From the NCBI RefSeq assembly GCF_014636865.1, contig NZ_BMER01000001.1, forward strand, positions 2,282,718 to 2,346,717: a stretch of DNA of 64,000 nt. Reading direction: 5' to 3'. The notes beneath the pieces are model-generated. The model saw nothing but the letters and a program-made list of their open reading frames with translations. It was not told the origin of the DNA and searched no databases. A program made the position numbers and the translations under genes. Shown here piece after piece: positions 1 to 64,000 of this stretch. Source of the DNA: Parapedobacter pyrenivorans (lineage in GTDB: Bacteria > Bacteroidota > Bacteroidia > Sphingobacteriales > Sphingobacteriaceae). Positions within the stretch are counted from its first letter, which is position 1. Every line of letters begins with the position of its first letter.

Positions 1-621
1 AAGTATCATGGTGTTGTTGTCGGGAGAGTTATAAATGAATCCTTCTTCAGCTAATAACACATTATTCGCTGTAGTACTTGATTTATGATCATAGATCATA
101 AGGTCATAAAGGATTTTTCCATCCTTGCTTTTTCCCTTTGCCCGGATGGAATATCCCGGAATGGTATTGTTGAAGATACCGGGTTTGATAAGGAAATCTG
201 CCTGTTTTATTCGAACATCGTATAATAGAGAACCCATTTTGAGATTGACCACGGGCAGAATATAATCGCTGAAAAGGAATGCTCCGCCACTAAATAATCC
301 GACAAGGATGAACAACGGAGACATGGCTTTCCGTAGGGAGACCCCTGCGGCTTTGATGGCCACCAATTCATAGCTTTCGCCCAAATTGCCAAAGGTCATA
401 ATCGATGAAAGCAACATGGATAGCGGCATAGCCATGGATATCTGCACCGCGGATTGGTAGGCCAGTAATTCCAAGATAACGTACCACTCGAACCCTTTCC
501 CTATCAAATCATCGATATACTTGAAGAGGAAAAGCATAAGGAGCACGAACATCACAATGAAAAAGGTGACGATGAACGGCCTGATAAATGATTTCAGGAT
601 AAGAATATGGATTTTTTTCAT
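1..621 (-). CDS. LptF/LptG (YjgP/YjgQ) family permease, partial
   Basis: Inner-membrane subunit of the lipopolysaccharide export machine: with LptB it drives LPS from the inner membrane to the periplasmic bridge. The visible 207 codons start at ATG 621 (MKKIHILILKSF) and run off the left edge, so the C-terminus is missing. The N-terminal amphipathic stretch is followed by a membrane segment (FIVTFFIVMFVLLMLFLFKY), then a QISMAMPLSMLLSSIMTFGNLGESYELVAI-type region with the family's gating helix pattern, a third membrane segment, and the start of the periplasmic beta-jellyroll. A -7 box lies at 651-658, so the gene probably has its own promoter even though the START-like gene upstream points the same way. 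LptF and LptG cannot be told apart from this part. Confidence 0.9.
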   Translation of the reverse strand, partial: MKKIHILILKSFIRPFIVTFFIVMFVLLMLFLFKYIDDLIGKGFEWYVILELLAYQSAVQISMAMPLSMLLSSIMTFGNLGESYELVAIKAAGVSLRKAMSPLFILVGLFSGGAFLFSDYILPVVNLKMGSLLYDVRIKQADFLIKPGIFNNTIPGYSIRAKGKSKDGKILYDLMIYDHKSSTTANNVLLAEEGFIYNSPDNNTMIL

Positions 622-650
622 CGACAAGTACCGCAAAACTACCTTATGTA

Positions 651-658
651 CAAAGGTA
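651..658 (-). promoter_or_regulatory. -7 promoter box of the LptF/LptG gene
   Basis: Reads TACCTTTG on the minus strand, an exact match to the Bacteroidota TAnnTTTG element, about 30 bases before ATG 621 and just after the stop of the upstream START-like gene. Confidence 0.55.
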
Positions 659-665
659 GTATTTT

Positions 666-1043
666 TTAGGCACCTATCACGCTTTGGAGGTATTCTATCT
701 GGTTATCCCAGATTAACCTGCGGTCGCCGAGGATTTCCTCTCGCGCAAAATCAGTGATTGCCAAGGCTACGTCATTGGTGAGCTCATCCTGTACGATTTC
801 CATCTCAAAATGATAGGGTTCGTCATCGAGCCATTTGTATTTCACCAATTTATTTTCTTTCAGGCTGATAAGCTTGGCAGTATGTTGTTCGTCGTCCCAA
901 CTAAACTCATAAATGCCATCCTTGTATGTTACATCGTCTGCAAACCATTGCGCCAATGCATTGGGCTCATGCAAGAAGGAAAATAAGATTTTTGGTGAGG
1001 ACTTGATTTCGTATTCCAAATGGAATTTGATTTTTTCTGCCAT
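666..1043 (-). CDS. START-like (SRPBCC superfamily) domain protein
   Basis: A 125-residue cytoplasmic protein of the helix-grip START/SRPBCC superfamily, in a Bacteroidota group of AHSA1-like proteins. The N-terminal strand (KIKFHLEYEIKSSPKILFSFL), the helix with PNALAQWFAD and the long C-terminal helix fit the fold. There is no signal peptide and no catalytic motif. The ligand and function are unknown. It lies upstream of the LPS-export permease on the same strand, but a separate promoter between them argues against strict co-transcription. Confidence 0.85.
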   Translation of the reverse strand: MAEKIKFHLEYEIKSSPKILFSFLHEPNALAQWFADDVTYKDGIYEFSWDDEQHTAKLISLKENKLVKYKWLDDEPYHFEMEIVQDELTNDVALAITDFAREEILGDRRLIWDNQIEYLQSVIGA

Positions 1044-1116
1044 GCCAATGAAGATAGTAATAATTTGCGTTTGTTGTTCTTTATTAACTTTTTTTCTAAA
1101 GAAAGGGAAAATAAAC

Positions 1117-1124
1117 TATATTTG
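1117..1124 (+). promoter_or_regulatory. -7 promoter box of tRNA-Met
   Basis: Reads TATATTTG (TAnnTTTG), 14 bases before the first base of the tRNA, the usual distance for a short 5' trailer that RNase P removes. Confidence 0.6.
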
Positions 1125-1138
1125 CAAACTAATTTTTT

Positions 1139-1212
1139 GGCGGGGTAGCTCAGATGGTTAGAGCGTAGGATTCATAACCCTAAGGTCGGCAGTTCGATCC
1201 TGCTCCCCGCTA
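1139..1212 (+). tRNA. tRNA-Met (CAT anticodon)
   Basis: A full cloverleaf can be drawn: acceptor GGCGGGG/CCCCGCT (first pair G-U), D-arm GCTC...GAGC, anticodon loop TTCATAA with CAT at its centre, T-arm GGCAG-TTCGATC-CTGCT and discriminator A. CCA is not encoded. The mismatched G-U first pair and the D-arm fit an elongator-type tRNA rather than an initiator. An Ile2 tRNA (CAT modified to lysidine) cannot be excluded from sequence alone. Confidence 0.95.
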
Positions 1213-1216
1213 CGAG

Positions 1217-1242
1217 ACCGGCACATAATGTGTCGGTTTTTC
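1217..1242 (+). terminator. Rho-independent terminator after tRNA-Met
   Basis: Hairpin with arms ACCGGCACA and TGTGTCGGT around a 3-base loop, followed directly by a T-run. It starts four bases after the tRNA. Confidence 0.85.
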
Positions 1243-1278
1243 TATTTAGTAGCGTTAGGTTTGCCGCCACATAAACCT

Positions 1279-1286
1279 TATTTTTG
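1279..1286 (+). promoter_or_regulatory. -7 promoter box of the TSUP permease gene
   Basis: Reads TATTTTTG. Transcription would start near 1292, leaving about 70 bases of leader before the proposed ATC start at 1361. The transcript therefore covers the upstream codons that encode the first membrane helix. Confidence 0.4.
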
Positions 1287-1360
1287 CCCAGGTTATCCAG
1301 CAACTATTGGATGGCTGAAAGGGAGGTGTTACCGTTGGCAACGGGTTAAACTAAGCAGTA

Positions 1361-2101
1361 ATCGACTTTATCACAATATATACGGTATTAGTTATTTTCT
1401 TGGCGACCTTGGTCCGGTCTATTTTCGGATTCGGTGAATCGCTTATCGCGGTACCACTGTTAGCGTTTTACCTGCCCATTGAAATTGCGGTGCCAGTTTC
1501 GGTGTTAGTATCCGTTGCGGTAGCAGGGGTTGTTGTTGCCCAAGATTGGCGAAAGATTCATTACAAGAGCGCTGGATGGTTGGTGCTTTTTTCCATGTTG
1601 GGTATACCAGTGGGACTTTGGTTGCTGACAAGTGTGGAAGAGCAATGGGTAAAAGCATTACTGGCAGTGGTCATCATCGGATTTTCACTTTACTCGCTAT
1701 TTGGACGGGGCATAACGCTCGAAACCGATACTAAATTTGGACTATTCCTTTGCGGGCTATTAGCAGGTGTGTTTGGCGGTGCGTACGGGCTTAATGGACC
1801 TCCTTTGGTTGTCTATGGTGCCATGCGGCGTTGGTCTGCACAGCATTTCAGAGCTACACTGCAAGGCTACTTTCTTCCGGCGAGTCTAATGGGCATGATT
1901 GGCTATTGGATAAACGGACTATGGGTGGCCGAGGTTACCTCGCTTTTCCTTTGGAGCCTACCGGCTGTCTTCTTGGCTACTTTTTTGGGGAGGGCGGTCA
2001 ACCGCCGAATGAACGGCACCTCTTTTTTTACCTACGTTTATATTGGCCTGATCGGTATTGGGGTATTGCTATTGATGGAGTCGCTCTTTGTCTTTCGCTA
2101 G
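1361..2101 (+). CDS. TSUP family (TauE/SafE) membrane permease
   Basis: Integral-membrane anion exporter family, often for sulfite or organosulfonates. The protein is almost entirely hydrophobic, with the family's FGFGESLIAVPLLA segment in the first repeat and GVFGGAYGLNGPPLVVYG in the second. The first conventional start is TTG at 1400, but that would cut through the first membrane helix. The in-frame codons upstream read IDFITIYTVLVIFLATLVRS and begin with ATC at 1361, six bases after an in-frame TAA region, with no ATG, GTG or TTG between. I therefore place the start at ATC 1361 (about 246 residues), tentatively. The gene converges on, and overlaps by 33 bases, a persulfide-dioxygenase/rhodanese gene, which suggests that a sulfur oxyanion is the substrate. 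Confidence 0.85.
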   Translation: MDFITIYTVLVIFLATLVRSIFGFGESLIAVPLLAFYLPIEIAVPVSVLVSVAVAGVVVAQDWRKIHYKSAGWLVLFSMLGIPVGLWLLTSVEEQWVKALLAVVIIGFSLYSLFGRGITLETDTKFGLFLCGLLAGVFGGAYGLNGPPLVVYGAMRRWSAQHFRATLQGYFLPASLMGMIGYWINGLWVAEVTSLFLWSLPAVFLATFLGRAVNRRMNGTSFFTYVYIGLIGIGVLLLMESLFVFR

Positions 2102-3559
2102 CCATGCATTCATGCCGCCCGAAAAATTGCTGATGTTTTCGAAACCGTGCTTTCTTAGTATGGAATAGGCAACAGCTGATCGAGCACCACTTTGGCAATG
2201 GACGATGATTTGCTTTTCCTTACTCACCTTGTTGAGGTTGGCTTCTAGCATTGGCAAGGGAATATTCTCCGCTCCTTGGATATGGCCTGCTTGATATTCG
2301 GCCTCGGTACGGACGTCAATGACTTGAACGTTGTTTTTGTTCTTCAGTGCCTTAAATGTGTGGAGATCGATAATATCCGGTCTTTCCAATGCTATGCCCA
2401 GACGCTCGATTTCAGATACGTAGCCATATATGTTGTCCATTCCGATACGCATGAGTTGGCGGGTGATCGCCTCAAGCCTTTCATCCTCCACCACCAAAAT
2501 AAGTTGCTGTTGGTAATCCAACAGTGATCCCACCCACGTAGCGAACGATTTACTTCCCTCGATGTGGACACTACCGGGGATGAATCCATTGGCCACTTCG
2601 TCCTTGTTACGGGTATCGACAACCTGTAGCCCGTTTTTCCAAGCCCTGAGAAATGCTTCGTCACTTAATTTCGGATAATTTGGAATTTCGATCAGTAGTG
2701 GGTGACGTGCCTTATTCAATTGTTTCATCACTGCAAAATACGTTGGCACGCTGGGTTGGCCATCAAGCACATAATCCACGAAGCCCCCTTCGTCGCCATG
2801 GTATTGAAATGCTTTGTTTAGTAACTTTTCCTGTTCCAATGTCGATTGCGGGATGTCGCTCAGCGACCTACCGCAGAAAGACCCTGCGCTATGCCCTGGC
2901 CAGATTTCCAACCCATCTGGCAATTCAGAAAAACGTTGGATTGACCGATATAGCTGTTTCGCACCCTCTTCGGCTGTGCCTATTTGTCCACTTGCCATTT
3001 CCAGAAGGTCGGGGCGGCCCACGTCGCCCACGAAAACAAAATCGCCTGTCAGGGCCTTTTGCGGTTTTTCGGATATCGCCGGATCGATCAGCAGGAAGGT
3101 GATGCTTTCGGGGGTATGCCCCGGTGTATGCATGACTTGCAGTAGCAGTTTACCCATGTCTATCCTATCGCCATCATTCAACGGAATATGGTCAAATTCG
3201 TACTGCCATTCCTTGCCGCCCGCTGCTGAAAGGAGCAATTCGGCGCCTGTTGCGGTTGCCAGTTCCTGAGATCCGCTCAGGAAATCCGCATGGATATGCG
3301 TTTCGGCGACGCGGGTAATCTGGAGGTTGTTCGATTCGGCGATTTTTAGGTAAGTGTCAATATCCCGCTTGGGGTCTATCACGATTGCCTCACGTGTTTT
3401 CAGACTGCCAATTACATAACTTGCCTGTGCAAGGCTTTCGTCAAATACCCGCTCAAAGAAGAGTGTTTGAGCAAAGGCGCCGTTTGTCTGCAGTAGGATT
3501 CCCAGCGATACCGCGAGCACTTGCAATTTGGTATGTTGATGTTTTTTTATTTTTTTCAT
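2069..3559 (-). CDS. Secreted MBL-fold (ETHE1-like) hydrolase with two rhodanese domains
   Basis: A 496-residue protein. Residues 1-30 form a Sec signal peptide (hydrophobic core, then GAFAQ). The metallo-beta-lactamase domain (about 32-250) carries H88-x-H90-x-D92 in a THIHADFLSG setting, H148 in HTPGHTPES, and D173/H223, the pattern of persulfide dioxygenases, which bind one iron and oxidise glutathione persulfide to sulfite. The first rhodanese domain (about 305-385) lacks the catalytic cysteine. The second (about 405-490) has C455 in CQSGARS and should be active in sulfur transfer. Known relatives fuse these domains in the cytoplasm; the predicted export here is notable. It faces a TSUP permease tail to tail, so oxidation and export of sulfur species may be linked (inference). 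Confidence 0.88.
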   Translation of the reverse strand: MKKIKKHQHTKLQVLAVSLGILLQTNGAFAQTLFFERVFDESLAQASYVIGSLKTREAIVIDPKRDIDTYLKIAESNNLQITRVAETHIHADFLSGSQELATATGAELLLSAAGGKEWQYEFDHIPLNDGDRIDMGKLLLQVMHTPGHTPESITFLLIDPAISEKPQKALTGDFVFVGDVGRPDLLEMASGQIGTAEEGAKQLYRSIQRFSELPDGLEIWPGHSAGSFCGRSLSDIPQSTLEQEKLLNKAFQYHGDEGGFVDYVLDGQPSVPTYFAVMKQLNKARHPLLIEIPNYPKLSDEAFLRAWKNGLQVVDTRNKDEVANGFIPGSVHIEGSKSFATWVGSLLDYQQQLILVVEDERLEAITRQLMRIGMDNIYGYVSEIERLGIALERPDIIDLHTFKALKNKNNVQVIDVRTEAEYQAGHIQGAENIPLPMLEANLNKVSKEKQIIVHCQSGARSAVAYSILRKHGFENISNFSGGMNAWLAKDKERLHQ

Positions 3560-3624
3560 TATTGCTGATTTTAGATTAAGGGATTCTCTTTTTCTTTCCG
3601 TTCTTTCGTGCTATCCTATTACCT

Positions 3625-3738
3625 GGCTTCATCCTTCGGCTGGCAGAGTATTGCTTCGTTAGCAGTAGCTAACTCCTAAGGGCTGTTGCTCTGCAGAAGC
3701 CGCACAAGTTCGGGGAGTAAGCACGCCTGAATCCCGAA
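3625..3738. other. Structured intergenic element with four nested or adjacent helices
   Basis: The 456-base gap 3560-4015 holds a compact set of inverted repeats: 3625-3630 with 3696-3701 (GGCTTC/GAAGCC), 3643-3648 with 3689-3694 (GCAGAG/CTCTGC), 3658-3663 with 3668-3673 (GTTAGC/GCTAAC), and 3709-3714 with 3733-3738 (TTCGGG/CCCGAA). The first three are nested like a stacked RNA stem. On the minus strand it would lie in the 5' leader of the secreted MBL-rhodanese gene. I recognise no known riboswitch core in it. The rest of the gap is AT-rich and shows nothing else. Confidence 0.45.
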
Positions 3739-4015
3739 TTCCTGATAATACAAAGATAAGATAAAGATGCTACGGCCCGAAGGTTGGGGGATTTTCGAAA
3801 CGACATGTGCTGCAAATAATTTGTTTTCAGTGTATTATATTTAATGGGAACCAGCTTCAAAATTGACGGTGAAGAATTTGAACTAAAGGGTTATTTCTTT
3901 AACTTTATGCACTGAATGTACCAAAGGTATTTGGTAATTTAATGTACTATAAAGACCTAACGACATATTAATAAACTAGCGTTTTTCTTCTAATTTGAAT
4001 GATTAATTTTGATAT

Positions 4016-6331
4016 ATGACAACCAAAGCTTTGCTGCAGGATATTTTGAAGAAGGCGTCGGTTACCCCATTGCTAGACGATGTGGTGGTACCGCTGTTTT
4101 TTAGATTAGGGAATGAGGTTGACCGCAGCGATCTGCGTAATTTGCTTCAACAGAAACCTTTCATCCGAATTTTTGACACGATAGACCAGCAATTGCGAGA
4201 ATTGGTAAAGTCGTTTTATCCCAAAAAAACATTGGTGGCGGACGAAATCGAGCGTTTGGTGAATGATCATCTAACGGGTATTCCCAAGCTGGAATACGGA
4301 GTCTGGGTATATTATCCGTGGAATGAAACATTGGTGCATATTCTGGATGAAGACGAATTTATAGCCATGCGCACCAACCGCAATCGTTACAAAATTACAG
4401 ATGATGAGCAGTTACTGTTGATGCAAAAGAAAGTGGGAGTTATTGGCCTGTCTGTAGGACAATCGGTGTCGCTCACGCTTTGTATGGAGCGCGGTTGCGG
4501 AGAATTGAGGATTGCGGATTTTGATGAGTTGGAAATCACCAACTTAAATAGGCTAAGGAGCGGCGTTCAAAATATGGGGTTGAAAAAAACCGTTATTGTT
4601 GCCCGAGAGATCGCTGAGATTGACCCGTTTTTGAAAGTGACCTGCTTCCATGAAGGCATAACAGCTGAAAACTTGGACAGCTTCTTGTTGCAGGGTGGTA
4701 AGCTCGATTTACTTATCGACGAATGTGATGGCGTGGATATTAAGATTAACTGTAGAATTGCGGCTAAGAAGCACGCTATTCCGGTACTTATGGAAGCCAG
4801 TGATAGAGGGACAGTTGATATAGAACGCTTTGATTTGGAACCAAATAGACCAATATTGCATGGGTTTGTGGAACATTTAGATGTTTCAAATTTTAAGAAT
4901 CTCAAAACCAATGAACAGAAACTTCCATATATACTTGCGTTTGCCGGTGTGGAAACTTTGTCAGTGAGAATGAAGGCATCGGCTATTGAAGTAGGGCAAA
5001 CGATATCTACTTGGCCGCAATTAGCCAGTGCCGTTACCATGGGGGGAGGAATTACAGCGGACGTATGTAGAAGGGTGCTATTAAACCAATTCTATCAATC
5101 AGGGAGGTATTTTATTGATTTAGAAGAATTGATTGGTGAGCCTAAGATGCAGACACCCGGCTTTGCATATACAAAGAAATCATTGACCAAGGATGAAATG
5201 ATTCGAATTGCTAACCTGGTGCCGAAGTTTGAGGAAAAAACAGCATATTCAATCAGTAAACAGACGCTTAAAGTGTTGGTTGAGGCAGCAATAGTTGCGC
5301 CTTCTCCAGGAAATAACCAACCATGGAAATGGTATTTTGATGGAGTAAGACTGTACCTATTTCACGATATCGAGCGTTCTGAATCGTTCGGGGATTTTGA
5401 GAACATGGCATCCTATATGACATTTGGGGCCGCAATGGAAAATCTAAGCCTGAAAGCGAGTGCTATAGGGGTGGGTGTGGCAGAAAAATTTTTCCCATTA
5501 CCGGATGTACCTCTTCTGATAGCTGTTATTTCATTTGTGCCTTCTCAACCAGTCGATAACAATCTGGCACCCTATATTCACACACGATGTACCAATAGAC
5601 ATCAAGGTAATGGACTGAAATTGGAGTTCAGAGATCTCGTTGAAATACAGCAATCGATAGAGCCAATTGAAGGAGCATCGCTTAGGTTTATCGATGATGC
5701 GGAAGGTTTACAGCAATTGGCAGAAATTGCTGGTAAATCTGAGAAATTGCGACTTTTTATACCGCAAGGCCATTACGAATTATTTGAGAAGGAGTTAAGA
5801 TGGACGACGGAGGAGACAGAAAAAACGAAAGATGGATTAGATGTGCGAACACTTGAGTTGAGTGCCAAAGATACAATAGGTTTTAGGGTGGCCAGAGATC
5901 CGGAAGCGATAAAGCTAGTTGCGGATTGGGGTTTAGGTAAGGCGCTGGAAAATATGACAGCAAACCTCATAAGAACCTCTTCATCGGTTGGACTTATCAC
6001 TATGCCGACCTTTGATGCAATCAATTGTCTCGAAGCAGGTAAGGCGCTAGAACGGATTTGGATGACTACGAGTAAAAATAATATTTCATTGCAGCCATTA
6101 CTAGCACCTATATTGCACTTTACAAGGCTAAGGTTTGGAAAGGGTAAAGATATGCCTACTAGCGTTCAGAATCAGTTTGCCCAACTAGATGATGAGTTTA
6201 ATTCAATATTTAGTATTAACTTAACAGAAGAAGTGCCTTTATTCTTCTTCAGACTGTTCAAAGGCGAGGATCCAACTGTGAATTCACTAAGGTTAAATTT
6301 GGAGGAAGTTTTTTTTCAGAGAGACAAATGA
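4016..6331 (+). CDS. Rv1355c-like ThiF (E1-like) and nitroreductase fusion protein
   Basis: A 771-residue cytoplasmic protein. Residues about 1-125 form a family-specific N-terminal region. Residues about 130-370 form a ThiF/E1-like adenylating Rossmann domain: GVIGLSVGQS at 141-150, the D168-x-D170 pair, and NLNR at 176-179, which bind and activate a carboxylate with ATP in this superfamily. Residues from about 415 on form a nitroreductase-like FMN domain, with PSPGNNQPWKW near its start. The same pairing of E1-like and flavin chemistry is known from azol(in)e-forming RiPP enzymes, but here both are in one chain. The stop overlaps the next start (ATGA), so it is translationally coupled to the GNAT-like gene. 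The reaction is not known. Assignment to the Rv1355c family is from recall of its architecture. Confidence 0.85.
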   Translation: MTTKALLQDILKKASVTPLLDDVVVPLFFRLGNEVDRSDLRNLLQQKPFIRIFDTIDQQLRELVKSFYPKKTLVADEIERLVNDHLTGIPKLEYGVWVYYPWNETLVHILDEDEFIAMRTNRNRYKITDDEQLLLMQKKVGVIGLSVGQSVSLTLCMERGCGELRIADFDELEITNLNRLRSGVQNMGLKKTVIVAREIAEIDPFLKVTCFHEGITAENLDSFLLQGGKLDLLIDECDGVDIKINCRIAAKKHAIPVLMEASDRGTVDIERFDLEPNRPILHGFVEHLDVSNFKNLKTNEQKLPYILAFAGVETLSVRMKASAIEVGQTISTWPQLASAVTMGGGITADVCRRVLLNQFYQSGRYFIDLEELIGEPKMQTPGFAYTKKSLTKDEMIRIANLVPKFEEKTAYSISKQTLKVLVEAAIVAPSPGNNQPWKWYFDGVRLYLFHDIERSESFGDFENMASYMTFGAAMENLSLKASAIGVGVAEKFFPLPDVPLLIAVISFVPSQPVDNNLAPYIHTRCTNRHQGNGLKLEFRDLVEIQQSIEPIEGASLRFIDDAEGLQQLAEIAGKSEKLRLFIPQGHYELFEKELRWTTEETEKTKDGLDVRTLELSAKDTIGFRVARDPEAIKLVADWGLGKALENMTANLIRTSSSVGLITMPTFDAINCLEAGKALERIWMTTSKNNISLQPLLAPILHFTRLRFGKGKDMPTSVQNQFAQLDDEFNSIFSINLTEEVPLFFFRLFKGEDPTVNSLRLNLEEVFFQRDK

Positions 6332-7035
6332 ATATGATTTCTGCTACATTCCGAGCTTTTCGTGCAGTAGATGAACCTAAGTCATGTGCAAGCTTTATAG
6401 AAGGACACCGGAAGGTGCTAGAAATTTATGGAATTACGATGATTACCTCTAATAAGCCATTGTGGACCAATCATAAAAACACCTATGTTGTATTGGTTGA
6501 ATCTAAAATTGATGGTCGGCTCTTTGGTGGAGCGCGACTCCAGATAGCTGATGAAGAGTTAATGTTGCCCATTGAAGAAGCGGTAGGCAAAGTTGATACT
6601 AAGATACATGATTTGGTCAAGCAGCATAGTGAAAAACATCTGACTGCGGAGCTATGTGGTTTATGGAACTCAAGGGAGGTTGCTGGATATGGGATAGGTA
6701 GCGCTCACTTAACTAAAGCAATTATCGTATTAGCAAGAAAACTGAATGTTAAAACATTGTTTGCACTTTGTGCCCCGGCGACGGTAAGAATGGGCGGGCG
6801 CGCTGGTTTTGTTATCGAACGCGCTTTAGGTAATGATGGTTTTTTTAATTATCCCAAACTGGATTTGGTTGCTACTGCGATGGTCATCAGGGATGTTAAT
6901 GAGCTATCACATGCTACAGAAGATAATCAATTGTTTGTAAAGGAATTTGACAAGAACCCTACCCAAGATAGAATAGAAAGAGGCCCGAAAGGCGAGATCA
7001 TGATAGCGTATGACCTGTCATTGGATAAAGTATAA
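6328..7035 (+). CDS. GNAT / autoinducer-synthase-like acyltransferase
   Basis: A 235-residue cytoplasmic protein. The central part (about 55-175) has the order of elements of the GNAT fold as used by N-acyl amino-acid synthases and LuxI-type enzymes: strand VVLVESKIDGRLFGGARLQ, a conserved acidic helix EEAVGK, strand ELCGLWNSREVAGYGIGSAHL, the acyl-CoA-binding-like turn and helix, and strand TLFALCAPATVRMGGRAGF. It overlaps the preceding gene by four bases, so the two products are probably made together and may act on the same substrate. LuxI/FeeM likeness is a pattern judgement, not a proven homology; plain GNAT acetyltransferase is the alternative. Confidence 0.65.
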   Translation: MNMISATFRAFRAVDEPKSCASFIEGHRKVLEIYGITMITSNKPLWTNHKNTYVVLVESKIDGRLFGGARLQIADEELMLPIEEAVGKVDTKIHDLVKQHSEKHLTAELCGLWNSREVAGYGIGSAHLTKAIIVLARKLNVKTLFALCAPATVRMGGRAGFVIERALGNDGFFNYPKLDLVATAMVIRDVNELSHATEDNQLFVKEFDKNPTQDRIERGPKGEIMIAYDLSLDKV

Positions 7036-7109
7036 AATAAAAAATTACTATTCTTGTAAGATAATTTTACTCTTGCGAAAATTATAAGAATATTTGAATA
7101 TAATATAAG

Positions 7110-9236
7110 ATGTTCTTCTCATATATCTTTTTTTTTGCTTTTGGCATTTTAACGGCTCAAATTGACTCTGCTTTAGCGGATGGGGACGACGTTTCCTTCA
7201 CAATAGGCGTTATTGAAGACCGGCATCGTCAATTTAAAATTGCAGACCTTATTCATAGAGATTTTGAAACTCTATCAAACCATTCTCCAAATTATGGATT
7301 AAGCGAATCCGTCTTTTGGTTTAAAGTGGAGGCCGTAAATCGCGGTAGGGACAGCGTTTTTTTGCTTAAAGTCCAAAATGCAAATATTAATAATTTGGTT
7401 TTCTACAGCATTACAAATGGCCAAATTGGCGTTCAAAAGTTGCCAAATACAACCCCCGTTTATCAGCGGGAGTTTAATACGCAATATCCTATTTTCAGAG
7501 TTAAGCTTCTTCCTGACTCTAGTACGGCGTTCTTCTTTCAAGCCTCTGGAGATGGTGTAATGGAAATTCCCATTACCATTGGTAAGAGTGCAACTATTTT
7601 GGAATGGGTAGCCAATGACCAGTTGTACTTTGGTATTTATTCAGGGATTATCGCGGTCATGTTCCTTTATAATTTTTTTCTTTATTTATCAACTAACGAT
7701 AGGCAATATCTATATTATGTTTTGTATATTTTAGTAGTTGGACTTACCCAAGCTTGCTTAAAGGGGTACGCTGCTAAATTTCTATGGCCTGATTCTACGT
7801 GGCTTATTGTTAAGGCTAACCATGTTATTACAGTTTTAGCCGGGGTTTTTTCAATTCTATTCACGTTTAATTTTTTACATGTCAAGCATTTTTTCAAGGC
7901 TGTCTATGCCGCTTTATGCGCCACAATTGCTATTTATGTTATATCTGCTGTTCTATACCTTTTTGGGCATTACATCATTGGTCAGCAAATATTACAGGTA
8001 AATACCGCCCTTAGCTCAGCTTTGGTTTTACTTAGCGGATTTTATATATTCTATAAAAAGAAGTATAAACCTGCATTATTTTTCTGCATAGCCTGGTCTT
8101 TTTTTCTAGGCGGAGTAATTATATATATAATGAAAGATGCGGGTGTCCTACCCTTTAATAGTTTTACCAATAATTCGATTTTAATAGGGTCGGCGCTGGA
8201 AGCTGCCCTGCTGTCATTTGCTTTGGCTGACAAAATAAATATTTACAAAAAGGAGAAGGAAGAATCCCAAGCTGAGGCTTTATTAATTTCCAAAGAAAAC
8301 GAAAAGCTAATTCGCGAGCAAAATATTATCCTTGAACAGCGAGTGGAGGAACGTACCCATGCATTGCAGGAATCGAATGAATCGCTGCAAAACACATTAA
8401 CCCATTTGAAGGAAACACAAGCACAACTGGTGGAAGCCGAAAAAATGGCTTCTCTCGGCCAATTGACGGCAGGTGTTGCGCATGAAATAAACAATCCGAT
8501 CAATTTTGTCACTTCCAACGTTGCGCCATTAAAACGAGATGTCGATATGGTTTGGAATGCCATGGATGAGATTGAAAATATTGCACTGTCAGATTTATCG
8601 TTGTCGGAAAAAAAACAGCGCATCAATGCCTATAAAGAAGAACTTGATCTTGAGTATCTTAAAGTAGAGGTAGATTTTCTGTTAAAGGGTATGCATGAAG
8701 GAGCATATCGGACTGCCGAAATCGTAAAAAGCCTCCGTATTTTCTCAAGGGTAGATGAGGACTCATTGAAATTCGCAGATATCAATGAAGGACTGGAGTC
8801 GACATTGGTAATTCTTAACAGCGTGGTGAAGGAGGGGGTAGCCGTAGACAAAAAATACGGTGAATTACCATTGGTAGAATGTTACCCGGGAAAGCTCAAT
8901 CAGGTGTTTTTGAATATCATTACCAACGCACTGTACGCAATTAACAAAAAATTCGATGGAAATTCCGGTGGAATACTTGAAATCAAGACGGAAGCTGACA
9001 CTGAAAATATCTATATTTCCATCAGGGACAATGGCATTGGTATGCCGACCGAAGTGAAGGAAAAAATATTTGAACCGTTCTTCACAACAAAGGAAGTGGG
9101 AGAGGGAACAGGGCTAGGGATGTCAATTGCTTACAATACGATAAAGAAGCACCAAGGGGAAATTAAGATCGAATCCTCGGTAGGCGAAGGCGTAAAGTTT
9201 TTGATAGTCCTGCCGCGCAAACAACAAACACAATAA
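7110..9236 (+). CDS. 7TMR-DISM sensor histidine kinase
   Basis: A 708-residue membrane receptor kinase. A signal peptide (about 1-24) precedes an extracellular 7TMR-DISMED2-like beta domain (about 30-165), seven membrane segments (about 172-375), and a coiled coil (about 378-445). The histidine phosphotransfer region has H458 in [10 protein letters not shown], and the ATPase domain has [19 protein letters not shown] with the G-box GEGTGLGMS. The extracellular domain of this family usually binds carbohydrates or small ligands. It follows the ThiF-nitroreductase and GNAT genes after 74 bases on the same strand, and is followed by a receiver-kinase; it is a good candidate for sensing the product of the enzymes upstream (inference). 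Confidence 0.92.
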
Positions 9237-9261
9237 GTGTTCTTTATTAAATCATTTATAT

Positions 9262-9269
9262 TAATTTTG
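9262..9269 (+). promoter_or_regulatory. -7 promoter box of the receiver-kinase gene
   Basis: Reads TAATTTTG (TAnnTTTG), about 37 bases before ATG 9307, in the 70-base gap after the 7TM kinase gene. It suggests that the receiver-kinase can also be transcribed on its own. Confidence 0.4.
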
Positions 9270-9306
9270 CTTTTTAGTCCATTGGCCCTATAAACTTTCC
9301 TTCACG

Positions 9307-10392
9307 ATGCTCCAGTATCCGGAAATACTTTACATTGATGACGAGGCCAACAACCTGGTCAGTTTTAAGGCTACGTTCAGGTATCGATATCCAATATATA
9401 CCGCAATCAGTACGGATGAAGCCCGTGATATACTGCGTTCAAATCCGAATATAAGGATTATCTTTTGTGACCAACGGATGCCTGGAGAAACCGGAATAGA
9501 TTTTTTGCACCATATAAAACTCGATTTTCCAAGACCTGTGCGGATTCTATTAACAGCCTATGCAGATATGGAAACGGTTGTAGATGCGGTAAATAAAGGG
9601 CATATTTTCAGGTTCGTACGTAAACCTTGGGTAGAAGAAGAGATTATCTCGTCGATCGAAGAGGCCAACAAGTTCTATATCACAAATTCCATGTTGGATA
9701 TTCGGAATGTCGAACTCCAAAAGGCATACGATGAACTGGACAAGTTTGCTTACAGCGTGAGCCATGACTTACGTGATCCGTTGACCGGGGTGCTATCTGC
9801 TATAAAACTGGGGCTGGAGTTTGATTCCGTTGAGCGAATTCACGAGATTCTGGCATTGATGGAGAGTTCGGTATTAAGGCTGAACGCTTATATCAACAGC
9901 CTACACGACTATTACTTGTTAAAGCGGGGTGAGCTTACGATTTCTGAAATTGATTTTCAGTCGTTATTTGAGTATTTGAGGAGTTTTTACAGTGTCTATA
10001 CGCAAAGTAATAACGTTGAATTTACGATCGATAGTAGTCAAAAGGAAGAATTCAAAAGTGACGAAACGACCTTAAAGCTTATCTTGCACAATCTGCTATC
10101 AAATGCTTTCAAGTATCAAAAAAAGGATGGCGACGGTAAAATCGTGAAACTATCGGTAGTTGTAGACAACGGCAAAGCAACCATACAGGTGAGCGATACG
10201 GGAATCGGTATTGCTGAGCAGGATATTGGAGAGATTTTTAAGCTCTTTTTTAGGGGAAGTGATCAAGCGGAAGGTACGGGTTTCGGGTTGTATAATGTAA
10301 AAAGCGCGTTGGCTAAATTACGAGGTGAAATTGAAGTCAGCTCAACAGAAGGAGAAGGGACTACGTTTGCTGTAACAATACCGGGTAAATAG
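9307..10392 (+). CDS. Receiver domain fused to histidine kinase
   Basis: A 361-residue soluble protein with an N-terminal receiver domain (D11/D12, phospho-acceptor D55 in CDQRMP, K106 in RKPW) followed by a HisKA helix pair with H153 in SVSHDLRDPL and an ATPase domain with DTGIGIAEQDIGEIF and GTGFGLYN. This order (receiver first, kinase second) fits a relay protein that takes phosphate from the upstream 7TM kinase and passes a signal on. No DNA-binding domain is present. The receiver is closely similar to the one in the convergent gene at 10408-10869. Confidence 0.92.
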   Translation: MLQYPEILYIDDEANNLVSFKATFRYRYPIYTAISTDEARDILRSNPNIRIIFCDQRMPGETGIDFLHHIKLDFPRPVRILLTAYADMETVVDAVNKGHIFRFVRKPWVEEEIISSIEEANKFYITNSMLDIRNVELQKAYDELDKFAYSVSHDLRDPLTGVLSAIKLGLEFDSVERIHEILALMESSVLRLNAYINSLHDYYLLKRGELTISEIDFQSLFEYLRSFYSVYTQSNNVEFTIDSSQKEEFKSDETTLKLILHNLLSNAFKYQKKDGDGKIVKLSVVVDNGKATIQVSDTGIGIAEQDIGEIFKLFFRGSDQAEGTGFGLYNVKSALAKLRGEIEVSSTEGEGTTFAVTIPGK

Positions 10393-10407
10393 CAAAGTTT
10401 GGTATGG

Positions 10408-10869
10408 TTAGGAAAGTAGTTTTTGCCTGAGGAGAAACTCAAGTTGCTCATTAGTTACTTCAAGTTGCGAAAATGATTCCTTTATTTTTTTTCTTTCGGA
10501 ATAAATATCATAAGCTCGTTGAATGGTCTCGTCTAACTCTTCCTCGCTCCATGGCTTGCTCAAATAATGGAAAATCTTGCCTTTATTTACGGCATCGACT
10601 ACAGCACCCATATCTGCGTAACCGGTGAGTAGAATACGTACAGGATCCGGATCCACCTTAATGATTTCTTCGAGAAATTCAACTCCGGTCATTTGCGGCA
10701 TCCGTTGATCGGTGATGATGATGTCAATGGGATTATTCTTGACAGTTTGAATAGCATCGGTGCCATTCAGCGCTGTATAAATTTTATATTTTAGGCGAAA
10801 GGTAGCTCTGAAAGAGATTAAATTATTCTCTTCATCATCCACATACAAAACTGAAATTTTCGTCTCCAT
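10408..10869 (-). CDS. Single-domain response regulator with C-terminal coiled coil
   Basis: A 153-residue CheY-like receiver: acidic D11/D12, phospho-acceptor D54 in TDQRMP, K105 in SKPW, then a helical tail (about 125-153) that may form a short coiled coil. No output domain follows. It converges on the receiver-kinase gene 16 bases away and shares with it YVDDE/YIDDE, DQRMP, VRILLT-YADM and VVDAVNKG, so the two receivers probably arose by duplication. Likely a phosphate sink or adaptor in the same pathway. Confidence 0.9.
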   Translation of the reverse strand: METKISVLYVDDEENNLISFRATFRLKYKIYTALNGTDAIQTVKNNPIDIIITDQRMPQMTGVEFLEEIIKVDPDPVRILLTGYADMGAVVDAVNKGKIFHYLSKPWSEEELDETIQRAYDIYSERKKIKESFSQLEVTNEQLEFLLRQKLLS

Positions 10870-11150
10870 ATTTCGGTGATTTTTTAAGCCTTGTAAATGT
10901 GTTCTTATTTATGACACCAACAGACACATCCTTGCAAGATTCGATTTTAGGCGCTAATAAGTGAGCGCTTTAATCGCAGATTCCAAGTTACTGATTTTAT
11001 TATTAATCGGACAACAATAATTAATATTTCGAGCTAAAACCGTGAGAAAATCAGTTTTTTGTATTAAAATGACAGGATGCCCGGACTCAATTATCCTAAT
11101 AGCAATATTTATTGCGCAATAGATGAATGATGGTTGATTGCACTGCAGAG

Positions 11151-11187
11151 ACCACCCCGTTAGAAGTTGGGATTCTAAGGGGGTGGT
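11151..11187. terminator. Strong hairpin downstream of tsf, possible terminator
   Basis: Arms ACCACCCC-(G)-TTAGAA and TTCTAA-(G)-GGGGTGGT enclose a 7-base loop, between the response regulator start (10869) and the tsf stop (11245). Neither strand has a clear T-run after it, so the terminator role is uncertain. The remainder of the gap 10870-11244 is AT-rich and shows nothing I can name. Confidence 0.4.
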
Positions 11188-11244
11188 TCGTTATCAATGA
11201 TTCTGACTAATTACGTTAAAGATTTTCCGAAGAAAGCTAAGCTC

Positions 11245-12084
11245 TTAAGCGCCCAATTGTACCCGCTTAAAAACGGTAACAGTGAGCCCTTTGGAAACAC
11301 TATCTAAAAACTGTGCAATGTTCTTAGATGAGTCTTTTACAAACTCTTGATTCAGTAGGGTAGATTCTTTATAGAATTTATTGAGCTTTCCTTGTGCAAT
11401 TTTCTCTACCATTTCCTCAGGCTTACCTTCTGCCCGGATTTGCTCCTTGGCAATTTCCAACTCTCGCTCAATGGTATGGGCATCCAAATCACTCTTGTCG
11501 ATGGCTGCGGGGTTCATTGCCGCAATTTGCATGGCGACGTCTTTGCCGACCTCATCGGCATTGTCTACCGCATGATTAAGACCAACCAATACGCCCAATC
11601 GATAGTTGCCATGTATGTAGGCTACTACTTTTTCCGCCGCTACGATTTCATATTTGGACACATCTATTTTTTCGCCGATTTTACCGGTTTGGTCGAGTAA
11701 TAAGTCCGCGATTTTTACGCCGTTTATTTCAAGTTGCTTCAACGCTTCAAGTGAAGAAGGAACATGGTTTACCGCAACGTCCGCAATACCTTCCCCAAAT
11801 GCGATAAAATCCGCATTTTTCGCTACAAAATCGGTTTCGCAGTTTAGCTCTATGATAACGCCGGTTTTACCGTCATCGGTTGTTTTAGCGATAACTACCC
11901 CTTCGTTTGAATCGCGGTCTTGACGGCTAGCGGCCACTTTCGCCCCCTTTTTTCGAAGATAATCGATAGCCGCTTCAAAATTGCCATTCGCTTCGATCAA
12001 TGCTTTTTTGCAATCCATCATACCTGCGCCGGTTTGTTGTCGCAGTTTGTTTACGTCTGATGCTGAAATTTGTACTGTGGACAT
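11245..12084 (-). CDS. tsf: Elongation factor Ts
   Basis: Guanine-nucleotide exchange factor that recycles EF-Tu. It has 279 residues, the usual length. The N-terminal UBA-like module has VNKLRQQTGAGMMDCKKAL, and the EF-Tu-contacting core holds the hallmark TDFVA motif (CETDFVAKNADF), followed by a dimerisation region and a C-terminal module. It follows rplM-rpsI-rpsB on the same strand, but a terminator-like structure and a 220-base spacer lie between rpsB and tsf, so its expression may be set separately. Confidence 0.98.
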   Translation of the reverse strand: MSTVQISASDVNKLRQQTGAGMMDCKKALIEANGNFEAAIDYLRKKGAKVAASRQDRDSNEGVVIAKTTDDGKTGVIIELNCETDFVAKNADFIAFGEGIADVAVNHVPSSLEALKQLEINGVKIADLLLDQTGKIGEKIDVSKYEIVAAEKVVAYIHGNYRLGVLVGLNHAVDNADEVGKDVAMQIAAMNPAAIDKSDLDAHTIERELEIAKEQIRAEGKPEEMVEKIAQGKLNKFYKESTLLNQEFVKDSSKNIAQFLDSVSKGLTVTVFKRVQLGA

Positions 12085-12224
12085 TTTATTTTCCTTATTT
12101 TGTAATTTGCAATTGTATTGTTTTCGAATTCCGTCACTTGTATTTTCCGTTAGGAAAGCTCCCTAAAAATGACGTGGAATCTACTTTCCTTTCTGCCTGT
12201 TGCAAAGATCGCCGGCAAGTGATG

Positions 12225-12293
12225 AAAAAACCGGATGGCAATCGGTTGGCGGAAAGTCAGTCCTTCCGAAGCCCCACATTTACCATCCGGTTT
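12225..12293 (-). terminator. Terminator or attenuator between rpsB and tsf
   Basis: On the minus strand an 11-bp stem (12283-12293 with 12228-12238, arms AAACCGGATGG and CCATCCGGTTT) encloses an inner CGGAA/TTCCG hairpin (12250-12254 with 12264-12268) and runs into six T. It begins 12 bases after the rpsB stop, so most transcripts of the rplM-rpsI-rpsB operon should end here. Confidence 0.65.
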
Positions 12294-12304
12294 CGTATAG
12301 ACGG

Positions 12305-13174
12305 TTATTCTCCGTCTTGAGTGCCTTCTGCTTCGGCTGTCGCTTCGGCCTTCGCTTTACGCGGGCGTTTTCCTGAGGCATCGAAATCAGCTTTTGCGTC
12401 TTTTACTTCCGCTTCTACTTCTTCCCCGCTATCGATTTTTGCTTTTGCAGCGGCGGCTTCTTTTTCAGCTTCTTCCTCTTTGTCGCGTTTGCGTTCTTCA
12501 AGTCCCTCTTGGATGGCTTTCCCTATTATTGCCGTGATGAGGCTGATGGATTTGGTCGCGTCATCATTGGATGGGATGGGAAAGTCGATGTTGGTAGGAT
12601 CAGAATTCGTATCTACCATTGCAAACGTAGGGATATTCAGTTTCAACGCTTCGCTTACCGCAATATGCTCTTTCTTAACATCGATAATAAAAAGTGCCGC
12701 AGGCAAACGGTTCAAGTCAGCAATACCTCCCAAGAGGCTTTCCAATTTGATGCGCTCACGTTGTATCATCAATTTTTCTTTCTTCGATAATACATCGTAG
12801 GTGCCGTCCTTTGTCATTTTGTCGATGTTCGACATCTTTTTGATTGATTTACGAACAGTAGCAAAGTTAGTAAGCATGCCTCCGAGCCAGCGTTCGGTCA
12901 CGAAAGGCATATTTACCGCTTTGGCTTGATCCGAGACGATATCTTTTGCTTGTTTTTTCGTGGCCACAAAGAGTACTTTCCGGCCGGATTTTACCACCTG
13001 TTTAATTGCGGAGGCAGCCTCCTCCAATTTGGTGAGGGTTTTATTTAAATCAATGATATGAATGCCGTTGCGCTCCATGAAAATGTACTTGGCCATTTTC
13101 GGGTCCCACTTGCGGGTAAGGTGTCCAAAATGCACACCCGCATCCAATAATTCCTGATATGTTGTTCTTGCCAT
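12305..13174 (-). CDS. rpsB: 30S ribosomal protein S2
   Basis: Small-subunit protein needed for S1 docking and 30S assembly. The S2 core (about 1-225) shows LLDAGVHFGHLTRKWDPKM at its start and the IDVKKEHIAVSEALKLNIPTFAMVDTNSDP block. The C-terminal tail (about 226-289) is rich in Lys, Glu and Ala and is longer than in E. coli; such tails are common in Bacteroidota. Third gene of the rplM-rpsI-rpsB operon. Confidence 0.98.
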   Translation of the reverse strand: MARTTYQELLDAGVHFGHLTRKWDPKMAKYIFMERNGIHIIDLNKTLTKLEEAASAIKQVVKSGRKVLFVATKKQAKDIVSDQAKAVNMPFVTERWLGGMLTNFATVRKSIKKMSNIDKMTKDGTYDVLSKKEKLMIQRERIKLESLLGGIADLNRLPAALFIIDVKKEHIAVSEALKLNIPTFAMVDTNSDPTNIDFPIPSNDDATKSISLITAIIGKAIQEGLEERKRDKEEEAEKEAAAAKAKIDSGEEVEAEVKDAKADFDASGKRPRKAKAEATAEAEGTQDGE

Positions 13175-13195
13175 TTTTTTGTTCTCCTTAAAAGA

Positions 13196-13582
13196 TTAAC
13201 GTTTACTGAATTGGAATTTCCTGCGCGCTTTACGACGTCCTGGTTTCTTACGCTCAACCATTCGGTCGTCGCGCGTTACCAATCCCTTCGCCCGCAGGGC
13301 AGGTTTCACTTCCGGGTCGAGCGTGATGAGCGCTTTGGCTATCGCCAGACGAACGGCTTCTGCCTGTCCTTTGATGCCGCCCCCGGCTACGTTAACTTTC
13401 ACATCATAGTTACCGGTTGCGCCGGCTACTTCTGTGCTTTGGGTTACAATATATTGCAATGGCAATGTTGGGAAATATTCTTTGAAATCCTTACCGTTTA
13501 CGGTAATGTTGCCGCCGCCAGCAGTTAAGTAAATGCGGGCAACTGCGGTTTTTCTTCTTCCTGAAGTGTTAGTTGTTGACAT
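13196..13582 (-). CDS. rpsI: 30S ribosomal protein S9
   Basis: Small-subunit protein at the P-site side of the head. Full length (128 residues), with GRRKTAVARIYL near the N-terminus, GGGIKGQAEAVRLAIAKAL in the middle, and the basic tail ending in SKR whose last residues reach P-site tRNA. It lies 11 bases after rplM and 21 bases before rpsB, all on the minus strand. Confidence 0.98.
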   Translation of the reverse strand: MSTTNTSGRRKTAVARIYLTAGGGNITVNGKDFKEYFPTLPLQYIVTQSTEVAGATGNYDVKVNVAGGGIKGQAEAVRLAIAKALITLDPEVKPALRAKGLVTRDDRMVERKKPGRRKARRKFQFSKR

Positions 13583-13593
13583 TTCTTTGCTCC

Positions 13594-14037
13594 TTAGAAT
13601 TTAACAGTTGTTGGATTCTGCGCTGCATGCGGATGTTCGTTACCTGCATATACGTACAGGTTCTTGAATAATGCGCTTCCCAGCCGGTTTTTTGGCAGCA
13701 TACCACGCACCGCCTTTTCCAAGATACGCGTTGGATGCTTGGCCAGCAACTGCTTAGGAGATTCGAAACGCTGGCCGCCCGGATAGCCGGTATATCGCTG
13801 ATATACCTTGTCATTGAGCTTATTGCCAGTCAACTTAACCTTGTCTGCATTGATCACAATCACATTGTCACCGCAGTCTACGTGTGGGGTGTACGACGGC
13901 TTGTGTTTCCCCCGGATTACCTTAGCAATCTGGGATGACAAGCGCCCCAAAATCTCGCCTTCAGCGTCAACAACAATCCACTCCTTGGTGACGGTGTTTT
14001 TGTTGGCAGAGACAGTTTTGTAACTTAACGTATTCAC
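13594..14037 (-). CDS. rplM: 50S ribosomal protein L13
   Basis: Early-assembly large-subunit protein. I start it at GTG 14037 (MNTLSYKTVSANKNT), which gives 147 residues, the usual length. A longer reading from ATG 14097 would add 20 residues unlike the family, and it would start upstream of the transcript, because the -7 box is at 14095-14102. The family motifs WIVVDAEGEILGRL, HKPSYTPHVDCGDNVIVINA and GMLPKNRLG are all present. First gene of the rplM-rpsI-rpsB operon, divergent from the TPR gene. Confidence 0.96.
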   Translation of the reverse strand: MNTLSYKTVSANKNTVTKEWIVVDAEGEILGRLSSQIAKVIRGKHKPSYTPHVDCGDNVIVINADKVKLTGNKLNDKVYQRYTGYPGGQRFESPKQLLAKHPTRILEKAVRGMLPKNRLGSALFKNLYVYAGNEHPHAAQNPTTVKF

Positions 14038-14094
14038 TTGCTTTGTTTTGAAATAATTAATAAATATATTTAGCCCCTTGATTTTAAGGGACTG

Positions 14095-14102
14095 CAAAGG
14101 TA
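14095..14102 (-). promoter_or_regulatory. -7 promoter box of the rplM-rpsI-rpsB operon
   Basis: Reads TACCTTTG on the minus strand. Transcription would start near 14088, about 50 bases before the GTG start of rplM. Confidence 0.6.
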
Positions 14103-14129
14103 CAATAATAAAATTGATTTTTCAAAGTT

Positions 14130-15887
14130 ATGTGGCAAGTAATGATTAAGATACTTCCGTTTTGGCGGGTTGTTATGGTAGGCGGGCTAGTGATGGTTGG
14201 AAACGTCACCTTTGCCCAGGAAAAAAGTGGGGCGCCAAAGATGCTTAGTGCGGGAGATAGCTTGTTAATCAAGGATTTATATTTTAAAGGGATTCAGCAG
14301 AAAACTTCTGGCCAGTTGGCAGCCGCCGAAAAGACGTTTGATAGGTTGATATTGTTGCAGCCAGATAACGATGCAGCCCATTTCGAACTGGCCCGAATTT
14401 ATCTCGAAAACGAGGATTACAAGCGGGCGGAACAGTCGGCGTTACGTGCTACTCAACTCGACGGGGATAACGAATGGTATTGGTCCATGTTGTTGGATAC
14501 CTATCGAAAAACTGGGAATTTGAAGGCAATTCCGGTCATATTCGATGAGCTGATCAGGCTCCGTCCGGATAGTGTAAGCTATTATCATGATAAGGCGCAT
14601 GTATTATACTTAGATAAACAATACGACGCATCGCTAGCTGTGTATGATACGATAAGTGCGCGGTTTGGGGAAGCTGACGATCAGTACCTTTTCAAGTATC
14701 AAGTTTATTTGGCGAAAGGCGACAAGGACTCAGCGATAGAACAATTGCGGCTATTGATTTCCGAAAAGCCGATGGAGAGCAAAGGATATATCTTACTGGC
14801 CGAGCTATATACCGATATTGGTGAGAGCAGAAAAGCAATCTCCTTGTTGGATGAAGCGGCGGATCTTTTTCCGGACGATCCGCTTGTTTTACTCAGTAAA
14901 TCAGATGCTTATTTGGCAATGGGTAAACAGCGACATGCAAATGATTTTCTTCAGCAGGCGTTCAGAAGCGACAAATTGGATATCGATGCCAAAGCCGGCA
15001 TATTATACGCTGCCATTGCGAATCGCAAACACCCCCTTGTTGCAAATTCCCTGACGGGTTTGGCGGATTTACTCACCGAGACATATCCCTTGGAGACAAA
15101 AGCACATGCAGTAAGGGGTGACATTTACATGCAATTGAACCAGTTGGACAAGGCCCGTGAAGCCTATCTGAAAGCCTTAGATATTAATCGGTATATTGAT
15201 GTCATTTGGCAACAGTTGTTGCAAGTAGAGCTCCAATTGGGAAAGTATGACGATGCCGAAGCGCATGGAAAAGAGGCGTTGGCCCTATTTCCGAACCACC
15301 CAATAATTCTCTTCTTTACCGGGCATGGTTTCATGGGTAACCAGCGCTACCAGGAGGCCCGGAAGTATTTGGAGGCTTCTTTGAACAACGCGAGTGAGGA
15401 GCATACTCCGTTGCTTACACAGTTGTATAGTAACCTTGGTGATGTTTACAATACGTTGGGAATGTATGCTGAATCCGACGTGGCGTATGAGGAAGCTATC
15501 GCATTGGATAGCACAAATGCTTACGCACTAAATAACTATGCATACTATCTGGCGTTGCGTAAACAGAAATTGCCACTAGCCGCCGAAATGTCAAAGAGAT
15601 CGAATGAATTAGCGCCGGACTACCCGTCCTACCAAGATACGTATGCGTGGATACGCTTTCAGCAAGGGGAGTACCAGGATGCACTGTTTTGGATCGAAAA
15701 GGCCATTAAGGGCTCCGATACGGTTTCGGATACACTATTGGAACACTATGGTGATATCCTGGCCAAGGTAGGGGACATTGAGTCGGCCATCGTGCAGTGG
15801 AAGAAGGCCAAGACCATGTCCCAGGCGGTTGGCAAGAATATTGATAAGTTATCAAAAAAAATTGATGCGAAGCGCTACATTGATTAG
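14130..15887 (+). CDS. Exported TPR-repeat protein
   Basis: A 585-residue protein with an N-terminal hydrophobic segment ending near NVTFAQ, predicted to be exported. The rest is a long run of tetratricopeptide repeats (for example QPDNDAAHFELARIYLENEDY, and near the end SNLGDVYNTLGMYAESDVAYEEAIALDSTNAYALNNYAYYLA). TPR arrays bind partner proteins and have no catalytic role. It shares 23 bases with the following DUF4292 lipoprotein gene and lies upstream of an EnvC-like activator, so the group probably acts at the envelope. The partner is unknown. Confidence 0.85.
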   Translation: MWQVMIKILPFWRVVMVGGLVMVGNVTFAQEKSGAPKMLSAGDSLLIKDLYFKGIQQKTSGQLAAAEKTFDRLILLQPDNDAAHFELARIYLENEDYKRAEQSALRATQLDGDNEWYWSMLLDTYRKTGNLKAIPVIFDELIRLRPDSVSYYHDKAHVLYLDKQYDASLAVYDTISARFGEADDQYLFKYQVYLAKGDKDSAIEQLRLLISEKPMESKGYILLAELYTDIGESRKAISLLDEAADLFPDDPLVLLSKSDAYLAMGKQRHANDFLQQAFRSDKLDIDAKAGILYAAIANRKHPLVANSLTGLADLLTETYPLETKAHAVRGDIYMQLNQLDKAREAYLKALDINRYIDVIWQQLLQVELQLGKYDDAEAHGKEALALFPNHPIILFFTGHGFMGNQRYQEARKYLEASLNNASEEHTPLLTQLYSNLGDVYNTLGMYAESDVAYEEAIALDSTNAYALNNYAYYLALRKQKLPLAAEMSKRSNELAPDYPSYQDTYAWIRFQQGEYQDALFWIEKAIKGSDTVSDTLLEHYGDILAKVGDIESAIVQWKKAKTMSQAVGKNIDKLSKKIDAKRYID

Positions 15888-16653
15888 GGGATCAATTTTC
15901 TGTATAATAGTGGCCGTATTGTTTTCATGCGCTTCCAAAAAGCGGCTGGCTCCGACGGAGGGTATGGAGAAACGTGTGTCGCGTACTGAAAGATTGAATA
16001 TTCTCGGCAATATTGCTCAGCGTCAGTTGCATTATGCGACATTCAGCGGCCGAGCCAAAAGCCGCATTGTCCTTAATAAGGACAGCTATGACGTAACAGC
16101 TAATGTGCGTATTGAACATAGCAAGGCAATTTGGATTTCCATAACAGCGCTTATGGGTATCGAAGTGGGGCGGGTATTGATTACACCTGATAGCATTAAG
16201 ATCATTAATCGTTTGCAATTCGAATATATGCAGAAACCATTTGAGTACCTCTATAATTTTACAAGCGATGGGTTGGATTTTTCGAGCTTGCAACATTTGC
16301 TGGTTGGAAATGTGATGGGGCAAGAGAATCAAGAGGATACCGCGGTTTTTAAAAATGACGAGGGCTACGTTTTACGAGGAGATTCAAATGATTTGTTATA
16401 TGTAGCTGCTCTGGATACCAGTTATCGTACCATGTATACCTCGATGGATGAAACCCGACGTGGTCAGCGGCTGCAAGCTTTTTATTCCGATTATCGGAAA
16501 GCTGTAGGATATGATTTTCCACATCATGTGAAAATCTCAATAACTGCTCAAGACTTGGATTTGCGGTCTGATATGAATTATAGTCGGGTAGTCTATAACG
16601 AAGAAGTGGAAATGCCGTTCAGTGTGCCCTCGAGGTACAAGGAAATCCAATAA
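15865..16653 (+). CDS. DUF4292 family lipoprotein
   Basis: I start it at ATG 15865 (MRSATLIRGSIF), because it gives a clean lipoprotein signal ending at FSCASKK; a longer reading from 15778 has a basic, low-complexity start inside the previous gene. The mature part (about 240 residues) looks like an all-beta LolA/LppX-type fold seen in DUF4292 proteins: alternating strands such as SRIVLNKDSYDVTANVRIEHSKAIWISITALMG. A role in carrying lipids or lipoproteins across the periplasm is inferred from that resemblance only. It overlaps the TPR gene by 23 bases. Confidence 0.85.
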   Translation: MRSATLIRGSIFCIIVAVLFSCASKKRLAPTEGMEKRVSRTERLNILGNIAQRQLHYATFSGRAKSRIVLNKDSYDVTANVRIEHSKAIWISITALMGIEVGRVLITPDSIKIINRLQFEYMQKPFEYLYNFTSDGLDFSSLQHLLVGNVMGQENQEDTAVFKNDEGYVLRGDSNDLLYVAALDTSYRTMYTSMDETRRGQRLQAFYSDYRKAVGYDFPHHVKISITAQDLDLRSDMNYSRVVYNEEVEMPFSVPSRYKEIQ

Positions 16654-16775
16654 TACTAAAGGATGCATGATTATCGACGTAGATTTATTACTTTCGCAGA
16701 CAATAAATGGCTCGGTAGCGCGATCCGGACGTGAAGGGGTTGATTAGCGTCTTTGTCAGATAAAGTAGCATATTG

Positions 16776-18062
16776 ATGAGTTTTATTAGAGTTACGTTAA
16801 GCGTAGTCGCGTTTTTTTTGGCATTGGTTTCCTGTTATGCCCAAAGCAGTGCTGAGCTCAAGAAACAACGGGAGCGCCTGAATAGGGAAATCGAACAACT
16901 CAACCAAAGCCTTAAAACTACATCGAGTGACCGGAGCCTCTCGCTTAAGCAAGTGAGTGCGTTAAACACCCAACTGCGCCTACGGGAGCAGAAAATCAGT
17001 ACAATCAACAGTGAAATTAGGCTCATTAACAATCAGATTGCATCCCACAACAAAACCATCCAAAACCTCCGTAGCCAATTGGAAAAGTTGCGTAAGGACT
17101 ACGAAAGCATGATTATGTTTGCCTTCCGCAATAAAAATGCGTACAATAAAATGATGTTTATCTTTGCCTCTAAGGATTTCAATCAAGCATTCAAGCGGGT
17201 TAAGTATTTACAACAATTCAATGAATCCCGAAAAGAACGTGCAACTGAAATTGAGGATACGCAGCAGGCAATTGCCCTTAAAGTTGCACAGTTGGAGGCG
17301 AGCAAGAAGGAACAGGCGGTATTGCTCGCTGAACAACAGGAAGAACGTAAAGTCATTGCACAGGAGCAAGGCTCACAATCTAAGGTCTTGCAAGCGCTTA
17401 CTCATCAAGAAAAGCAATTCAAGCAAGAACTTCAAAAGAAGCAGCAAGAAGACGAACGTCTGGCGAGGGCAATACGAACAGCCATTCAACGGGAAATAGC
17501 GGAGCAACGGCGCCTTGAAGAGGAAGCCCGTCAGGCAGCGTTGGCGCTGGAAGCTGAACGAACGGGAAAAACCGTGAAGGAAGTGGAGGCGGAGAAGCCC
17601 GCTGTCCGTAAGAGTGATACGGAAGTACTAGCCAATACCCCCGCAGCAGCGAAGCTTTCGGCTGACTTTGCCAGCAATCGGGGTCGACTTCCATGGCCTG
17701 TCCAGCAGGGTGTCATTACACAGGGGTTTGGCCGGCATACAATAGGCAGGGGGGTAACCGTGCAGAATGACGGCATTGATATCCGGACAGGTAATAATGC
17801 GCCGGTCCGGGCAATTTTTGATGGAACCGTACATACAGTCTTAAATATGCAGGGGAACATATCTATTATTATCCAACATGGTAAATATTTTTCTGTTTAT
17901 ACCAAATTAGGTAGCCCAACGGTAAAACGTGGACAGGTCGTACAGCCAGGACAGGTATTGGGAACCGCATTGGTGGATCCAGAAGACGGAACCTCCGAAG
18001 TGCATCTTGAAATTTGGGAGGGCGCGGCGCCGATAAATCCCGAACCTTGGTTGGCAAAATAA
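16776..18062 (+). CDS. EnvC-like murein hydrolase activator
   Basis: A 428-residue periplasmic protein: signal peptide (about 1-22, ending SCYAQS), long coiled coil (about 25-250), and a C-terminal LytM/M23-like domain (about 305-425). In the LytM domain the usual first zinc ligand is lost (NDGIDIRTG in place of HxGxD), while EVHLEI is kept, so it should not cut peptidoglycan itself but activate amidases, as EnvC and NlpD do. I chose ATG 16776 over the TTG codon just before it. It stands downstream of the DUF4292 lipoprotein gene on the same strand. Confidence 0.9.
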   Translation: MSFIRVTLSVVAFFLALVSCYAQSSAELKKQRERLNREIEQLNQSLKTTSSDRSLSLKQVSALNTQLRLREQKISTINSEIRLINNQIASHNKTIQNLRSQLEKLRKDYESMIMFAFRNKNAYNKMMFIFASKDFNQAFKRVKYLQQFNESRKERATEIEDTQQAIALKVAQLEASKKEQAVLLAEQQEERKVIAQEQGSQSKVLQALTHQEKQFKQELQKKQQEDERLARAIRTAIQREIAEQRRLEEEARQAALALEAERTGKTVKEVEAEKPAVRKSDTEVLANTPAAAKLSADFASNRGRLPWPVQQGVITQGFGRHTIGRGVTVQNDGIDIRTGNNAPVRAIFDGTVHTVLNMQGNISIIIQHGKYFSVYTKLGSPTVKRGQVVQPGQVLGTALVDPEDGTSEVHLEIWEGAAPINPEPWLAK

Positions 18063-18085
18063 TTACGCAAATAAAATATTATACG

Positions 18086-18093
18086 TACATTTG
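18086..18093 (+). promoter_or_regulatory. -7 promoter box of tatA
   Basis: Reads TACATTTG, about 55 bases before ATG 18148 and after the EnvC-like gene stop. Confidence 0.5.
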
Positions 18094-18147
18094 TAAAATA
18101 GCCCCGTCTAATGGAGTAGGGGGGTAACTAAAATTAAAACAACGATT

Positions 18148-18345
18148 ATGTTAGATTCAGTGTTGTTATTTCTCGGTGCGCAAGAGATTATTCTGATTGT
18201 TTTGGCGCTTCTTTTGTTGTTTGGCGGCCGGAAAATCCCCGAATTGATGCGCGGTATGGGGCGTGGCATCAGGGAATTCAAAGAGGGTCAGAAAGAGAAT
18301 CCCAAGGAAAGCCCGAAGGAAGAATTAGAAGAGAACAAACAATAG
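18148..18345 (+). CDS. tatA: Twin-arginine translocase TatA/E family subunit
   Basis: A 65-residue protein: a membrane helix (about 8-24, EIILIVLALLLLFGG), the conserved FGG-RKIPELMRGMGRGIREFKEG amphipathic helix, and a charged tail rich in Glu and Lys. It forms the pore-lining oligomer of the Tat export system for folded proteins. No tatC is in the window. It has its own promoter. Confidence 0.95.
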   Translation: MLDSVLLFLGAQEIILIVLALLLLFGGRKIPELMRGMGRGIREFKEGQKENPKESPKEELEENKQ

Positions 18346-18582
18346 ACTTAGTTAGATAGTGGATAGAACTTTATGCCAAATCAATTACCATTTGGTATGA
18401 GTTCTATTATGTTGTGCGTAAATCACACCTTTTTGTTTGCATACTATGCAATAATAATCTGATAGCTACGTTATTCAACGTAGGATAGACTTAACCACAA
18501 TAAATTTAATCGATTACACTAGCAAGCTAAGGTTATAGCTGTTAGGTAGGTTTATGGCAAATACATACCGACTAACGAAAAC

Positions 18583-20043
18583 ATGGTGTTAAAGAAAGTT
18601 TCGGCGATAGCCGTGAGTAGTATGTTGTGTGCCCAATTGGCGCTTTCGAAAACTACGCCCAGTGATTCGCTTTTGGATACCTTAACCAGCGAAAACAGCA
18701 TCGCAAATCATATCGATATACAGCTTGAGTTGATTGCAGATAGTATTGATTTTGTATACCTAGAAGAAGAACTTGGCAATTCTCCGATTTTTGAATTTGT
18801 GCCAGAGACTGTTGAAGGACGGTTAGTATACCTGCAAAAGACCGTCCCGCTTACCTACAATGCCCAAGTACAATCCTATATTGATGTATACAGTACGGAT
18901 CGTTATAAAAAACACCTTTCGCGTATGATGGGGTTGGGGCAATATTACTTCCCGATTTATGAGCGTGTATTTGCGGAGCAGGGGATTCCAGACGAAATCA
19001 AATACCTATCTATTGTAGAATCTGCACTGAATCCTCACGCGGTATCTAGGGTAGGGGCGACAGGCTTGTGGCAATTTATGTTTGCGACGGCCCGGATGTA
19101 TGATTTAGCTATCGATAATTATATCGATGAACGCAAGGATCCTGTGGCGGCAAGTTATGCCGCTGCCGCCTATTTAATGGATGCTTATAATGATTTTGGT
19201 GACTGGTTATTGGCCATAGCTTCTTACAATTGTGGTAAGGGAAACATATTGCGGGCTATTCAGCGATCTGGGCTAAGTAGTCCGGATTATTGGGCGATTA
19301 GCCCTTATCTGCCGCGCGAGACCCGCAACTATGTGCCCGCTTTTATCGCTGTCACTTATATGTTGGGTTATCATGAAGAGCATGGAATAATGCCTGCGGA
19401 TTCAGGAATATTGACGGAAACCGAAACAGTGTCCGTTCAAAAATTCGTGCCGTTAAGTGGTGTTGCCAAAGCGCTTGAAGTCGAAGAAGAGTTGATCAAA
19501 TCGCTAAATCCAGCGTACAAAAGAGGTGTCGTTAATGGTAGCCCGGAGTTCCCGAAAAGGTTGGTACTGCCCGAAGCAGCCCCACGCACGTATCCAGCTT
19601 TGTATGCGGTGTTGAATACCTCTAATACGGCACCGTCAGTAGTCAACGCCGTAAATGGCGGAGATAATAATAATGCGACTGCTGCTCCCGCGTCAGCTCA
19701 CGTTACTACTCACCGCGTACGTAAGGGAGAAACATTAGGTATCATAGCTAAGCGGCATCAGGTTACGGTACAAGACCTGCGCGCTTGGAATGGCATCAAG
19801 AACAATACGATCGTTCCTGGCCAGCGCCTTCGAGTCTTTAGTCCGAGTGATAACGCCAATTCAAGCAGGCCGTCCCAAACGATATCGGACTCCTATATTA
19901 CCTATCGAGTAAAAAAAGGAGATACATTGTCGGGCATTGCAAAACGCCATCGTAGTGCAAGTGTATCAGCAATTAAATCGGATAACGGATTGAATAATAG
20001 TAGTATTAAGCCGGGTATGATGCTGAAAATCAAGGTGAACTGA
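18583..20043 (+). CDS. MltD-like membrane-bound lytic transglycosylase with two LysM domains
   Basis: A 486-residue exported enzyme that cuts the MurNAc-GlcNAc bond of peptidoglycan. After a signal peptide comes the SLT domain (about 125-250) with catalytic E147 in YLSIVESALNP, followed by GATGLWQFM and ASYNCGKGNI. Two C-terminal LysM modules (about 370-415 and 435-485), TYRVKKGDTLSGIAKRH being typical, bind glycan strands. The 237-base gap before it shows only a weak inverted repeat near 18373-18398. Confidence 0.93.
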   Translation: MVLKKVSAIAVSSMLCAQLALSKTTPSDSLLDTLTSENSIANHIDIQLELIADSIDFVYLEEELGNSPIFEFVPETVEGRLVYLQKTVPLTYNAQVQSYIDVYSTDRYKKHLSRMMGLGQYYFPIYERVFAEQGIPDEIKYLSIVESALNPHAVSRVGATGLWQFMFATARMYDLAIDNYIDERKDPVAASYAAAAYLMDAYNDFGDWLLAIASYNCGKGNILRAIQRSGLSSPDYWAISPYLPRETRNYVPAFIAVTYMLGYHEEHGIMPADSGILTETETVSVQKFVPLSGVAKALEVEEELIKSLNPAYKRGVVNGSPEFPKRLVLPEAAPRTYPALYAVLNTSNTAPSVVNAVNGGDNNNATAAPASAHVTTHRVRKGETLGIIAKRHQVTVQDLRAWNGIKNNTIVPGQRLRVFSPSDNANSSRPSQTISDSYITYRVKKGDTLSGIAKRHRSASVSAIKSDNGLNNSSIKPGMMLKIKVN

Positions 20044-20071
20044 GTTTAAAACAAAACCCTGTCCTATTATA

Positions 20072-20584
20072 CTACACCAGCCAAGCCGCGTCTTCGCCAC
20101 CATCACATTCGTGAAGGTTTACGGAAACATGTTCCTTCAGGATGGTTGAAAGTTTTAGCCCGGAGAAATCGCTGAAAATAGGGAACTTATGATGACTACG
20201 ATCTATCAATACAACGGAGCGCATCTTTTTAAGTGGTACATCGAAAAATACGCCCATGCCGTACGCCAGTGTACGTCCGCTATTCAATACGTCGTCTACT
20301 AATATCACTACTTTCCCTTTTGCCTGTTCGACAGGAATATCCGTTTTCGCATTTAGTATGCTGCTGGTTTTATCCAGCGTTACACGGATAAGCAGGATGT
20401 CGAGTACGGAGATTTTTTCCAGCAACGCCTTCAGTCGTTGCGCAAATACATAGCCCCGATCCGCGATTCCCACCAATACCAATGATGTCTCTTCGAAATT
20501 ATCTTCCACCAGTTGGTAAGCAATGCGAATGGTCTTTTTCTCGATTTGTTCCTGATTAAGGATTAAAACTTTTTTTGCAGACAT
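20072..20584 (-). CDS. Phosphoribosyltransferase (PyrR/HPRT-like)
   Basis: A 170-residue cytoplasmic type I phosphoribosyltransferase fold. The PRPP-binding loop is VVILVDDVLNSGRTLAYGM (about 90-108). The substrate-binding hood differs from standard PyrR or Hpt, so the base it uses is not clear. It converges on the MltD-like gene 28 bases away. Confidence 0.85.
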   Translation of the reverse strand: MSAKKVLILNQEQIEKKTIRIAYQLVEDNFEETSLVLVGIADRGYVFAQRLKALLEKISVLDILLIRVTLDKTSSILNAKTDIPVEQAKGKVVILVDDVLNSGRTLAYGMGVFFDVPLKKMRSVVLIDRSHHKFPIFSDFSGLKLSTILKEHVSVNLHECDGGEDAAWLV

Positions 20585-20737
20585 ACTTAATTCGTAGTGA
20601 ATCGGTTTGGTAAAAGTAAGAAATATTCATCAAGCCTTCAAGTGCAAATGAATACCCATTCGGCAAAAAAAAAAACGCGCATTCGATTTACGTAGCACGG
20701 ATTTGAAAATGCAGTTTGCAGGTACTTTTTTCCCGAC

Positions 20738-21340
20738 TCAATTTATCGGCGGTGCCGGGGTTGAACTTAGATGGCCTTCTTCATCCTCGGATGCATTTTG
20801 GGTAGCTGCTGTAAGCATCCTGCCGCCATTATAATAGTAACGTTTCCAGTAAGCTTCATTCAAATCGCTTATCATCACTCCGCGACTCGACGACGCATGG
20901 GCAAATTTATCATCGCCAATATAGACGCCTACGTGAGTGATATTACGGCTTCTTATTTTGAAAAAAACCAAATCCCCGGGTTTCAGCTCATCCTTCCGGA
21001 TAGGATCCACCTGTGTGTAGATATTACGGCTATTGTGGCCAAGCGTGGTGTTGAAGACATTTTGGTAAACCTCGTAAGCAAATTTAGAACAGTCAACACC
21101 TTTCTTTGTCTTCCCGCCCAAGCGATAAGGAGTGCCAATCCATTCATAAACGAACTGATACAGCTTCGTGTTAGTGGATGCGGATACGGCAACACCCATT
21201 ATTTGCGAGAAGTAATCTTTGGCTAGATTATCCGGGTCTGACGGACTTGAGGCGGGTTGGTCGGTTGATGAAGTCTGAGCTTGCGATATGGCAAATAGGC
21301 AGGCAAATAGCATACAAGCTATTGATGTTTTTTTCTTCAT
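20738..21340 (-). CDS. NlpC/P60 family cell-wall peptidase
   Basis: A 200-residue exported cysteine peptidase acting on peptidoglycan stem peptides. Signal peptide (about 1-21, ending SQAQ), then an NlpC/P60 domain with C84 in GVDCSKFAYE, H136 in ITHVGVYIGDDKFAHAS and a further polar residue at the third site (H148 region). It ends in a Pro/Ser-rich tail (SSTPAPPIN). It is a stand-alone gene on the minus strand. Confidence 0.93.
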   Translation of the reverse strand: MKKKTSIACMLFACLFAISQAQTSSTDQPASSPSDPDNLAKDYFSQIMGVAVSASTNTKLYQFVYEWIGTPYRLGGKTKKGVDCSKFAYEVYQNVFNTTLGHNSRNIYTQVDPIRKDELKPGDLVFFKIRSRNITHVGVYIGDDKFAHASSSRGVMISDLNEAYWKRYYYNGGRMLTAATQNASEDEEGHLSSTPAPPIN

Positions 21341-21543
21341 TAAATTGCCTTTAAATAAAACATGCAGACGTTGATTGTTATCGGCATATCATGTTTTACG
21401 ACCGATAGCTGGCAAAGCTATGTTAAAAAATCCATTAGTGCAAGTTAAAAAATGCAAGAAAGTTAATTTTGTTTTGAAAAACTCAAAAAGTATAGTAATC
21501 GCAAAAATGGGACTTTTTTCTTGCTAATTTCAAAATAAACCCT

Positions 21544-21551
21544 TTCCTTTG
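21544..21551 (+). promoter_or_regulatory. Probable -7 promoter box of the thr operon
   Basis: Reads TTCCTTTG, one base off TAnnTTTG, about 20 bases before the leader GTG at 21572. It mirrors the position of the box in front of the his leader. Confidence 0.35.
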
Positions 21552-21571
21552 TCGCGGAAATATCAATAGAA

Positions 21572-21634
21572 GTGAGTAAATATACGACGACTACAACAAT
21601 TATTACCACCGGGGATAAAGCACGGAGGAAGTAA
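21572..21634 (+). CDS. thrL: Threonine operon leader peptide
   Basis: A 20-codon open frame from GTG 21572 to TAA 21634, reading MSKYTTTTTIITTGDKARRK: seven Thr and two Ile codons in the first 13. It sits 102 bases upstream of thrA and directly before a rho-independent terminator. Threonine- and isoleucine-rich leaders control thr operons of enterobacteria by attenuation (thrL); this one is in a Bacteroidota genome and of different sequence. The start is inferred; no ATG is near. Confidence 0.85.
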   Translation: MSKYTTTTTIITTGDKARRK

Positions 21635-21698
21635 TTTATGTTGTAGTCATCACGATAAAACCATAAAGCGCCTTCCTCGAATACAGGGAGGCGTTTTT
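21589..21698 (+). promoter_or_regulatory. Transcription attenuator of the thr operon
   Basis: Alternative helices are visible. Helix 1 pairs the Thr codons 21589-21598 with 21639-21648 (10 bp, GACTACAACA/TGTTGTAGTC). The antiterminator pairs 21625-21631 with 21672-21678 (GAGGAAG/CTTCCTC). The terminator pairs 21669-21676 with 21686-21693. When the ribosome stalls at Thr codons, helix 1 cannot form and segment 21625-21631 is free to take the 5' arm of the terminator; when it reads to the stop codon it covers 21625-21631 and the terminator forms. Confidence 0.8.
21669..21698 (+). terminator. Attenuator terminator of the thr operon
   Basis: Arms CGCCTTCC and GGGAGGCG (one G-U pair) around a 9-base loop, followed by five T. 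It lies between the leader stop and thrA. Confidence 0.85.
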
Positions 21699-21735
21699 GG
21701 TTTCATAGGATTTGAATTGAAGCTAATTTAGACAA

Positions 21736-24183
21736 ATGAAGATACTCAAATTTGGCGGTACATCCGTAGGTTCTGTCGATAGCATCCGCGCGGTGCTTGA
21801 AATCGTGCGAAAATCCCAAGATTCCGGTGAGCAACCGGTCATTGTTTTATCTGCTATGGCGGGTATAACTAATTTGCTTACTCGACTTGCGGCAGATGCC
21901 GCCGAAGGAAGAGACTTTACAGGGGGCATGGAAGAGATCGAAGCGCGCCATTTTTCGGTCGTGAAGCAACTGATGGCAATAAAGTATCAAAATCCGGTGT
22001 TCACCAGACTGAAAATTTACCTTAATGAACTGGATGATCTTTTGCAGGGTGTTTTTAACCTCCGTGAATTGAGCGCGCAAAGTAGAGATTTGATACTGAG
22101 CTACGGCGAGCGGTGCTCGACCTTTTTGGTTAGCAAAATCGCTGAGCAGTATTTTCCCAACGTGTTATTTGTGGATGCCACACAGCTCATTCAGACAGAT
22201 AGCCACTTTGGGAGCGCGCACGTTTATCAGGCACTTTCTGAACAGCGTATCTGGACATACGTAGCCGAAAACCCAGCAAAGTTGTTGTTTGTTACCGGAT
22301 TCATCGCCGCCAACGAGAAGGGGAGGGTGACCACATTGGGTAGAGGAGGGAGCGATTACACGGCGGCGCTCATAGGCGCGGCGGTGGGCGCTGATGCTAT
22401 CGAAATATGGACCGATGTGGATGGGATGCTTACTGCCGATCCACGTATTGTCAAGAAAGCATTTTCGCTACCTGTGCTCTCTTATACCGAAGCAATGGAA
22501 CTTTCTTATTTTGGAGCTAAGGTCATCTACCCGCCCACGATGATTCCTGCCTTTCTGAAGAAGATTCCCATTGTCATCCGCAACACATTCAATCCTGAGT
22601 TTTCAGGTACAATGATTCAATACGATAGCGGCGGGACAACATTTCCCATAAAAGGTATATCTTCCATTTCGGAAATCAGTGTCATCAATCTTGTTGGTGG
22701 CGGCATGATAGGCCGGGCTGGTTTCAGCGGCCGGCTATTTACCTTATTGGCAAGGGAACAAATCAACGTGGTATTGATCACCCAATCATCATCCGAGCAC
22801 AGCATCACGTTTGCCGTGCATCCCACCGAAGCGTCAAGGGCGAAGGCGTTAATCGAAAGCGAATTCGAACTGGAGTTACACGCTAATAAATTAGTACAAC
22901 CGGAAATCGAGGAGAATCTATCCGTGCTGGCTATTGTGGGAGAAAACATGAAACAGACACCAGGCATATCTGGTAAATTATTTCATTCACTGGGCAGAAA
23001 CGGCATTAATGTGCGTGCAATTGCACAAGGCTCTTCGGAATATAATATTTCGGTGATTATTTCCCAATCGGACCTCTCTAAAGCCTTGAATGCCGTGCAC
23101 GATGCCTTTTTTGCTCAACTGAATAAAACGCTGCATGTCTTCAACGTAGGTACGGGCAACATTGGTTCCACGTTGTTTCGGCAGATTCGGGAACAACACG
23201 GTTTCCTATTGGATCATAATGACATTGAAATTAAAATTGTTGGAATTGGCAATTCGCGCAAGATGTTGTTTAATAGCGATGGCATCGCATTGGGAGATTG
23301 GAAAGAACAACTGCAACAGTCGGGCGAGGAAGCCGATTTGGCATCGTTTGTATCGCGGATGAAGTTGATGAACCTGCCTAATTGTGTATTTGTTGATAAT
23401 ACCGCAAGCGAGCACCCTATTCGCTATTATGAAGAAATATTTCAATCCAACATATCTGTTGTCACCTGTAACAAAATTGCTAATTCGGGCCGTTTCAATC
23501 AATACAAAACATTAAAGGAGACCGCTCGCAAGCATGGTGTCGACTTTTTCTACGAAACGAATGTGGGTGCGGGCTTACCCATCGTGCGTGTGCTTCGCGA
23601 CCTGATGTTGAGTGGTGATCGGATAATCCGTATCGAAGCGATCCTTTCAGGTACGATTTCTTATATTTTTAATAATTTCGTAGGTGCTGCATCATTCTAT
23701 GATGTCGTCAAGTCCGCCCAACAATTAGGATATACCGAACCGGATCCCCGGGACGACCTGAAAGGCACCGATTTTATGCGTAAGATGTTGATACTGGCTA
23801 GAGACGCGGGCTATGCACTTGAGCCTGAAAATGTGCAATTGGACGCTATATTGCCTGATGCATGCGTTCAGGCAACGTCTGTAGATGATTTCTACCGCGA
23901 ACTTCAAGCAGCAGACGATTATTTCAACGCCTTGAAAGCCAAGGCGCAACAGGAGAATAAAGTGCTCCGATATGTGGGCAAATTGGAAGCGGGGCAAGTA
24001 AACATCGCTTTGGAAATGGTGGGTAATGACCACCCGTTTTTTGCGCTTTCGGGAAGCGACAATATCATCTCATTTACGACGGAAAGGTATAGTGAACGTC
24101 CACTAGTTGTAAAAGGCCCCGGAGCTGGTGCTGAGGTGACGGCAGCCGGTGTTTTTGCCGATTTGGTTAATGTTGGTGCTTAA
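21736..24183 (+). CDS. thrA: Bifunctional aspartokinase / homoserine dehydrogenase
   Basis: An 815-residue fused enzyme catalysing the first and third steps from aspartate to threonine. The kinase domain begins KFGGTSVG and has ELSYFGAKVIYPPT. It is followed by two ACT domains (about 315-460), the site of threonine feedback. The dehydrogenase (about 470-815) has the NAD(P) fingerprint NVGTGNIGSTLF, VVTCNKIANS and ILSGTISYIFN. It is the first gene of thrA-thrB-thrC, under the attenuator upstream. Confidence 0.98.
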   Translation: MKILKFGGTSVGSVDSIRAVLEIVRKSQDSGEQPVIVLSAMAGITNLLTRLAADAAEGRDFTGGMEEIEARHFSVVKQLMAIKYQNPVFTRLKIYLNELDDLLQGVFNLRELSAQSRDLILSYGERCSTFLVSKIAEQYFPNVLFVDATQLIQTDSHFGSAHVYQALSEQRIWTYVAENPAKLLFVTGFIAANEKGRVTTLGRGGSDYTAALIGAAVGADAIEIWTDVDGMLTADPRIVKKAFSLPVLSYTEAMELSYFGAKVIYPPTMIPAFLKKIPIVIRNTFNPEFSGTMIQYDSGGTTFPIKGISSISEISVINLVGGGMIGRAGFSGRLFTLLAREQINVVLITQSSSEHSITFAVHPTEASRAKALIESEFELELHANKLVQPEIEENLSVLAIVGENMKQTPGISGKLFHSLGRNGINVRAIAQGSSEYNISVIISQSDLSKALNAVHDAFFAQLNKTLHVFNVGTGNIGSTLFRQIREQHGFLLDHNDIEIKIVGIGNSRKMLFNSDGIALGDWKEQLQQSGEEADLASFVSRMKLMNLPNCVFVDNTASEHPIRYYEEIFQSNISVVTCNKIANSGRFNQYKTLKETARKHGVDFFYETNVGAGLPIVRVLRDLMLSGDRIIRIEAILSGTISYIFNNFVGAASFYDVVKSAQQLGYTEPDPRDDLKGTDFMRKMLILARDAGYALEPENVQLDAILPDACVQATSVDDFYRELQAADDYFNALKAKAQQENKVLRYVGKLEAGQVNIALEMVGNDHPFFALSGSDNIISFTTERYSERPLVVKGPGAGAEVTAAGVFADLVNVGA

Positions 24184-24201
24184 TGCTTAAATAGCTATTC
24201 T

Positions 24202-25158
24202 ATGGAAAAAGATTGTGTACATGTATTTGCGCCCGCTACTGTCGCCAATATGGTTTGTGGATTCGATGTATTGGGATTTGCGCTCGACGAGCCGGGCGAT
24301 GAGGTATTCATCCGAAAGGTGGATAGGCCGGGGGTTCATTTGGTGAATGTGAGCGGCGATAATGGGAGGTTACCCCGCGAGGCTTCAAAAAATACAGTAA
24401 GTGCAAGTGTAATGTCTTTTCTTAATCATATTGGGCAAGCAGACATCGGTGTAGAAATAGCGTTGCATAAGCAAATGCCCATTGGTAGCGGCTTAGGTTC
24501 AAGCGCAGCAAGTACCGTGGCTGGTTTGTTTGCCGTCAATACGTTATTGGGTAATCCACTTTCGCGGCGCGAACTATTGCCGTTTGCCATTCAAGGCGAA
24601 GAGTTGGCGTGTGGGCATGGTCATGCCGATAACGTGGCTCCGGCATTGTTGGGGGGCATCACGTTGATCAGAGGTTACGATCCGCTCGATGTCGTGGCAA
24701 TACCTGTCCCACAGTCGTTATATGCCTCCGTGGTATTCCCACATGTAGACGTGCCTACACGTGATGCGCGGCAGATGATCCGCTCGAAAGTTGCCCTCAA
24801 GGATGCCGTTACCCAATGGGGCAACATCGCTGGCTTAGTGGCTGGGCTTTTTAGCAGTGATTACGAACTTATCGGACGTAGCATGCACGATGTGCTTATT
24901 GAACCTACACGTGCGATTCTTATACCTGAATTCCGCGAGATGCGCCGTATCGCCATCGATTCCGGAGCACTTGGCTTTGGTATTTCGGGATCGGGGCCAT
25001 CAGTTTTCGCCTTCTCAACAAGTCAGGAAACGGCCAGGAAAATTACATCGGTGATTCAAGCGCAGCTAACACAGCAAGGCATCGACAGCAATGGATATGT
25101 TTCCGGTATAAATGCGGGCGGTCCGCATGTGATAAAAAATAGCGATACAAACGACTAA
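24202..25158 (+). CDS. thrB: Homoserine kinase
   Basis: A 318-residue GHMP kinase that phosphorylates homoserine. The ATP-binding loop is PIGSGLGSSAASTVAG (about 93-108), and the C-terminal GISGSGPSVFAF motif is present. It starts 18 bases after thrA and ends nine bases before thrC. Confidence 0.97.
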   Translation: MEKDCVHVFAPATVANMVCGFDVLGFALDEPGDEVFIRKVDRPGVHLVNVSGDNGRLPREASKNTVSASVMSFLNHIGQADIGVEIALHKQMPIGSGLGSSAASTVAGLFAVNTLLGNPLSRRELLPFAIQGEELACGHGHADNVAPALLGGITLIRGYDPLDVVAIPVPQSLYASVVFPHVDVPTRDARQMIRSKVALKDAVTQWGNIAGLVAGLFSSDYELIGRSMHDVLIEPTRAILIPEFREMRRIAIDSGALGFGISGSGPSVFAFSTSQETARKITSVIQAQLTQQGIDSNGYVSGINAGGPHVIKNSDTND

Positions 25159-25167
25159 TTATAAGCA

Positions 25168-26475
25168 ATGCAATTATATAGTACAAGCAATAAGGATCTA
25201 CGTGTATCTTTTAGACAGGCTGTTTTCAATAGTTTGCCTGCAGACAAAGGGTTATATATGCCGGTTACAATCCCCGTGTTGGACACTTACTTCATTCAGC
25301 ATCTACAGCAGTATACCTTGCAGGAGATTGCGTTTAAAATAGCATCGGCACTGATCGGTGACGATGTGCCGGAAGATGATTTGCGCAAGATCGTCAATGG
25401 AGCGATAGACTTCGAAGCGCCCGTCCGCCCGTTGGATAGCGGAACAGCAGTATTGGAGCTATTTCATGGACCTTCTTTAGCTTTCAAGGATTTTGGCGCC
25501 CGCTTCATGAGCAGGATCATGGCCTTTCTATCTCAAGACGACGACCGTGTACTGGACGTGTTGGTGGCTACGTCGGGGGATACCGGTGGTGCGGTAGCAT
25601 TGGGCTTTTTGGGTGTGCCGGGTACAAGGGTAACGATACTCTATCCTAAGGGTAAAGTAAGCCCCGTTCAGGAAATGCAATTGACCACCAACGGTCATAA
25701 CATACGGGCTGTCGAGGTGGACGGTACATTTGATGATTGCCAGGCATTGGTTAAAGAAGCATTTAATGATCAAGAGCTGAAATCGATATTTCGGCTTACG
25801 TCAGCAAACTCAATCAATATAGCTCGTCTCATTCCTCAAACATTTTATTATTTCTATGCGTATGCGCAATTGCAGGCGCAGGGCATTAGAGAGGTGGTCT
25901 TTTCCGTGCCAAGTGGTAATTTTGGCAACATTGGGGCCGGCCTGCTGGCCTACAAAATGGGCCTGCCAGTGAAGCAGTTCATTGCAGCTACCAATGTCAA
26001 TGATACCGTGCCTCGTTTTCTCCAAAGTGGTCGTTATGAACCTCGACCGTCAGTACAGACCTTGGCTAACGCGATGGATGTGGGGAATCCAAGCAATTGG
26101 GTGCGTATCATGGATTTGTTCGATGGAAACGAGGAGATTTTGAAACAGGTCGTTTCATCCTACACAGTTACCGATGCCGAAACCCGGGAAGCAATCCGTA
26201 CATTATCGGACCAGTATGATTATACCGCATGTCCGCATACGGCCATTGCCTGGTTAGCTACAGCGAACTACCGGAAACAAAACCCCGGAGAATATGCGGC
26301 GGTTTTCCTCGCTACCGCTCATCCCTGCAAATTTCCTGAAGTATTTCCCCGGGATATCGCGGCGCGGATCGTTACGCCGCAACAGGTAAGCCTATTGGAA
26401 GGCCGTGAAAAACAGGTGACGGCTTTGGGAACGGATTTCGAAAGCTTTAAAAGCTATTTGTTGAGAAACCGATAA
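25168..26475 (+). CDS. thrC: Threonine synthase
   Basis: A 435-residue PLP enzyme that turns phosphohomoserine into threonine. The cofactor lysine is K107 in PSLAFKDFGARFM, the phosphate-binding loop is SGDTGGAVALGF, and the N-terminal extension marks the longer threonine synthase type. Last gene of the thr operon; it converges on the next gene, with one base between stop codons. Confidence 0.97.
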   Translation: MQLYSTSNKDLRVSFRQAVFNSLPADKGLYMPVTIPVLDTYFIQHLQQYTLQEIAFKIASALIGDDVPEDDLRKIVNGAIDFEAPVRPLDSGTAVLELFHGPSLAFKDFGARFMSRIMAFLSQDDDRVLDVLVATSGDTGGAVALGFLGVPGTRVTILYPKGKVSPVQEMQLTTNGHNIRAVEVDGTFDDCQALVKEAFNDQELKSIFRLTSANSINIARLIPQTFYYFYAYAQLQAQGIREVVFSVPSGNFGNIGAGLLAYKMGLPVKQFIAATNVNDTVPRFLQSGRYEPRPSVQTLANAMDVGNPSNWVRIMDLFDGNEEILKQVVSSYTVTDAETREAIRTLSDQYDYTACPHTAIAWLATANYRKQNPGEYAAVFLATAHPCKFPEVFPRDIAARIVTPQQVSLLEGREKQVTALGTDFESFKSYLLRNR

Positions 26476-26476
26476 T

Positions 26477-27139
26477 TTATTGCCATTCAAACTTCATCCA
26501 GGCATCTTCGTCACGCCCAAAGACGAAGTATTTGGGGTTGATAATTTCTGCCAGTATCTCCGCATCATCGGCAATGGTGGCGCCGGGTTGACGCAGGAAC
26601 CCGCTATGCCGAATGATATACACGTTACCGTTGCTTATCGCGGCGGTTTGCGACCAATCCGGTGTGGAAAGTGCATTAGGTAATTCATTTAACAATTGAG
26701 GGATGGGTTTGTCGTTGACAATAATTAATATGTCGGGATTCCCCACTTGGTTATCCCGTGTACCAGGCTGAATACGGCCTCCGGCAACTTGGACCATGTT
26801 TCCAAGATATTCATTATAAATCGTTTTCGCTGGTGATACATCATTCAAGAAAAGTACATTTGGCTTGTTTTCTTCCAAAATGAATTTCAGTTTATGGGAA
26901 ATGATGTTGATTCGCTCTTCAAGGTTTTCAACTAGTTGATTGGCTTTTTGCGACGCATTCAATGTGTTGCCTATTTCCTGGATCGCATTATACACGGTTT
27001 CAGGGGTGTTTGCGGATATTAAATCGGCATGTGTAGGAGACTGCTCGAACAAAGGGATGTATACTACATCGAGGTCCAGTGCGTCAAATATGCTGTGTAG
27101 AGACAGAAGTGGGCTTTGCATAGGGGCAAAGGTAAGCAA
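26477..27139 (-). CDS. Helical-backbone metal-receptor-like protein, N-terminally short
   Basis: A 220-residue protein like the C-terminal two thirds of BtuF/TroA-type substrate-binding proteins: the long connecting helix (LVENLEERINIISHKLKF), VLFLNDVSPAKTIYNEYLGNMVQVAGGR, PDILIIVND and YFVFGRDEDAWMK. The N-terminal part is missing: there is no signal peptide, and the first lobe begins in the middle (TFAPMQSPLLSLHSIFDAL), with an in-frame TAA just upstream. It is probably a truncated remnant rather than a working receptor. No ABC permease or ATPase lies nearby. Confidence 0.6.
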   Translation of the reverse strand: MLTFAPMQSPLLSLHSIFDALDLDVVYIPLFEQSPTHADLISANTPETVYNAIQEIGNTLNASQKANQLVENLEERINIISHKLKFILEENKPNVLFLNDVSPAKTIYNEYLGNMVQVAGGRIQPGTRDNQVGNPDILIIVNDKPIPQLLNELPNALSTPDWSQTAAISNGNVYIIRHSGFLRQPGATIADDAEILAEIINPKYFVFGRDEDAWMKFEWQ

Positions 27140-27148
27140 GTCGCCACA

Positions 27149-27334
27149 TTATCGCCAAAGCAATGCCTTAAAAACATTCATATCGGGCAGCGAGATGAAC
27201 GAGGCATTCACTTGGATGCGTTCCTGGATAACCCCGCTTTCGGCATGGCCTGCCACTAAAATCAAACCTACAAAAAAGGGAATGGTAAGTAATAAGAATG
27301 GTGAAATGTTGCCGATAAATTTTTTCATTTTCAT
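27149..27334 (-). CDS. Small membrane protein of unknown function
   Basis: About 61 residues from ATG 27334 (or 27328): a basic start, one membrane segment (about 9-28, FLLLTIPFFVGLILVAGH), then a polar tail (GVIQERIQVNASFISLPDMNVFKALLWR). It looks like a coding sequence by its regular hydrophobic pattern but I do not recognise the family. It is 9 bases upstream of the truncated metal-receptor gene on the same strand. Confidence 0.5.
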   Translation of the reverse strand: MKMKKFIGNISPFLLLTIPFFVGLILVAGHAESGVIQERIQVNASFISLPDMNVFKALLWR

Positions 27335-27539
27335 TATGTTTGCAAGGTTATACAATCACACCGATTCCAAATGCACAGTACAAAGAAACCGAATACCATT
27401 TTTTAATAAAAAAATTTTAGACCAACGGTGCGATTTTGTAGACCAACGAGATTTCGAGATTCGTCTGCCAAAAGAGAGGATTGGCCGATGGAAGCAGGTT
27501 GTTGGTCTATAAGCGTCGATGGTATTGAGGAGCTAATCC

Positions 27540-27547
27540 TATATTTG
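27540..27547 (+). promoter_or_regulatory. -7 promoter box of the LytS-like kinase gene
   Basis: Reads TATATTTG and ends only five bases before ATG 27553, which predicts a transcript with little or no leader. Confidence 0.55.
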
Positions 27548-27552
27548 TAATT

Positions 27553-28569
27553 ATGCTTAAAAATAGAGCTGTTTGGATCCATATCTTGGTGTGGATGGTT
27601 TTGCTTGCTGTTTTATGGCTGGTAAATGTAAGGGATCATGCCGAAGATGCAGCCATAATCATCGTGTTTTACGGCGCAATAAATATCATTATTTTTTATG
27701 TGCATTATTTCTTAATCAATCCACTGCTCATTGGTACGGGTCACTATTGGCGTGCTGCGCTTTACATGGCGGCTGTACTGATCGTCTCTATCGTTGTCAA
27801 ATATGGAATTGCTTTATACTATGAGGATGTCATTTTGCAATATCGTGATGCCGACAATAAAGAGCAAGTGCTTACCCCACTTCAATATATCGTTGCTGCA
27901 TCGATTACTGGATTGTTTTTTATGTTACTGAGTACTTCCGTATACGTTATTTCTTTCAATTTCAAAACCCGTCAAGATCGCAAAAGCCTGGAAAACGAAA
28001 AGCTCAACGCCGAGCTCGCATTCTTAAAATCACAGATTAATCCGCATTTTTTATTCAATTCCCTAAACAACATTTATTCGCTGGCTTATCAGAAATCCGA
28101 AAAGACTCCGGAAGCCATTCTCAAACTATCCGACATCATGCGATATATGCTTTACGAAAGCAATGAAGAGGTCGTATTGTTGGAGGAGGAGATCAATTAT
28201 CTGAAAAATTACATCGAATTACAAAAATTGCGTTTCAAGGAAAAAGTATACGTAGACCTACACGTGGAGATGGATGAAAAAGAACATCGTATCATGCCCT
28301 TGCTATTAATCTCATTTCTCGAAAATGCGTTCAAGCATGGGGTGTCTACCGATGGAGTTAAGCCAATTCGTATCGATATAAAGGTGCAAAATGGTCGCTT
28401 GCACTTCAAAGCCGAAAATGCCAAAAGCCAGTTAAATAAAGATCAGACGAAAGGGGTGGGCCTTACCAACCTGAGGCGGAGGCTTCAGTTGGGCTATCCC
28501 GGCAAGCATACAATCAATATCGTCGAATCGGAGAACTACTACAGTAGCGAACTTTTCATATATTTATAG
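27553..28569 (+). CDS. LytS-type sensor histidine kinase
   Basis: A 338-residue membrane kinase of the His_kinase (PF06580) family. Four membrane segments lie between about 8 and 137. The kinase part has H165 in QINPHFLFNSLNNIY and an ATPase core with LLISFLENAFKHGV and GVGLTNLRRRL. It is followed after 11 bases by its LytTR response regulator, the standard pair. The signal is unknown. Confidence 0.95.
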   Translation: MLKNRAVWIHILVWMVLLAVLWLVNVRDHAEDAAIIIVFYGAINIIIFYVHYFLINPLLIGTGHYWRAALYMAAVLIVSIVVKYGIALYYEDVILQYRDADNKEQVLTPLQYIVAASITGLFFMLLSTSVYVISFNFKTRQDRKSLENEKLNAELAFLKSQINPHFLFNSLNNIYSLAYQKSEKTPEAILKLSDIMRYMLYESNEEVVLLEEEINYLKNYIELQKLRFKEKVYVDLHVEMDEKEHRIMPLLLISFLENAFKHGVSTDGVKPIRIDIKVQNGRLHFKAENAKSQLNKDQTKGVGLTNLRRRLQLGYPGKHTINIVESENYYSSELFIYL

Positions 28570-28580
28570 CCCTAAAGAAT

Positions 28581-29303
28581 ATGCCCATGGTAAGATGTAT
28601 AGCAGTAGACGACGAACCGCTGGCATTGGATATCATTGCAGATTACGTGGCCAAAGTGCCTGAACTGACACTTTTGGCCAGTACGACCAATGCGATAGAG
28701 GCACTGACTTTGGTGCAGAATGGTGATGTCGATTTGGTGTTTCTGGACGTCCAGATGCCGGAACTGACCGGAATCCAGTTCCTCAAGATTATCAATGGCA
28801 AATGCGACGTAATCCTTACCACCGCCTATCCGCAGTATGCATTGGATGGTTATGAGCTCAATGTGGTGGACTACTTATTGAAGCCCATTGCCTTTGATCG
28901 TTTTTATCGCTCTGTTCAGAAGGTGCTGAATAACAAAATACAGAAAGTCCAGCAGCCTACTTTGGCAGCTCTGCAGAGTGATGCTGTAGACTTCATTTTT
29001 GTGAAGACCGAACACAAAATCCAACGAGTGGACCTTGATGAAATCCTGTATATCGAAGGATTGAAAGATTACATTTCTATCTTTACACTTTCCGAACGTA
29101 TTGTCACCCTTCAGAACATGAAGAAAATGGAAGAAATTCTTCCGACCAATCGTTTTGTGCGGGTACATCGTTCGTATATCGTGGCGCTCGATAAGATTGC
29201 CAGCATCGAGCGTGGCCGTATATTTATCGCGGATAAGGTTATTCCGGTAGGCGATACCTACCGTGATACATTTTATAAATATATTGGCGATAAAAATGCA
29301 TAA
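28581..29303 (+). CDS. LytTR-family response regulator
   Basis: A 240-residue regulator: receiver domain with D10/D11 and phospho-acceptor D56 (FLDVQMP), K in LLKPI near 105, then a C-terminal LytTR DNA-binding domain (about 135-235) with FIFVKTEHKIQRVDLDEILYIEGLKDY and RVHRSYIVAL. Output of the kinase gene upstream. The target is not shown by the sequence. Confidence 0.96.
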   Translation: MPMVRCIAVDDEPLALDIIADYVAKVPELTLLASTTNAIEALTLVQNGDVDLVFLDVQMPELTGIQFLKIINGKCDVILTTAYPQYALDGYELNVVDYLLKPIAFDRFYRSVQKVLNNKIQKVQQPTLAALQSDAVDFIFVKTEHKIQRVDLDEILYIEGLKDYISIFTLSERIVTLQNMKKMEEILPTNRFVRVHRSYIVALDKIASIERGRIFIADKVIPVGDTYRDTFYKYIGDKNA

Positions 29304-29333
29304 TTCGGTTAGATACATCCATATAATTTTTCT

Positions 29334-29341
29334 TATCTTTG
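29334..29341 (+). promoter_or_regulatory. -7 promoter box of tRNA-Pro (GGG)
   Basis: Reads TATCTTTG, 11 bases before the first base of the tRNA. Confidence 0.6.
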
Positions 29342-29352
29342 CACACCTCAAT

Positions 29353-29429
29353 CGGGTTGTAGCGTAGCCAGGTATCGCGCCAGCATGGGGTGCTGGAGGT
29401 CGTGGGTTCGAATCCCGCCAACCCGACCA
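29353..29429 (+). tRNA. tRNA-Pro (GGG anticodon), CCA encoded
   Basis: Acceptor CGGGTTG/CAACCCG, anticodon stem CCAGC/GCTGG with loop ATGGGGT (anticodon GGG), T-loop TTCGAAT, discriminator A and an encoded CCA end. Confidence 0.96.
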
Positions 29430-29439
29430 ACTAAAATGG

Positions 29440-29464
29440 AGCCCTTGTTTTGCAAGGGCTTCTT
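29440..29464 (+). terminator. Terminator after tRNA-Pro (GGG)
   Basis: Arms AGCCCTTG and CAAGGGCT with a 5-base loop, followed by TCTTC. The T-run is broken by C. Confidence 0.7.
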
Positions 29465-29526
29465 CGATGAAATAGGCCCGCGTAAGTACATTATTCAATA
29501 CGTTTTTTCTTTTCAAAGAGAAATGA

Positions 29527-29534
29527 TATTTTTG
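29527..29534 (+). promoter_or_regulatory. -7 promoter box of tRNA-Pro (CGG)
   Basis: Reads TATTTTTG, 26 bases before the tRNA. It indicates that the two tRNA-Pro genes are transcribed separately, in line with the terminator between them. Confidence 0.5.
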
Positions 29535-29560
29535 TGTCCGCCACGAATCAACCTAGTCAG

Positions 29561-29634
29561 CGGGGTGTAGCGCAGCCCGGTAGCGCGCTTCGTTCGGGAC
29601 GAAGAGGCCGTGGGTTCGAATCCCGCCACCCCGA
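29561..29634 (+). tRNA. tRNA-Pro (CGG anticodon)
   Basis: Acceptor CGGGGTG/CACCCCG, anticodon stem CTTCG/CGAAG with loop TTCGGGA (anticodon CGG), T-loop TTCGAAT, discriminator A. CCA is not encoded, unlike in the neighbouring tRNA-Pro. Confidence 0.95.
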
Positions 29635-29656
29635 CAATACGTACATGAAGTAAAGT

Positions 29657-29692
29657 AAAAGCCCGTAAATTGAACGAATTTGCGGGCTTTTA
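29657..29692. terminator. Bidirectional terminator between tRNA-Pro (CGG) and the MFS gene
   Basis: Arms AAAAGCCCG and CGGGCTTTT, with further A-T pairs towards the loop; T-runs on both strands. The MFS stop codon (TAA, 29690-29692) lies at its right edge. Confidence 0.8.
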
Positions 29693-30946
29693 AACGCTAG
29701 TTTTTCCGGTACTGTCGGCTTTGTCCTGAATGGTTGGCTGCGTAGCAAGCTCATTCTTTTGCCATAACCTTGCAGAAAAATTGAAGTAGGCTATCCCGAC
29801 CACAGCCAGCAATACGGCGGTAAGCCCCAAAGCTGCCGATAGGGTGTAGTGGTGGGCGATGAAACCCAGTGCCGCTGGCCCCACCAGTTGGCCAGCGTAT
29901 CCCATGGTCGTGATTGCGGGGATACTTACCGTTGGGGATATGCCTGGCAGTCGACCACCATCACTAAAAAAAATCGGGACAATGTTGGCCGCCCCAACTC
30001 CCAATAAGACATATCCCAAAAGTGCGAGGTATATCCAAGGACTCATCACAGCAATGGCTAGTCCCGCAGCAGCCACCATGCTGCCAGTCAGCACGACCAA
30101 ATTACCGCTCCATCGTTCCACGAGACTGTCTCCCATCAATCGCATGGAGGCCATCGCAATGGAAAATGCAGCAAATCCAACTCCTGAGAATTCAGGAGAC
30201 ACACCCTTGACGTCGCGTAGGAAAACAGCGCTCCAGTCTAACATAGCGCCTTCGGCCAAAAAGACCGCGAAACACATAAATCCGAGAAACAATACATTCC
30301 CTCGCAACCATGGGAATTGGCTGCTTTTTGCTCGGTGGGCGGATATCGGCGTAAATGCCGAAATGGCTGCCCGTTCTGTCCGCCGGTCGAGGAAATAGCG
30401 GTATTGGCTCAACGCAATACCAATTATCAATATTGCAATGCCCAACGATGCATGCAAGGGCTCTAACCCCAGCTTAACCAAAAAACCTAAGCCCAATGCA
30501 CCGAACAGCCCACCAACACTAAATAATCCATGGAGCGAAGACATGATCGGACGCCCATGCAGGTTCTGTACCTGTACGCCATGGGCATTCATTGCTACAT
30601 CTATCGAGCCCACACCGGCACCGAAGACAAAAAGCACCAGAGCCATCACGGCGGCAGACGAAACCAACAATAGCAACGGGAGCATGGTTGCTATGACCAG
30701 CGCGGCAGCTACGATAACAATCCGTGTGCCTAGCCTGTTGATCAGCATGCCCGCAACGGGCATCGTTACCAATGCGCCACACCCCAAAAAAAGCAAGAGC
30801 AGTCCCAAGTGTGCCTCATGCAATGCCATACGATCCTTGGCATAAGGCACCATCGGAGCCCAACTGGCCAACCCGATACCGCAAACGAGGAAAATTAACA
30901 TCGTTGCGATACGCGCTCTGTTCAGCTTTAAACGATCTATTGTCAT
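29690..30946 (-). CDS. MFS transporter (fucose-permease/YbjJ-like)
   Basis: A 418-residue permease with twelve predicted membrane segments, of the major facilitator superfamily. N-terminal half: [49 protein letters not shown] (the loop 2-3 signature region); C-terminal half: [23 protein letters not shown]. The substrate is not clear: YbjJ-like members are often sugar- or drug-related. A -7 box lies only four bases upstream of the start codon. Confidence 0.93.
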
Positions 30947-30950
30947 GTGC

Positions 30951-30958
30951 CAAAAGTA
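30951..30958 (-). promoter_or_regulatory. -7 promoter box of the MFS gene
   Basis: Reads TACTTTTG on the minus strand, four bases before ATG 30946; predicts a leaderless transcript. Confidence 0.55.
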
Positions 30959-31029
30959 GGCGATTTGAAGTCATTTCCAAAGCAATGGTTTAGCTAATTG
31001 CTGTCGTTCGTTTCTTTTTGTTGAATACG

Positions 31030-31334
31030 TTATGTGTCAGAAAACAGATTATTCAACGCTTCTGTCATGCTTGGATGGGTACAAACCATGTCTCTCAATC
31101 TATCATAAGAACATCCCGCATCGATAGCCAATTGGACGGTGTTTATCACCTCATGCGATGCCGCACAGAGAAGTGTGCATCCAAGAATCCTATTGGTTTT
31201 AGTGTCAATTATCGCTTTAAGAATTCCCCGTTGATTGCCACGGATTCGTTTTGCTTCGCGAGGAATGCTGCAAGCGTTTTTCCAGCTTTGCCAAAACCAA
31301 TGATTAGGTTTTTGACTTGTTTTGTCGTTTTCAT
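31030..31334 (-). pseudogene. Pyridine-nucleotide disulfide oxidoreductase, internally deleted and frameshifted
   Basis: The minus strand from ATG 31334 reads MKTTKQVKNLIIGFGKAGKTLAAFLAKQ, the FAD-binding GxGxxG start of this flavoenzyme family. After about 33 codons the reading continues, one frame off, as NQRGILKAIIDTKTNRILGC...ASHEVINTVQLAID...VCTHPSMTEALNN to a stop at 31030, the C-terminal dimerisation domain with the family's HP motif. Some 300 residues between (NAD-binding and central domains) are missing. This is a decayed gene, not a small protein. Confidence 0.8.
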
Positions 31335-31683
31335 ATTCAGGTTCGAAATCCGTTTAAATAGATAAGCAATTATAGCTAGAATAGTTTTTGACGAACGCAT
31401 TCTTGTAAATCATTTAGCGATGGCGGCCTCTCGTTTCCTTGGCCAAATCAAACTTCCGGATACGATACTAAGCGTTTTTTTTTGCACCTGCCGTTGTGGC
31501 ATGATTAATAGGTTTTTCCTGCCGTAAATGATTGGTTTTTAAGTTGTTTTGGTGTTGTCATAAAGCGGACGGCACAAACTTTAGGTGAACTTAATAATTT
31601 ATTAATAATCAATTATATATATTTAATTATCGATAGTTGTGGTTTAGGTCTAACCCAAGCAGCTGGAATCTTAGTTTTTTTTG

Positions 31684-31691
31684 TACTTTTG
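31684..31691 (+). promoter_or_regulatory. -7 promoter box of the aldose epimerase gene
   Basis: Reads TACTTTTG, 26 bases before ATG 31718. The gap 31401-31683 upstream is AT-rich and holds nothing else I can support. Confidence 0.5.
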
Positions 31692-31717
31692 GTACTTCCA
31701 AGGTAAACTGAAAATTG

Positions 31718-32872
31718 ATGAGGACCATAAAAAAAGCAATAACTGGGGGGATCATCGGGTTGGCAATTTGGGCTGCTTGCGCCCCCCAGCCCGCAGGGCA
31801 ATCGACCAAATCTGGGCTAAATAGGCATGACTTCCAGACGGTAGTTAATGGCGACTTGACCGACTTGTATGTGCTCACCAACGCCGCTGGGATGGAGGCT
31901 TGCATCACTAACTATGGCGGGCGCGTGGTGTCGCTGATGGTGCCCGATACCACGGGTGAATTCCACGATGTGGTGTTGGGCTTCGATAACATCGATGCTT
32001 ATGTGTCGCAGCCCTCGTCTTTCGGTGCAACAATGGGACGGGTGACCAACCGGATCAACCAGGGTCGGTTTGTACTGGACGGCGATACCATACAGCTCGA
32101 CCGGAATAATGGTGCCCATACCATTCACGGCGGTGCGGCGGGATGGCGGCAGCAGGTGTTTAAGGCCGACCAGCCGAACGATAGCACACTGATGTTGGCT
32201 TACCGTTCCCCGGATGGCGAAGGAGGCTTTCCGGGTGAGGTAACCGTAGCCGTAACTTTCGTGGTAAATCAGCGCAATGAACTGGCCATCGCATACGAGG
32301 CGAGCACGACTGAAAAGACGGTAATCAATATGACCAACCACAGCTTCTTCAATCTTTCCGGCGATGTGGGCAACACGATTTTGGCGGATGTACTCTACGT
32401 TAACGCCGATCGATATACGCCATTAGATACGACACTCATTACCACCGGCGAATTGCTCCCCGTAGCCGGTACGCCGCTTGATTTTAGAACCCCGATACCG
32501 ATTGGCAAAGCCATGGCCCGGGATAGCATGCATGCGCAGCTGGACATAGCGCAAGGTATCGACCATAACTTGGTATTGAATACCGATGGCGACATGAGCA
32601 AGCTGGCGGCCCGCCTGTATTCGCCGGCGCGGGGCATCGCCTTGGAGGTATATACCGATGAGCCCGGCTTACAGGTTTACACGGGAAATATGCTGGATGG
32701 CTCGCAAACAGGAAAGAATGGCCAGTCCTTCGACAAACAGACTGCAATTTGTCTAGAAACCCAGCATTTCCCCGACGCGCCGAACAAGCCGGATTGGCCG
32801 TCTACCGTACTGGAGCCCGGCGAAACGTACCGGAGTACGTGCATCTACCGTTTTGTCACCGGAAGCAATTGA
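31718..32872 (+). CDS. galM: Aldose 1-epimerase (mutarotase), lipoprotein
   Basis: A 384-residue enzyme interconverting alpha and beta sugar anomers. It starts at ATG 31718 with a lipoprotein signal (ITGGIIGLAIWAACAPQP), so it sits outside the cytoplasm, as often in Bacteroidota. Family motifs: TNRINQGRF, the catalytic-region H in GAHTIHGGAAGW, NMTNHSFFNLSG and a Glu near the C-terminus in ICLETQHFPDAPN. The base composition here is more GC-rich than around it. Confidence 0.95.
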   Translation: MRTIKKAITGGIIGLAIWAACAPQPAGQSTKSGLNRHDFQTVVNGDLTDLYVLTNAAGMEACITNYGGRVVSLMVPDTTGEFHDVVLGFDNIDAYVSQPSSFGATMGRVTNRINQGRFVLDGDTIQLDRNNGAHTIHGGAAGWRQQVFKADQPNDSTLMLAYRSPDGEGGFPGEVTVAVTFVVNQRNELAIAYEASTTEKTVINMTNHSFFNLSGDVGNTILADVLYVNADRYTPLDTTLITTGELLPVAGTPLDFRTPIPIGKAMARDSMHAQLDIAQGIDHNLVLNTDGDMSKLAARLYSPARGIALEVYTDEPGLQVYTGNMLDGSQTGKNGQSFDKQTAICLETQHFPDAPNKPDWPSTVLEPGETYRSTCIYRFVTGSN

Positions 32873-33047
32873 AAACCTGGTGAATGGAAAGTGTAAAAAA
32901 ATGTTAAATTTTAAAACTTTTTCAATAAAAATACGTTATTTGCGTTTTTACTAAATGTGAGGGCTATTTGGTCACTGCGATAAGTCGCCAACTAACTAGA
33001 ATAACATTGGGTCAACTGTTGAATTTTCTTACTACCTACAATAACGA

Positions 33048-34409
33048 ATGACATTGAAAAAGAATGTGCTTGCACTGGTGGTGCTCGGTGTGCTTGCTTT
33101 GGGATCCAGTTTCATTTTCCTTTCTTCTTTTGACGCTACACCTGAACGGATATCACCCGACGCATCAGCGGCGGGAACCGTGGATGCCTCCGAAACGCTT
33201 TATGGATTGGCGATAGCCGGTTATGACATCGAAACCAAAACCGTGGCTCGCAATGAGTTCCTTTCGGGGATTTTGCAGCGTTACCAAATAGACCTGCAAC
33301 GCATCGCGGTACTTGCCGACAAATCGAAGCCAATTTTTGATGTGCGCAAGATTGCCGCTGGCCATGATTATACCGTGTTTAAAGATCGGTCCGGAAGGGC
33401 TGCATATTTTGTTTATCAACCTAATGCGATTGACTACGTGGTCTATGACCTCCGAGACAGCATCACCGTGTACAAAGAACAGAAGCCCGTGGATACGCGG
33501 ATCGAGACGGTGGCCGGTACGATTCAGAGCTCGCTGTACGAAACGCTAGAGGCAAATGGGGCAAGCCCTGATTTAGCCGTGCAATTGGCGGAGATCTACG
33601 GGTGGGCGGTCAACTTCTACCGCATCAACAAGGGCGACTGGTTTAAGCTGGTATACGAGCGCAAGTATGTGGATGGTCTGCCGGTTGGACCGGGGAGGAT
33701 AGAATCTGCGGTATTCGGCCACAATGGGAAGGAATATGAAGCATACTATTTTGAGCCCGATGACGGGCAACCGGGTGCGTATTATGACGAAAACGGGAAA
33801 AGCCTCCGGAGGACGTTTCTGAAGGCACCCCTCAAGTACAGCCGGATATCATCACGTTATACCATGCGGAGATTCCACCCTGTACAGCGTCGGTGGAAAG
33901 CTCACTTGGGGACGGACTTTGCTGCTCCGCATGGAACCCCCATTGTGGCTACCGCCGCGGGCGTAGTGACCGAATCGAGCTATGGTTCGGGAAATGGTAA
34001 TTACGTGAAGGTCCAACACGACAACGTGTATACTACCCAGTACCTGCACATGAGCAAACGTGCCGTGAAAAAAGGGCAGCGGGTAAGCCAGGGACAGGTA
34101 ATCGGATACGTGGGAAGCACGGGCTTGGCTACCGGACCGCACGTATGCTATCGGTTCTGGAAGCATGGTAAGCAGGTGGACGCGCTAGCGCAGGTATTCC
34201 CGCCATCCGAACCGATTAGCGAAAAATATCGCATCGCATTCACCAAAACACTCAACATCCATCAGCAGGTTTTAGCATCAGTGGGTGCGGATAAACAGAG
34301 TAACCTGGAACTGTTTGGCGCGCTGGCCTTCAATATCGATAGCCTTTTTGAGGTTGTTGAAAATGATGATAGCCGCTACCTCGACGGTTTTTCGGCGCAG
34401 ATGCTTTAA
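33048..34409 (+). CDS. M23 family peptidoglycan metallopeptidase
   Basis: A 453-residue envelope endopeptidase. One N-terminal membrane segment (about 7-28), a substrate-occluding or LysM-like middle (about 50-260), then the M23 domain (about 275-385) with HLGTDFAAPHGTPI (first zinc ligand H, D), YLHMS, and GPHVCYRFWKHGKQVD. The usual HxH motif reads HVC here, as in a Bacteroidota subgroup I recall, so the third metal ligand may be Cys or the domain may use another residue. A tail of about 70 residues follows. It converges with the ClC gene, overlapping it by four bases. Confidence 0.9.
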   Translation: MTLKKNVLALVVLGVLALGSSFIFLSSFDATPERISPDASAAGTVDASETLYGLAIAGYDIETKTVARNEFLSGILQRYQIDLQRIAVLADKSKPIFDVRKIAAGHDYTVFKDRSGRAAYFVYQPNAIDYVVYDLRDSITVYKEQKPVDTRIETVAGTIQSSLYETLEANGASPDLAVQLAEIYGWAVNFYRINKGDWFKLVYERKYVDGLPVGPGRIESAVFGHNGKEYEAYYFEPDDGQPGAYYDENGKSLRRTFLKAPLKYSRISSRYTMRRFHPVQRRWKAHLGTDFAAPHGTPIVATAAGVVTESSYGSGNGNYVKVQHDNVYTTQYLHMSKRAVKKGQRVSQGQVIGYVGSTGLATGPHVCYRFWKHGKQVDALAQVFPPSEPISEKYRIAFTKTLNIHQQVLASVGADKQSNLELFGALAFNIDSLFEVVENDDSRYLDGFSAQML

Positions 34410-36283
34410 TTATTCCGTTTCTTGATCAGGATTTTCTTGCCTTTTACGAGCATCCGCATGCCGGATCGCTTAATGGAAATGTTGGTTCCCCGTTGTTCGT
34501 TTTGAATATCGGCGGCGTGGTAGGCGGCTAGGATGTTCTTGTAGTGCAAGAGGCCGACTACCGTATTGCCGGTAGCCGATAGTACCGGAAGGACGTCGAC
34601 ATTTTCCGAGGCCATCTTGCTGATGGCTTCCTTTAGGCTGTTGGTTGCCTTTAGGTAAGCGGGCTGTCGCTTGATCAGGGATTTGACAACCTTTCCCGGA
34701 TCCTGGTGATGGGCGAACAGACTGGAAGCGCTTACAATGCCGATATATTGGTAATCCGAGTCGACAACGATGTAGTAATTGTCTGTCAGCCCCTCTGCTT
34801 TCGACCAATTGCGTAGTTCCTCAACGGTATTATGGCCTTCGATGACGGTACTGGTCTGCTCGATAGCTTGTCCTACGTTCAATTGATGGAGTTGGTCGGG
34901 CTGATAAGAGTCTGGCGTATGAATACCCCGCCGGGTGATCTTTTCGGTCATGATGGTCGTATCCATGAAGAGGTAGGAAACGAGGTATGCGCCCACGCAA
35001 GAACCGAGCAAGGGCAGCATGGCATTGAATTGACCGGTGGTTTCCAACGCAAAGACGATGGAGGTGAGCACCGCACGTGACGCACCCGAAAACATGGCTG
35101 ACATGCCCACCAGTGCGGCCAGGGTAAGGTTGACGCCACATTCGGGAAAGAGGAGGAGCAGCAACTTGCCACCCAGCAAACCGGTGGCGGCGCCGATGGT
35201 AAGCAGTGGAGCAAGTGTGCCTCCCGATGTGCCGCTACCGAGCGCTATTACCCAAGAAAGGAACTTAAGGAGACATAACGACAACACTAGCGTCAATGGA
35301 AGGTTATTGTTGAGCAAATCGGTGATGTTTTCGTAACCGACACCAAGGGTACGCGGAGCAAAGTAGCCCACGATGCCCACGCCAAGGCCCCCGATAGCCG
35401 GCCACCACATCCAGTGAAAGGGAAGGTGCTCGAACGCGTCTTCCACCCAATAGACCGCCTTGGTGATACCAATGGAAAGAAAGCCGATGGCGAGACCGAT
35501 TACGCTGTAGCTTAAGATAGCTGAGTTAGAAGCGGTGGGGATAACGTGATCAAGTAGAAAGACGGGGGAAGTGCTGAACAGGAAGTGGTGGCCCGCCGCG
35601 CCGGTGATGCACGCAAGTGATACGGCAATGAGTGATTTTGGGGTGAATTCAAATAGGAGCAATTCGATGGCCAGGAAAATGGCCGCTACCGGACTGCCAA
35701 ATATGGCAGTCATGCCAGCTGTTGCACCGGCAGCCAGTAGGATTTTACGTTCGGAATGTGAGATGTTCAGTAGCTGTCCCAAAGTGGATCCCAAAGCGCC
35801 GCCGGTGGCAATGATGGGGCCTTCCGCTCCGAAAGGTCCGCCAGTACCGATGGCGATGGCGGAAGATATCGGTTTGAGGTAGGTAATGGACGGCCTGATT
35901 TTACTTTGGTTGGTCAACACTTGTTCCATCGCCTCCGGGATGCCGTGCCCCCGGATAGCCTTTGATCCATATAGTGCCATAACGCCGACAATCAACCCGC
36001 CGATTGCAGGGATAATGATAACCCACACCCCGAGGCTATTGGCCCACGGGCCGGCTTCTTCAACGGAAAGCACGCCGTAGAAAGACAGGTTGGTAATGAT
36101 ATTGATAAACAATACCAGCAATTTCGCGATAAGACTGATAGCCGCGGCAATACATACCGCATAGGCGGCAATGATGACAATGCGGATTTTATTTGGTGTT
36201 CCCGATGAAACAATTCCCTCGGATTTGAGGGTGTCCTTTAGCGACATCGAAATGGGGATGCCGGCTTGGTGTTTGGAAGCCAT
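34406..36283 (-). CDS. ClC-type chloride channel/antiporter with CBS domains
   Basis: A 625-residue membrane protein. The ClC core (about 35-460) shows the selectivity motifs GHGIPEA, GPFGAEGPIIATGGALGS (gating Glu in GAEGP) and GSGTSGGTLAPLLTIGAATG. A cytoplasmic tail with two CBS domains (about 470-600) likely senses nucleotides. A second Met at residue 13 (MSLKDTL, position 36247) could be the true start, since the -7 box sits only nine bases before ATG 36283. It converges with the M23 gene. Confidence 0.95.
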   Translation of the reverse strand: MASKHQAGIPISMSLKDTLKSEGIVSSGTPNKIRIVIIAAYAVCIAAAISLIAKLLVLFINIITNLSFYGVLSVEEAGPWANSLGVWVIIIPAIGGLIVGVMALYGSKAIRGHGIPEAMEQVLTNQSKIRPSITYLKPISSAIAIGTGGPFGAEGPIIATGGALGSTLGQLLNISHSERKILLAAGATAGMTAIFGSPVAAIFLAIELLLFEFTPKSLIAVSLACITGAAGHHFLFSTSPVFLLDHVIPTASNSAILSYSVIGLAIGFLSIGITKAVYWVEDAFEHLPFHWMWWPAIGGLGVGIVGYFAPRTLGVGYENITDLLNNNLPLTLVLSLCLLKFLSWVIALGSGTSGGTLAPLLTIGAATGLLGGKLLLLLFPECGVNLTLAALVGMSAMFSGASRAVLTSIVFALETTGQFNAMLPLLGSCVGAYLVSYLFMDTTIMTEKITRRGIHTPDSYQPDQLHQLNVGQAIEQTSTVIEGHNTVEELRNWSKAEGLTDNYYIVVDSDYQYIGIVSASSLFAHHQDPGKVVKSLIKRQPAYLKATNSLKEAISKMASENVDVLPVLSATGNTVVGLLHYKNILAAYHAADIQNEQRGTNISIKRSGMRMLVKGKKILIKKRNN

Positions 36284-36292
36284 AGTTGGCTA

Positions 36293-36300
36293 CAAAAGTA
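36293..36300 (-). promoter_or_regulatory. -7 promoter box of the ClC gene
   Basis: Reads TACTTTTG on the minus strand, nine bases before ATG 36283. Confidence 0.5.
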
Positions 36301-36324
36301 TAATTTATTGCAGTTATCTGAAAT

Positions 36325-36358
36325 GAAAAACCCCGGTGATTCACATCAGCGGGGTTTT
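36325..36358 (-). terminator. Terminator-like hairpin of the candidate small RNA
   Basis: On the minus strand, arms AAAACCCC and GGGGTTTT with inner TGAT/ATCA pairs, running into TTTTT and then CATTTC. Confidence 0.7.
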
Positions 36359-36424
36359 ACTAACTAAACTAAACAACTATATAAACAAACCATATATAGA
36401 CCTTAATACCAATAGTCTCCTTTA
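36325..36424 (-). ncRNA. Candidate small RNA between ClC and cutC
   Basis: The gap 36284-36610 lies between divergent genes, yet it holds a good terminator, which no annotated gene explains. On the minus strand a -7 box (36430-36437) is followed by about 100 bases without a meaningful reading frame and ends in the terminator at 36325-36358. I infer an independent transcript of about 100 nt. The class is unknown. Confidence 0.45.
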
Positions 36425-36429
36425 TGCTC

Positions 36430-36437
36430 CAAAGATA
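36430..36437 (-). promoter_or_regulatory. -7 promoter box of the candidate small RNA
   Basis: Reads TATCTTTG on the minus strand, about 75 bases before the terminator hairpin at 36325-36358. Confidence 0.45.
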
Positions 36438-36610
36438 GAAATTATTTAGAAAGATTATAAATAAATAAAAACATTATACTTCTATGGCGTGATTGCGAGC
36501 GTTTTTTCACCTCGGTTGGTGTGGATATGGATCAGCTTCTCTATGATATTGCGATAAAGAGGTAGTTTGTTTATATTTGAATCAAGAAACCATATCGCTA
36601 TAAGAACCAT

Positions 36611-37351
36611 ATGCCCATGAAAAAATCTTATCAACTTGAGGTATGCGCGAATTCGATAGCCTCGGCTTTGGCGGCTCAGGAGGGTGGGGCCGACCGGGTG
36701 GAATTTTGCCAAAATCTTGAAATGGGCGGAACGACTCCTTCATTGGGGCAGATTTGGCTCGCGCGTGCCGGATTAAGCATCGGTATGCATGTGCTGATCC
36801 GCCCACGGGCGGGCGATTTCCTGTATACCGACCTTGAGTTCGAGGAAATGAAGGCAGATATTCTCTTTTGTAAAGAGGCGAAATGTGATGGGGTGGTGAT
36901 CGGGCTGCTGCAAGCCAATGGAAGCGTGGATGCAGTACGTACGGCGGAACTTGTAGCACTGGCACACCCCCTGCATGTAACGTTTCATCGGGCATTCGAT
37001 GTATGCCGCGAGCCATTTGAAGCGTTGGAAACGATTATTGCGAGCGGCTGCGCCCGGTTGCTTACTTCTGGTATGAAAAATACGGCTTGGGAGGGCGGCA
37101 GGCTGATTAAAACATTGGTAGACCAGGCTGGAGGCCGGATCGAAGTTATGCCGGGTTCGGGTATCAATGAGCACAATATTGCGGATGTGGCGATGGCGAC
37201 AGGCGCAACGGCATTCCACTCATCCGCAAAGGTAGCCATTGCAAGCGGAATGACTTATGTAAATGATGCGATAGTGGGAATGGGCGAAGGGGGATGGGTG
37301 TCCTCCAAAGAAAAAATCCGCCAATTGGCGGATATCTTGCAAAACCTTTGA
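36611..37351 (+). CDS. cutC: CutC family protein
   Basis: A 246-residue TIM-barrel protein, historically linked to copper homeostasis; its true enzymatic role is unsettled. The start LEVCANSIASALAAQEGGADRVEFC, the MHVLIRPRAGDF strand and the RLLTSGMKNTAWEG and IEVMPGSGIN motifs are typical. A cysteine in EVCANS is conserved in the family. It is a single gene; a small basic protein gene converges on it. Confidence 0.95.
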   Translation: MPMKKSYQLEVCANSIASALAAQEGGADRVEFCQNLEMGGTTPSLGQIWLARAGLSIGMHVLIRPRAGDFLYTDLEFEEMKADILFCKEAKCDGVVIGLLQANGSVDAVRTAELVALAHPLHVTFHRAFDVCREPFEALETIIASGCARLLTSGMKNTAWEGGRLIKTLVDQAGGRIEVMPGSGINEHNIADVAMATGATAFHSSAKVAIASGMTYVNDAIVGMGEGGWVSSKEKIRQLADILQNL

Positions 37352-37380
37352 TTGACGGGCATGTGCCCGCCAAGCCGGTC

Positions 37381-37563
37381 CTATTTTTTCGATTCAGAAA
37401 CCAGTTTATCCAACACGTCGTTATTTTTAACGATTTGACTGCCGGCTGGCATCTTCGATCGGCTACCTGTTTCGAGGTTGCGGCCAAGTTTCAAAAACTG
37501 CACTTGGTTTTTTGCTACCACTTTATTTCTTCTGTCTTTCCGTTTTAAGCGTGTAACTCCCAT
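37381..37563 (-). CDS. Small basic conserved protein
   Basis: 60 residues, strongly basic: MGVTRLKRKDRRNKVVAKNQ, then QFLKLGRNLETGSRSKMPAGS. It resembles a small protein found in many Bacteroidota and may bind nucleic acid or ribosomes, judged by charge only. I do not know a characterised function. It lies 32 bases downstream of tRNA-Cys on the same strand and could be in its transcript. Confidence 0.75.
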   Translation of the reverse strand: MGVTRLKRKDRRNKVVAKNQVQFLKLGRNLETGSRSKMPAGSQIVKNNDVLDKLVSESKK

Positions 37564-37595
37564 TTTCTTTATTTTTTTTTACTATCGTATAAACG

Positions 37596-37666
37596 AGGTC
37601 GGAAGCGGATTCGAACCGCTGTAAAAGGTTTTGCAGACCTCTGCCTAGCCACTCGGCCACCCGACC
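37596..37666 (-). tRNA. tRNA-Cys (GCA anticodon)
   Basis: Minus-strand cloverleaf: acceptor GGTCGGG/TCCGACC (one G-U pair), anticodon stem GAGGT/ACCTT with loop CTGCAAA (anticodon GCA), T-loop TTCGAAT and discriminator U, the identity base of tRNA-Cys. CCA is not encoded. Confidence 0.95.
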
Positions 37667-37683
37667 CTCTTTCTAAAGGACTG

Positions 37684-37691
37684 CAAAGCTA
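37684..37691 (-). promoter_or_regulatory. -7 promoter box of tRNA-Cys
   Basis: Reads TAGCTTTG on the minus strand, 17 bases before the first base of the tRNA. Confidence 0.55.
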
Positions 37692-37910
37692 AGATAAATT
37701 ATTGATAATCGGAAAGGACTACGCATATAATTGTGTTACCTCTGTTTTTTGATCCAAGTGTATAATAATCCATACACTTGAAACTGGATCATGTTGTTGT
37801 GTTATTTGTTGATAACTAACTGGTTAGTCAGTTTGTTGAGATTGTGGCGCATATCTTGCAATTTACGTCACTGTTTAAAAAAGGTTTTAGACATTAAAAG
37901 TAGAAAACAT

Positions 37911-38555
37911 ATGAAAAAGTTAGTATTAGCAATAGCAATGTTAGGCGTTTCGATAGGCGCTTTTGCTCAAGGGCAACCGATGGGGTTTGGTATTAAAGCA
38001 GGTGTGAATTTCCCAAAGTATAATTTTTCGGGTGGCAGCACCACGATGGAAACAGATGCTTCCACCAATTTTCATGTAACCGCGTTTCTGGATGCACCTA
38101 TCTTTACAGACTATTTATATGTGCAGCCAGGATTATCTTTGCAGGGGAAGGGCGCTAAGTTTGCTGAGGGTTCGTTCTTTGGGGAGGATTATCGGGTTAC
38201 ACAGAATACAATGTGGCTGGAGGTGCCGGTAAATATTGTCGCTAAAGCACCGACTGGACAGGTCGGTCACATATTTGTAGGCGCAGGTCCATACTTGGGT
38301 TTTGGCTTATCTGGAAAGAATAAGCTCTCCGGTGAGGATAGTTCGACAGATTTAGGCGATTTTAAGTTTGGCAATGACGAGGACCAAAAAGGCCTCGACT
38401 TCGGGTTGAACTTTATTGCGGGATATCAGCTTAACAGTGGACTAATGATTCACGGTGGCTATGGATTGGGATTGACCAACCTGATGCCTGACGGAGGTGG
38501 TGATGTAAAGCAAACCAACCGTGTATGGACGATAGGACTGGGATTTGCGCTATAA
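37911..38555 (+). CDS. Outer-membrane beta-barrel (porin/PorT-like) protein
   Basis: I start it at ATG 37911, where a clean signal peptide begins (MKKLVLAIAMLGVSIGAFAQ); a longer reading from 37791 would bury it. The mature 190 residues alternate polar and hydrophobic residues in strands (FGIKAGVNFPKYNF, YLYVQPGLSLQGKGA, GHIFVGAGPYLGFGLSG, GLMIHGGYGLGLTNL) and end in TIGLGFAL, the C-terminal strand needed for barrel insertion. Size fits an eight-strand OmpX/PorT-like barrel. The role is unknown. Confidence 0.88.
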   Translation: MKKLVLAIAMLGVSIGAFAQGQPMGFGIKAGVNFPKYNFSGGSTTMETDASTNFHVTAFLDAPIFTDYLYVQPGLSLQGKGAKFAEGSFFGEDYRVTQNTMWLEVPVNIVAKAPTGQVGHIFVGAGPYLGFGLSGKNKLSGEDSSTDLGDFKFGNDEDQKGLDFGLNFIAGYQLNSGLMIHGGYGLGLTNLMPDGGGDVKQTNRVWTIGLGFAL

Positions 38556-38572
38556 GTAGGTAGGGTAACCGT

Positions 38573-38622
38573 TTTAAAACACAAAGTGCTCGCCGAATTC
38601 GGCGAGCACTTTGTGTTTTAAA
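38573..38622. terminator. Perfect 50-nt palindrome, bidirectional terminator
   Basis: Every base of 38573-38597 pairs with 38598-38622 around an AATT centre. The inner GC-rich part GTGCTCGCCG is flanked by AAACACAAA/TTTGTGTTT, so both strands end in T-rich tracts. It lies between the convergent barrel and rpsJ genes and would stop both. Confidence 0.85.
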
Positions 38623-38633
38623 CGAAACCATCA

Positions 38634-38936
38634 CACTTTGATTTCCACTTCCACGCCGCTTGGCAGTTCGAGTTTCATCAATGCATCCACTGTTTTTGAA
38701 TTGGAGCTGTAAATGTCCAACAGCCTTTTGTAAGCACAGAGTTGGAATTGCTCACGCGCCTTTTTGTTCACGTGTGGTGAACGCAAAACGGTGTAAATCT
38801 TCTTCTCGGTAGGCAAGGGGATAGGTCCGCTTACCACAGCGCCTGTAGGTTTTACAGTTTTAACGATTTTCTCGGCAGATTTATCTACTAAGTTGTAATC
38901 GTACGATTTCAATTTGATTCTGATTCGTTGGCTCAT
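38634..38936 (-). CDS. rpsJ: 30S ribosomal protein S10
   Basis: Full length, 100 residues from ATG 38936 ([18 protein letters not shown]); the ATG nine bases upstream would add residues unlike the family. Motifs [30 protein letters not shown] are typical. Its stop is close to 38631. It is the last gene of the rpsL-rpsG-fusA-rpsJ cluster: the usual follow-on genes rplC, rplD and so on are not present here. Confidence 0.97.
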
Positions 38937-38999
38937 GTTATTCAATTAAAAGTAAAGCTGCCTGTTAGAGCTATTAACAACAGGCAGCGGGAGTTAAAT

Positions 39000-41114
39000 T
39001 TATGCGTTTACTTTGCCTTTGGCTTTGGCAATCACTTCCTCTTGTACGTTTTTCGGCGCTTCTGCATAGTGATCAAATTCCATAGTGGAAGTCGCACGTC
39101 CTGATGTGATCGTACGTAATTGAGTCACATACCCAAACATCTCCGAAAGGGGTACCAGCGCTTTGATCACCTGCGCACCTGCGCGTGTATCCATGCCTTG
39201 CAATTGGCCGCGGCGGCGGTTAAGATCGCCCATTACATCACCCATGTTTTCTTCGGGAGTAAGCACCTCGATTTTCATGATGGGCTCCAAAAGAACGGGT
39301 CTACATTTTGGCAACGATTCGCGGTATGCGGTGCGGGCAGCGATTTCAAACGACAAAGAGTCGGAGTCGACCGCATGGAAAGACCCATCAATAAGGCGTA
39401 CTTTCAACGCGGTAAGCGGGAATCCGGCCAATACCCCGTTTGCCATAGAAACTTCGAATCCTTTTTGCACCGAAGGAATGTATTCCTTTGGGATAGCACC
39501 ACCCACGATTTCATTGATAAATTGCAACGGTGATTTGCTGATGTCGTAGTCTTCATCTACCGGTGATATGACAAACTGGATATCCGCAAATTTACCGCGG
39601 CCACCGGTTTGCTTCTTGTAAACCTCACGATGTTGAACGGTTCCGGTAATTGCTTCTTTGTACGCTACCTGAGGTGCTCCCTGGTTTACCTCTACTTTAA
39701 ATTCGCGTTTCAAGCGGTCAATCAGGATGTCCAAGTGAAGTTCACCCATTCCGGAAATAACGGTTTGCCCGGTCTCTTCATCCGTTTTAACGCGGAATGT
39801 AGGATCTTCTTCGGCCAATTTACCCAGTCCGACACCTAATTTGTCGACATCTGCCTGGGTTTTAGGTTCAATAGCCAATCCAATAACAGGCTCCGGGAAA
39901 TTCATGGATTCCAATACAATCGGATGCTTTTCATCGCACAGGGTATCGCCCGTCTTAATGTCTTTAAAGCCCACAACCGCGCCGATATCACCCGCACTGA
40001 TATTCGGAATCGGATTTTGTTTGTTGGCGTGCATTTGGAAGATACGTGAAATACGTTCTTTGCTGTCTGCGCGGGTGTTGTATACATAAGAGCCGGCTTC
40101 CAGGTTACCTGAATATACCCGGATAAAGCATAAGCGGCCTACAAACGGATCTGTTGCGATCTTGAAGGCCAAGGCAGAAAAGGGCTCCTTCACGTCTGGT
40201 TTACGCAATACTTCGGCTTCCGTACGCGGATCGGTACCCTTGATGCCTTCTTGATCTACTGGTGATGGCAACAATTCCATGACGAAATCAAGCATGGTCT
40301 GCACGCCCTTATTTTTAAAGGAAGATCCACATACCATGGGTACAATGGAATTATCCAATACCGCTTTACGCAGGGCATCCAAGACCTCACGCTCTGTAAT
40401 GGAATTGGGATCATCAAAGAACTTCTCCATTAATGATTCATCATACCCAGCCACTGATTCAAGCAATTTCTCACGCCATTCAGCCACTTCATCGAGCATG
40501 TCGTCAGGGATGGGTACCTCGGTAAAGGTCATCCCTTTGTCTTCTTCATTCCAAACAATACCGCGGTTGTTGATCAAATCGACTACGCCTTTGAAATTAT
40601 CCTCAGAACCGATTGGTAATTGGAGTGGCACGGCCTCTGAACCCAGCATTTCCTTGACCTGCTTTACAACTTTAAGGAAATCTGCACCGGATCGGTCCAT
40701 TTTATTCACGAAACCTATTCGAGCAACGTTGTAGTTGTTGGCCAGTCGCCAGTTCGTTTCGGACTGTGGCTCGACGCCATCAACTGCTGAGAATAAAAAG
40801 ACCAGACCATCCAACACCCGTAATGAACGGTTTACTTCAACGGTGAAGTCAACGTGCCCGGGTGTATCGATGATGTTCATGTGGTATTTTTGGCCCCTGT
40901 AATTCCAATTTACGGTCACAGCGGCCGATGTAATCGTAATCCCGCGCTCTTGTTCCTGGGCCATCCAATCCGTGGTGGCAGCACCATCATGGACTTCACC
41001 TAGCTTGTGGCTCATGCCCGAGTAGAACAATATCCGTTCGGTAGTGGTGGTCTTGCCGGCGTCGATGTGCGCTGCAATTCCGATGTTTCTTGTATATTTT
41101 AAATCCCTTGACAT
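39000..41114 (-). CDS. fusA: Elongation factor G
   Basis: Translocation GTPase, 704 residues from ATG 41114 ([29 protein letters not shown]). G1 is [10 protein letters not shown]2 [14 protein letters not shown]3 DTPGHVDF, G4 NKMDRSG. Domains II-V follow, with [10 protein letters not shown] and [10 protein letters not shown] longer reading from 41147 adds 11 atypical residues. It follows rpsG and precedes rpsJ on the minus strand. Confidence 0.98.
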
Positions 41115-41249
41115 AATGCTTTGAGATAATCCGCTCGACGCGGACATATGTTTTCAAAATCGCACAATAAAAAATACACCGATTTTGTCGGATGTTGTTG
41201 TTTCCTTCCAAATCGGTGTATATTCATCTGTGCTACTTTATTAAAAATC

Positions 41250-41717
41250 CTAAAACCTGAAGTGCGAGAACGCCTTGTTGGCTTCAGCCATCCGGTGGGT
41301 GTCTTCTTTTTTCTTCACGGCAGCGCCTTCACCTTTGGATGCTGAAATGATTTCAGCGGCTAGCTTTTCATACATGGTTTTTTCACCACGTCTACGGGCA
41401 TAGCTGATCAACCATTTCATGCCCAGGGCAACCTTGCGTTCCGGTCGTACTTCCGTAGGGACCTGAAAGTTGGCTCCGCCTACGCGGCGAGATTTTACCT
41501 CCACAGCTGGCATGACATTATTCAACGCTTTTTTCCACGTCTCTAGGCCATTTTCATTGGTTTTCTTTTCAACCAAATCCATCGACTTATAAAATATGGT
41601 ATAGGCAAGCGACTTCTTGCCATCGATCATCATGTTGTTTACAAAACGAGTTACCTGTACTTCATTAAACTTTGGGTCAGGTAAAATGATCCGTTTCTTT
41701 GGTTTTGACTTTCTCAT
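41250..41717 (-). CDS. rpsG: 30S ribosomal protein S7
   Basis: 155 residues, full length, starting [17 protein letters not shown]. Motifs [41 protein letters not shown] and [19 protein letters not shown] are typical. It starts 19 bases after rpsL. S7 of enterobacteria represses this operon by binding its mRNA; no such site is proven here. Confidence 0.98.
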
Positions 41718-41736
41718 CCTATTGTCCTCCGTTTAA

Positions 41737-42150
41737 TTATTTCTTGCCCTTACCTTTTGCTGGAGCTGCCGCCTGTCCCGGTTTCGGACGCTTGGTTCCG
41801 TATTTTGAACGACGTTGGTTCCGTCCTGCAACGCCTGAAGTATCCAACGCGCCACGGATGATGTGATAGCGAACACCTGGCAAGTCCTTTACCCGTCCAC
41901 CACGGATCAATACAATCGAGTGCTCTTGCAAGTTGTGACCCTCGCCGGGGATGTATGCGTTTACTTCTTTGCCATTGGTAAGGCGTACACGCGCCACTTT
42001 ACGCATTGCTGAGTTTGGTTTTTTAGGGGTAGTGGTATACACACGTGTGCATACGCCTCTTCGCTGTGGACAGCTGTCCAACGCTGGAGACTTACTCTTG
42101 TCTTCCAGAGCTACTCTACCTTTTCTAACTAATTGTTGAATAGTAGGCAT
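41737..42150 (-). CDS. rpsL: 30S ribosomal protein S12
   Basis: 137 residues: [43 protein letters not shown] and [21 protein letters not shown]. The two lysines that confer streptomycin sensitivity (in TPKKPNSA and GGRVKDLP) are both wild type. First gene of the str cluster, with the promoter box at 42200-42207. Confidence 0.98.
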
Positions 42151-42199
42151 TTACCGTTTTTTAATTTTTGCTTTTATCCTAAACTTATTTTAAGGACGG

Positions 42200-42207
42200 C
42201 AAAGGTA
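42200..42207 (-). promoter_or_regulatory. -7 promoter box of the str operon
   Basis: Reads TACCTTTG on the minus strand, 49 bases before ATG 42150. It lies in the loop of an inverted repeat (42181-42189 with 42207-42215, AAACTTATT/AATAAGTTT). Confidence 0.6.
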
Positions 42208-42303
42208 ATAAGTTTATTTTTGATTATCAAGGGGTTTGTGAAAATAAGGATGCCCCGTGTTCCATGGGAGGAAACGAAACAACGGTTGTTTTCGGAACGT
42301 TGC

Positions 42304-43002
42304 TTAGAGCTCCTCAAGCACAACTTCGATGCCGGAGTAATATAGTGTGGTTTTGCCTTCATAACCCGAATCTGTACCCACTAGGAGCCATAAAACTCCC
42401 CGATGGTCGGTCTCAGCAGAAAACTCCCCTGTTCGCGTAATGTTGGTATAGACGTATTCGTCTGTGCCATTTGCAACGTCACCAATCACCACCATGTCTT
42501 CGCCATCCGTGCAGCATTGTTGGATTTTGCCAATGTTCATACGGTAAAAGTTGTTTTCATCCGGTGATGATTGGGGCTGTTCAACCGTAAGCCCGACACC
42601 GATGCCTACAGATTCGCCCGGAGCCCCCCCGGCACCCACACCGCCGCTCCGGGCATCGGAGGCGAGATGCACGGTAAACCGGCCGTGGTACCGAACCCCG
42701 GGTTTAAGCCCCTGTACCCGTTTGGTGAGGTACATGAAAAGGTCGTCGCTGCGGTTCATACCCGAAATTCGATAAGCGGACTCGTCTTCATCCAATGGTG
42801 GTGGCAGCGGTGCAATTCCTTCCTCCAATTCGTAGATATCGACATTATCGCCGCTGTATTCAGAAAACCCCGCTTGCCAACCGTCTTTGCTTTCCGAAAA
42901 ATTGGAAATGACGGTAATGACTTGGGGGGATTGATCATTTTTTATACAGGATCCACATATGGATAGCAAAAAAGCCATCCCGCTGAAAAGCAAATGCTTC
43001 AT
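42304..43002 (-). CDS. Hypothetical lipoprotein
   Basis: A 232-residue protein with a lipoprotein signal (MKHLLFSGMAFLLSICGSC). The mature part is beta-rich, with a Gly-rich stretch (ARSGGVGAGGAPGESVGIGVG near 115-135) and a CC pair (QQCCTDGED). The pattern (DGWQAGFSEYSGDN, YRISGMNRSDDLFMYLTKRVQGLKPG) resembles carbohydrate-binding-like jellyroll domains, but I do not recognise a family. It stands alone, downstream of the region that holds tmRNA. Confidence 0.7.
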   Translation of the reverse strand: MKHLLFSGMAFLLSICGSCIKNDQSPQVITVISNFSESKDGWQAGFSEYSGDNVDIYELEEGIAPLPPPLDEDESAYRISGMNRSDDLFMYLTKRVQGLKPGVRYHGRFTVHLASDARSGGVGAGGAPGESVGIGVGLTVEQPQSSPDENNFYRMNIGKIQQCCTDGEDMVVIGDVANGTDEYVYTNITRTGEFSAETDHRGVLWLLVGTDSGYEGKTTLYYSGIEVVLEEL

Positions 43003-43193
43003 AATTTTTTTGCCTTTTTAACCAATAATTAATTACTGTTTCCCTTGTAAGAAAAACGGTTGGGTTTGGTGATTGTTTTGTAAAAAATAAAAAAGACTAC
43101 TTTCGACTCAGCTAAATGAATACCGTTCGCTGATGCTCAATTGCTTTTTTTGTTTGCAGCGTCCCTGCAAGTCCGCTTTGCAATGCATAAATA

Positions 43194-43220
43194 AAAAGCC
43201 CCGACTTGTCGGGGCTTTTT
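43194..43220 (-). terminator. Terminator of tmRNA
   Basis: Arms AAAAAGCCCCGAC and GTCGGGGCTTTTT with a 2-base loop, just after the tmRNA 3' end on the minus strand. T-rich on both strands. Confidence 0.88.
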
Positions 43221-43231
43221 TATTTGTTTTG

Positions 43232-43596
43232 TGGAGTCGGAGAGATTCGAACTCTCGTCCAGCCATGGTGCAATATACGCTTTCTACATGCTTAGCTTCC
43301 ATTTGATTGTTGGGAAAGGGAAGGCTGGACGCTTGCCTATACCTTTTTCCTTAGTTGCTTTATCTCGCCAGCTAGTCACAACGCCAAGCTGGCCAGTTCC
43401 ATAATTCGATGCCCCTGATGCTACGCTACGGAACCAAGCGCAAGCGGGACAAAAGCTGAGCTAATTCTAAATTAGGCAGCTAAGGCGTAATTATTTTCGC
43501 CATTTAGAAAGTTGAAAGTTCGGATTAAAGCGCAATACTTACAACGCGCTGCATGCTTACATAATCACCGCCATCCTGTCAATTCCGGTCGACCCC
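43232..43596 (-). ncRNA. ssrA: Transfer-messenger RNA (tmRNA)
   Basis: Rescues stalled ribosomes and tags the nascent chain for proteolysis. The ends pair as a tRNA acceptor (GGGGTCG with CGACTCC), with a T-arm GAGAGTTCGAATCTCTC near the 3' end; CCA is not encoded. The tag frame lies at 43472-43504 on the minus strand and reads NGENNYALAA and stop, the Bacteroidota-type tag. About 365 nt. The terminator at 43194-43220 follows. Confidence 0.95.
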
Positions 43597-43613
43597 AAAT
43601 ATGTAATAGGGTA

Positions 43614-43621
43614 CAAAGGTA
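43614..43621 (-). promoter_or_regulatory. -7 promoter box of tmRNA
   Basis: Reads TACCTTTG on the minus strand, 17 bases before the mature 5' end. Confidence 0.55.
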
Positions 43622-43657
43622 CGGAATTGCTGGCAGATAGTGAAATGCTGTTCCCGA

Positions 43658-44539
43658 TTATTTGATGGCAGTATGAGTGTTTAACAGCCCGTTGTAGTAA
43701 GCAACCTGAGCGGGGCTTAATCGCGTACTGTTGGTGCTGAGGTATACGGGTACTAGCTTGTTAAGCGCGTCCCAGTCCTCACGCATTTCCAGCAATTCGA
43801 TGGGCATGCGGTCGATGTAGGACGCAAGTGCAGGAGTGGCGTATTGGGACTTCGCTTGGCTAGTGAGTGAAACAACGTCCACAACCTGATCATTAAGGTG
43901 ATTAACAAATGTTTCTTGAAAGATAATGCCAGCCAGCTTCGTGCTACCGGACTCGCGTTCGAGAAGGAAAGTGAAGCCGGGGTCGCTGCTTCGGGTGGTG
44001 TGCCGCGCTATGAACCGCAGATCTGCTTCGGTAGGTTGTGCTGAAAGCGTTCCCAGATAGGCTTGCATAAACCGCGGGGCATTCGTGTCGTCGTCGGCAT
44101 CGGTGGCTCCGATGATCAGGTTGGTAAGCAGATCTGCTGATCGGTCACCGTTGTCAAAACGGGCTAATAGCGTGTAATATTGCGTGCGGGTATCCAAGGC
44201 GCGTTTTATTTTTACGGCCACTTCATACGGATACTTTTGGCCGGCTACCCGGTGTACCAACTCGCGTTGCTGATCGTAGATGAGGTAGCTGTCCCCATCG
44301 GATTTGCTGGCGTGCTTTTCGATAACGAAATGCCGGTTGAGGAATTGCGACAGGTATTTGTCGCCAAAAAGTGCCGAAAAGTTGCCACCCTGGGGTGCAT
44401 GGCTCACCACCAAAATCAATTTGTTTTCCAGTTCGGCCTGTTCTACAGTGTGTTTGGATGGGCGAATGTTTTTTGCTTGAGTAGCTCCGGCAACCGCAAG
44501 CAAGGATGCCAAAGCGGATGCAATGATTAAATTTTTCAT
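43658..44539 (-). CDS. Secreted thioredoxin-fold-like protein of unknown function
   Basis: A 293-residue protein with a signal peptide (about 1-22, VAGATQA). Residues about 30-130 look like a thioredoxin-like domain of the type in which a catalytic CxxC has been lost: LENKLILVVSHAPQGGNFSALFGDKYLSQFLNRHFVIEKH and YDQQRELVHRVAGQKYP. The second half is helical. With no CxxC no redox role can be claimed. It is a single gene on the minus strand, divergent from nothing nearby, and about 220 bases downstream of hisD. Confidence 0.7.
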   Translation of the reverse strand: MKNLIIASALASLLAVAGATQAKNIRPSKHTVEQAELENKLILVVSHAPQGGNFSALFGDKYLSQFLNRHFVIEKHASKSDGDSYLIYDQQRELVHRVAGQKYPYEVAVKIKRALDTRTQYYTLLARFDNGDRSADLLTNLIIGATDADDDTNAPRFMQAYLGTLSAQPTEADLRFIARHTTRSSDPGFTFLLERESGSTKLAGIIFQETFVNHLNDQVVDVVSLTSQAKSQYATPALASYIDRMPIELLEMREDWDALNKLVPVYLSTNSTRLSPAQVAYYNGLLNTHTAIK

Positions 44540-44759
44540 GTTCGTTGCGTTTAATTTTCTAACGTCGTTTTTAATTTCTAACGGTACGAAAATGAAAGTT
44601 CTGGGTGTAACGGCTTGTAGAATAATGCCTACAGCATATTCCTGTTAGTTTTAGACGGCTTGAATGGCTGCTGTTTTTCAGTTAGTTACAACATAGCCAG
44701 AGTTTCCGAAAAAATACGGTCGACTTTTGCTTTTGTAGTGGCTTGCCGACAAGGGGGGC

Positions 44760-46046
44760 TTATCTTAGCCGCACAGATACCGCATTTTTATGTGCCTGCA
44801 GCCCTTCAAGTTCAGCCAATATTTCCACGGTTGGACCGATATTCCGTAAACCTTCCGGTGTAATGTGCTGGAACGTAATCTTTTTGAGGAAAGAATCCAC
44901 GGACACGCCCGAATAGGAACGCGCAAATCCGCTCGTGGGTAGTGTGTGATTCGTGCCCGAAGCATAGTCGCCAACGCTTTCAGGAGTGAGATGGCCTACA
45001 AACACCGACCCCGCATTGCTGATCTTTCGTAACAAAGGTTCCCAGTCATCGGTCTGGATAATCAAATGCTCCGGAGCATAGCGATTGCTAAACGCAATGG
45101 CCTCGTCTAGGGTATTGCATTGTATCGCGTACGACTTGGCAATGGCTTTGGCCGCAACATCCTTGCGGGGCAACGCGGTAATCTGGGTATCGAGAGCCAA
45201 TTGTACTTCGTCAATTATGCGTTGGTCGGTACAAACCAACACGGCTTGGCTGTCAGCGCCATGTTCGGCTTGGGCCAGCAGGTCGGCGGCAATATATTGT
45301 GGGTTGGCCGTGCCATCAGCGATAATGAGCACTTCGGAAGGACCGGCGGGCATATCAATACTCACATGGGAAAGGCTTTGAACCAGGCTTTTGGCCTTGG
45401 TAACATATTGGTTGCCCGGACCGAATATTTTATCGACCCTTGGTACACTGGCGGTGCCATAGGCCATGGCGGCCACAGCTTGGGCACCACCTACTAAATA
45501 CACGGTGTTGATCCGGAGCAAATGCAAACAATAGGCAACATATCCGTTGATGCTGCCGTTTGCCTGGGGAGGGGAACACACGACGATTTCCTTGCAGCCT
45601 GCGATACGCGCTGGTACACCCAGCATCAAGAGCGTGCTCGGCAATACGGCAGATCCGCCCGGAATATATAGTCCCACCTTTTCAATCGGCCGCGGCTCAC
45701 GCCAGCATTTCACGCCGGGCATGGTCTCAACGGATCGCTCCTTGCGCAATTGGGTTTCGTGGAAACGGTGGATATTCGCAAATGCAATTTCCAGTGCACG
45801 CTGTTGGTCCCGGCCGATGGATGATGCCAAAGCACCGATTTCATCAGCGGTAAGCGTGAGGTTTTCTAACCGTACGCCATCGAACTTTTCTGTATAGTCC
45901 CTGAGGGCAGTGTCGCCGTTGGCTTTAACTTCGTCAATAATCGCAATGACTGACTGTTGTATCGCGTTAGATGGATCGGTATTCCGAGCCAGGAGCCTTT
46001 CAAAATCCGACGCCGTGAGTGCCTGGTATGGGTAAGTCGTCAACAT
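44760..46046 (-). CDS. hisD: Histidinol dehydrogenase
   Basis: 428 residues; performs the last two oxidations to histidine, using NAD and zinc. Motifs: the substrate-binding [44 protein letters not shown], and Zn/catalytic [12 protein letters not shown] and [13 protein letters not shown]. It starts six bases after hisG. The remaining his genes are not in this window. Confidence 0.97.
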
Positions 46047-46052
46047 GATGCC

Positions 46053-46904
46053 TTAAATGATGATTTTTTCGACCGGCATAACTACAATGCCTTGTGCGCC
46101 AGCAGCCTTCAGCTTGTTGATCTTGTCCCAAAAATCCTGTTCAGCGATCACCGTATGTACGGCTACCCAATTTTCCTCGGCCAGGGGCACGATGGTAGGG
46201 CTTTTGACACCAGGAAGCAATGTGATGATGTCTGCAAGGCTACTGCGTTCCACGTTCAATACCACATATTTGGTTTCGGCAGCACGTAGCACGGATTGGA
46301 TACGCTGGATCAGTTCACATACCACCGGATTGTTTTCGATGCCATTTTTGCCGATCAGAATGGCCTCGGAGGTCATCACATCGGCAAAAGGTACCAGCCC
46401 ATTGCTACGCAAAGTGCCGCCCGTGGATACAATATCAAAAATGGCATCACTGAGTTCCAATGCCGGCGAAATCTCAACCGACCCGGAGATGATGCGGATA
46501 TCAGCGGTTATGCTTTGCTCATCGAGGAATTTTTTGAGAATGGTCGGATAGGAAGTGGCAATGGCCTTCCCATTTAGGTCGGCTGGTTCTTTAGCGTCAC
46601 TGTGACTGGGTACTGCGATTTTGAGGCTGCATTTTCCAAATCCGAGCCGTTGGAGGTAGCGAACGTTGGCCTCGGTTTCCACAATCACATTTTCGCCTAC
46701 AATACCGAGGTCGGCGATGCCATCTTGTACATACTCCGGGATATCGTCATCACGGAGAAAAAGGATTTCCAGCGGAAAATTGGAAACAGTGGTGATCAAC
46801 GAGCTTTTATAGTTTTCAAAGTTCAGACCGCAGTTCTTCAACAACTGTACGGATTTCTCGTTGAGCCTGCCGGATTTTTGGATGGCTATTTTCAGATTTT
46901 TCAT
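46053..46904 (-). CDS. hisG: ATP phosphoribosyltransferase, long form
   Basis: First, feedback-regulated enzyme of histidine synthesis. 283 residues: the long form with its own C-terminal ACT-like regulatory domain (about 210-283, TKYVVLNVERSSLADIITLLPGVKSPT), so no HisZ is needed. Catalytic motifs: KIAIQKSGRLNEKS at the start, DDIPEYVQDGIADLGIVGENV, and SGSVEISPALELSDAIFDIVSTGGTL. It precedes hisD on the minus strand and lies behind the histidine-rich leader peptide. Confidence 0.97.
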   Translation of the reverse strand: MKNLKIAIQKSGRLNEKSVQLLKNCGLNFENYKSSLITTVSNFPLEILFLRDDDIPEYVQDGIADLGIVGENVIVETEANVRYLQRLGFGKCSLKIAVPSHSDAKEPADLNGKAIATSYPTILKKFLDEQSITADIRIISGSVEISPALELSDAIFDIVSTGGTLRSNGLVPFADVMTSEAILIGKNGIENNPVVCELIQRIQSVLRAAETKYVVLNVERSSLADIITLLPGVKSPTIVPLAEENWVAVHTVIAEQDFWDKINKLKAAGAQGIVVMPVEKIII

Positions 46905-47039
46905 TTATTGGATCAATTGTCTTTGAGCGACGTTGTAGCTTGCAGGAGCGGGTTTTCATTTTCTTTTTGAGCGGTAGCTCGAGCAGCTTTCAACGAATTT
47001 TAAATTATTAATTTATGACTAAAAACATCAGGGTTACAA

Positions 47040-47121
47040 ATTGCTTCACGTAGAAACACACAGATTATACATCGCCGCAATGGCGATGATGGAGGTGTAT
47101 GAACGGATGGATGAAAGCAAT
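47040..47121 (-). promoter_or_regulatory. Hairpins overlapping the his leader
   Basis: On the minus strand, the end of the leader frame forms CATCGCC/GGCGATG (47082-47088 with 47070-47076), a 7-bp hairpin with a 5-base loop, and the early leader can pair with a site after the stop (47115-47121 with 47040-47046, ATTGCTT/AAGCAAT). Ribosome position over the His codons would decide between them. I find no GC-rich hairpin with a T-run before hisG, so a classical terminator is not shown. Confidence 0.45.
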
Positions 47122-47136
47122 CTGCATGTTTTTCAT
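47065..47136 (-). CDS. hisL: Histidine-rich leader peptide of the hisGD operon
   Basis: A 23-codon frame from ATG 47136 to TAA 47065, upstream of hisG. It begins MKNMQIAF and contains IHPFIHLHHRHC: five His in ten residues (47080-47109). A -7 box sits 24 bases ahead of the ATG. Such His-rich leaders (HisL) control his operons by attenuation in enterobacteria; this one is unlike them in sequence. Apart from the leader and the hairpins beside it, the gap 46905-47335 shows only AT-rich sequence. Confidence 0.8.
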   Translation of the reverse strand: MKNMQIAFIHPFIHLHHRHCGDV

Positions 47137-47159
47137 TAATAATCCATGAAGTTAGCGCG

Positions 47160-47167
47160 CAAATATA
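47160..47167 (-). promoter_or_regulatory. -7 promoter box of the his operon
   Basis: Reads TATATTTG on the minus strand. Transcription would start about 17 bases before the leader ATG 47136. Confidence 0.6.
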
Positions 47168-47335
47168 TAAGGTAAATACCGCCTATGCAAATTTTTATCC
47201 AAACGATCTAAAAGCTAGTTCTAGTCAAGGGATTGATAACTAATATGTTGGTTGGATTTGGTTAATTTATGACGTGATAAATTGTTTTAATTTCTTAAAA
47301 AATGTACATTGGCTAAAAATATGAGGCGATAATTT

Positions 47336-49792
47336 ATGGCGAAGGATTTAACTAAACAACAGGAAACAGATACAGGCAACACGGCCCAGCTATTGGAAGA
47401 AGGGATTCACCACGTGAATAACCCCGTCTTGGATTTGCCGGAAATTGTCAAGAATTACCTCGGCCCGGCCATCGGGTTTCATCAGGAAAATAACAATTAT
47501 TATTTTACCGATGGCAGTGCAGGCGTGGAGATTAAGGTGGTCAGCGACGAAATTATACGTGTACGACTGGCTCCGAGCGGGCAGTTCCTGGAAGATTTTT
47601 CTTACGCAGTGCCACAAACGGATCAACATGTGGCCCTGTATAACTTTGAAGAAAACGAGCATACCTATCGGGTGATGACGAATACCGTTACTTGTGTGAT
47701 TAACAAAGCGGATTTTTTGATATCCTTTGAGGATCGTGAAGGCAAGGTGTACAACAAGGATCACTCACCCATGCATTGGGAAGAGAATCCCGATTTCGGT
47801 GGTTACTACGTATACAGTACGAAATTGGCCTTATCCAGCGAGGCGTTCTATGGATTGGGTGACAAGCCCACGCACCTCAATCTACGTGGAAGGCGCTTTA
47901 CCAATTGGAATTCGGACACTTATTCGTTCCAGTTCAACCAAGATCCGCTTTATAAGAGCGTCCCATTTTACATCGGCTTGCACGATGGCAATGCATATGG
48001 CATATTTTTCGACAATACATTCAAAACATATTTTGACTTTGCCGCAGAGGCCCAAGACCAAACGAGCTTTTGGTCAGAAGGTGGCGAGCTACAATATTAT
48101 TATATCCATGGTCCGCACATGATGGATGTGGTGAAGCGTTACCACAGCATTACCGGCACGCATTACTTACCACCACTATGGGCGCTGGGCTTCCACCAAT
48201 GCCGGTGGAGCTATTATCCTGAAAGCAAGGTGCGGGATCTTGCTAAAAATTTCAGGGAGCGAAATATCCCCTGCGATGCGATTTATCTCGACATCGATTA
48301 TATGGATGGATACCGCTGCTTTACATGGAATAAACATTATTTTCCCGATCCGAAAAAAATGATCAAGGAATTGGCTGACGATGGATTCCGTACGGTGGTG
48401 ATGATCGATCCAGGCATCAAAGTGGATGAAAATTATTGGGTATTCAAAGAAGGGAAGAAAAACCATTACTTCTGCCGCCGTGGCGACGACTATTTCATGG
48501 AAGGATACGTGTGGCCGGGCCGTTGTCAATTCCCCGATTTTACCAACAAACAAGTGCGGGAATGGTGGGGTGGCTTATACAAGGAATTGCTAGAAGCGGG
48601 CGTAGCAGGCGTGTGGAACGATATGAACGAACCGGCGGTGTTCGGCCGCGGCACATTCCCAAATGATGTACGACACAATTTCGATGGCCATCGAGGCTCA
48701 CATCGTAAGGCGCACAATGTGTATGGTATGCAGATGGTACGCGCCACTTATGACGGACTTAAAAAGTTATCCCCGAAAAAGCGGCCCTTTACGATCACCC
48801 GCGCTGCCTACGCCGGCACGCAACGCTATGCATCGGTTTGGACCGGTGATAACGTGGCCACCTGGGAGCACTTGCGTATTGGTGCATTGCAGCTCCAACG
48901 ACTGTCCGTATCGGGTATGCCATTCTGTGGTACAGATATCGGTGGATTCAGTGGGGAGCCGGACGCCGAACTTTTCACGCGGTGGATGCAATTTGGCGTT
49001 TTTTCGCCTTTCATGAGAGCGCATTCGGCAGGTGATACGGCCGAACGCGAACCTTGGAGCTTCGGTCCCGAACATGAAGCGCTCAACCGCAAATTCATCG
49101 AGTTGCGGTATAAATTGCTGCCTTATATCTATTCAGTGTTTTGGGAGCACACCAAATATGGGTTTCCCATCCTCCGGCCGGTGACGATGATGGAGCAACA
49201 CCTGGAAAGTAATATCCAACGGGAAGAAGAGTTTTGTTTCGGTGATAAGATATTGGTGTCGCCGGTGCTAAACCCCGGTCAAGATCACAAAATGGTATAC
49301 TTGCCAGTTGGCGATTGGTACTACTATTGGGATGATACCTACTTCGAAGGCGGAAAGGAACACAACATGGAGACACCGATGGATAAGATGCCGATGTTCA
49401 TCAAAGCGGGTACGGTTTTACCGGAATATCCGGTAATGCAATACGTCCATGAAAAGCAGATCGAATCGCTGAAGTTGTTGGTTTATCATACAAACCAGAA
49501 AGTAAATTCATATAGCTATGAAGACCACGGTGATACGTTTGCCTATGAACAACATATTTATTTAGAGAAAAAGTTCGCGGTAAAGGGCACGCCTAGTGGG
49601 ATGGACATCACGCAATATGTGGATGGGTTGTATTCCGAAAAATACGATACGTACGACCTTCATCTCATTGGCCTACCCTTCCAGGTGAAGCGGGTAATTG
49701 TAGACGACAAACCGGTGGCCTTCGAACAGGATGGCCGGGCGCGGTATATCGTAAAAGTGTCCAAGGATTTCAGGAGTATTGCTATTACTTAG
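47336..49792 (+). CDS. Glycoside hydrolase family 31 alpha-glucosidase
   Basis: An 818-residue enzyme releasing glucose (or xylose) from alpha-linked chain ends. No signal peptide: cytoplasmic. N-terminal beta-sandwich (about 60-240), catalytic TIM barrel with the nucleophile Asp in WNDMNEPAVF (near residue 427) and the acid/base Asp in WTGDNVATWEHL (near 503), then C-terminal sheets. It is the first gene of GH31-glgB-glgA-glgC, which suggests a role in glycogen or maltodextrin turnover in the cell. The end overlaps the region just before glgB. Confidence 0.95.
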   Translation: MAKDLTKQQETDTGNTAQLLEEGIHHVNNPVLDLPEIVKNYLGPAIGFHQENNNYYFTDGSAGVEIKVVSDEIIRVRLAPSGQFLEDFSYAVPQTDQHVALYNFEENEHTYRVMTNTVTCVINKADFLISFEDREGKVYNKDHSPMHWEENPDFGGYYVYSTKLALSSEAFYGLGDKPTHLNLRGRRFTNWNSDTYSFQFNQDPLYKSVPFYIGLHDGNAYGIFFDNTFKTYFDFAAEAQDQTSFWSEGGELQYYYIHGPHMMDVVKRYHSITGTHYLPPLWALGFHQCRWSYYPESKVRDLAKNFRERNIPCDAIYLDIDYMDGYRCFTWNKHYFPDPKKMIKELADDGFRTVVMIDPGIKVDENYWVFKEGKKNHYFCRRGDDYFMEGYVWPGRCQFPDFTNKQVREWWGGLYKELLEAGVAGVWNDMNEPAVFGRGTFPNDVRHNFDGHRGSHRKAHNVYGMQMVRATYDGLKKLSPKKRPFTITRAAYAGTQRYASVWTGDNVATWEHLRIGALQLQRLSVSGMPFCGTDIGGFSGEPDAELFTRWMQFGVFSPFMRAHSAGDTAEREPWSFGPEHEALNRKFIELRYKLLPYIYSVFWEHTKYGFPILRPVTMMEQHLESNIQREEEFCFGDKILVSPVLNPGQDHKMVYLPVGDWYYYWDDTYFEGGKEHNMETPMDKMPMFIKAGTVLPEYPVMQYVHEKQIESLKLLVYHTNQKVNSYSYEDHGDTFAYEQHIYLEKKFAVKGTPSGMDITQYVDGLYSEKYDTYDLHLIGLPFQVKRVIVDDKPVAFEQDGRARYIVKVSKDFRSIAIT

Positions 49793-49811
49793 CCAGTTTA
49801 AATCCATCGTT

Positions 49812-51884
49812 ATGCAACGTTCAGTAGAAATATACTCGTTATTCACGGATTTTGATGTAAGCCTCTTCCGCGCTGGTAAGCATCACAAGCTTTATGAAAA
49901 GTTTGGTTCACATGCGCTTTTGCATAATGGTAATGCTGGTACATATTTCGCTGTCTGGGCGCCCAATGCGGATTCGGTTTCGGTTATTGGTAATTTTAAT
50001 GGCTGGAATCCCTACTCGCATACCTTGCTTGTTCGATGGGATGGATCGGGTATCTGGGAAGGGTTTGTCCCCGGTATTGGGGTAGGCGAATTATATAAGT
50101 ACCATATCCGGTCTTACCAGGGTGAAATGTCGGAGAAAGGGGATCCCTTTGCACTACAATGCGAACAGCCTCCTAAAACCGCTTCCGTCGTATCTACCAC
50201 TTGGTACGAATGGGACGATGAAGATTGGATGCAAGTAAGGCATGAACATAACGGGCTCAACAAGCCTATAGCGGTCTACGAAATGCATCTGGGGTCGTGG
50301 ATACGCGACCCTGATAATCCGGAAAAGCTGCTTAACTATCGTGATATAGCCGATAAGCTGATACCTTACATCATAGAAGCCGGCTTTACACATGTAGAAC
50401 TGCTTCCTATAATGGAGCATCCCTACTACCCATCATGGGGCTATCAGCTAACGGGTTATTTTGCCGCCTCATCGCGCTATGGGTCTCCCCAGGATTTAAT
50501 GTATTTCATTGAGCAGTTGCACCGCAACGGTATCGGTGTGGTGCTCGATTGGGTGCCATCCCACTTTCCGGGAGATGCACACGGACTTCATCGGTTTGAT
50601 GGTACACACTTATACGAACATGAGGATCCACGTTTAGGCTACCACCCCGACTGGAGCTCGTATATTTTCAATTACGGGCGTAATGAAGTGCGATCATTTC
50701 TGATCAGCAACGCGATATTCTGGTTGGAACGGTACCATGTCGATGGGCTGCGGGTCGATGCCGTCGCTTCCATGTTGTATCTCGATTATTCGCGCAACGA
50801 AGGGGAGTGGATTCCCAACGAATATGGTGGCCGGGAGAACCTGCAGGCCGTAGGCTTCTTGAAGGAATTGAACGAGGCGGTATATGGATATTTCCCCGAC
50901 GTGCAGACGATCGCCGAAGAATCCACTTCCTGGCCCGGAGTGAGCCGACCCGTTTATGGTGGGGGGCTAGGCTTCGGTATGAAATGGATGATGGGATGGA
51001 TGCACGATACATTGGCCTATTTCGGCCGGGATCCGTTATTCCGCCAGCACCATCATGGGCAGGTGACATTTAGCATGCTATACGCGTTCCACGAAAATTT
51101 TATGTTGCCGATCTCTCACGATGAGGTGGTGCACGGAAAAGGATCAATGGTACAGAAAATGCCGGGCGATGAATGGCAGCGATTCGCCAACCTACGAACG
51201 TTATACCTGTATATGTATACCCATCCGGGTACCAAGCTGCTGTTTATGGGTTGCGAATTCGGTCAGACGTCCGAATGGAACCACAACCAATCATTGGATT
51301 GGCACCTGATGCAATACGAACCGCATCGCGGTGTTTTCGAACTCATCAAATCGCTCAACTATTTATACCGAAATGAACCCGCGCTTTATGAATATAGTTT
51401 TAGCGCCGAGGGATTTGAATGGATTGAAGAAGGCGATGCGCCCAATTCGGTACTAGCCTATGTAAGGAAGGGCATTAGGCGGGAAGACGACCTGTTTATC
51501 ATCCTAAACCTGACACCTGTGGTGCGTTATTCCTACCGATGTGGATTACCCGCACAAGGTGAGTGGACAGTTTTGTTGAATTCGGATGATCATGTTTATT
51601 GTGGCAGCGACGCCCAACAACCTTCGGTGCAGGCCGAACCGATCCGTTGGATGAATAGGGAATGGTCGGCCAAGTTTACGCTGCCACCGTTGGCAGGGCT
51701 AGTCCTTAAGCGCAATCCAGAAAAGCAACCCATTCGGAATAAGGTGTTGCAAAGTGAGAAAAAGCCACTGAAGAATGTAAGCGAAGCTAGCCAAGAGAAA
51801 AAGAAGCCTGTAAAACCAGCAAACGTGACAGCATTGCCGAGCAAACGGCGTACAACCAAAAAGAATCCCATTAACAACAACTAA
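49812..51884 (+). CDS. glgB: 1,4-alpha-glucan branching enzyme
   Basis: Adds alpha-1,6 branches to glycogen. 690 residues from ATG 49812 (MQRSVEIYSLF); a longer reading from 49779 would overlap the GH31 gene and add an odd N-terminus. N-terminal CBM48 module (about 45-125, GTYFAVWAPNADSVSVIGNFNGWNP), GH13 catalytic core with nucleophile Asp in DGLRVDAVASMLYLDY, acid Glu in IAEESTSWPGVSRP and ISHDEVVHGKGSM, and a C-terminal sheet. A basic tail (about 635-690, rich in Lys) extends beyond the usual end. Confidence 0.97.
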   Translation: MQRSVEIYSLFTDFDVSLFRAGKHHKLYEKFGSHALLHNGNAGTYFAVWAPNADSVSVIGNFNGWNPYSHTLLVRWDGSGIWEGFVPGIGVGELYKYHIRSYQGEMSEKGDPFALQCEQPPKTASVVSTTWYEWDDEDWMQVRHEHNGLNKPIAVYEMHLGSWIRDPDNPEKLLNYRDIADKLIPYIIEAGFTHVELLPIMEHPYYPSWGYQLTGYFAASSRYGSPQDLMYFIEQLHRNGIGVVLDWVPSHFPGDAHGLHRFDGTHLYEHEDPRLGYHPDWSSYIFNYGRNEVRSFLISNAIFWLERYHVDGLRVDAVASMLYLDYSRNEGEWIPNEYGGRENLQAVGFLKELNEAVYGYFPDVQTIAEESTSWPGVSRPVYGGGLGFGMKWMMGWMHDTLAYFGRDPLFRQHHHGQVTFSMLYAFHENFMLPISHDEVVHGKGSMVQKMPGDEWQRFANLRTLYLYMYTHPGTKLLFMGCEFGQTSEWNHNQSLDWHLMQYEPHRGVFELIKSLNYLYRNEPALYEYSFSAEGFEWIEEGDAPNSVLAYVRKGIRREDDLFIILNLTPVVRYSYRCGLPAQGEWTVLLNSDDHVYCGSDAQQPSVQAEPIRWMNREWSAKFTLPPLAGLVLKRNPEKQPIRNKVLQSEKKPLKNVSEASQEKKKPVKPANVTALPSKRRTTKKNPINNN

Positions 51885-51888
51885 GGTG

Positions 51889-53337
51889 ATGGCCAAGAAG
51901 AACGTAAACGATAGCGCCCAGCACATCATCCATTTAAGTGCAGAATGTTATCCCGTTGCCAAGGTGGGTGGCCTCGGAGATGTCGTTGGTGCATTGCCCA
52001 AATATTTGCAACAAGCCGGATTACGTGCTTGGGTAGTGATGCCGTGGTATAACAAGCCTTTCGTGAAGGCGCATGATTTTGATGTAATTTACACGGGATC
52101 GTTCCTCCAAGGGTCAAGGCCATTGGAGATGAAGGTGCTCAAGGAAAAAAGCAATGTACTGGGCTTCGGACTGTACCTTATCCACATACCCGGGCTGTTG
52201 GATCGCGAGGATCCGTATGGCTATTCCGATGAAAGCGAACAATTCATGGCATTCCAGCATGGCTTTTTGCATTGGATTACGCAAGCCGGTATCATACCGG
52301 ATGTTGTGCATTGCCACGACCACCATACTGGGCTTATCCCTTTTCTGATGTATCACAGTGAGCGGTTTGCTGCATTGAAAGACGTACCCACGGTGGCTAC
52401 AGTGCATAATGGGCAATACCAAGGATGGATGGATTGGAACAAGGCTATTCTGCTGCCGGCTTTCGATACCTGGAAATGGGGATTATTGGATTGGGATAAA
52501 ACCATCAATCCATTGGCCGCACTGATCAAGTGTGCCACCGTGTTTACGACGGTGTCGGAGGGTTATCTCCAGGAATTGATGACACAGGCCAATGGTTTGG
52601 AACAGCTCTTCAATATGGAGCGAGCCAAGAGTATAGGCATAGTCAATGGGATTGATACGGCAGTCTGGAATCCAGAGCAGGATACCATGCTCATCCAAAA
52701 TTACCGTGCAAGCGATGTACAAGCTGGCAAAATGAGAAATAAGGCATACCTGAGCGACACCTATGGTTTGGATGCTTCTAAACCCCTCCTGGCATACATC
52801 GGCCGCTTTGCGGGTGAAAAAGGCGCCGACCTGCTACCGGAAATAATAGAAAACATTTTTGCTGACAATACTGTTCAATTATCAGTAATGGTTTTAGGAT
52901 CTGGCGACCTACAGGTGCAGACTACTATGACCTACCTGGCAGAAAAATATCCGGGGAAACTAGGGATCTATATCGGTTATCAGGAAGAGCTGGCACATCG
53001 AATATACGCCGCGGCAGATTTCTTAATCATGCCATCCAGGGTAGAGCCCTGCGGGCTCAACCAGCTGTACTCCATGCAATACGGTACGCTTCCCATTGTG
53101 CGGAGTACGGGAGGGCTCAAAGATACGGTGCATGATATCAGTGAGCCTGATGGGTACGGTATTACCTTTGTCCATGCCAGTGCGGCCGATGCAGTATTTG
53201 CGATATACCGCGCGTTGGAGCTGTACAGAAATAAACAACGGATGCAGCAATTGCGCAAGCAATTAATGAAAATCGATTTTTCGTGGGATAAGTCTGCCGA
53301 TAAATATATAGCGCTTTATCAAAATATAACCGAATAA
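51889..53337 (+). CDS. glgA: Glycogen synthase (GT5)
   Basis: 482 residues; extends alpha-1,4-glucan from ADP-glucose. ADP-glucose binding loop KVGGLGDVVGALPKYL near the start, and the GT-B C-terminal motif EPCGLNQLYSMQYGTLPIVRSTGGL. I chose ATG 51889 over the GTG codon just before it. It starts five bases after glgB and ends three bases before glgC. Confidence 0.97.
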   Translation: MAKKNVNDSAQHIIHLSAECYPVAKVGGLGDVVGALPKYLQQAGLRAWVVMPWYNKPFVKAHDFDVIYTGSFLQGSRPLEMKVLKEKSNVLGFGLYLIHIPGLLDREDPYGYSDESEQFMAFQHGFLHWITQAGIIPDVVHCHDHHTGLIPFLMYHSERFAALKDVPTVATVHNGQYQGWMDWNKAILLPAFDTWKWGLLDWDKTINPLAALIKCATVFTTVSEGYLQELMTQANGLEQLFNMERAKSIGIVNGIDTAVWNPEQDTMLIQNYRASDVQAGKMRNKAYLSDTYGLDASKPLLAYIGRFAGEKGADLLPEIIENIFADNTVQLSVMVLGSGDLQVQTTMTYLAEKYPGKLGIYIGYQEELAHRIYAAADFLIMPSRVEPCGLNQLYSMQYGTLPIVRSTGGLKDTVHDISEPDGYGITFVHASAADAVFAIYRALELYRNKQRMQQLRKQLMKIDFSWDKSADKYIALYQNITE

Positions 53338-53340
53338 ATT

Positions 53341-54612
53341 ATGATCAAACACAATGTAATTTCCGTCGTATTGGGAGGAGGAAAGGGCACACGCCTTTAT
53401 CCATTGACACTCCAACGCTCCAAGCCAGCGGTTCCCATAGCCGGTAAATACCGGCTTGTAGACATTCCGATTTCCAACTGCCTCAATTCGGGGTATAACC
53501 GGATTTATGTCTTAACGCAGTATAATTCAGCGTCCTTAAATTCACACATCAAAAACACATACAATTTCAGCGTATTCAGCAAGGGATTCGTGGATATACT
53601 GGCTGCCGAACAAACAAACGAGGGCGAAAAGTGGTACCAAGGTACAGCGGATGCTGTACGGCATATGCAGCGCTATCTGGCAAACCATGACTACGACCAT
53701 CTGCTTATTCTTTCCGGCGACCAACTTTACCAAATTGACTTTCAGGAAATGATTGAGCACCATATCGAATCGGACGCGGAGATATCCATCGCCACCATTC
53801 CGGTGAATGCCAAAGACGCAACATCATTCGGCATACTCAAGTCCGATGAGGCAGGCAATATCACGGCCTTCACAGAAAAACCAACCACAGACCTCCTGGC
53901 AGGCTGGGAATCGGAAGTAAGTGACGAAATGAAGGCAGAAGGAAAGGTATACCTGGCATCCATGGGTATTTATGTGTTTAACAAGGGTGTGTTATCGAGT
54001 ATGCTTGCGGAACATCAGGGCATGGATTTTGGCAAAGAGCTGATCCCCGATTCCATCGGTAAGCATCATGTGCATAGCTACGAATATCGGGGATACTGGA
54101 CCGATATCGGTACTATAGATTCTTTTTTTGAAGCCAATATCGGCCTCACAGACGATATCCCTAAGTTCAATCTCTTTGATCGGTACACCATATTCACGCG
54201 TGGCCGTATGCTACCACCATCCAAAGTATCGGGGACCACATTGGATAAGGTTGTCCTTGCAGATGGATGCATCGTCGCCGCCGAGCGGATAGAACGATCG
54301 GTTATCGGTGTGCGCTCACGTGTAGGAGCCGGCACAGTGATCAAAACGACCTACATGATGGGTACTGACTTCTACCAGACGTTGGACGAAATAAAAGCGG
54401 CAAATGAACAAGGCGTCCCATTGGCAGGGGTAGGGGAAAATTGCTACATCGAAAACGCCATTCTCGATAAGAGCTGTTGCATCGGCAGTAACGTCCGCAT
54501 TACAGGTGGTACACACCTGGAAGATGGTGATTTTGATACGCATATGATCCGTGATGGTATTGTGGTGATCAAAAAACGAGCAGTGGTGCCCAGTGGTACG
54601 GTGATTGGATAG
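53341..54612 (+). CDS. glgC: Glucose-1-phosphate adenylyltransferase
   Basis: Makes ADP-glucose, the committed step of glycogen synthesis. 423 residues: VLGGGKGTRLYPLTLQRSKPAVPIAGKYRL at the start, GTADAVRHMQRYL, the LSGDQLYQIDF nucleotide site, and a C-terminal left-handed beta-helix (about 300-423). Fourth gene of the glycogen operon. Confidence 0.97.
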   Translation: MIKHNVISVVLGGGKGTRLYPLTLQRSKPAVPIAGKYRLVDIPISNCLNSGYNRIYVLTQYNSASLNSHIKNTYNFSVFSKGFVDILAAEQTNEGEKWYQGTADAVRHMQRYLANHDYDHLLILSGDQLYQIDFQEMIEHHIESDAEISIATIPVNAKDATSFGILKSDEAGNITAFTEKPTTDLLAGWESEVSDEMKAEGKVYLASMGIYVFNKGVLSSMLAEHQGMDFGKELIPDSIGKHHVHSYEYRGYWTDIGTIDSFFEANIGLTDDIPKFNLFDRYTIFTRGRMLPPSKVSGTTLDKVVLADGCIVAAERIERSVIGVRSRVGAGTVIKTTYMMGTDFYQTLDEIKAANEQGVPLAGVGENCYIENAILDKSCCIGSNVRITGGTHLEDGDFDTHMIRDGIVVIKKRAVVPSGTVIG

Positions 54613-54620
54613 CTAATCCG

Positions 54621-54628
54621 TATCTTTG
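54621..54628 (+). promoter_or_regulatory. -7 promoter box of mnmE
   Basis: Reads TATCTTTG and ends five bases before ATG 54634; it predicts a leaderless mnmE transcript, independent of the glg genes. Confidence 0.55.
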
Positions 54629-54633
54629 CCCGC

Positions 54634-55995
54634 ATGGCTCATCATGATGCAATTGTAGCGTTGGCTACCGCGACCGGAAATGGCGCTATCGCGGTCATCA
54701 GGGTATCGGGTACAGACGCGATAGCGATTGTCAACAAAGTTTTCAATGGGAAGGATTTATCCCATCAGCAGTCCCATACCATCCATTTCGGAACCATCCG
54801 TGATGGCGATGACGTGTTGGATGAGGTGTTGGTATCCGTGTTCGTTGGCCCGAATTCCTATACGGGCGAAAACGTCGTCGAGCTATCCACACATAATTCG
54901 CGATACATCATTGAGCGGGTGATCCATTTGTTAATTCGGGGCGGAGCACGTGCAGCTCAACCGGGCGAGTTTACATTACGTGCATTTCTTAATGGTAAGA
55001 TGGATCTCTCACAGGCGGAAGCGGTGGCCGATCTCATCGCGTCCAATTCTGCTGCCTCCCATCTGGTGGCTATGCAGCAGATGCGTGGGGGCTTTTCCAG
55101 CATATTAACGGAACTACGTGAGCAGCTCATTCACTTCGCCTCGCTCATCGAACTCGAATTGGATTTTTCGGAAGAGGACGTTGAATTTGCCAACCGGGAG
55201 CAGCTAAAATCCCTGGTCGTCGAAATCAGGGCTGTAATCGGTAAATTAGTTTCGTCGTTCGAGCAAGGCAATGTGCTGAAAAATGGCGTGCCTGTCGTCA
55301 TTGCCGGCAAGCCGAACGTTGGCAAATCTACGCTGCTCAACACGCTGCTCAATGAAGAGCGGGCTATCGTTTCAGATATTGCCGGCACTACCCGTGATAC
55401 CATCGAGGATGAAATCAATATCAATGGCATCACCTTCAGGTTTATCGATACGGCAGGGATCCGTGATACCCAAGATATCATCGAAGCGAAGGGAGTAGCA
55501 CGTACCCGTGAAAAGATGCGTCAAGCCCGCTTGATTATCTACCTGGCCGACCCGCAACAGGATGATATAGATGAAGTCCGGGCACAGATAAAAGAGGTAG
55601 CCCAATCAGGCATCCCGTATGTGGTGGTGGTCAATAAGAATGATTTGCTCACCCAAGCGCATCGCGATACGTTGGCTATCATCGAGCCTTTGTTTATCTC
55701 CGCCAAAAGTAACGTAGGTGTGGAGGAGTTGAAAGAGGAACTACTTCGTAAGGTAAACCTCCACAACCTCAATGGCGATGATGTGCTGGTCACTAATGTC
55801 CGGCATGTAGAAGCCCTCCAAAAGACCAATGAATCGCTCAGGAAGGTACTTGATGGAATCGATAATCCGATTACGTCCGATTTTCTGGCATTGGATATCC
55901 GGCAGGCGCTACATCACTTAGGCGAAATCACCGGCAGTGTCTCCACGGATGACTTGCTGGACAATATCTTCAGTAAGTTTTGCATCGGGAAGTAG
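54634..55995 (+). CDS. mnmE: tRNA uridine-5-carboxymethylaminomethyl modification GTPase
   Basis: With MnmG it modifies U34 of several tRNAs. 453 residues: N-terminal folate-binding domain (VALATATGNGAIAVIRVSG), helical domain, and inserted G domain with GKPNVGKSTLLN (G1), DIAGTTRD (G2), DTAGIRDT (G3), NKND (G4). It ends in the conserved FSKFCIGK with the catalytic Cys. Downstream of glgC, with its own promoter. Confidence 0.98.
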   Translation: MAHHDAIVALATATGNGAIAVIRVSGTDAIAIVNKVFNGKDLSHQQSHTIHFGTIRDGDDVLDEVLVSVFVGPNSYTGENVVELSTHNSRYIIERVIHLLIRGGARAAQPGEFTLRAFLNGKMDLSQAEAVADLIASNSAASHLVAMQQMRGGFSSILTELREQLIHFASLIELELDFSEEDVEFANREQLKSLVVEIRAVIGKLVSSFEQGNVLKNGVPVVIAGKPNVGKSTLLNTLLNEERAIVSDIAGTTRDTIEDEININGITFRFIDTAGIRDTQDIIEAKGVARTREKMRQARLIIYLADPQQDDIDEVRAQIKEVAQSGIPYVVVVNKNDLLTQAHRDTLAIIEPLFISAKSNVGVEELKEELLRKVNLHNLNGDDVLVTNVRHVEALQKTNESLRKVLDGIDNPITSDFLALDIRQALHHLGEITGSVSTDDLLDNIFSKFCIGK

Positions 55996-56090
55996 CATGC
56001 TCAGGTACTACATGGTCAGCAATGTCCATCCATTGATGGATTACTTGTTGTTGGTTGAAATGCTATAAGGAATAGGTAAAAAAATGCTAC

Positions 56091-57302
56091 TCATGGAAGC
56101 GCTGTGTTAATATCATCGCGAGCATCCGCTAGCCGTTTCTTTTCACGATTGAGGCGCCTATTATCACTGATGATCTTATTGTTCGCTTTCCAGTCTCCCC
56201 CAGGCTTATGAGCGCCTACAGGCTCATCTGCTGTTCCGCCTGTCCGATTCGGCCAAAAGAATAAGTTCCTAGGATAGTCGCAAATTTTGTAAATATAATA
56301 GTTGAAGGTGTCTATTATATTGTCAACATTGACAACGTTGCCCGGGTTGGCAATGACATCGTCCATCCGATTTTTATGCGATGATGTTGGTGTTCCAATG
56401 CCCATTCCGTTCCCTTGAAGTGATTCATATATGTCATTGACCGTATCGGCAGCGTCGGTTAGCTCTTCATCATGGATTGCGTCCAAAATCGTTTGGGCGA
56501 TATTGTTATAATCTCTACTATGATTGCAGACACTGTTTCCGGGCACTTGCTTCCATGCACCATGATCAAATACCCAATTCAGTGCGGTTAGGTGAACACC
56601 GGACCGGTTGTGTTGGGTGGCGGTAATCTCGCTCTTTCCGGTAACCTTATTGTCAAACCTCAGGTTCGTCGCCAATTGAGCAACCGCTGCACCCGCATGT
56701 ATTGGGCGGATGCTGTTACACTGGGCTGCTTTGGCCTGTATGGGCAAATGATGCAATGCCTGAGCTCCCATCTCATCCGCCTCTTTCTCTAACTTTCCGT
56801 CATCGTTTACCTTTATGCCGCCTTTCATCTGCATGGTGGGTCTTACCCGACCTTGTTTTTGCTGTACGACGTGCCATGCTTCGTGTGGCAGGTGTTTTTC
56901 CTGTCCGGGGGCAACATGGATATCCGTGCCTTGGGCGTATGCGAATGCTTGGAGCTGTGCTGGTTTATGGGAATTGAAATGTACCTTCACATCGTCCATG
57001 GCAAGACCTGATAGGTTTTCAATTCCATTTTTGAGATCATCGGGCAGCCCGGTTTTATTTTCCCTTTGTTGGATTGGGTGGGGTTGCTGATTGGAATGAC
57101 GATCAGATATTGCCTGAAACTGCGCAATTTGCTGTGCTTGCGAGCTGCCACTTGCAGCTTCCCTGTATTTCCGCTGAGTGATGGATTCAGGTCGGTTGTC
57201 CACAAACTGGCTATGCAAATCGGGAGCGCCTTTCTTTTGGATAGTTCCATTGGCATGACCCGTTGTGGCATGCTTGGCTGTTCTGCTGACGTAAGTATTC
57301 AT
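56091..57302 (-). CDS. DUF4157 (eCIS core-like) protein with unknown C-terminal domain
   Basis: A 403-residue protein. A disordered N-terminus rich in Gln, Ser and His (about 1-82) leads into a DUF4157 domain (about 85-190) with the zinc-peptidase motif H140-E-A-W-H144 and GTDIHVAPGQEKHLPHEAWHVVQQ. Residues about 205-403 are a different domain (NRSGVHLTALNWVFDHGAW...HNRSRDYNNIA region, then DVIANPGNVVNVDNIIDTFNYYIYKI), which I do not recognise. DUF4157 proteins are commonly cargo or toxins of extracellular contractile injection systems or of polymorphic toxin loci. No injection-system genes and no obvious immunity gene lie nearby. Own promoter at 57344-57351. Confidence 0.8.
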   Translation of the reverse strand: MNTYVSRTAKHATTGHANGTIQKKGAPDLHSQFVDNRPESITQRKYREAASGSSQAQQIAQFQAISDRHSNQQPHPIQQRENKTGLPDDLKNGIENLSGLAMDDVKVHFNSHKPAQLQAFAYAQGTDIHVAPGQEKHLPHEAWHVVQQKQGRVRPTMQMKGGIKVNDDGKLEKEADEMGAQALHHLPIQAKAAQCNSIRPIHAGAAVAQLATNLRFDNKVTGKSEITATQHNRSGVHLTALNWVFDHGAWKQVPGNSVCNHSRDYNNIAQTILDAIHDEELTDAADTVNDIYESLQGNGMGIGTPTSSHKNRMDDVIANPGNVVNVDNIIDTFNYYIYKICDYPRNLFFWPNRTGGTADEPVGAHKPGGDWKANNKIISDNRRLNREKKRLADARDDINTALP

Positions 57303-57343
57303 AGATGTAGTCGTTTTAGATAGGGGAGACTCTATAACTCATT

Positions 57344-57351
57344 CAAATATA
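57344..57351 (-). promoter_or_regulatory. -7 promoter box of the DUF4157 gene
   Basis: Reads TATATTTG on the minus strand, 42 bases before ATG 57302. Confidence 0.5.
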
Positions 57352-57412
57352 TAAATTTTAGGTTTAATATTATCCCACCGATTTTTCTATTTTTACGAGG
57401 TTTACCAACGAG

Positions 57413-57694
57413 TCATATCTGCTTTAATGGGCTTTCAAATCCATATTTCCAGCCTTTCAGCCTTGATAACAGGGGGATGTTTTCCATACGCAGCGTGTGC
57501 GTGCCTGCCGGAAAAGCATCAGCTACCTGACCCTCGTTCATCAGCATGGCTGCCTGGCTCTCCCGCACGACGAGTTTGGCACCGTTTTTTATTTCTTTAT
57601 CCCCATCGGGAATCTTCCACATCATCAGGTTCGGTTGGTGCTCCACCCATTCGATGATTTCAAAAAAAGGCAGGAAAGATGTTGCGTTGCCCAT
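57413..57694 (-). pseudogene. SPFH-domain protein gene, truncated by frameshift
   Basis: A 93-residue reading (MGNATSFLPFFEIIEWVEHQ, later VRESQAAMLMNEGQVADAFPAGTHTL and GWKYGFESP) matches the N-terminus of bacterial SPFH 'virion core' proteins, which are usually over 300 residues. At FESP the frame ends in LKQI and stop, whereas the other frame reads PIKAD, as the family would, and stops after a few more codons. A one-base loss in a C-run near 57428 followed by loss of the rest explains this. Not functional as the full family member. Confidence 0.6.
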
Positions 57695-57722
57695 AGTGCA
57701 TACGTATTGGTTTCTAACTTCC

Positions 57723-57730
57723 CAAAGGTA
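57723..57730 (-). promoter_or_regulatory. -7 promoter box of the SPFH remnant
   Basis: Reads TACCTTTG on the minus strand, 29 bases before ATG 57694; the promoter survives although the gene is broken. Confidence 0.5.
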
Positions 57731-57820
57731 CTGGCAATGCAGTTGGATAGCTAGCCGGATGCGTATACGGAGTGACTACGCGTGCGGGAGGTAATGTCTA
57801 TAAAGTGACTACAAGGTTGG

Positions 57821-60800
57821 TCAATTTTCCGCTGCTTCGTGTTTCTGGTTGGCTTCATCATCATCCGATTTGCGTTGGATGGTAACCAAGCGCCGGAAAA
57901 ATTCCTGAAACGTATAAAATTCCTGACGATAAACCAAGCCCAGTGCGCTAACATAGTTTTCGTTGATGGTGAGCGGTAAAAAATTGCGGCTGTTCAACCG
58001 ATTGGATCCGCGCAACACCAAGCGGCCGTCTTTGCGGATGAAGTATTGCAATTCGGCATCGGTGACGATCCGGTCGCTGAATACATAGAGATCATTGACG
58101 CTACGCCTATCGGTAACACCACCTGTAAAAATCAATCGGTCATTGAAGAGGCGTAACGATGCACTGGCATCATTGAGCGAACGGATATTCAGGTCGACAA
58201 ATTTGATGTTCAATGATTGGGTAATCAGGTTATTCAGCTGGTTGAAGGCTAGCTCTGTACCCGCACTTAGCAATGTATTATTCAACTCTCGGCTGAAATC
58301 TACGGCTGATCCCGGAACGAAACTGCGGCGCACGATTAGACTTAGTGCCTGTTGGTTTACATTATTGGCATCACTGAGATAGCTTTGCAATTCGTCCTTT
58401 ATATAGGGGTCATTAGGGAAGTTCAATGCAAATGTGATATCTGGTCGCATGAGGTTGCCGTTCAGATTCATCACCGCATGCGCTAACACCCGTTGTTCCA
58501 CCGTTTCCCGCCCTGCAGCATTATACAATGGACCGAGGCTGGTGCGTTGCCCATAGACCGCCATAAGGTTAATGGTGGCATCGGTTGGCTGCCCAGACCA
58601 CCGGATGGTTCCGCCTTGGTGGATATCAAATATCTTATTGATGAAATCTTGGGCGGTAAAGGTAAACTTACCGGTGTTGATCGTGTAGTCGCCAAACATC
58701 TCAAAATCGCCAAGACTGGAAATGCGCAATGACAGCAAGCCTTCACCACGGCCGGTCAATTCCCCGAGATCGGTGTAGAGGCTGGTCTCCGCTTCCGGTG
58801 TGATCTGGAGGTCCATGTTCATGCTCAGCCCCTTGAGAAGACGCGACAGTGACCGCTTTATATTCAATGTGTCGTGGCTTACAAAGCGGATGAAGTCATT
58901 GTCATTTACTGTACCTACAGCGTTGAGCGGAATGTGGAAACGTGTATTTTCATCGGTGCGTGCCTGAATATTGATCATCATGGCATTTGTGGGGCCATTG
59001 AAGGCAAACCGACCGGTGCCATAGGCCGTGCCGTAATAGGAAGGGTTATCTCGGAATGTCGTATTCAACACGAGAAAATTGGTCGCATCGATGGTCACGT
59101 CGATGTCGGGGATCAAGGGGTTACGCATATCCACGCTGCCGCGGGCAATTGCCCGGTTGTTTTTTGGATCGGTAATGATCAGGTCATTAAGGATGATGGC
59201 ACTGTTTGTCAGGGAGACTTCGTCGTTTATTCGGTATGGCGTTTTGAGGTAATTGACGGTAAATCCGGCATCGTGCAAACGGCAGTGGCCATTAATCTGT
59301 GGGGTCAAAAGCGAACCGGTAACCTGCAAATCAGCCGATACCGTTCCGCTAATGTCGGAGACCAGCCTGCCGAGCAACGGCTGTAAAAGGAGAAGCTCAC
59401 TTCTATTCAGTTCCGCATGCACATTGAGCTTGTCGGTCTCGGTATTCGCATTGTAAGTACCCGTCGCGCCTACGGTTTTCACGCCATGGTTTATCACTTC
59501 GAATTTTACGTTGACCAATTCGCTGACACGATCAAAATCGGCTTGCAACAATGCGTTGCCAATGGCTGCCTGATTAAGGCGTATGCCTGTCGCTTCCATG
59601 TCTGCGATTGCATAGGGGTTTCTTAAAACCGACGATACATCCATCCGCCCATTGAGTACGCCATCGAGTTTAATAGCCGTCGGTAATGTAATCGGGTTGA
59701 ATATGCTGAGATTGAAATTTTTAAATGTAAGGGAAATTTTGTCGTCGATGCTTTCCGATATGATGCCCTCCAATTGCGCGACTTGCTTGTTGTTCGAAAT
59801 TTCGAGACCCTGTATTTCAAACTTGCCGTCACTTACATAAAACAAAGCATCCTCATCCAGTTGCCAGGGTTCGTTGTTTAGTATAAGGGCCGAGGGAAGC
59901 AGGTGTATCTTTGCCGGTACACCTTTCTCAAAACTCATCAATCCATTCAAGTCCAGTTGGTTGCTCGCCGTAACATCGGAAAGCTTCAAGTTGAAATGCA
60001 GGCTGTCGCGCGCTAGTGTATTGGAAAGGTTTACATTGTTGATATATAGACTATCGGCCGCGCTTACCCGGTCGGCTGTAATAAAGAGCCGCAAAGCATC
60101 TTCGTTGGCCGATTCATCTACGATTAATCGGTCCACATTGATTTGGCCGTACGACAATTTCGGCACAATAAAGTTGAAATTGGCCGTCTGGTGTGCCGAG
60201 GAAAAACGCGCATTCAACAACGCACCGTCGTGCAAGATAAGCTTGGGCGATAACAGGGCCGCAACGGGACGGAAATTTTTGATTTCGAGCGTAACATCAA
60301 ATGCCTGCTTTCCGGTTCCCGCTACCTCCAATCCCATGGAGGGGGCATATTGCATGGCTATCGATTTGAAATAGCTGCCCAAGGTGGTTAAATCAACTTC
60401 ACCATTGAGGGTGGCCTGTGCTAGGTCTGATCTTAGCTGAAGTACGCGATGTTCTTCATTTCCTGAGGCTGCTAATACCAAAGAATCTACTGCATGTTGG
60501 GTGGAATCTATTTGAAAACGGATATCATATACGCCAATGTTGCCCTGCATATTGTTTAACGTACTTCCATTGAAATTGCTGGCGATGGTAGCGCCGCTTA
60601 AGACGACGGGAGATTTGCTATACAGGTGCAGGTTATGCAGATGTGCATAGGAAACCACCGCATCAAATCGGTATTCCGGCCAATCCGGATTCAAGTTGAT
60701 GCCGCCATCGAATTCCAACTGCAAATTGGGGTCGTCTATAGTGACATTACCTGCAAATTGCATGTCTGCAAACTTGCCCTCCACATCAATATCGGTATAA

Positions 60801-62212
60801 CGGTAACGATTGACGTCAAGATAACCCACTTTGCCGGATACTTTACTGTCGATATTATCAATCGCAAAACCATTGCCCTCAACAGCCACATCGAATCCGC
60901 TGTAACCGACCTGTGGTCGCTGCAGCAACATGCCAAGATCAAATTCGTCGGCGGAAAGCCGACCCGAATAATGGCCGCCGTCGCGGATATTCAGATTGAT
61001 GTCGGTATTGGCCGTCCCGAGTGCGGTCTCTAGCGTACCATTGGCCACGAAATCGTAGTACGTTCCATGAAGTGTACCCTGGTAGACGAGGTCGCCCATC
61101 CGCTCAAATAGGACAGGCAACCGCAGTCCGGGTGAATTGCCTAGTTCGGCAACCGACGATTCGATATCACGACTATTGGTTGCCAGCCGGCTGATTCCCA
61201 TGTCGAAGATGGTTTGATCGATGACAGGTAAGCCCCTGATGGTAAAATTACCCGCCAGCTGGGTATTGTTACCTAGTTGCAACGTTACGCGCCTTGCGGC
61301 AATGTTATTGATTTTTCCGGTAAACAAGCCGGTCAAAGCAATATCGAAACGGGAAGTGGCCATCGCTGGAGCAAAAAATTCAATATCCGTGGAGTGGATC
61401 TGCGCGCGATTGAGCTTTAGCTCCAGCGTAACATCCTGCATAAAACGCTCAAACGCAGAAAAATCAGCGTATTCAAGCCGAAGGTAGTCGCGCAAGCGGC
61501 TCCGATCGGTCTCTACATAGAGATCCTGCAGTTCCAGGCTATGGGTATCCACCACAGCCAATGCCTGCAATTCGCGAAGGTGAAATCCGCTCTTCTCGCG
61601 AAATGTGAGGTCTTTGATGGACGATTTGAAAAGATGGTTATCGAAATCAATATCCGTGAAACTGCCACTTAGTGCCCTCAATTGGATATCCCGGAAGTTA
61701 ATTCCATCTGTAGGCCGGCTTTCCGTATGTTGGTAACTGAATGACAGGTTGGAAAGCACTACCGAACGCATGTCAAGCGTCATCCGCTTTTTTTTAAGCG
61801 GTGTGTCCGAGGGGACGTCAGGGCGGAAATAGTCAATAATAAAGGAAAGGTTGTTGCCTTTCGTCCGGCGTTTAAGAAAGAAAGAGCCATCGGAAAGCGC
61901 GAGTTTCTTTATGATGATCCGTCCTTCACGTATTTTCCACAAATCTAGCGATGCCGCCAATCGATCGGCATACAATAACGTATCACCGGATAAATCGGCA
62001 ACATAGAGTCCATCGAATACCACTGATGAAAATGGCTTGAAGTACAGGCCTTTCAACGATACTGTAGTGTGTAGTTCGTTGGAAAGGTAAGTAGCAGCCC
62101 TTTTTGCGAAGTAAGTTTGGACCGACCGGAATTGGAGTCCATAAACCAACCCAGCTAGCAAAAGCAAGAATACAACAACTGCCCAGAGCGATATTTTTAA
62201 TATTTTTTTGAT
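57821..62212 (-). CDS. tamB: Translocation and assembly module protein TamB
   Basis: About 1,463 residues. Inner-membrane-anchored, bridge-like protein with a long beta-taco groove, thought to carry phospholipids to the outer membrane or help TamA. After the N-terminal anchor the sequence is one long run of amphipathic strands, and the C-terminal DUF490 domain shows GNLMRPDITFALNFPNDPYIKDELQSYL near 1,210-1,300. The first conventional start (TTG 62167) would cut the anchor; upstream codons read IKKILKISLWAVVVFLLLLAGLVYG from ATC 62212, with TAA three codons before. I therefore start at ATC 62212, tentatively. Divergent from tsaD. Confidence 0.9.
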   Translation of the reverse strand: MKKILKISLWAVVVFLLLLAGLVYGLQFRSVQTYFAKRAATYLSNELHTTVSLKGLYFKPFSSVVFDGLYVADLSGDTLLYADRLAASLDLWKIREGRIIIKKLALSDGSFFLKRRTKGNNLSFIIDYFRPDVPSDTPLKKKRMTLDMRSVVLSNLSFSYQHTESRPTDGINFRDIQLRALSGSFTDIDFDNHLFKSSIKDLTFREKSGFHLRELQALAVVDTHSLELQDLYVETDRSRLRDYLRLEYADFSAFERFMQDVTLELKLNRAQIHSTDIEFFAPAMATSRFDIALTGLFTGKINNIAARRVTLQLGNNTQLAGNFTIRGLPVIDQTIFDMGISRLATNSRDIESSVAELGNSPGLRLPVLFERMGDLVYQGTLHGTYYDFVANGTLETALGTANTDINLNIRDGGHYSGRLSADEFDLGMLLQRPQVGYSGFDVAVEGNGFAIDNIDSKVSGKVGYLDVNRYRYTDIDVEGKFADMQFAGNVTIDDPNLQLEFDGGINLNPDWPEYRFDAVVSYAHLHNLHLYSKSPVVLSGATIASNFNGSTLNNMQGNIGVYDIRFQIDSTQHAVDSLVLAASGNEEHRVLQLRSDLAQATLNGEVDLTTLGSYFKSIAMQYAPSMGLEVAGTGKQAFDVTLEIKNFRPVAALLSPKLILHDGALLNARFSSAHQTANFNFIVPKLSYGQINVDRLIVDESANEDALRLFITADRVSAADSLYINNVNLSNTLARDSLHFNLKLSDVTASNQLDLNGLMSFEKGVPAKIHLLPSALILNNEPWQLDEDALFYVSDGKFEIQGLEISNNKQVAQLEGIISESIDDKISLTFKNFNLSIFNPITLPTAIKLDGVLNGRMDVSSVLRNPYAIADMEATGIRLNQAAIGNALLQADFDRVSELVNVKFEVINHGVKTVGATGTYNANTETDKLNVHAELNRSELLLLQPLLGRLVSDISGTVSADLQVTGSLLTPQINGHCRLHDAGFTVNYLKTPYRINDEVSLTNSAIILNDLIITDPKNNRAIARGSVDMRNPLIPDIDVTIDATNFLVLNTTFRDNPSYYGTAYGTGRFAFNGPTNAMMINIQARTDENTRFHIPLNAVGTVNDNDFIRFVSHDTLNIKRSLSRLLKGLSMNMDLQITPEAETSLYTDLGELTGRGEGLLSLRISSLGDFEMFGDYTINTGKFTFTAQDFINKIFDIHQGGTIRWSGQPTDATINLMAVYGQRTSLGPLYNAAGRETVEQRVLAHAVMNLNGNLMRPDITFALNFPNDPYIKDELQSYLSDANNVNQQALSLIVRRSFVPGSAVDFSRELNNTLLSAGTELAFNQLNNLITQSLNIKFVDLNIRSLNDASASLRLFNDRLIFTGGVTDRRSVNDLYVFSDRIVTDAELQYFIRKDGRLVLRGSNRLNSRNFLPLTINENYVSALGLVYRQEFYTFQEFFRRLVTIQRKSDDDEANQKHEAAEN

Positions 62213-62219
62213 ATTTTTG
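62212..62219 (+). promoter_or_regulatory. -7 promoter box of tsaD
   Basis: Reads TATTTTTG, 31 bases before ATG 62251, in the short divergent region next to tamB; it overlaps the proposed tamB start. Confidence 0.45.
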
Positions 62220-62250
62220 CCTTAATTTAACTGCTCAACATTAACTATCC

Positions 62251-63252
62251 ATGTCCATTGTTCTCGGCATCGAGTCTTCATGTGATGAAACATCCGCCGC
62301 CGTCTGTATCGACGGAAGCATCCGTTCAAATATTATTGCGAACCAAACCATCCACGAGAAATTCGGGGGTGTGGTGCCCGAGTTGGCATCGCGCGCTCAC
62401 CAACAGCATATCATACCTGCTGTCGAGCAAGCGATTCGCGAGGCAAAAGTACATAAAAATGACATAGATGCGGTAGCCTTTACGCGGGGCCCGGGACTAT
62501 TGGGGTCACTATTGGTAGGAACCTCGTTTGCGAAAGCATTTGCACTTGCCAGACACATCCCGCTTATTGAAGTGAATCACATGCACGCCCACATACTTGC
62601 ACATTTTATCGACGAGCCAATGCCCCGGTTTCCATTTTTATGCCTTACAGTTTCCGGCGGACATACACAGCTGGTATTGGTGAAAGACTACTTCGAGATG
62701 GAACTGCTCGGACAGACACTCGATGATGCCGCAGGTGAGGCATTTGATAAAACGGCGAAAATTCTCGGTCTCCCTTATCCAGGTGGTCCGTTGATCGATC
62801 GATATGCCCAAGAAGGAAACGGCGAAGCGTTTCCATTTCCCGAACCGCAAGTTCCTGGGCTCAACTTCAGCTTTAGCGGATTGAAAACAGCTATTCTATA
62901 TTTTGTGCAACAAAAGCAGCGTGAACAACCCGATTTCCTGCAGGTGCATATCAACGACATCTGTGCGTCGGTCCAATCGCGCATTATTTCCATCCTGCTC
63001 AATAAACTCAAACGCGCCGCTAGCGAAACGAAAGTCACACAGATCGCAATAGCCGGCGGAGTATCTGCCAATTCGGGGTTACGTGCCGAGCTGATGGCAT
63101 TGGGCGAGAAACAGGGCTGGCGCGTGTTTATTCCACGTTTCGAATATTGTACAGACAACGCGGCGATGATTGCTATCGCGGGGTATTTCAAATACCTATC
63201 CAAAGATTTCGTTGGCCAGGATGTGGTACCAATGGCGAGATATGGTATATGA
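62251..63252 (+). CDS. tsaD: tRNA threonylcarbamoyladenosine biosynthesis protein TsaD
   Basis: 333 residues; final step of t6A37 synthesis on ANN-decoding tRNAs. ASKHA-fold motifs: ESSCDETSAAV at the start, the metal-binding HMHAHILAHF, TVSGGHTQLV, DDAAGEAFDKTAKILG, SFSGLKTA and AGGVSANSGLR. Divergent from tamB. Confidence 0.98.
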   Translation: MSIVLGIESSCDETSAAVCIDGSIRSNIIANQTIHEKFGGVVPELASRAHQQHIIPAVEQAIREAKVHKNDIDAVAFTRGPGLLGSLLVGTSFAKAFALARHIPLIEVNHMHAHILAHFIDEPMPRFPFLCLTVSGGHTQLVLVKDYFEMELLGQTLDDAAGEAFDKTAKILGLPYPGGPLIDRYAQEGNGEAFPFPEPQVPGLNFSFSGLKTAILYFVQQKQREQPDFLQVHINDICASVQSRIISILLNKLKRAASETKVTQIAIAGGVSANSGLRAELMALGEKQGWRVFIPRFEYCTDNAAMIAIAGYFKYLSKDFVGQDVVPMARYGI

Positions 63253-63332
63253 CGTTGAGATATTAAGGTGTCAATGGAAAACAAATGAGTCCGATTGGCC
63301 AAAGTTAAATGCGACAGATAAATGACAACACG

Positions 63333-64000
63333 ATGAACTGGAAACCCAATCCCGATCGTTACAAAAACATGGTTTACAACCGCTGCGGCCGTAGTGGCCT
63401 GAGACTTCCTGCAATATCCCTTGGCCTTTGGAATAATTTTGGTGACGATATGCCGCACCATACCAAGCAATTGATTTGCAGACAGGCGTTCGACCTCGGC
63501 ATTACCCACTTCGACCTGGCTAACAATTATGGCCCGCCCCCGGGAAGTGCCGAATTGGCTTTCGGCCGCATACTAAAAGCAGATTTTGCCGGTCATCGCG
63601 ACGAATTGGTGATTTCGTCGAAAGCGGGTTATGAAATGTGGCCTGGGCCTTATGGCGAATGGGGTAGCCGCAAGTACCTAATTGCGAGTTGCGATCAAAG
63701 CTTAAAAAGAATGGGTGTCGACTATGTGGATATTTTCTATTCTCACCGATTTGACCCCGCTACGCCTCTTGAAGAAACCATGATGGCATTAGATCATATC
63801 GTGCGATCCGGACGGGCACTTTATGTTGGTATTTCATCTTACAATACCAAGCGCACAAAGGAAGCGGTGGCCATTCTCGAAAAATTAGGGACACCTTGCC
63901 TGATTCATCAACCGAGCTATTCGTTACTTAATCGTTGGGTTGAAACCGATGGTCTGCTCGACACATTGGATGAGTCTGGCATTGGATCGATTGTCTTTTC
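63333..64000 (+). CDS. Aldo/keto reductase (YghZ-like), partial
   Basis: NADPH-dependent oxidoreductase, TIM barrel; YghZ relatives reduce methylglyoxal and L-glyceraldehyde 3-phosphate. The visible 222 codons run off the right edge. Catalytic residues: Asp and Tyr in HFDLANNYG, Lys in SSKAGYEMW, and His in YSHRFDP. Start at ATG 63333 (MNWKPNPDRYKNMVYNRCG). It is on the same strand as tsaD, 80 bases downstream. Confidence 0.93.
   Translation, partial: MNWKPNPDRYKNMVYNRCGRSGLRLPAISLGLWNNFGDDMPHHTKQLICRQAFDLGITHFDLANNYGPPPGSAELAFGRILKADFAGHRDELVISSKAGYEMWPGPYGEWGSRKYLIASCDQSLKRMGVDYVDIFYSHRFDPATPLEETMMALDHIVRSGRALYVGISSYNTKRTKEAVAILEKLGTPCLIHQPSYSLLNRWVETDGLLDTLDESGIGSIVF

Follow-up and report, generated by a model that had tools for sequence, protein, structure and literature searches.

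A proposed make-and-sense gene module pairing a FeeM-like N-acyl amino acid synthase with a 7TM-DISM histidine kinase in Bacteroidota

The known oxazolone pathways are OxzAB of Pseudoalteromonas rubra and TyzACB and TrzAS of Mycobacterium and Rhodococcus. According to PMC12856293 and PMC10404671, these pathways have in common an N-acyltransferase of the FeeM/AHL-synthase fold beside a ThiF cyclase and a flavin-dependent oxidase, and the cyclase and oxidase are fused in OxzB and TrzS. TrzS, described in 2025, is a member of the Rv1355c family that converts N-acyl-tryptophan into an N-acyl oxazolone and, together with the N-acyltransferase TrzA, yields N-acyl tryptazolone (PMC12856293). Acid and methanol destroy tyrazolones and tryptazolones, according to the same paper.

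Here we analyzed a window of 64,000 nucleotides (the whole stretch of DNA examined) from Parapedobacter pyrenivorans, a soil bacterium, in which a five-gene cluster at 4016-10869 shares this enzyme pair. Unlike the known oxazolone pathways, the module has a 7TM-DISM kinase and receivers as constant members and an exchangeable tailoring enzyme. The accessible text of PMC12856293 names c-di-GMP genes and no kinase as neighbors of trzAS, and neither "histidine kinase" nor "two-component" turned up when its text was searched for these terms.

An acyl-signal synthase next to a multi-helix histidine kinase is a LuxM/LuxN-like architecture. LuxM/LuxN-type systems combine an acyl-signal synthase with a membrane hybrid kinase, both synthase and sensor belonging to families other than those in the window. 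In agr and comQXPA, the signal genes and the sensor half vary as a block at one chromosomal site and the kinase half is conserved, as at the Parapedobacter site described below, whereas the signals there are peptides and here would be a modified N-acyl amino acid. The N-acyl-cyclolysine (ACL) system, as described in a review, likewise concerns an acylated, cyclized amino acid in the same phylum, Bacteroidota. In work ascribed to Linares-Otoya et al. (Nature, 2025), ACLs are said to derive from lysine and to be sensed by the transcription factor AclR; the presumed sensor here is instead a membrane kinase.

Fused cyclase-oxidase and FeeM-like synthase

The first gene (4016..6331, plus strand) encodes a TrzS/OxzB-like fusion of 771 amino acids, recognized by NCBIfam NF005901, Pfam, and PDB matches, with a ThiF-type ATP-dependent cyclase domain (residues ~1-400) followed by an Acg-type flavin-dependent oxidase domain (residues ~401-771). 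An earlier note on this DNA had read it as a fused ThiF-nitroreductase protein, and both Pfam (ThiF and Nitroreductase) and NCBIfam agree. Against NF005901, "Rv1355c family protein," it scored 770.6 bits (cut-off 476), residues 25-766 aligning with positions 12-718 of the 722-position model, and its PDB matches included the Acg nitroreductase 2ymv and TcdA 4d7a. The window thereby carries a fused cyclase-oxidase of the TrzS/Rv1355c type found in oxazolone pathways. D168, D170, N176, N178, R179, K191, and D238 are each shared by 95% or more of the 89 relatives aligned, and we take these motif residues to have the ATP-site roles of their counterparts in MoeB/ThiF. The catalytic residues of TrzS are D217, R540, and Q651; among the ATP-motif residues above, the Asp D238 may be the counterpart of one of them.

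The second gene (6328..7035, plus strand) overlaps the first by 4 bases (6328-6331), which bears out the translational overlap already proposed for the two open reading frames. Its 235-amino-acid product lies below every Pfam cut-off, the best match being Acetyltransf_1 (17.1 bits versus 20.7), and its predicted model has a GNAT fold. When the model was compared with PDB structures, as the earlier note had suggested doing for LuxI and FeeM, FeeM came first, followed in the top rows by the AHL synthases LasI, BjaI, TofI, and RpaI; the model thus favors the proposed resemblance to autoinducer or N-acyl-amino-acid synthases. FeeM and BjaI are also the closest structures reported for TyzA in PMC10404671 (section 5). 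The identity between FeeM and the window synthase is 14% over aligned residues, and the likeness to TrzA, TyzA, and OxzA is one of fold, the adjacency to the cyclase-oxidase being given by the 4-base overlap.

The Pfam FeeM model matched only 1 of 40 synthase relatives, no AHL-synthase model was among the Pfam matches listed for these 40, and the window protein matched no Pfam LuxI/AHL-synthase model. A strict LuxI reading was therefore rejected despite the AHL-synthase fold likeness. Besides, no NCBIfam family was found for the synthase, the 40 members giving only stray single matches, and a profile search against PDB sequences returned only CLP1 at a meaningless E value of 0.9. On the strength of its model, we regard the product as a putative FeeM-like N-acyl-amino-acid synthase, the near-constant synthase of the module. 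Judged from homology and fold, the likely product of the GNAT and ThiF-oxidase pair is an N-acyl amino-acid oxazolone.

Kinase, receivers, and linkage across Bacteroidota

The third gene (7110..9236, plus strand) encodes the presumed receptor, a 7TM-DISM histidine kinase (Pfam 7TMR-DISMED2, 7TMR-DISM_7TM, and HATPase_c). Its sensor half, comprising a periplasmic domain and seven helices (residues 1-395; 7110..8294, plus strand), was modeled with a pLDDT of 91.8, and the catalytic half occupies residues 451-708 (8460..9236, plus strand), with H458 retained by 97% or more of the 93 relatives compared. The DISMED domain, seven helices, and kinase of the 7TMR-DISM type are all present, as judged from Pfam, the model, and the periplasmic part, whose top PDB match is the RetS sensor (periplasmic) domain. 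Carbohydrate-binding modules appear lower among these matches. A Foldseek search of the sensor also returned human Wntless (E 1.4e-4, rmsd above 15), which is a lead only.

A receiver-histidine kinase (9307..10392, plus strand; Pfam Response_reg, HisKA, and HATPase_c) is the presumed second relay element, and a stand-alone receiver (10408..10869, minus strand; Pfam Response_reg) ends in a C-terminal LLRQxLLS tail. The domains of all three regulatory proteins are as previously described, but their placement in line does not hold for the last receiver, which is convergent with the other four genes and so does not continue the operon. Within the genome it is most similar to the receiver domain of the adjoining receiver-kinase (130.7 bits; next, 52.6). 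Across 102 loci, the receiver-kinase is found in 93 and the stand-alone receiver in 82, with the LLRQxLLS pattern terminal in 72 of the latter; no DNA-binding output accompanies the module consistently in the compared loci.

The whole genome has one 7TMR-DISM_7TM match over the cut-off and one clear synthase match (the only other, E 0.39). That the single kinase adjoins the single synthase indicates a pairing beyond chance. The search for the same gene order in other Bacteroidota, advised at the outset, placed the kinase after the synthase in 98 of 102 loci; the remaining four end at contig ends. The pairing spans four NCBI classes with differing flanks. Synthase and kinase are shared by the same 34 of 60 relatives, in which the full-length kinase scores at least 487 bits; the best score in the other 26 is 291 bits, for the kinase half only. 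Among 296 phylum genomes, both occur in the same 12 (kinase at least 459 bits), compared with a best score of 270 bits in the other 284. Because the 80 named loci were taken from the top of 563 matches (the best 80), they lean to close relatives; 40 G loci were selected for a strong ThiF match or for the synthase itself, and L197 and L198, added later, were left out of the counts. The gene set in Bacteroidota was absent among the literature matches listed, which is weak evidence of absence given that subscription papers were mostly outside reach.

The tailoring enzyme, by locus, is a ThiF, a ThiF-oxidase, a methyltransferase, or an FAD oxidase; in one genome it is a carboxyl methyltransferase. 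These enzymes probably mask the carboxyl group of the N-acyl amino acid in several cases. Since relatives carry a methyltransferase, an FAD oxidase, or ThiF alone in place of the ThiF-oxidase, product variants are expected to differ between lineages.

Covariation and cassette exchange

Covariation was assessed by partial Mantel tests (499 permutations) on 93 of the 102 distinct loci, nine (L068, L074, L089, L094, L123, L126, L177, L179, and L182) being dropped for lack of the kinase or receiver-kinase; L095, one of the 93, has no tailoring label. Synthase divergence tracks the sensor half and hardly the kinase half. With the kinase half and receiver-kinase partialled out, the GNAT protein correlated with the periplasmic part at r 0.52 and with the 7TM part at r 0.64 (0/499 each). 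With the sensor partialled out, its correlation with the kinase half was r -0.03 (361/499), and a small residual partial correlation was seen with the receiver-kinase (r 0.19; 0/499). The sign was equal in both gene-order subsets; where a tailoring gene lies between GNAT and kinase (26 loci), the covariation is weak, at r 0.27 and 0.20.

Over the 93 loci, assessed also with bootstraps, changes of tailoring class were fewest on the sensor tree (8), followed by 16 on the GNAT tree, 18 on the receiver-kinase tree, and 20 on the kinase-half tree. In the 66 constant-order loci, the mean numbers were 3.7 for GNAT, 5.2 for 7TM, 5.8 for the kinase half, and 6.3 each for the periplasmic part and receiver-kinase. 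The idea that tailoring chemistry is followed more closely by the sensor than by the synthase thus holds over the 93 loci and fails in the 66, and we weakened it accordingly.

At one Parapedobacter site, the synthase genes and the sensor half of the kinase are replaced together. The periplasmic part there is 19-36% identical in six relatives, and the kinase half, receivers, and flanks are 72-95% identical; the catalytic half shows 72-82% identity to its counterparts in seven Parapedobacter relatives that have this site and 56% to that of an eighth, where it lies at another site. Among these species, P. luteus carries a GNAT-ThiF combination and P. indicus a GNAT-methyltransferase one. This is the pattern of pherotypes, in which synthase and sensor half vary together at one site between a conserved kinase half and flanks. 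Between P. indicus and P. lycopersici, the synthases are 74% identical and the periplasmic sensor parts 24%, a case that a make-and-sense reading can accommodate only if the tailored product is what the sensor recognizes.

Proposed system and alternative explanations

We propose that the cluster is a self-contained make-and-sense system with exchangeable signal types, to which we give a probability of roughly two in three; linkage, co-occurrence, and synthase-sensor covariation all support the joint making, sensing, and responding that the earlier note had imagined. The GNAT protein would acylate the amino group of an amino acid, with acyl-CoA (or acyl-ACP) as the donor; the ThiF domain would then activate the carboxyl with ATP and close it to an oxazolone ring, and the flavin oxidase would desaturate the oxazolone. 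The lipophilic product may exit the cell or remain in the envelope. Detection would fall to the 7TM-DISM kinase, through its periplasmic and/or membrane part, and the activated kinase would phosphorylate both the receiver-kinase and the stand-alone receiver paired with it. Each product variant would be matched by a distinct sensor half on a shared kinase, giving signal types akin to agr or comQXPA pherotypes. We lean slightly toward a wider view, a phylum-wide Bacteroidota family of cell-to-cell signaling with a FeeM-like synthase, an exchangeable tailoring enzyme, and a co-inherited matching 7TM-DISM kinase.

It is conceivable, though unlikely, that the pair makes a lipid with a membrane, stress, or antibiotic function and that the kinase monitors the envelope, or the cell's own product so as to adjust its level, as feedback rather than communication between cells. 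To our knowledge, no characterized relative of either enzyme has a proven signaling role, the oxazolones of Mycobacterium and Proteobacteria included, and the flanking genes are not conserved, so that no regulated target indicates group behavior. A general envelope-stress monitor, however, need not change its sensor half with each synthase change; moreover, PMC12856293 likens oxazolones to cell-cell signals and places the acyl-tryptophan intermediates mainly outside cells. We consider it improbable that DISMED2 recognizes an external ligand, for instance a sugar, and that the kinase merely turns on the synthase operon: the RetS match and the carbohydrate-binding modules below it would suit this, yet it leaves unexplained both the joint divergence of sensor and synthase and the stronger covariation of the 7TM part than of the periplasmic part (r 0.64 versus 0.52).

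Joint recombinational exchange of the physically adjacent synthase and sensor half would also yield covariation, and kinase and synthase could have separate functions that recombine as a block between conserved sequences, namely the flanking gene and the kinase half. The fact that tailoring class follows GNAT best in the 66 constant-order loci accords with such hitchhiking. Unrelated neighbors would nevertheless be expected to separate somewhere in such a sample, whereas the association persists over four classes and differing flanks, with shared presence in 34/34 and 12/12 genomes and neither gene alone among the 26 and 284 others, and we hold this explanation to be very improbable. Finally, ThiF-fold matches of the fusion to UBA5, ThiF, and MoeB might suggest the E1 of a ubiquitin-like conjugation or defense system, a scarcely credible reading that we dropped on the Rv1355c cyclase-oxidase family match, which has a characterized member in the TrzS paper, there being also no constant E2- or ubiquitin-like partner gene in the compared locus maps.

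If the make-and-sense reading is true, oxazolone lipids would gain their first proposed dedicated receptor, and the module would be a chemical pherotype system of small molecules instead of peptides and a second Bacteroidota chemical language alongside N-acyl-cyclolysines. The 7TM-DISM kinases would acquire a ligand class, and tailoring genes beside such kinases would be a route to new signal molecules. The role of N-acyl oxazolones is a major unresolved question in the words of the TrzAS group (PMC12856293, Discussion), and the kinase constantly paired with the synthase offers a direct test through its response to the product. Besides, the natural synthase and sensor swaps on a common kinase half in Parapedobacter make ligand specificity readable with chimeras.

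Eight kinase-like DISM proteins from outside the module were also inspected. None had a synthase match beside it; one of the eight adjoins an FAD-linked oxidase and another a carotenoid oxygenase.

Gene layout and linkage of synthase and kinase

In the 5.9-Mb host genome, the ThiF-oxidase fusion (4016..6331), the FeeM-like GNAT synthase (6328..7035), the 7TM-DISM kinase (7110..9236), and the receiver-kinase (9307..10392) follow one another on the plus strand. The domains named in an earlier note agree with our domain searches, and its gene cluster is present, although the stand-alone receiver (10408..10869) lies on the minus strand and is convergent with the other four genes; the observation stands with this one strand corrected. 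In the window, two genes separate the START gene from the module, one for a TauE/SafE-type exporter (1400-2101, plus strand; 107.9 bits in Pfam) and one, at 2069-3559 on the minus strand, for a metallo-beta-lactamase/rhodanese protein; both are absent in the Parapedobacter relatives where START adjoins the module.

The synthase was matched in 34 of 60 relatives searched, and exactly the same 34 gave a full-length kinase match of at least 487 bits; in the 26 relatives without the synthase, the top kinase match was 291 bits and was limited to the catalytic half. Across 296 genomes of the phylum, the synthase was found in 12, each carrying the adjoining kinase at 459 bits at least, and the top kinase match in the other 284 was 270 bits. 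We further compared 102 loci with distinct synthases, drawn from 40 genomic loci and from the 80 top-ranking of 563 matches on named contigs. Unlinked enzymes and kinase in other genomes, which the earlier note had held to speak against its proposed signal-making and sensing system, were not found: the kinase lies downstream of the synthase on the same strand in 98 loci, and in the other four (L089, L123, L126, and L177) the contig stops there, in two of them within the kinase. Nor did the synthase fit ordinary acetyltransferases only. A receiver-kinase is nearby in 93 loci and a stand-alone receiver in 82. Outside Parapedobacter the module flanks vary, and four classes are represented among the named hosts (Sphingobacteriia, Chitinophagia, Cytophagia, and Flavobacteriia). 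One contig (L130) is labeled Azovibrio restrictus, a betaproteobacterium, but shares its gene order and match score with L131 ("uncultured Bacteroides") and is probably misplaced.

We consider, with a probability of roughly two-thirds, that the module both makes and senses an N-acyl amino-acid derivative; an oxazolone-type product is likelier than a cell-to-cell role.

Cassette exchange and covariation

At the Parapedobacter site, the right flank (elongation factor Ts, 88-92% identical) is common to the window and six relatives, and the left flank (START protein, 88-94%) to the window and five of those six. Identity of the six relatives to the window was 82-88% for stand-alone receivers, 78-88% for receiver-kinases, 72-82% for kinase catalytic halves, 44-69% for synthases, 38-62% for kinase 7TM parts, and 19-36% for periplasmic parts, the rise within the kinase falling roughly between residues 350 and 400. 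The site is occupied by three types of cassette, namely fusion-synthase, synthase-ThiF, and synthase-methyltransferase. A seventh relative, P. tibetensis, is close to the window throughout (periplasmic part, 64%; synthase, 86%), and in an eighth, P. lycopersici, the module is located at a different site.

Synthase and sensor (the periplasmic and 7TM parts) covary. Among the 93 loci having both kinase and receiver-kinase, synthase distance correlated with periplasmic (r = 0.52) and 7TM (r = 0.64) distance once kinase half and receiver-kinase had been controlled for (0 of 499 permutations for either), whereas with the sensor partialled out no association of synthase with kinase half was found in these loci (r = -0.03). 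A small residual correlation linked synthase and receiver-kinase (r = 0.19; 0 of 499 permutations), and kinase half and receiver-kinase distances correlated at r = 0.89. Divided by gene order, the covariation was strong in a subset of 67 loci (periplasmic, r = 0.58; 7TM, r = 0.77) and weak in one of 26 (r = 0.27 and 0.20, respectively).

Tailoring enzymes and relay

The variable enzyme beside the synthase is ThiF alone in 45 of the 102 loci, ThiF plus oxidase in 44 (as two separate open reading frames in L079), a SAM methyltransferase in 7, and a FAD_binding_4 oxidase in 5; it is absent in 1. In a further locus, not among the 102 (L197, genome G126), an ICMT-family carboxyl methyltransferase (8203-8844) takes this position between synthase and kinase. 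Several of these enzymes could mask a carboxyl group.

Mapped on the sensor tree, the tailoring class changed 8 times, against 16 for the synthase, 18 for the receiver-kinase, and 20 for the kinase half; the respective bootstrap means (60 replicates of 150 columns) were 9.4, 16.6, 19.3, and 18.9. The 7TM part taken by itself had a bootstrap mean of 8.7, and the average with shuffled labels was 37. That the sensor is matched to the tailoring chemistry is held as a possibility only, because in 66 loci of a single gene order the class tracks the synthase best (3.7 changes; 7TM part, 5.2; kinase half, 5.8).

Conserved residues assigned relay roles from motifs are H458 in the kinase, D55 and H153 in the receiver-kinase, and D54 in the stand-alone receiver. 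Genome-wide, the stand-alone receiver is most closely related to the receiver domain of the neighboring receiver-kinase (53% identity, 130.7 bits; second best, 52.6), as expected if a single kinase serves both. A conserved tail, LLRQxLLS, terminates it in 72 of 82 loci. Besides, many loci outside Parapedobacter (L111, L159, and others) have an extra single receiver of 131 to 147 amino acids behind the receiver-kinase.

Relation to known systems

An acyl-signal synthase adjoining a membrane kinase is of a known kind, and the module resembles LuxM/LuxN in this respect. Joint exchange of signal and sensor is likewise known from agr and comQXPA, although those systems use peptides. What is new here is the combination of an oxazolone-type pathway, a constant kinase, and co-changing small-molecule tailoring genes; this gene set was not reported among the literature matches listed. 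Within the phylum, the nearest system is that of N-acyl-cyclolysine, mentioned in a review (PMC13419125).

Kinases of the 7TM type also occur in other settings. At 9514-13164 in L199 (genome G323), a second, more distant one has no synthase and is preceded on the same strand by a 517-amino-acid FAD-linked oxidase. At 6983-11240 in L200 (genome G133), another lies directly behind a member of the RPE65 family (104.7 bits), a carotenoid oxygenase that perhaps makes another lipophilic ligand for the adjoining kinase.
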